From a virus, in the IMG/VR virus record IMGVR_UViG_3300020185_000333, positions 1 through 20,083 of that record: a DNA stretch of 20,083 bases; one strand, 5' to 3'. The position numbers were made by a program, and so were the translations under genes. Positions 1-20,083 of the stretch are shown in pieces; positions within the stretch are counted from its first letter, which is position 1; every line of letters begins with the position of its first letter. The notes under the pieces were generated by a model. The model worked only from the letters and a program-made list of their open reading frames with translations, was not told the DNA's origin and searched no databases.

Positions 1-503
1 AGCCTTTGACCAGACATACCCATTAGCGTGCTTACTTTATTTAGTTCTGCGGCTCTTGATTGACCTTCGCCTTGCCTTTCTAATAACTGGTTTTGCGATG
101 CTTGTTGCATTTGAGCAGCTTGATTAGATCTTTCTTGCTGACCTATTGATATACCTGCTCTTTCTGCGTTTTGCGATCCCTGGTTCGCCATGGCTTGAGC
201 TAAAGCAGCAATACCAGATCCTCCGGCTGCGCCTTGCATAGTGTCCATAGTATTAGCCATTGATTGTTGTTGAGCTCTATTAGTAAATTCTGCTTGCTGT
301 TGATTTACAGTAAGATCCTCATATACGTTTTCTAAATTACTATATAAATTTGATGTATCTAAGCCCTCAAATTGACTTTTTCTTGTATCAAATTCAGCTT
401 GAGCAGCTCTTTGCTCTCTTTTTCTTTTGCCAGCTCCAATTAAACCGCTAGCTATGCCTGCGACTCCTTGGACTCCTGACATTATTGCACCCATTGGTAT
501 CAT
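1..503 (-). CDS. Gln/Ala-rich phage virion protein, N-terminal part (runs off window)
   Basis: This reading frame starts at ATG 501-503 and stays open to the window edge, giving 167 codons without a stop. The first ~24 residues are Gly/Ala/Ile-rich and weakly hydrophobic (MIPMGAIMSGVQGVAGIASG), followed by a basic stretch (KRKREQR). The rest is strongly Gln-, Ala- and Glu-rich with almost no aromatic residues, as expected of a long alpha-helical or coiled-coil protein. I recall proteins with this start, including a 'LDTSN.Y.N..NVYEDLTVN' stretch, in uncultured marine phages next to tail genes, without a firm function. The hydrophobic N-terminus, helical body and position after the tail genes would suit an internal or ejected virion protein; that is inference. 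The leader before the ATG is AT-rich with no Shine-Dalgarno motif. Confidence 0.75.
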   Translation of the reverse strand, partial: MIPMGAIMSGVQGVAGIASGLIGAGKRKREQRAAQAEFDTRKSQFEGLDTSNLYSNLENVYEDLTVNQQQAEFTNRAQQQSMANTMDTMQGAAGGSGIAALAQAMANQGSQNAERAGISIGQQERSNQAAQMQQASQNQLLERQGEGQSRAAELNKVSTLMGMSGQR

Positions 504-534
504 ATTCTATTACTTTATATATTATTATTACATG

Positions 535-861
535 TTATTTGCTACTCTCAAATATCTCTGATCCTACAGAAAATAATTCAATTTTTTCAGTAGAGTCGTT
601 TTTAAAAGTTGTTTCCATATAGTAACCCTTTAAGCCACTTGTATTTGCTAAATTAGTTTTGCTAAATAGAATAAAAGATGTCAGAGTAGGTCTAATAGTG
701 CTACTAGGTATTTGAGCTGTGATAGTATTTGCTCCTATATTTGTTATGATGCCTATTTGCACAATTTCTCTACCATTAAGATCATCTGTGTAATAAGCTG
801 TATCTCCAATTTGTACTGAAACATTAAGTGGCATGGGGAATTCTAGGGTTATTTCGTCCAT
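535..861 (-). CDS. Small phage structural protein, function unknown (108 aa)
   Basis: A 108-residue protein lying 16 bp downstream of the Ig-like appendage gene. The N-terminal half has alternating beta-type sequence with a 'VSVQIGDTAYYTDD' stretch and a later 'ITNIGANTITAQI' strand, reminiscent of a small beta-barrel. The C-terminus ends in 'IELFSVGSEIFESSK'. I recall very similar small proteins, with 'VGDTAYYT' near the start and 'FESSK' at the end, beside structural genes of uncultured marine phages, but know no function. There is no signal peptide, membrane segment or catalytic motif. Its place between appendage and virion genes suggests a minor virion or assembly component. The leader is an A-rich run (AAAAAATAAAAATAAACT) ending at the ATG. 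Confidence 0.8.
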   Translation of the reverse strand: MDEITLEFPMPLNVSVQIGDTAYYTDDLNGREIVQIGIITNIGANTITAQIPSSTIRPTLTSFILFSKTNLANTSGLKGYYMETTFKNDSTEKIELFSVGSEIFESSK

Positions 862-877
862 AGTTTATTTTTATTTT

Positions 878-2683
878 TTATGGTGTTATATTTTCGTCAC
901 AATTTGAATCTGGGCAGCATAGTCTAAGCGTTGTCCACTGCGTGCTGACGTCGTGAGGCGCGGTAACTCTAAGTATAGCAGTATTGCTTACGGCATAATC
1001 TGCTGAATCATACAACCACCAAAGTACTTGTTGATAATCTGTGCCACCAACACTCATTGAGGGTACGTCATAAAGTCCTTGTGTTGCTGATTCAAATTCT
1101 ACTTGTCTTGTAGGTGGGTTGGTGTCCGCGGCTATGAACTGCGGCACTGCATCAGCTTGGACTTCAGTTGGGAAAACTCCCCCGTTTGGATTTGCATCAC
1201 CAGTGTTTGGTGCGCTAACAGCAGGAGGTAAAGGATTTGAGTTCGATGTACCGTAAAGGTTATCAAATGGCCCAGAATTCCCACTAGCGGTTGAACCTGA
1301 TGTCGCTTTCTTATTAGCTATTATAGTGGTTCCGAAAGTTGGGTCTGCAGCTCCATGGAATATTTCAAATTTATCTGGATAAGTTGTAGATCCATAAACA
1401 AGGAAAGCTAACAACCCTCCATTAGGGTTTAATTCAATTTCAACATCCTGTATTCCTGATCCGCCAGCTTCAACTATTGATCCACACTCAACAAGGTTGG
1501 TAGTTAAAAATTCAACAACTTGACCATATCCAGTTCCAAGTGAATTAGTTGCGTAGGCTCTAACATAGTAGTATGTGTCTTTTGATAATCCTGTAATATT
1601 ACTAGTAAAATCTGAATTGCCTGAGCCTTCGTTTGTTGAACCAGCAATAGTATCAAAAGTAGATGTTTCACTCCATTCTACTCCTTTTTGTGTAATTGGT
1701 AAAGTTGGTAAAATATTATAACCACCAGAATCAGCGGTGGTGTTAGTAATATTTGTTACTTCTGTTGTTTGCAAAACAGGAACATCCGCGGCTTGTGATA
1801 CAGTGAAAGGGTTTTGTTGAGGAAAAGGACTTATTAAATCCCCTGTTAATGTGAATGTATAATCTACTCCAAATCCTAAAGGTATATTTATATCTAAAAA
1901 ATCTTGCCCACCAGAAGGCACTACGCTGCTGTAAGTGCTTGGTGTTGCTCCATTGTTAACCGTTAAGGTCCAGTTTGCGCCTTGCGTGCCAAATACACTA
2001 AACCTTCTAGTTTCGCCGTCTGAGCTAAATTCGCTATTTAAAAAAGAATATGACCGTATTTGTATAGGTGCTTGTGTTGGTAAAGCTACTGCAGAAGCGT
2101 TTATAGATATTAAATCCCCCGACACGTTAGCCGACGGAAAATTATATTGTGCTGTAAAAGATATGCTAGTTAGATTACTGTTAGTGTCATAAGTTTTAGT
2201 ATTGCTTATAGTGTAATTATTAGGATCACCAACAGAAACCACGCATGTTGGTGTATTTAAAAAGTAATAATCAGTGTCTGCTGTAAAAGTAGCATTTGTA
2301 AATATGTTAGAAACACTACCGTAAATTCCTTCTCTATTTATTGTTGCAGGAGGTAAGCTAGCGGATGCGTTTAATACGCTATAATTATAATCTACTTGCA
2401 AGGTAAAAACAATTAAATCCGAACGCCCCTGCATACATATAGGAATAGCTAAATCGCCAACAACAGGGGTTGAATCAAATTCAACTGTCATTGAAACATT
2501 GTCGCCTGATTGCGTAAAATATATATTAGACACTGGGCTGCTTATAGTTGCCGAGAAATTATTTGCATCTAAAAAATATCCTGCGTTTGGGGTTAATGTT
2601 AATACTGTATTAGGGATTTCTTCCCCAGTTGATATTTGCCAATTAACCTCTGACACTGTAAAATTATCAATTGATGTGCTCAT
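878..2683 (-). CDS. Multi-domain Ig/FN3-like appendage protein (601 aa), probable receptor binding
   Basis: A 601-residue beta-rich protein made of successive Ig-like modules. Residues ~1-95 and ~100-200 look like two diverged copies of one module: each has a strand ending in a '.YFL' motif and closes with a V(G/S)GDL stretch. Residues ~205-298 (GETRRFSVFGTQGANWTLTV) resemble a BACON-type domain, which is tentative. Residues ~301-396 match the FN3-like domain common in Bacteroidota surface proteins (TTEVTNIT, GVEWSE, FTSNITGLSKDTYYYVRAYATNS). The C-terminal third is Gly/Asn/Pro-rich and ends with a Cys-rich tail (LCCPDSNC). The gene follows the muzzle-type gene by 22 bp. I infer a tail appendage or fibre that binds a host surface glycan or protein. 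The domains are visible in sequence; the receptor role is inference. Confidence 0.82.
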   Translation of the reverse strand: MSTSIDNFTVSEVNWQISTGEEIPNTVLTLTPNAGYFLDANNFSATISSPVSNIYFTQSGDNVSMTVEFDSTPVVGDLAIPICMQGRSDLIVFTLQVDYNYSVLNASASLPPATINREGIYGSVSNIFTNATFTADTDYYFLNTPTCVVSVGDPNNYTISNTKTYDTNSNLTSISFTAQYNFPSANVSGDLISINASAVALPTQAPIQIRSYSFLNSEFSSDGETRRFSVFGTQGANWTLTVNNGATPSTYSSVVPSGGQDFLDINIPLGFGVDYTFTLTGDLISPFPQQNPFTVSQAADVPVLQTTEVTNITNTTADSGGYNILPTLPITQKGVEWSETSTFDTIAGSTNEGSGNSDFTSNITGLSKDTYYYVRAYATNSLGTGYGQVVEFLTTNLVECGSIVEAGGSGIQDVEIELNPNGGLLAFLVYGSTTYPDKFEIFHGAADPTFGTTIIANKKATSGSTASGNSGPFDNLYGTSNSNPLPPAVSAPNTGDANPNGGVFPTEVQADAVPQFIAADTNPPTRQVEFESATQGLYDVPSMSVGGTDYQQVLWWLYDSADYAVSNTAILRVTAPHDVSTQWTTLRLCCPDSNCDENITP

Positions 2684-2705
2684 GATTTTTATTTATATTT
2701 ATTTT

Positions 2706-5700
2706 TTATGGACAATCTACAACTTCTTGAACTACAGAGCTGCCTCCGTTAAATCTATAAAGAGTTCCGATTCCATCTCCACGCCAACTATCACTAGCGG
2801 GTGAAATTGGGAATTTTCCCTCAGAGTCCACGTATAAAGTATCTCCCGCCACAGGAAGCAAGCTTAACCCGTTGTGATATCTAGTATAAGTGATGTTCCC
2901 ACTTAAATAGTCACAAGCACAAGCTTCTTGACAAATGGATCCTTCAACCCTTGAAACAGACGTATTAGTTAAAGGAAATGCAGTCAGAGGCGGTGCAGAA
3001 AAACACGAAGGATCTGCAAATACTCTTACATTAAACACGCTCACGCCCTCACCTTCTATAGAGGAGGCTCTTCCTATTCCTTGTACTGAAAAATCTTCTG
3101 TGCTAATGTTGTAAAGTGTAGTGTTTTCACCTTTTATATAATTAAAGTATTTACCTTCTTTATTTATAAACTCAGGTATTGAACCTTTTTCTAAATTGGT
3201 TTCAGCGTTATACACCCACCATCCAGGGTTTACGTCTACGCTTGTTGGGTTTGGCCCTCCGCTTGATTTTATAGCCTCAATTTGAGCTATAGAGTAATCA
3301 ACACCAGTGTAGCCAGGTAAATCTATACTATACACATTTTCTCTAGACTTGCTACCATTATAGTTAATTGTCTTAAAACCTTTTACTGAATTAAATTCTT
3401 CGTTAAAAAGAAAAGTTAAAGAGCTATCGTATTGAACGCCGTAGAAATTATTATACAAATTATTTTTACCATGCTCATATATTAAACCATCTTTAAAAGA
3501 GTATAGCTTAGTATTTATTGATATTCCATTCTCAGGTGTATATGATTTTCTACTAGACCAGCCGTTAGAAGATTCATCGAAAGAAATAGTAGTAGATTTT
3601 CCAAACTTACTAGCCCACTGAGAAGCTTGTTCAGACAATGTTAAATTATAAGTACCTGTACTATTGTCGTAAAAGCCAAATACATTTTTATTTAAAGGTA
3701 AATTGTCTTGGAAAAAATCATCCATTCCGTAATTACTTATCTCTGTGACACCGTCGTTAGATAACCTAAGAACCTTGCCTTTAGCGTTGTCAGTAAAATA
3801 TACTCTATACGCGTAACTAGCAAACGATTCAGGGTTTTTACCAATTCCAAACATACCAAACGATGCTGGTATGAGCGCTTGGCCTAAAACATTTGTAGAA
3901 GCTGTTAACTGTGGGTTGCCATCAGCATTGTATATAGCGTCTTTATCTGCTAAAATCTTTACAACTTTATCTTCACAAAAAGCTAATAAATCTGTTTCTC
4001 TAGCAAACATTTTTTGAACAGGTCCGCTTTGAGGATCTAAAGTTTTAGTTATTGCTTCAGCTTGTATAAATTGATTTAAATTGTTTAACCCAGAAGTAGT
4101 ATTAAATATACCTGAAAATATTAAGGTATTAGTTAAGTTTTCTTCCTTATACGGTTCATCTAAAACTGTATTAGCTTTTGTACCTGTGCTTATGTAAGGC
4201 GCGTTAAAATCATCTCTAATTCTATTTGACTCAACACCGTTTCCAAAAGAATAACAATTAAACCAAGCGCTTTCGTGTTGATTATTGAATTGAGATATAG
4301 GTATAGCGTTAGATATTTCGTAATAAATGTCTAAATCAGCTCTTTCGGTTGGTTCTGTTTCAAAAATAGCAGGTTCAGAGGATGAAATCTCTATAACGTC
4401 TGCTGGTTTCAATACGTCAATAGTTACAAAAGCATCTGTATTAGGTGCTACGAATGGAGGAAAACCACTAGCCCCTACAAAAACTTGATTACCATTCACA
4501 AAAACCGGGCCGTTGCCATTATCTTGAGAAGCTCTAAATATTTGCCAAGGAGATATTGAGGCCTCCAGCGGTCTATCTAGTCTAGTATAATATCTTATGT
4601 AAGAACTGCCGCTGGTTTGAGTAAACTGGTGAAGATACTTTATTTCATAAACTGAATCTGGGTGCGTAGAAAATCTTATTTTAGCACCTGTCTTATAGGC
4701 TTTTTGAAAGTTAGCAGAGCCTCGACCTGTTAATTTTCTTTCAAAAACAAAATCCCAATACTCCCCAGGCTGATATGGAATATTCCAGATACTTCCATAA
4801 TTACCACTATTATTAGGGTGGCCAGAATTAAGACCTCCATACACTTTGCTAGTGTTAAAATCTAATCTAGTTCCAGAGCCAATTTGCGCTCCCGACTCGT
4901 TTTGAAGAGGTCCTCCACCCCCTGAAAAAATTGTGTATCGATCAACGTCGTAACTCCTACCCACTACAGTTGTCTCTAAAGGTATTAACTCTTCATCAGA
5001 CACGAAGTTGTCTATCAATGTAGGTGTTTTTTGTAGTCTTATAAAAAATCTTCCTTCGAATTGGCCTTTACCTAAAGTTTCAACTTCATCTGAAATTTCT
5101 ATAGTATTAGCTTCAGGTGATACCAGTGGAGAAGCTGGATTAGAAGGGTCTGTATATAAAAAATCTATATCTGTTGTAAAAGGTGTAGATATTGAAACCC
5201 TAAGTTCGTTAACCCCTCCTGGATCTTGCTCTACTTGAGATATTTCATAATATTGACTTCTATTGATACCATCTGTAAAACGTATTTTATTACCCGTAAT
5301 CCAGTATTCCATATCTTGAGCGCTCACGCCATCGTTACCAGCGCTTCCTTCAATTAAGAAAACACTGTAACCAGCAACTGGAGTAGCTCCTGGTTGACGC
5401 GTCTCTTGAACATTACCTGAACCAAACTGCTGATCAAATGTGTAATTAGTAGTATATATAGCTTGATTCTTTTTAACAAGCTCAGCTGGCGCTTCATTTT
5501 TTTTTGATAAAATTTTAAATTTATTGTTAGGATAATCTTTTACCGCTATATTAGCACCGTCTTTTTTCTTTAAAACAATAAAGTCTCCTTCTTTAACTTT
5601 GTTAGTTTCTGCAGAAGGAACTGAAACCCAGACGCTTTCACCGTCTTCAGATAGGTACAAGCGATCTGCTATTACATTGTAATACTCAGCGGACGGGTCT

Positions 5701-6656
5701 TTTATGAAAATTTTAAAGCTATCAAACATTTCAGAACCGTCAATATTCTTTGGACTAGGTGATTCAATTTTTAGCTTTAAATTATTTGCGGTATCAGAAA
5801 CATCAGCTAGCAAAGGAATTACTCCAGTTGTATCAGTAAAAACAGGTGTTTCTCTTCCGTATGTATCTTTGAACACAACTCCTAATTGGTAAGTTCTTAA
5901 AGACTTAATAGACTTATTAGGACTTCCAACTAAGCTAATAGGTATCTGGTTAACCAGCGTGTTAGCGGTGTCAAATTTTAAATTAGGTGGCACGTTGTAG
6001 TTTTGAAGATAATTACCGTATATTATTCTATTAGATATAGCTTCTTGAGCCTTTGCTTTCCGTGGCACATTATCCCAGGGTCTTAATAGTTGGTTTGAAG
6101 GTAGAAGCGAATATATAAGCTCGCTTACTACTTCAAAAACAGTGCCTAAATCAATACTAGTTATAGTAACACCTGGCTCAGAAGAAGGAGATAAAGAGCC
6201 TTCAGCAGCTATTAAGGTTACAGTTTGTGTAGAAAAGGCAGATATTTCTTGTTCATTTTTCTTAGTATTAATAAAAGAAAACGTTACAGTGTTGGCGGTA
6301 TTGTTTGTTATAGTGTGTTCTACATAGTTTATTTCAAGATCACTAGGAGATAAAGTGTCTACCTTGTAAACAGCCGTAGCGCTGTCTTGCTTGTATAGAA
6401 TATCAAGCTCTACCACGTCTGCTGGTATAGGCGAATCAAAATCCCCTAAAACAATTCTTCTAACGTGGTTTGTCATTCCTAAATTATAGCCATTAGACGC
6501 GGTATATTCAAATTCACCAGGCAAGAACGCTACTTCAGAAAAAGGAGAAAAAGGGGAGTATTGATTATTTTGGTATTTATACCTATAAGCAAACCTAGGC
6601 AACCCTAGTTCAAAAAGGGGAGTATTGATTATTTTGGTATTTATACCTATAAGCAA
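2706..6656 (-). CDS. Giant muzzle/tail stabilisation-type protein, C-terminal part of a split gene
   Basis: This 1316-codon frame holds about four fifths of one very large virion protein. Its first 13 residues (MLIGINTKIINTP) come from a duplicated segment read in the wrong frame and are probably not native. Authentic sequence begins at LFELGLPRFAYRYKYQ, which also ends the neighbouring frame. Deleting one 64-bp repeat unit joins the two frames into one 1625-residue protein. The body is beta-rich with long Ser/Asn/Gly-rich stretches and propeller-like parts (residues ~860-1130), and ends with a Cys cluster (CQEACACDY) and DCP at the C-terminus. In crAss-like and related marine podoviruses, proteins with an 'RFAYRYKY...YSPFSPFSEVAF' segment form the tail muzzle or stabilisation structure; I use this by recalled resemblance. 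Expected role: the distal part of the short tail. Confidence 0.8.
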   Translation of the reverse strand: MLIGINTKIINTPLFELGLPRFAYRYKYQNNQYSPFSPFSEVAFLPGEFEYTASNGYNLGMTNHVRRIVLGDFDSPIPADVVELDILYKQDSATAVYKVDTLSPSDLEINYVEHTITNNTANTVTFSFINTKKNEQEISAFSTQTVTLIAAEGSLSPSSEPGVTITSIDLGTVFEVVSELIYSLLPSNQLLRPWDNVPRKAKAQEAISNRIIYGNYLQNYNVPPNLKFDTANTLVNQIPISLVGSPNKSIKSLRTYQLGVVFKDTYGRETPVFTDTTGVIPLLADVSDTANNLKLKIESPSPKNIDGSEMFDSFKIFIKDPSAEYYNVIADRLYLSEDGESVWVSVPSAETNKVKEGDFIVLKKKDGANIAVKDYPNNKFKILSKKNEAPAELVKKNQAIYTTNYTFDQQFGSGNVQETRQPGATPVAGYSVFLIEGSAGNDGVSAQDMEYWITGNKIRFTDGINRSQYYEISQVEQDPGGVNELRVSISTPFTTDIDFLYTDPSNPASPLVSPEANTIEISDEVETLGKGQFEGRFFIRLQKTPTLIDNFVSDEELIPLETTVVGRSYDVDRYTIFSGGGGPLQNESGAQIGSGTRLDFNTSKVYGGLNSGHPNNSGNYGSIWNIPYQPGEYWDFVFERKLTGRGSANFQKAYKTGAKIRFSTHPDSVYEIKYLHQFTQTSGSSYIRYYTRLDRPLEASISPWQIFRASQDNGNGPVFVNGNQVFVGASGFPPFVAPNTDAFVTIDVLKPADVIEISSSEPAIFETEPTERADLDIYYEISNAIPISQFNNQHESAWFNCYSFGNGVESNRIRDDFNAPYISTGTKANTVLDEPYKEENLTNTLIFSGIFNTTSGLNNLNQFIQAEAITKTLDPQSGPVQKMFARETDLLAFCEDKVVKILADKDAIYNADGNPQLTASTNVLGQALIPASFGMFGIGKNPESFASYAYRVYFTDNAKGKVLRLSNDGVTEISNYGMDDFFQDNLPLNKNVFGFYDNSTGTYNLTLSEQASQWASKFGKSTTISFDESSNGWSSRKSYTPENGISINTKLYSFKDGLIYEHGKNNLYNNFYGVQYDSSLTFLFNEEFNSVKGFKTINYNGSKSRENVYSIDLPGYTGVDYSIAQIEAIKSSGGPNPTSVDVNPGWWVYNAETNLEKGSIPEFINKEGKYFNYIKGENTTLYNISTEDFSVQGIGRASSIEGEGVSVFNVRVFADPSCFSAPPLTAFPLTNTSVSRVEGSICQEACACDYLSGNITYTRYHNGLSLLPVAGDTLYVDSEGKFPISPASDSWRGDGIGTLYRFNGGSSVVQEVVDCP

Positions 6657-6681
6657 ACCTAGGCAACCCTAGTTCAAAAAG
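6548..6681. repeat. 64-bp tandem duplication (two overlapping exact 70-bp copies) breaking the muzzle gene
   Basis: Positions 6548-6617 are identical, base for base, to 6612-6681, so a 64-bp unit occurs twice in tandem. AAAAAG stands at 6548-6553, 6612-6617 and 6676-6681, at both ends and at the junction, which is the expected microhomology for replication slippage. As 64 is not a multiple of three, the duplication shifts the frame, creates a TGA at the junction (6610-6612) and splits a 1625-codon gene. Removing one unit restores one continuous frame. It may be a real mutation or an assembly error. Confidence 0.93.
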
Positions 6682-7647
6682 AGTTTTCTGTCCTGCTGTT
6701 TCAACCTCGTAGTCAAATGAGCCTGAAATCAACTCAGCGGTTCCGCTTTGCAACACACCATTAGCAACAGTACCGCCTAAATCCATAGACGTAACGCTTA
6801 TAGTAAAAGTATAAGTATCTAAATTTCCTTCATCATCTACAGGTTCATAGCCTTCACTGCTAGCGGTGCTACATGAAAAGGTTAAAGTTTTTCCTGATTC
6901 AACGTTTATAGGAGAGCTTAAGTTTATAGAGACAGAAGTGCCAATTTCTATTGCATCACCTAAAGCTCCTGATGCGGTAGTCCCATCTGTAAAGTCATAT
7001 ACAGCGTTAGTTGAAGTAGGCCCAAGCCCTAAATCAGTACTTAAAGTTAACGAAGGTTGTTTTAAAGGAGCTGGCTTAATAACTACTATATCTCTTTCAA
7101 CAAAATCTCTGTTATATATGACAGAGTGAGTAGCAAAGTTTGGTGTAGAGTTTGACCAAGTTTTTATATTTAGTGTTTTAGGTTCTTTTTGGTTATCTGT
7201 CCAAAATAGTAAGTCTTCTATTATGTTTATACCCGTTATCAAATAATCTTTAGAAAAATTGAGTATACCTTGTGTGTCAACTAAAATAGGTTTTATTAAA
7301 TCGCTATTCTTGTCGTATTCAGCGATGGCACTTATATTTTCAGAAGCTATAAACCAATATATTTTTTCGCTAACATTATTAGCTATGGACCCTATACAAG
7401 TAGGATTTACCATCGCATCGGCTATGTAGCCAGCTGACCACTCGGTGTATACGCCTGTAGATTCGTTAAAAGATTCATATTTTAATTCTAAGTTTCCTTT
7501 AATGTTTTCAATAGCCCCAAGATCACTTCCTTCTGAATTAGATATATTGATATTCAAAGCATCTCTATACTCTCCATTCGGAACTAAACGTTCGTCAAGG
7601 TCTTGGTTCATTTTACCCTTGATAAAATTACGAATAAACTCTGGCAT
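6610..7647 (-). CDS. Giant muzzle/tail stabilisation-type protein, N-terminal part of a split gene
   Basis: This 345-codon frame opens with a diagnostic motif at residues ~8-32 (FIKGKMNQDLDERLVPNGEY, RDALN), which I recall at the N-terminus of large tail stabilisation or muzzle proteins in uncultured marine and crAss-like phages. Residues ~40-200 are beta-rich with propeller-like repeats. Residues ~205-325 look like an inserted Ig-like domain (Ser/Thr/Gly-rich, acidic). The frame then reaches LFELGLPRFAYRYKYQ and stops at a TGA created exactly where two tandem copies of a 64-bp unit meet. The full-length protein would continue in the overlapping downstream frame. The ATG lies 3 bp after the stop of the preceding ring-protein gene, so translation is probably coupled. 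If the duplication is real, this product would be a truncated and likely non-functional fragment. Confidence 0.78.
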   Translation of the reverse strand: MPEFIRNFIKGKMNQDLDERLVPNGEYRDALNINISNSEGSDLGAIENIKGNLELKYESFNESTGVYTEWSAGYIADAMVNPTCIGSIANNVSEKIYWFIASENISAIAEYDKNSDLIKPILVDTQGILNFSKDYLITGINIIEDLLFWTDNQKEPKTLNIKTWSNSTPNFATHSVIYNRDFVERDIVVIKPAPLKQPSLTLSTDLGLGPTSTNAVYDFTDGTTASGALGDAIEIGTSVSINLSSPINVESGKTLTFSCSTASSEGYEPVDDEGNLDTYTFTISVTSMDLGGTVANGVLQSGTAELISGSFDYEVETAGQKTLFELGLPRFAYRYKYQNNQYSPF

Positions 7648-7650
7648 ATG

Positions 7651-8541
7651 TTAGTGTTTTATTTGCTTAGACTTACCTCTCATTACTTGAGTGATTTCCT
7701 CTAGTTTTATATTTGATAATCTTAACTTAGCATTTCTCTTTGCAACAGCCGCCTCTCTTTTAAATCTAGATACTATGTATTCTGGAACGTTAATTCTTGT
7801 TGCTAAGATAGCGTGTGCGATGTATTTATACATAGCTTCCTCAGCTAGTTTATGAACAATCATTTCTCCATCGGTTGCTAACCCATCGCTTATGTATTTT
7901 AATGTAACTATGCGACCTACCATGTCAGAGCTAAACCTTATTAAGCCTTTTATTTGATCTATAAAGAAAACACCATTTGATTGAGCGTATTGAGGGTCTA
8001 GTCCATATCTTTCACCATTAACTCTTCTGTGAAGTTGGCCTTCTAAGCTATCTTGTGAGTTACGAGGATTGCTAAATCGTTTCCAAGTTTCAGAATCTTG
8101 AGCGTATAATATCTCACCGTCTTCATCAAAAGTATACTCATAGCTACTATCCTGTATGATAGGTAGGGGGTCGCTTGTTTTATGGGCAGGGTATATGACT
8201 CTTTCAATACCGTCTTTATCTGTCCACGTTACTTTCACGTAGTTTACATAGTCTTGTGGTAACACAAAATATAGTTGAGAAGATATTTCAATCTCTTGAG
8301 ATTTAAAAGAAGGTAGAGTATCAAAGCTTAATTCTTGTATTCCTCGCTGAGCATGAAAAGCAACATCAGTTCTTTTTATTTTACTTATGATTTTATCTTC
8401 TCCAACATATGAAATTATAAAGTTATTTACAATATCTTTTAAAGAAATAGACTGATAGTCGCCGTAGTTTTCGTCTAGACTATTCCAAATCCCATCAGGA
8501 CCTAAGTAGTAGTCTTCGTTTGTTTGATTTATAAGTCCCAT
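7651..8541 (-). CDS. Head-tail connector/ring-type protein (296 aa)
   Basis: A 296-residue soluble protein without signal peptide or membrane segment. The N-terminal part has an acidic, aromatic stretch (NQTNEDYYLGPDGIW), then a helical region (KIKRTDVAFHAQRGIQELS) and beta-strand pairs typical of phage adaptors (YFVLPQDYVNYVKVTW). The C-terminal ~70 residues are helical and basic (HKLAEEAMYKYIAHAI, later RFKREAAVAKRNAKLRLS). The 'ARRGIQELS...LP.DYV....V' pattern, length and position between capsid and muzzle resemble P22 gp4-like or ring proteins described for crAss-like phages. I infer that it assembles under the portal as part of the connector or tail. It lies 3 bp from each neighbouring gene, so coupled translation is likely. 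The alternative is another tail adaptor class; the structural role is fairly secure, the exact ring is not. Confidence 0.82.
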   Translation of the reverse strand: MGLINQTNEDYYLGPDGIWNSLDENYGDYQSISLKDIVNNFIISYVGEDKIISKIKRTDVAFHAQRGIQELSFDTLPSFKSQEIEISSQLYFVLPQDYVNYVKVTWTDKDGIERVIYPAHKTSDPLPIIQDSSYEYTFDEDGEILYAQDSETWKRFSNPRNSQDSLEGQLHRRVNGERYGLDPQYAQSNGVFFIDQIKGLIRFSSDMVGRIVTLKYISDGLATDGEMIVHKLAEEAMYKYIAHAILATRINVPEYIVSRFKREAAVAKRNAKLRLSNIKLEEITQVMRGKSKQIKH

Positions 8542-8544
8542 TTA

Positions 8545-9276
8545 TTAAGATTTTTCTTGTTGGATAGTTTCTATTTCTTCTTGATTAGCAACGTTATATA
8601 GGTTATAGTCTTTAACTAGTAAACCTGACAGCTCTAGTATTTTTGTAACTAACTCAACTTCTTCTGAAGGGTGCAGCTCGAAGTCTACAGAGTATGTTGA
8701 ATCATATAAAGCCTCACCAAGCACCATTTGGTATTTCCATTCTACTTTAGCTGGCTTCTTTATATATTGAAACTCTACTTCAGTAACATCCGTTATTTCA
8801 TTGTTACCGTAAACCCTGATTCCGCTTGTATTTGATACAAACACAGGTCTAATATTTTTTGGTTTTGTTAATGGAGATGAATTTATGTATAAAAATTCAT
8901 TAGCATTAATGCGCTCCGCTTCGATGCTTTCTGTAGATGCCACACCAAAGGTATTTGTAGTTGTATTTTTATATACTACTGTTCCTAATCTATATAGATC
9001 AGTTGGCTCGTCAAAAAAGCTTCCTGTACGAGTTGGCGCAGCCGTAGTTTCAAATACATTAATTTTTTCATTCAATATATTAAGCATATCAGAATACTCT
9101 GTGCTATTACCAGGCATTCTACCGAACTGATTTATATCATAAAAGTATTGCTCAAAAAGATCTAGCTGTGCTTGATTAGCAAATAAATTAAACTCTTGAG
9201 CTGTGACGTACCCACGTTGTTCTTTATTAAGTATACCTAAAACTTTCTGATATACAGTATCTATGCTTACCGCCAT
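8545..9276 (-). CDS. Head-tail connector/ring-type protein (243 aa)
   Basis: A 243-residue protein beginning MAVSIDTVYQKVLGILNKEQ, with a helical segment RGYVTAQEFNLFANQAQLDLFEQYFYDINQF. I recall this start ('NKEQRGY.T..EFN.FANQAQ...FE.YFYD.NQF') in many uncultured marine phages beside the 296-aa-type adaptor. The middle is beta-rich (FDEPTDLYRLGTVVYKN, later VEFQYIKKPAKVEW) and the C-terminus is helical and acidic. It is the upstream partner of the 296-aa gene with a 3-bp gap, and I infer that the two form adjacent rings joining portal and muzzle. The first codons lie at the edge of the 185-bp duplication, so a second copy of its ATG and GCG exists at 9456-9461 but leads to no useful frame. 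The leader is AT-rich (AATAAATTTACAACAAT). Confidence 0.82.
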   Translation of the reverse strand: MAVSIDTVYQKVLGILNKEQRGYVTAQEFNLFANQAQLDLFEQYFYDINQFGRMPGNSTEYSDMLNILNEKINVFETTAAPTRTGSFFDEPTDLYRLGTVVYKNTTTNTFGVASTESIEAERINANEFLYINSSPLTKPKNIRPVFVSNTSGIRVYGNNEITDVTEVEFQYIKKPAKVEWKYQMVLGEALYDSTYSVDFELHPSEEVELVTKILELSGLLVKDYNLYNVANQEEIETIQQEKS

Positions 9277-9296
9277 ATTGTTGTAAATTTATTATT

Positions 9297-9337
9297 TATA
9301 GTAATTAGGCCACCATTACAGCGGCCTAGCTACTATA
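9297..9337 (-). terminator. Stem-loop, left copy (possible terminator or processing site)
   Basis: TATAGTA at 9297-9303 pairs with TACTATA at 9331-9337, and TAGGCC pairs with GGCCTA inside it, giving arms of about 15 bp with a two-base internal mismatch and an ~11-nt loop. It lies between the remnant of the 276-aa gene and the 243-aa gene. The minus-strand downstream sequence is AT-rich but has no clean T-run, so weak termination or RNA processing are both possible. Confidence 0.5.
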
Positions 9338-9346
9338 ATTAGTGAC

Positions 9347-9456
9347 TTATAGTCTTTTAATTAAATGCTTGTAAACTTCCATACCATCATCCGTTTTAAA
9401 GAATGCAGCTAATGCTGAATATGGATGTTCATCAAAAGGAACTGTCATTAATTTCC
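9347..9456 (-). pseudogene. Duplicated 3' remnant of the 276-aa head protein gene
   Basis: This stretch encodes the last ~35 codons of the gene at 9532-10362, through its TAA at 9347-9349. The upstream part is missing, so it is a fragment made by the 185-bp duplication. An internal ATG at 9446-9448 could in principle start a 33-residue peptide (MTVPFDEHPYSAL...), with no sign that it is used. Its encoded protein is identical to the parent C-terminus. Confidence 0.85.
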
Positions 9457-9481
9457 GCCATATTGTTGTAAATTTATTATT

Positions 9482-9522
9482 TATAGTAATTAGGCCACCA
9501 TTACAGCGGCCTAGCTACTATA
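9482..9522 (-). terminator. Stem-loop after the 276-aa gene, right copy (possible terminator)
   Basis: This is the identical partner of the stem-loop at 9297-9337, placed 10 bp past the stop codon of the 276-aa gene, so it is the copy in the natural position for that gene's 3' end. The arms carry the GC-rich core GGCC/GGCC. It has no strong T-run, which makes a partial terminator or mRNA-stabilising hairpin as likely as a full stop. Confidence 0.52.
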
Positions 9523-9531
9523 ATTAGTGAC

Positions 9532-10362
9532 TTATAGTCTTTTAATTAAATGTTTGTAAACTTCCATACCATCATCTGTTTTAAAGAATGCAGCTAATGC
9601 TGAATATGGATGTTCATCAAAAGGAACTGTCATTAATTTCCTTTTTGTTTCACCAAATGTAAATGTTCTTTGATCTGGTGATAATTGTATAATACCTGCT
9701 TGTGTAGCTTTAATACCTATGTTTCTAAGCTCTACATTTTCATCGTTAGCTAATTCTATAAATAAATAAGGATTTCTTTTAGCAAATATAATTAAGTCTC
9801 TTTTTAACTCTGAGCTACTTAATGTATCTACTTTATTTCCATATTCAACTCTTAAAATACTTTCTGCTTGATTTATGTCAAGTTCTCTAGCTAATGTTAA
9901 CGCGTCAATTTCCATGTTTATGTACTCTAGTTCGTCAACAGATTCTTGCACTGGATTATACTCTGTATATAGTTGATCTTTTAAAGGGTGATATAGAGAT
10001 AGTATTTTTTGTAAATTTTGCATCTCTTTTGGAACTGTCAAAGCTCCATCCCTAAAGATAATACGACCTAATGTAGCCGTTCCCTGTTGCTCTTCTACAA
10101 AGGGTGAGTTTTGGTTTGTAGCATACCTTATTTCTTTTTGTTCTCCAGTTTCTGGGTTAAACCATAACAAAGGTCTAACAGCTGAGTGTTTTGCTGGTAG
10201 TGTAAAAATAACAGGTTTTTTATTGCCTTTTAATAGATATAATCTATCTTTAATTTCCCAGCTTGGTTTAACTGGTGTTTTTTGAACTGGTGCAGTTTTT
10301 GCACTAGTTGGCTGAGGTGCAACCTCAACAGTTTCTTCTGCTTTTGTAGCTTTTTTAGCCAT
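9532..10362 (-). CDS. Phage head-associated protein, function unknown (276 aa)
   Basis: A 276-residue protein encoded directly after the capsid gene. Residues 1-35 are Lys/Ala/Pro/Thr-rich and probably disordered. Residues ~36-110 are beta-rich (EIKDRLYLLKGNKKPVIFTL, later RPLLWFNPETGEQKEIRY). Residues ~110-200 are helical and acidic (LEYINMEIDALTLAREL). The C-terminal part ends FFKTDDGMEVYKHLIKRL. There is no signal peptide or membrane helix. I do not recognise a named family; similar proteins follow the capsid gene in marine podovirus genomes as I recall. Position suggests a capsid decoration, completion or internal head protein. It is separated from the capsid gene by two stem-loops, so it may be expressed less. 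Its last ~35 codons are duplicated downstream. Confidence 0.8.
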   Translation of the reverse strand: MAKKATKAEETVEVAPQPTSAKTAPVQKTPVKPSWEIKDRLYLLKGNKKPVIFTLPAKHSAVRPLLWFNPETGEQKEIRYATNQNSPFVEEQQGTATLGRIIFRDGALTVPKEMQNLQKILSLYHPLKDQLYTEYNPVQESVDELEYINMEIDALTLARELDINQAESILRVEYGNKVDTLSSSELKRDLIIFAKRNPYLFIELANDENVELRNIGIKATQAGIIQLSPDQRTFTFGETKRKLMTVPFDEHPYSALAAFFKTDDGMEVYKHLIKRL

Positions 10363-10393
10363 GATATAATATAATTAAATAGTTTAAAATTGT

Positions 10394-10433
10394 GACAATA
10401 GCCTTAGTATATAACTAGTAAGGGGCTAATGTC
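10394..10433 (-). terminator. Stem-loop between capsid gene and 276-aa gene (distal)
   Basis: GACAATAGCC at 10394-10403 pairs with GGCTAATGTC at 10424-10433 with one mismatch, and CCTTA/TAAGG pairs further inside. It is the second of two stem-loops after the capsid gene on the minus strand. It may act with the first to reduce readthrough or to mark an mRNA end; no T-run is evident. Confidence 0.45.
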
Positions 10434-10441
10434 ATATAAGA

Positions 10442-10482
10442 GTAATAATTACCCCCGTCAGTACAACGAGGGTAAGAATTAC
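10442..10482 (-). terminator. Stem-loop just after the major capsid gene
   Basis: TACCCCCG at 10450-10457 pairs with CGAGGGTA at 10467-10474 (one G-U), with a 9-nt loop. Flanking sequence extends the stem imperfectly to 10442-10482. It starts about 12 bp after the capsid stop codon, where phages often place a terminator or a processing hairpin to raise capsid mRNA over downstream genes. The downstream minus-strand sequence is AT-rich (ATTATTACTCTTAT) rather than a pure T-run. Confidence 0.55.
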
Positions 10483-10493
10483 ATTAATTTACA

Positions 10494-11972
10494 TTACGAA
10501 GTTTTCTTCAATAATACAAAGTTGTTAGCTCCTTGAGTACATAATGCTCTTTCAGAAAGGAAGTGTACGTTCATTTCATCAACAGCAGAAGTAAAGTTAC
10601 CACCAACAGATCCAGTGATCCAAGACTTCATTTTACGATCGTCAGCTTCAGAAGCTCTGTAGCGCACGTGTAAGAATGGTCGTTGAATGTTTTGACCTAA
10701 TTGCTGATCGTAAACAGTTGATACTCCAGCAGGAACAACTACACCTAATACGTCATTAACTAATCCACGAGTTGTAGAATCGTTTAAGTATTTCCAGTCA
10801 GTTTTGTAGAAATCGTAAGATCCTCTACGGAAACCAGAAAAGCCTAAGTTAAGTGCCATATCTTCAGAGTTTTCGAATACACCGTAAGATGTTCCACCAA
10901 CTCCCGTGTTGTTAGCTTGTGCTAGCATGTTGTCGATAGCTAAAGAAGTTGAACGATCTAAGAATAACATATTCTCTTCGATTGCTCCTTGCTTGTCTAG
11001 CTCTGCTAAAATAGCATCAAATTCAGTTAATCCTCCAAATGGTGCACCTGCAGTTGCAGCAGCTCCAAAATCTGGATCGTTATAAATAAGACCTCTATCT
11101 TCGATAGCAGCGAATAATCCTTCAGAACCTGTGAATCCAGCAGCTCCAGCTCCTCCAGCAATACCAGAGTCATCTTTAACAGCTTCGATCATAGACATTT
11201 CTAATTGATCTTCAAAACGTAATCTAGCTTCGTGCTCAGATTTTAAGTACCATAAGTAACCAGATGTTCCAGCTTCTGTTGCTACTTCTACCCATCCAAT
11301 TTGCGCAACGTCAGAACCATTTACATTATACTTATCTCTAAGAATAATTGGCTTGTTGTTAAATTGTGTGAATTTAGCATCAATAGAATTACCTACATCT
11401 CCTGATCCTTTTCCATACTCAGAACCGTATACGAAAACTTTAACACCTGTCAAAGCAGATAAACCTAAAGCGGTTAAATCAGCAGCTCCGTAAGGAGTAA
11501 CAGTTACAGTAGTGTCTCCTGCAGTATAAGTAGAGCTTACTCTAGCTTTTACTGAAATTAATCCAGCTGTAATGTTAATAGTAGCACCTGTTGCTAATAA
11601 TCCAGCTTTCTGAGTAGCAGTTTGAGCTCCAGCAGTTCCAGCAGGATCAGCTACAAAAGTAATTGTGTTAGTTGCAGCTACTGATTGATCGATAGTACAA
11701 TCGTCAAAAGCAACATGTAATCTTCCTTGTTCAGACCATACAATAACGTCTGAAGCCATTGGCATTTCAGCGCCTACCATACGTAAGAATCCAGAGATTG
11801 TACGGTTTCCGTAACGTTCTACTTCTTTCTCATATACTTCTGGTAAGAATTGTTGTGTAAAATCTAAATCAGTAATTGATAAATAATTGTCTCCAAATAA
11901 TCCTTTAATAGGACGTGGAGTTAAGTGGTTTAATTGGGCACCTGTGCCCGGACTTGGAAATGCTCCTGCCAT
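10494..11972 (-). CDS. Major capsid protein (HK97-fold expected)
   Basis: A 492-residue protein placed after the portal and scaffold-like genes, of typical length for a capsid subunit. The start MAGAFPSPGTGAQLNHLTPR leads into an N-terminal arm and helix (FLPEVYEKEVERYGNRTISG), then VIVWSEQGRLHVAF. Residues ~97-180 are Ala/Gly/Thr-rich and beta-like, and look like an inserted surface domain. The central part has acidic helices (LRFEDQLEMSMIEAVKDDSG) and the C-terminal part a loop with NIQRPFLHVRYRASEADDRK. I recall close relatives annotated as capsid proteins in uncultured marine phages, and gene order supports it. The DNA looks less AT-rich and more codon-biased than its neighbours, as expected for the most abundant protein. 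Two stem-loops follow the gene. The AT-rich leader lacks a Shine-Dalgarno motif. Confidence 0.88.
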   Translation of the reverse strand: MAGAFPSPGTGAQLNHLTPRPIKGLFGDNYLSITDLDFTQQFLPEVYEKEVERYGNRTISGFLRMVGAEMPMASDVIVWSEQGRLHVAFDDCTIDQSVAATNTITFVADPAGTAGAQTATQKAGLLATGATINITAGLISVKARVSSTYTAGDTTVTVTPYGAADLTALGLSALTGVKVFVYGSEYGKGSGDVGNSIDAKFTQFNNKPIILRDKYNVNGSDVAQIGWVEVATEAGTSGYLWYLKSEHEARLRFEDQLEMSMIEAVKDDSGIAGGAGAAGFTGSEGLFAAIEDRGLIYNDPDFGAAATAGAPFGGLTEFDAILAELDKQGAIEENMLFLDRSTSLAIDNMLAQANNTGVGGTSYGVFENSEDMALNLGFSGFRRGSYDFYKTDWKYLNDSTTRGLVNDVLGVVVPAGVSTVYDQQLGQNIQRPFLHVRYRASEADDRKMKSWITGSVGGNFTSAVDEMNVHFLSERALCTQGANNFVLLKKTS

Positions 11973-11994
11973 AATTTTTAATTTTTAAATTTGT
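11973..11994 (-). promoter_or_regulatory. AT-only translation leader of the capsid gene
   Basis: The 22 bases between the scaffold stop and the capsid ATG read, on the minus strand, as A/T except for a single C near the scaffold stop, ending ATTTAAAAATTAAAAATT before ATG. There is no purine-rich Shine-Dalgarno motif. Highly expressed Bacteroidota genes are known to use such A-rich leaders, so this probably supports strong initiation. Confidence 0.5.
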
Positions 11995-13173
11995 TTATTT
12001 TCTAATTTTTACTCTTAATTTAGAAGAATCAACACCATTTACAGATCGCACAGTCCAGCCATTAGGAGCCGTTGTATTTTCATGAACCCCTCTCGGATCC
12101 ATATTAACGTTCTTTGTTTTAGCCATACTGTCTTTTATCGCATCAGCCTTGCCTTGCTCATAAAAGTGTTTTGCTACTGCATCAGGATTCATAGCTGTGA
12201 ATAGAGATTTATGATAACCAGAAGCGTCAGACATTTCGTTTTTTTCATTCAAGAACTTCTTGATAAAATTATTAATGTCGCTTTGGTTTGTTTTAACCTC
12301 TTCCGCATTTTTAACATTGAACCTATATTTCTTGTCTCCAACTTGATAATCAAAACCTTTGAAATCATTATTGAAAACTTTATTAGTTCTTTCTAAAAAC
12401 ACATTTTTTTGATTCTTAGCTAATTCAGTTGTTTCCTCTTGTTCTTTATTATATCGGTTAAAGAACTCAACCGCTTTTTGTTGTTCTGGATTTAATTTTG
12501 ATCCAGCTTTAATTTCTTCGTAGTATTTAGACTTTAAACCATCTAAGTGGTTTTTAGCCTTAGCTAACTCTTCTTTGTGAGCTATTTTCTTTTTACGTAT
12601 ATCTCTTTCTTCGTCAATATCCTCGTCGTATGCAAAATTGTCTTCCATTAAAAAGTCAATCTCTTCTTTATCAAGATGAGGTCTAGTGTTTTCGTAGTAC
12701 TCTCTTAGCAACTGAGTTTCATTTAGCGCAGAGTAATCAGTGTTAAGTTTTACATAATCCTCTAAACTTCCGCCAGTGTCATTCATAAAGTCAACGGCTT
12801 TCTGTATGTTTTCAGGTAAATCAACACCTTTACTTTCTTGCTCAGCTACGGCTTCTGCAATATCTTCAGTTAGCTGTTCTGTTTGCTCTTCAACCTCTTC
12901 TTCAGTTATTTCCTCAAGAACTGGTTGTTCATTTTGAACTGACTCTTTTTGCTGTGGTACTTCTTCAACCACTTCTTCGCTAGCTTCCACTGGTTCATTA
13001 GCATCCACTACTTTTTGTTCTTCAGCGGTATCTTCTTGCGTTTTGTTTAACTCTGTTAAGTCTACCTTAATTACCCCGTCTTCATAAGACATAGGGGATT
13101 TTTCTTCTGTTGTAGGTGTTTCTTCCACTTTAACTTCTTCCTGTGGAACACCTTCTTGTAATTGTTCTTCCAT
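11995..13173 (-). CDS. Scaffold-like head assembly protein (392 aa)
   Basis: A 392-residue protein between portal and capsid, the usual place of a scaffolding gene. Residues 1-~118 are extremely Glu/Val/Thr/Gln-rich and acidic (EEITEEEVEEQTEQLTEDI) and probably disordered. Residues ~125-300 are charged helices or coiled coils (DEERDIRKKKIAHKEELAKA and onwards). The C-terminus is basic and ends SSKLRVKIRK. An acidic helical protein with a basic C-terminal tail fits capsid scaffolds, whose C-terminal helix contacts the capsid protein. I see no protease motif, and no separate prohead protease gene is present in the window. The leader is AT-rich (ATTATATAATATTTTATC). The scaffold role is inferred from composition and position. 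Confidence 0.78.
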   Translation of the reverse strand: MEEQLQEGVPQEEVKVEETPTTEEKSPMSYEDGVIKVDLTELNKTQEDTAEEQKVVDANEPVEASEEVVEEVPQQKESVQNEQPVLEEITEEEVEEQTEQLTEDIAEAVAEQESKGVDLPENIQKAVDFMNDTGGSLEDYVKLNTDYSALNETQLLREYYENTRPHLDKEEIDFLMEDNFAYDEDIDEERDIRKKKIAHKEELAKAKNHLDGLKSKYYEEIKAGSKLNPEQQKAVEFFNRYNKEQEETTELAKNQKNVFLERTNKVFNNDFKGFDYQVGDKKYRFNVKNAEEVKTNQSDINNFIKKFLNEKNEMSDASGYHKSLFTAMNPDAVAKHFYEQGKADAIKDSMAKTKNVNMDPRGVHENTTAPNGWTVRSVNGVDSSKLRVKIRK

Positions 13174-13205
13174 GATAAAATATTATATAATTATTATTAC
13201 TATTA

Positions 13206-15632
13206 TTACCTAGGCTCGAAAGAACCTAAGTCAAATCCACCACCTAATATATCATTACCTGCAGATTCAAAGTTTTTAGGCGGTGTGTTGTTTTTTCTTT
13301 GATTAATTAACTCGCTTTGTTGAGTTCCCTGCATTTTTACTCTTTGATCTTTTCTATCTTCTTTTTCAGATTCATCATTAGCCGCTTTGTTTGCATCTAT
13401 ATCTCTAATCTGCATGTTGTATTGGAACTCAAGTTGCATTAACTGCATTTTAGACTGTACTTCCAATTGCATTTTTCTTTCATCAAGTTGAGATTCTATT
13501 TGCATAAGCTGTGCTTTTTGCTCTGTAATAACTTGATTCTTTTGTATTTCAGCTTGAGCGGCAACTTGCTGTGCTTGAGCATTAGCCTGAGCTTGAGCTT
13601 GAATGTTCTGCTGCTGCATAGCTTGATCTCTCTGAAGTTTCTTTTTTCTTCTAATCTTCAGTACTTGATTAGCTAACTTTATGTTTCTTATTTCTCTAAT
13701 ATCTATAGCGTCTTCTAAATCAATTAACCCTGCAGATAAAGCTGTTTGAATATTGTTTTCTAACATTTGCTTTTCTTCATCATCAGGCGTAAGCTCTAAA
13801 AATATACCAAAATCGTATAAATGAAGATCCCCCATTTCTTGGAGAGTCGCTACGTTGTGTCCACCTATTTTTTGTATAAACGCATCTCTAGTTGGAGAAT
13901 ACTCTAATACATCTGAAACTCTCAATGATAGACACTCCGCTAAGTCGGCAGTTAAAAATAAACCAGCTGTAAGTATGTGTCTTGTAGCTGTGTTTGAATT
14001 TGCTGCTGCAATCTTTTGTATACCAACTAACGCTTTAGAATCCGGTGTTGATCCATCTCTAGCTTCATTCAATCCAGTCGTATCTCTTATCATTTGCAGA
14101 TAATAGTTATACGTTTGAATTAAAGATGCCATTTTATTTCCACCAGCACCACTAGTTATTTCTTGAATAGGTACTTTGCCAGGGTTCATATCCCCTTCCT
14201 GTGTAAATGACCTACCAATCACAGAACCTGTTTGGAAAAACATATTCAATGCTTCCTGCGGGTTGTAATTAGTACCGTTACCTAAATCAATTTCAGCTAA
14301 ACCGTCAGCATCAAGATAAACACCGTCTGGTACCATTCTTGATAATACTTGCTGTAGCTTTAAATGCGTAAGTTGAATCATATCTGCAAACCCTGTTATA
14401 CGGCTTACTAAAGATTCAATTTTACCTTTATACATTCTTGGGGCTACAATGCTGTAGTTCATTTTAACTTTAGTATGATCGCTTTTAGGTCGCATCATAT
14501 TTTTAGCTAATTCCCATTGAAGTAAATAATCAGTACCTAATATAAGTACACCTTCATATAACACTTCTAAGGACCTAGATAATTTTCCGAACTGTTCTTC
14601 AAGCATCTCAACAGGTGGATCAAACTGATCGTCTCTGAGCACTACCTTTGAAGCCCCAGTAGCAGTTTCTTTAACCTTGTAAACCTCATTCATGTAAGTT
14701 TTGAAGTTAAAATATAAAACTTGCACTGTATTAACATCTGGACTTGCAGAGTTATTTAAAGGGCGATCATAATAACTGTTGCTTTGATACGATGTCTTAG
14801 ATATCCTTTCCAAATCTTCATTTGTTAAATTTGGAAATTGTTTTTTAATTTCGTTTATAGTAACATCTTTAACTTCGCCTACATAATATATGTCTTGAAA
14901 ATTAGGATCTTCTGTATAGGAATAAACTAAATTAGCAGGATCTACATATTCCACCATAATACCTTCTGATAGTGTAAATCTATTTTTTACAGCACCAATA
15001 CCTATAGTAGTTAAATCATAATAAAAACGCTTTTTAGTTAAATCGTAATTATTGCCATCAAGCAAAGTGTTTATTGCTTGCTCTTCGGCTATTTCTACAG
15101 CTTGCTTATATGTAAGCTGCATATGGACTTCTAGTTCTTCACGTGTTTCAGGTAAATCCTCTTCAGGGTTTTCAAATAACGCAATATTAAAGTTCTCTTG
15201 TACAAAATTGCTAAGGTCTTTTGTGTACATATCTCTAAGTACACTCTCCATATATTCCGTTCTTTTGCTAACACCATACGGATCTTGTGAATATGCTTTT
15301 ATATCAAAGGCTCTTTCTGATATCCCATTAACTACTATATCAACAAATTTTGGTATAATAGGTACAGGCTTCCAGTCTAAGTTTAGATAAGATAAATCAC
15401 CATTAATAGATAATTCATCTTTATACTTCTGTATTGGCTGTTCACCTCTAGCGTATAACCTTAACTTATGAAACGTATGTTGGTTGCTTCGATATCTATT
15501 AGTACCAGAATCTAATTGAAACCATTCATCTTGAATAGCTCTACCAACCTTAAGCCCATACTCAGGTGACATTTTTTCAGCATCACTAGCTACTTGACTA
15601 GGAAAAGTACTTTTTACAATTGACTCAGCCAT
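13206..15632 (-). CDS. Portal protein (808 aa)
   Basis: An 808-residue protein directly downstream of the large terminase with a 2-bp gap, the usual portal position. The N-terminal part (MSPEYGLKVGRAIQDEWFQL, later FHKLRLYARGEQPIQKYKDE) and the stretch PIIPKFVDIVVNGISERAF match portal-type proteins of crAss-like and marine podoviruses as I recall them. The middle has the ring core (VEYVDPANLVYSY), a region around GLNEARDGSTPDSKALVGIQ, and helices that would form the stem and clip. From residue ~666 to ~775 there is a long Gln/Ala-rich coiled-coil tail (QAQAQANAQAQQVAAQAEIQ), then a flexible Gly-rich end. The protein would form the dodecameric DNA channel at one capsid vertex and dock the terminase. 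The length is large for portals generally but usual for this group. Confidence 0.88.
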   Translation of the reverse strand: MAESIVKSTFPSQVASDAEKMSPEYGLKVGRAIQDEWFQLDSGTNRYRSNQHTFHKLRLYARGEQPIQKYKDELSINGDLSYLNLDWKPVPIIPKFVDIVVNGISERAFDIKAYSQDPYGVSKRTEYMESVLRDMYTKDLSNFVQENFNIALFENPEEDLPETREELEVHMQLTYKQAVEIAEEQAINTLLDGNNYDLTKKRFYYDLTTIGIGAVKNRFTLSEGIMVEYVDPANLVYSYTEDPNFQDIYYVGEVKDVTINEIKKQFPNLTNEDLERISKTSYQSNSYYDRPLNNSASPDVNTVQVLYFNFKTYMNEVYKVKETATGASKVVLRDDQFDPPVEMLEEQFGKLSRSLEVLYEGVLILGTDYLLQWELAKNMMRPKSDHTKVKMNYSIVAPRMYKGKIESLVSRITGFADMIQLTHLKLQQVLSRMVPDGVYLDADGLAEIDLGNGTNYNPQEALNMFFQTGSVIGRSFTQEGDMNPGKVPIQEITSGAGGNKMASLIQTYNYYLQMIRDTTGLNEARDGSTPDSKALVGIQKIAAANSNTATRHILTAGLFLTADLAECLSLRVSDVLEYSPTRDAFIQKIGGHNVATLQEMGDLHLYDFGIFLELTPDDEEKQMLENNIQTALSAGLIDLEDAIDIREIRNIKLANQVLKIRRKKKLQRDQAMQQQNIQAQAQANAQAQQVAAQAEIQKNQVITEQKAQLMQIESQLDERKMQLEVQSKMQLMQLEFQYNMQIRDIDANKAANDESEKEDRKDQRVKMQGTQQSELINQRKNNTPPKNFESAGNDILGGGFDLGSFEPR

Positions 15633-15634
15633 AT

Positions 15635-17845
15635 TTATTTTATTATTTTTGAAATTGAATCGCCGTTACTGTATTTAGCGATGCTTAAGTTTAATTTTCT
15701 TTTTTGCATAATCGGGTTAGGTCTATATAAGTTTTTATTACAAGCCATTATAGCTAGTCCTGAACTAATAGCTGCATCATACTTTGTTCTATTATTTATA
15801 TCAAATTTAGCCCAATCATTTAATGTTTCACTAAAATATAAATCCCCATAATTGCCATCTTCTTTCAGTCCAACATGCTTATCTATATAGGACTCAATAG
15901 CTGCAGCGTGAGCTTGTTTTATATCTTCGCTTGAATTTGGTATACCACCTATTTCTTTTTCTGCTGTAGATAATTTATTCCAAAGTTTATCAGGTCTATT
16001 CATTGAATATCCTCTATAACCTCTTCTTTTAAAATAATACAACAATCTAGGTTTATTATTTTCTGCTAGTAATGGCATACCGTAAAATATGCACGCCATA
16101 AGCACATCTTCAAAAAATATTTCAGCAGTTTGAGGTCTTGCAATGTATTCTAGAAAAAAAGTATTAGGTGGAGCATCTTCCATACTAAACTTTGTTAAAC
16201 CGTGCAAAGCACCTTTTGAACCATTACCACCAACTGTTCCGGATATATCATAGCTATCACATCCAAACGCACCCATATGTTCATTACCTGGGTATTTCAT
16301 TCCGTTTTTTATAACTTGCCTGTTTTGGATATCATAACTAGGAACCCAAGTTATTTTAAATCTTCCTTGCTGATTTGGAGTAAATAAAACTTTTGAATCT
16401 TTTATTCCATTCTCCCAGCTAAAGTTACCAGTACTCACTACACTTGTGTTTCGTAAATCTTGGTTATAATCAATTTGTTCGTATATTTTTGCTAAATTAA
16501 ATAAGCTACTCTTAGTTTCGTCTCTAAACGCATGCTCTTCTGTACGTGGAAATTGTCTGTAAAATTCATTTAAAGCATCCTGATCGCTTTTTAAACCTTC
16601 AGCTTCGTTATTCCAATGCTCAACAATTCCAATCTCTATAGGGTCTCCATATGGCCCTAAAACTTCTTCTGCTGGCGTATCAAATACAGGATGTCCGTAT
16701 TCATCAATAAAACCCTCATAATTCCATTCCATTGGAATAAATAAAGAATATAAACCTGATTTGGTTTGACCATTCTTATTTCTTTTGGTAACATCAGAAG
16801 CGTAATAAAGCTTTTTAAAGTTTTCACCCCCTTTGTCTAAAGCGTTTGATGTTGACCCCATCATACACTTACCTATAATTCTAGCTCCTAAACGTAAACA
16901 CGTTTTAGTTACACGCCAGTTATTTAATATATTGTCTGGTCTTTCCCATTTTCCACTTTCATCGTGTACTAGTAGTTTTAATTTCTCACCATCATAAGAG
17001 TTGTCACCAGTGTTTTTCCAGTCAATAGTTGTGTCTAACCCTTCTAATATTTCGTCATTTTGTTTGTTCTGTATAGACTTTCTCGTAAGTCTTGATGCGG
17101 GTATTCTATAAGCTAATTCTGTTTTTGGACGATCCATACCGTCTTGTATTGGCTTAAAGAAAAAAGGGTAGTTGACTGATATTGGTACTACTTTGTCTGT
17201 AAACATTTTTTTAGCATCAGACCCTGACTTTGATAATATACCAAATCTTGCATCACTTGATATTGTAGCAAGGTTTACCGTTTCACCTGACGCCATAAAA
17301 GAAAATCCGGAACGCCTGTTCTTAAGATAGGCCATACCGTAGCATCTGGAATCCGCTTTACACGCTTCCCAGAATATAAAAAATAATCTATTGGCTTCTC
17401 TAAATTCAGGCTGGCCGACGTCAATTTTAGACCATTGCAAGTACATAAAGTGAGTACCAGTAATGTAAGTAGCCAAACCCTTATTATTGAACCAATGCCC
17501 TTCTTCACGGCGTTTAAATTGTTCATCTATATATGGTTCCCATTTATTTTGGAATTCTTCAGGATAGTCTCTCCAATCGAATACACTTTGTATTTGCTTT
17601 AATTCTTTTGGATAATCTTCAACTGTCCATTTATCATTTGTTTTGTCTATTTTAGAAGGAGCTTTTGGAAGAGCTATTCTAAAACCTTGTATTTCGTATA
17701 TCTCACCTATTTGCCCAGTCTTGCTTATTACAACAATGTCATGTTCCTTGTTATATCCATACTTCCATTTCTTAGCTTTATTAAGCCTAGATATAGTCGT
17801 AAGTTTTATAGGTTCAACAATTTTATATAAAGTCTGCTCGTACAT
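15635..17845 (-). CDS. terL: Terminase large subunit (736 aa)
   Basis: The DNA-packaging motor: an N-terminal ATPase that drives DNA into the prohead and a C-terminal RNase H-like nuclease that cuts it. A Walker A of the lambda gpA type, with its lysine at the front (KNRRSGFS, residues 175-182), is followed by a Walker B (LLVHDE, 291-296) and a probable coupling motif (MMGSTSN, 328-334). The nuclease part has a GAFGCDSYD motif (D530, D533), an acidic second motif (around E577-E595) and a likely third acid at D690 (KYDAAISSGLAIM). The first ~115 residues form an extra N-terminal domain. The start codon overlaps the stop of the upstream small gene as TAATG, so translation is coupled. The assignment is strong by motifs and by gene order before the portal. 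Confidence 0.92.
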   Translation of the reverse strand: MYEQTLYKIVEPIKLTTISRLNKAKKWKYGYNKEHDIVVISKTGQIGEIYEIQGFRIALPKAPSKIDKTNDKWTVEDYPKELKQIQSVFDWRDYPEEFQNKWEPYIDEQFKRREEGHWFNNKGLATYITGTHFMYLQWSKIDVGQPEFREANRLFFIFWEACKADSRCYGMAYLKNRRSGFSFMASGETVNLATISSDARFGILSKSGSDAKKMFTDKVVPISVNYPFFFKPIQDGMDRPKTELAYRIPASRLTRKSIQNKQNDEILEGLDTTIDWKNTGDNSYDGEKLKLLVHDESGKWERPDNILNNWRVTKTCLRLGARIIGKCMMGSTSNALDKGGENFKKLYYASDVTKRNKNGQTKSGLYSLFIPMEWNYEGFIDEYGHPVFDTPAEEVLGPYGDPIEIGIVEHWNNEAEGLKSDQDALNEFYRQFPRTEEHAFRDETKSSLFNLAKIYEQIDYNQDLRNTSVVSTGNFSWENGIKDSKVLFTPNQQGRFKITWVPSYDIQNRQVIKNGMKYPGNEHMGAFGCDSYDISGTVGGNGSKGALHGLTKFSMEDAPPNTFFLEYIARPQTAEIFFEDVLMACIFYGMPLLAENNKPRLLYYFKRRGYRGYSMNRPDKLWNKLSTAEKEIGGIPNSSEDIKQAHAAAIESYIDKHVGLKEDGNYGDLYFSETLNDWAKFDINNRTKYDAAISSGLAIMACNKNLYRPNPIMQKRKLNLSIAKYSNGDSISKIIK

Positions 17846-18120
17846 TACTTAGATCTTTTTTCAGCAAACCCACTAAAAGACTTCTTAGCTACCTCTTCTT
17901 TAGGTTTGTTATCAAGCATGTCTTGCTCTTCCTTTATCCTATTTAATATTTCAAAAGCATCAAATATCGCAAGCTTTTTTGTAGCAGCCGCATTCTTAAG
18001 CCTATCAGCTGATATATCATCGTCAGAATCAACTATAGCTTCTTTTGCCACTTTAATTAATTCCTCAACTGCTTTGTGTCCAGCTTGGATTATATTCGAC
18101 TTCGTTTCCTTGATATTCAT
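17845..18120 (-). CDS. Probable terminase small subunit (91 aa)
   Basis: I take the start at ATG 18118-18120 (MNIKETKSNIIQAGHKAVEE), because a start at 18183 would lie 119 bp inside the upstream gene. The 91-residue product is helical and charged: a first helix ~5-30 (IIQAGHKAVEELIKVAKEAI), an acidic turn DSDDDISADRLKNAAATK, a second helix AIFDAFEILNRIKEEQD, and a basic tail ending FAEKRSK. Its stop overlaps the large terminase start as TAATG. Small terminase subunits are usually encoded directly upstream of the large one and are helical DNA-recognition oligomers, so that role is likely. I recall similar short proteins in this position in marine phages, often unnamed. No helix-turn-helix is obvious by eye. 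Confidence 0.7.
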   Translation of the reverse strand: MNIKETKSNIIQAGHKAVEELIKVAKEAIVDSDDDISADRLKNAAATKKLAIFDAFEILNRIKEEQDMLDNKPKEEVAKKSFSGFAEKRSK

Positions 18121-18655
18121 ATTTAATTGTAATTTGATTGGTTGGCACTCTATATAGTCTTTCTTTTTCAATGAAAAACTCATATTCCATACCTACTTTG
18201 AAAGAAACTAAAGATTCTTTTTCTATGCTTCCATCTGTATATTTAACAATACCGAGCCCAGGTTTTTCAAAATCTATAGAAAACATTTTGTCTTCCTTTA
18301 TAGGCTTTATAAAACAAAACCCTTTTTCTGCTTTCCATTCATTACCTGACTTATAAGCATATATTTGATCCGGTTGAGCAAAGTATTTATCTTCTTCGAA
18401 ATAGCTTTTGCTATTTTTTTCATTACCTCTAACGTCGTAAAACCTTCTAAAAACATTATGATGTAATATAACTTCATCACCTTTTTTTATATTAGTATTT
18501 CCAAGTAATGGTTTTGATAAAACTATACCTTGCCTACTTACGTAATTATGGTTTTGTAGCTCCGTGTTTAACAGCAGCTCCTTGCCTTCAATTATTTTAG
18601 ATGAAGTTGATCTATTTGTTTTTGGTCTTACTATAAAATTAAAAATTGATTTCAT
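18065..18655 (-). CDS. Possible two-barrel GroES-like phage co-chaperonin (196 aa)
   Basis: A 196-residue soluble protein. Residues ~5-102 read like a GroES barrel: FIVRPKTN, a flexible Ser/Thr/Lys-rich segment (12-22) in the mobile-loop position, GIVLSKP, NIKKGDEVILHHNVFRRFYD and a closing DQIYAYK (compare GroES 'VKVGD.V.F' and 'ESDILA'). Residues ~112-182 repeat the plan: FCFIKPIKE, GIVKYTDGS, FKVGMEYEFFIEKERLYRV and QITIKYE. If correct, it has two fused chaperonin-10-like halves. Phages such as T4 (gp31) encode co-chaperonins to fold their capsid protein with host GroEL. The start shares a TAATG overlap with the upstream gene, and its 3' end overlaps the next gene by 56 bp. The fold is inferred by eye; the gene itself is secure. 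Confidence 0.72.
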   Translation of the reverse strand: MKSIFNFIVRPKTNRSTSSKIIEGKELLLNTELQNHNYVSRQGIVLSKPLLGNTNIKKGDEVILHHNVFRRFYDVRGNEKNSKSYFEEDKYFAQPDQIYAYKSGNEWKAEKGFCFIKPIKEDKMFSIDFEKPGLGIVKYTDGSIEKESLVSFKVGMEYEFFIEKERLYRVPTNQITIKYEYQGNEVEYNPSWTQSS

Positions 18656-18873
18656 TAATACTGTAGATCATATTCAATTGCAATTGCCATGTTTTTATTA
18701 AAGTCTTTCCAAGGCAATAATTCATTTCCTTTCTTTATATATATAGAATACTTATTTTCTTCTTCTATTATATTAGCTATAGTATGACCGCCATATACTT
18801 CCTGTCCAACAGAATAGTGCATAGCGTCATTCTTATAGTCTCTCCCAATACTAATTTTCCGTACTAGGCTCAT
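18655..18873 (-). CDS. Small phage protein, function unknown (72 aa)
   Basis: A 72-residue protein, MSLVRKISIGRDYKNDAMHY followed by SVGQEVYGGHTI and an acidic strand-rich end (YSIYIKKGNELLPW, AIAIEYDLQY). The composition suggests a small beta-sheet protein. I recall proteins with the 'ISIG.DYK..MHYSVGQEV' pattern beside terminase genes of uncultured marine phages, without known function. Its start overlaps the 84-aa gene by 23 bp and its stop overlaps the next gene as TAATG, so the small genes here are probably translated as a coupled set. Confidence 0.75.
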   Translation of the reverse strand: MSLVRKISIGRDYKNDAMHYSVGQEVYGGHTIANIIEEENKYSIYIKKGNELLPWKDFNKNMAIAIEYDLQY

Positions 18874-19105
18874 TATCTAACTTCTTGTAAGATCCGTCGT
18901 TTATGTCTATAGTTATGTCTCCATAGGTACTTCTCAGCTCTTCTTGAAATTTTTGTAAATCTTCTTGAACTTTACTAGCCCCGTGTAATATTTGGTGTTT
19001 TTCAATTTCTAGCTCACCTAGTTTTAGCTGATGCTGATTAAAATTTTTAACTAAATCTTGTAATTTAACTAACTCTTCTTCTTTAATTGCTTTTACTTTT
19101 TCCAT
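18851..19105 (-). CDS. Small coiled-coil phage protein (84 aa)
   Basis: An 84-residue, highly charged protein. Residues 1-60 form one long predicted coiled coil with Leu/Ile/Val at heptad spacing (EEELVKLQDLVKNFNQHQL, LGELEIEKHQI, VQEDLQKFQEEL). The end is acidic and probably extended. It lacks the N-terminal hydrophobic segment expected of a spanin, so a lysis role is not supported. Similar short coiled-coil proteins occur near terminase genes of marine phages as I recall. It may be an assembly chaperone or adaptor, but no function can be assigned. It overlaps the 72-aa gene by 23 bp, and a small stem-loop lies upstream. Confidence 0.75.
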   Translation of the reverse strand: MEKVKAIKEEELVKLQDLVKNFNQHQLKLGELEIEKHQILHGASKVQEDLQKFQEELRSTYGDITIDINDGSYKKLDNEPSTEN

Positions 19106-19129
19106 TTTATTAAATTTAATTGTTATTTA

Positions 19130-19155
19130 TAAGTTTATTATTACGTGTAAACTTA
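19130..19155 (-). terminator. Small stem-loop between the fibre-associated and coiled-coil genes
   Basis: TAAGTTTA at 19130-19137 pairs perfectly with TAAACTTA at 19148-19155, with a 10-nt loop, just past the stop codon of the 107-aa gene. The stem is AT-rich and therefore weak. It is the only clear structure in the 55-bp gap and may mark a transcript boundary between the fibre and packaging genes. Confidence 0.35.
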
Positions 19156-19160
19156 ATTAT

Positions 19161-19484
19161 TTACTCTCCTATTGTCATAGTTACAGAAGTTGGGTTTATT
19201 AAAGCTTCTATTTGACTAGCTACGCTAGCTTCTATTCTGTCTACTTCATCTTGACCCATAGCTTCTTTTGTCCACCCAACAACTGTTTCATTTGTCAAGT
19301 CTTCAAAGGGTATGAACGCACCGCCTTCACTTAAAGGGACGATTTGAGTACCTATATTAGTTGCTGAATAATCTCCATCAACTCCTGTCACTATCCAGTG
19401 TACGTTATATACTACATCTGTTTGCCCTTCTTCTTGAGGATGTACGTCTACTGTTTTACAATTCCAATCGTAAGTTACTGCCAT
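19161..19484 (-). CDS. Small fibre-associated phage protein, function unknown (107 aa)
   Basis: A 107-residue protein encoded 2 bp after the tail-fibre stop codon. It begins MAVTYDWNCKTVDVHPQEEG, continues with a beta-rich, acidic stretch (VVYNVHWIVTGVDGDYSATN), then IPFEDLTNETVVGWTKEAMG and a helical end. I recall a family of small phage proteins with 'V..VHW...G.DG.Y...' and 'LTE..V.GWV' directly beside tail-fibre genes in marine and cyanophage genomes, without a known biochemical role. The spacing suggests co-translation and a fibre-related function such as an assembly helper or accessory tip; that is inference. No membrane segment is seen. Confidence 0.78.
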   Translation of the reverse strand: MAVTYDWNCKTVDVHPQEEGQTDVVYNVHWIVTGVDGDYSATNIGTQIVPLSEGGAFIPFEDLTNETVVGWTKEAMGQDEVDRIEASVASQIEALINPTSVTMTIGE

Positions 19485-19486
19485 TT

Positions 19487-20083
19487 TTATTTATTTTCTA
19501 ATGTTTGTATTCTTGTTTCTAGTTGTTCTATTTTTGTTACAGCTTCTTGAAGAGCTGCTGTTAATAAAGGTACTATTTTAGCTTGATCTATTCCTTGATA
19601 AACTGGATCTCCGTTTGGTAATACCTCGTCTTTTTCGCCAGTAACAGACTCTGGTATAACTTCTTTAGCTTCGTGTGCTATAAAACCGTCTACAACATCC
19701 GCGTTGCCTATAAAGTTAAATCTTCTTGGTTTAAGCTGCTTTAACCTATCAATACCGTCTGTTATTGCGGTTAAGTTTTCTTTTAATCTGTAATCAGAAG
19801 TTGTATTATAAGAGGTGCTTGATGCACCTATACTTATACTTCCTACTGTAGAAGCGCCATTCTGAAAACCTATGGCGTTGTTATCAGCACTTAAAGATCG
19901 ATAGAATTTCATGGCGGTTCCATAGTTAATATTATCAACTCTTACACTTACAGCGCCATAAACACCAGAACCAACATTACCATCAAAATTCGCCAATGGG
20001 GTTGAAAGACTAACTGTACCAGCTACGTGTAATTTGCTATTAGGACTAGTCGTTCCAATACCAACGTTGCCTGAGCCATTAAT
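19487..20083 (-). CDS. Tail fibre with C-terminal S74 self-cleaving chaperone domain (3' part)
   Basis: The frame is open to the window edge, giving 198 codons before the stop. A TTG at 19994-19996 could be read as a start, but the in-frame upstream sequence (GSGNVGIGTTSPNSKLHVAG) is the typical repeated fibre-shaft motif, so the gene begins outside the window. The C-terminal ~105 residues form an S74-type intramolecular chaperone: TTSDYRLKENL, LKPRRFNFIG, DVVDGFIAHEAKEVIPESV, and a final coiled coil (ALQEAVTKIEQLETRIQTLE). The Ser-Lys pair used for self-cleavage in this family is present as S..R.K in SDYRLK (Ser codon at 19796-19798). Such domains trimerise fibres and then cleave themselves off. 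The mature fibre probably recognises the host surface. Confidence 0.9.
   Translation of the reverse strand: MNGSGNVGIGTTSPNSKLHVAGTVSLSTPLANFDGNVGSGVYGAVSVRVDNINYGTAMKFYRSLSADNNAIGFQNGASTVGSISIGASSTSYNTTSDYRLKENLTAITDGIDRLKQLKPRRFNFIGNADVVDGFIAHEAKEVIPESVTGEKDEVLPNGDPVYQGIDQAKIVPLLTAALQEAVTKIEQLETRIQTLENK

Follow-up and report, generated by a model that had tools for sequence, protein, structure and literature searches.

In an uncultured crAss-like phage, a 64-bp head-to-tail duplication at 6548-6681 breaks the gene for the muzzle protein into two open reading frames, and we consider it probable (about 75%), judging from sequence comparison, that this duplication is an artefact of assembly. 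In the real phage the unit most likely occurs once and the muzzle gene is whole. The window, by which we mean the whole stretch of DNA analysed, is a virus record of 20083 bases; its ends are classed after IMG/VR, and its contig contains no N gaps.

A frame-breaking repeat in the muzzle gene

The two exact 70-bp copies of period 64 described in the initial annotation were confirmed. The copies, at 6548-6617 and 6612-6681, are 100% identical and have AAAAAG in common, the hexamer standing, as had been described, at both outer ends of the 64-bp duplication and at its junction. Because the repeat is exact over 70 bp, a chance origin is excluded. The gene lies on the minus strand, where the extra unit shifts the reading frame and turns one gene into the two ORFs listed here.

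6548..6617, no strand: first 70-bp copy (unit 6548-6611 plus AAAAAG 6612-6617)
6612..6681, no strand: second 70-bp copy (unit 6612-6675 plus AAAAAG 6676-6681)
6610..6612, minus strand: TGA stop made at the junction; the coding strand reads TCC CCT TTT TGA ACT
6610..7647, minus strand: N-terminal part of the muzzle gene, 345 aa (Pfam PF25731 crAss_MUZ, residues 7-168)
2706..6656, minus strand: C-terminal part of the muzzle gene, 1316 aa, with a TTG start inside the repeat (Pfam PF25729 crAss_MUZ_C; PHROG 14478)

The upstream ORF terminates at the junction TGA (6612-6610) and the downstream ORF begins at a TTG within the repeat, which confirms both the frameshift with its new stop and the false start that had been ascribed to the duplication.

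The assignment to the muzzle family, also made in the initial annotation, is supported by curated family models matched above their cut-offs. The N-terminal piece scored 44.5 bits against PF25731 (cut-off 27) and the C-terminal piece 34.3 bits against PF25729 (cut-off 27), a model that all 18 of the aligned relatives match as well. In PHROG 14478 the two pieces hit collinear parts of a single profile. The tail tip of PhicrAss001 is gated by a hexamer of the muzzle protein, which is strongly conserved across crassviruses (PMC10172136). By Pfam and PHROG the broken gene belongs to the same family as that protein (gp44 of PhicrAss001), and like the crassvirus muzzle gene it sits within a cluster of genes for the head and tail. 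It differs in having no sequence or profile match in the PDB, despite the deposited PhicrAss001 virion structures; neither phmmer nor a profile search found a match to a solved muzzle chain there. Megablast of the window against annotated phages found no match, and the protein search of annotated phages returned only distant Cellulophaga, Flavobacterium, Tenacibaculum and Maribacter phages and one unclassified record. Among annotated phages, the closest are those of aquatic Bacteroidota, for example of Cellulophaga and Flavobacterium. At its C-terminal end (window 2694-3008) the muzzle gene gave no DNA-level alignment with two relatives, L008 and L009, in which most of the rest aligns, and this appears to be a variable end.

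The 64-bp unit in related genomes

The nearest relative, IMGVR_UViG_3300025809_000217, is represented by two loci, L002 and L006. This relative aligns with the window without gaps at 96.6% identity over 1-6617 and 98.7% over 6612-9456, and both L006 and the other closest relative, L007, have the 64-bp unit once. In L006 the muzzle gene is one ORF of 1625 aa plus stop that aligns gap-free on either side of the repeat, which is the single intact frame that had been expected once one unit is removed. The relatives thus have intact the gene that the duplication was said to split: the reading frame is unbroken through the repeat site in 55 related contigs, a count that leaves out L014, L022, L029 and L042, where the match or the contig ends before passing the unit. 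Among the 18 full-length relatives that we aligned, the unit is single in all 18, and its translation (FELGLPRFAYRYKYQNNQYSPF in L006) is among the best conserved stretches of the muzzle protein. The comparison with related genomes proposed in the initial annotation therefore gave one unit in every relative examined.

Beyond these relatives, a degenerate pattern for the duplicated junction, checked on the window, had 0 matches elsewhere in 2.9 million viral contigs, in a scan that may omit records very close to the window. As a control, the corresponding single-copy pattern recovered five muzzle relatives among its matches in viral contigs. A false duplication should be absent from close relatives, and this is what we found in L006, L007 and the others examined, with no such junction in the viral contigs. 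We also looked for a shift in identity at the 64-bp junction as a sign of chimerism and saw none, divergence from L006 being similar on the two sides (1.10% versus 1.35%). The two units are identical and, likewise, the window and L006 do not differ anywhere between 6482 and 6990.

A second duplication and a mosaic of strains

A second unit, of 185 bp, is repeated head to tail at 9267-9636 (period 185, 98% match), about 2.6 kb from the 64-bp duplication; the initial annotation is silent on it.

9267..9451, no strand: copy 1 of the 185-bp duplication, equal to L006 at both differing synonymous sites
9452..9636, no strand: copy 2 of the 185-bp duplication, with the other variant (T, T) at 9553 and 9577, synonymous third codon positions

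Between the copies there are two differences, 9368/9553 and 9392/9577, each a synonymous third position in the gene ending at 9532, and one more at the edge. The duplication falls between two virion genes; it doubles the 3' end of the first and the beginning of the second, and leaves both intact. The segment is present once in L006, and its duplicated junction had 0 matches in other viral contigs. These differences, at two sites only, suggest strain polymorphisms rather than decay after duplication, as if the haplotypes of two strains had been set one behind the other. Haplotype differences between copies are thus two, both synonymous, in the 185-bp duplication and none in the 64-bp copies, where the local strain sequences are also identical. 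Nearby, the segment 6892-8598 of another locus, L019, matches window 9113-9278 twice, about 1.4 kb apart, which suggests that L019 has an additional copy of the beginning of the virion gene at window 8545-9276 (PHROG 14543).

Further along, window 12600-14000 diverges by 13% from L006 and from L007, whereas these two differ from each other by only 2.9%. The phage population is a mosaic of strains. Across window 12600-17843 divergence rises to about 13% against both closest relatives, by recombination or in a strain-chimeric contig. The fall in identity to L006 right of 9452 might be blamed on the 185-bp junction; most of it comes from beyond about 12600.

Non-triplet repeats of this kind are unusual. 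The same scan of 118 other loci (1.53 Mb) found other exact head-to-tail repeats, of which only that in L047 (period 35) is not a multiple of three; the window has two such non-triplet duplications within 20 kb. Two duplications in 20 kb against one in 1.53 Mb suggests a cause specific to this contig. The L047 repeat (15206-15277) is an exact, frame-breaking 35-bp tandem duplication downstream of the muzzle gene, and it is absent from L040, L048, L049 and L053, all of whose alignments show a 35-column gap. It probably arose in a similar way, whether as an artefact or as a mutation.

Origin of the duplication

Of the three readings that the initial annotation left side by side, assembly error is the best supported, and we favour it because the neighbouring duplication has strain-specific copies and the relatives examined are all single-copy. 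The contig would then combine fragments from different strains that co-occurred in one phage population, and at two places a fragment would have overlapped the start of the following one with its end, by about 70 bp and about 190 bp. If the joining step had then used a very short terminal overlap (AAAAAG in one case, CC in the other), or had set the fragments end to end instead of using the full overlap, the overlap would be written out twice, breaking the muzzle gene at 6548-6681 and harming neither gene at 9267-9636. SPAdes scaffolding has a setting that accepts overlaps of about six bases, and a joiner of that kind would also give the AAAAAG junction. False duplications from divergent haplotypes, some of them adjoining the original copy, have been documented as a type of assembly error (PMC9516828). 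As proposed for the window, such heterotype duplications place divergent haplotypes side by side and falsely break or extend genes, and better assemblies have one copy (PMC9516828). The documented cases differ in concerning diploid animals, long stretches and gaps (PMC9516828), whereas the window is a phage metagenome contig with duplications of 64 and 185 bp and no gap. Three observations stand against an artefact: the two 64-bp units are identical and show no strain switch at their junction, the AAAAAG homology fits slippage, and the contig has no N gaps.

The main competitor, which we regard as unlikely but by some way the most credible of the alternatives, is a recent slipped-strand duplication between AAAAAG sites (CTTTTT on the coding strand) 64 bp apart, a loss-of-function event of no regulatory role that a minority or defective phage genome, or a product of library amplification, carried into the assembly. 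The captured lethal mutant of the initial annotation falls under this reading and is likewise unlikely. The substrate for it exists, as the AAAAAG pair at 64-bp spacing is already in single-copy L006. A 6-bp homology is what replication slippage predicts and is rare by chance (0.4% of positions), the identical copies fit a very recent event, and the repeat in L047, lacking in its relatives, is a comparable case. However, such a mutant would have little or no viability, and a phage with no intact muzzle protein is not expected to reach the majority that a consensus contig normally represents, although a low-coverage contig might show it. Slippage also leaves the strain-mixed duplication 2.6 kb away unexplained.

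We find it highly improbable that the duplication is real and either acts as an on/off toggle of the muzzle protein or is overcome in translation by +1 slippage at TTT TGA, and each of these two possibilities is fainter still when taken singly. In the former, gain and loss of the 64-bp unit would constitute a reversible switch (phase variation). The window does share with slipped-strand mispairing and phase-variable repeats its direct repeats, the short homology and a unit that is not a multiple of three, and slippage or recombination could bring a direct repeat back to a single unit. Yet a switch should show both states in the population or among close relatives, whereas two 64-bp units occur in one contig only, the relatives vary in no way in length and only one-unit forms were found outside the window. 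The switch, one of the earlier readings, therefore has no support, no other viral contig matching the two-unit junction pattern in a scan that may omit records very close to the window. The unit moreover lies in a highly conserved part of the protein, and the off state would be a virion with no tail gate. In the latter possibility, +1 frameshifting at CCT TTT TGA A (tRNA-Phe moving from TTT to TTT) would make the duplication tolerable, at the price of a 21-residue internal repeat. A slip at TCC CCT TTT TGA ACT would keep perfect pairing and enter the downstream frame. Release factor 2 genes have a +1 site of the stop-codon type, together with an upstream element, and the window junction resembles that type. 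But this possibility too lacks support: the site is created by the duplication alone and is found in no relative, whereas a programmed site should be conserved and have stimulatory elements; no Shine-Dalgarno-like AGGGGG lies upstream of the junction; and the 21 extra residues would be inserted where the protein is highly conserved.

It would, if true, be surprising to find an essential tail gate under an on/off switch. The case instead calls for caution. In contigs of uncultured phages, a short exact tandem duplication can interrupt a conserved gene and look like phase variation or recoding, and a further duplication in the same contig whose copies are strain-specific is a helpful warning.
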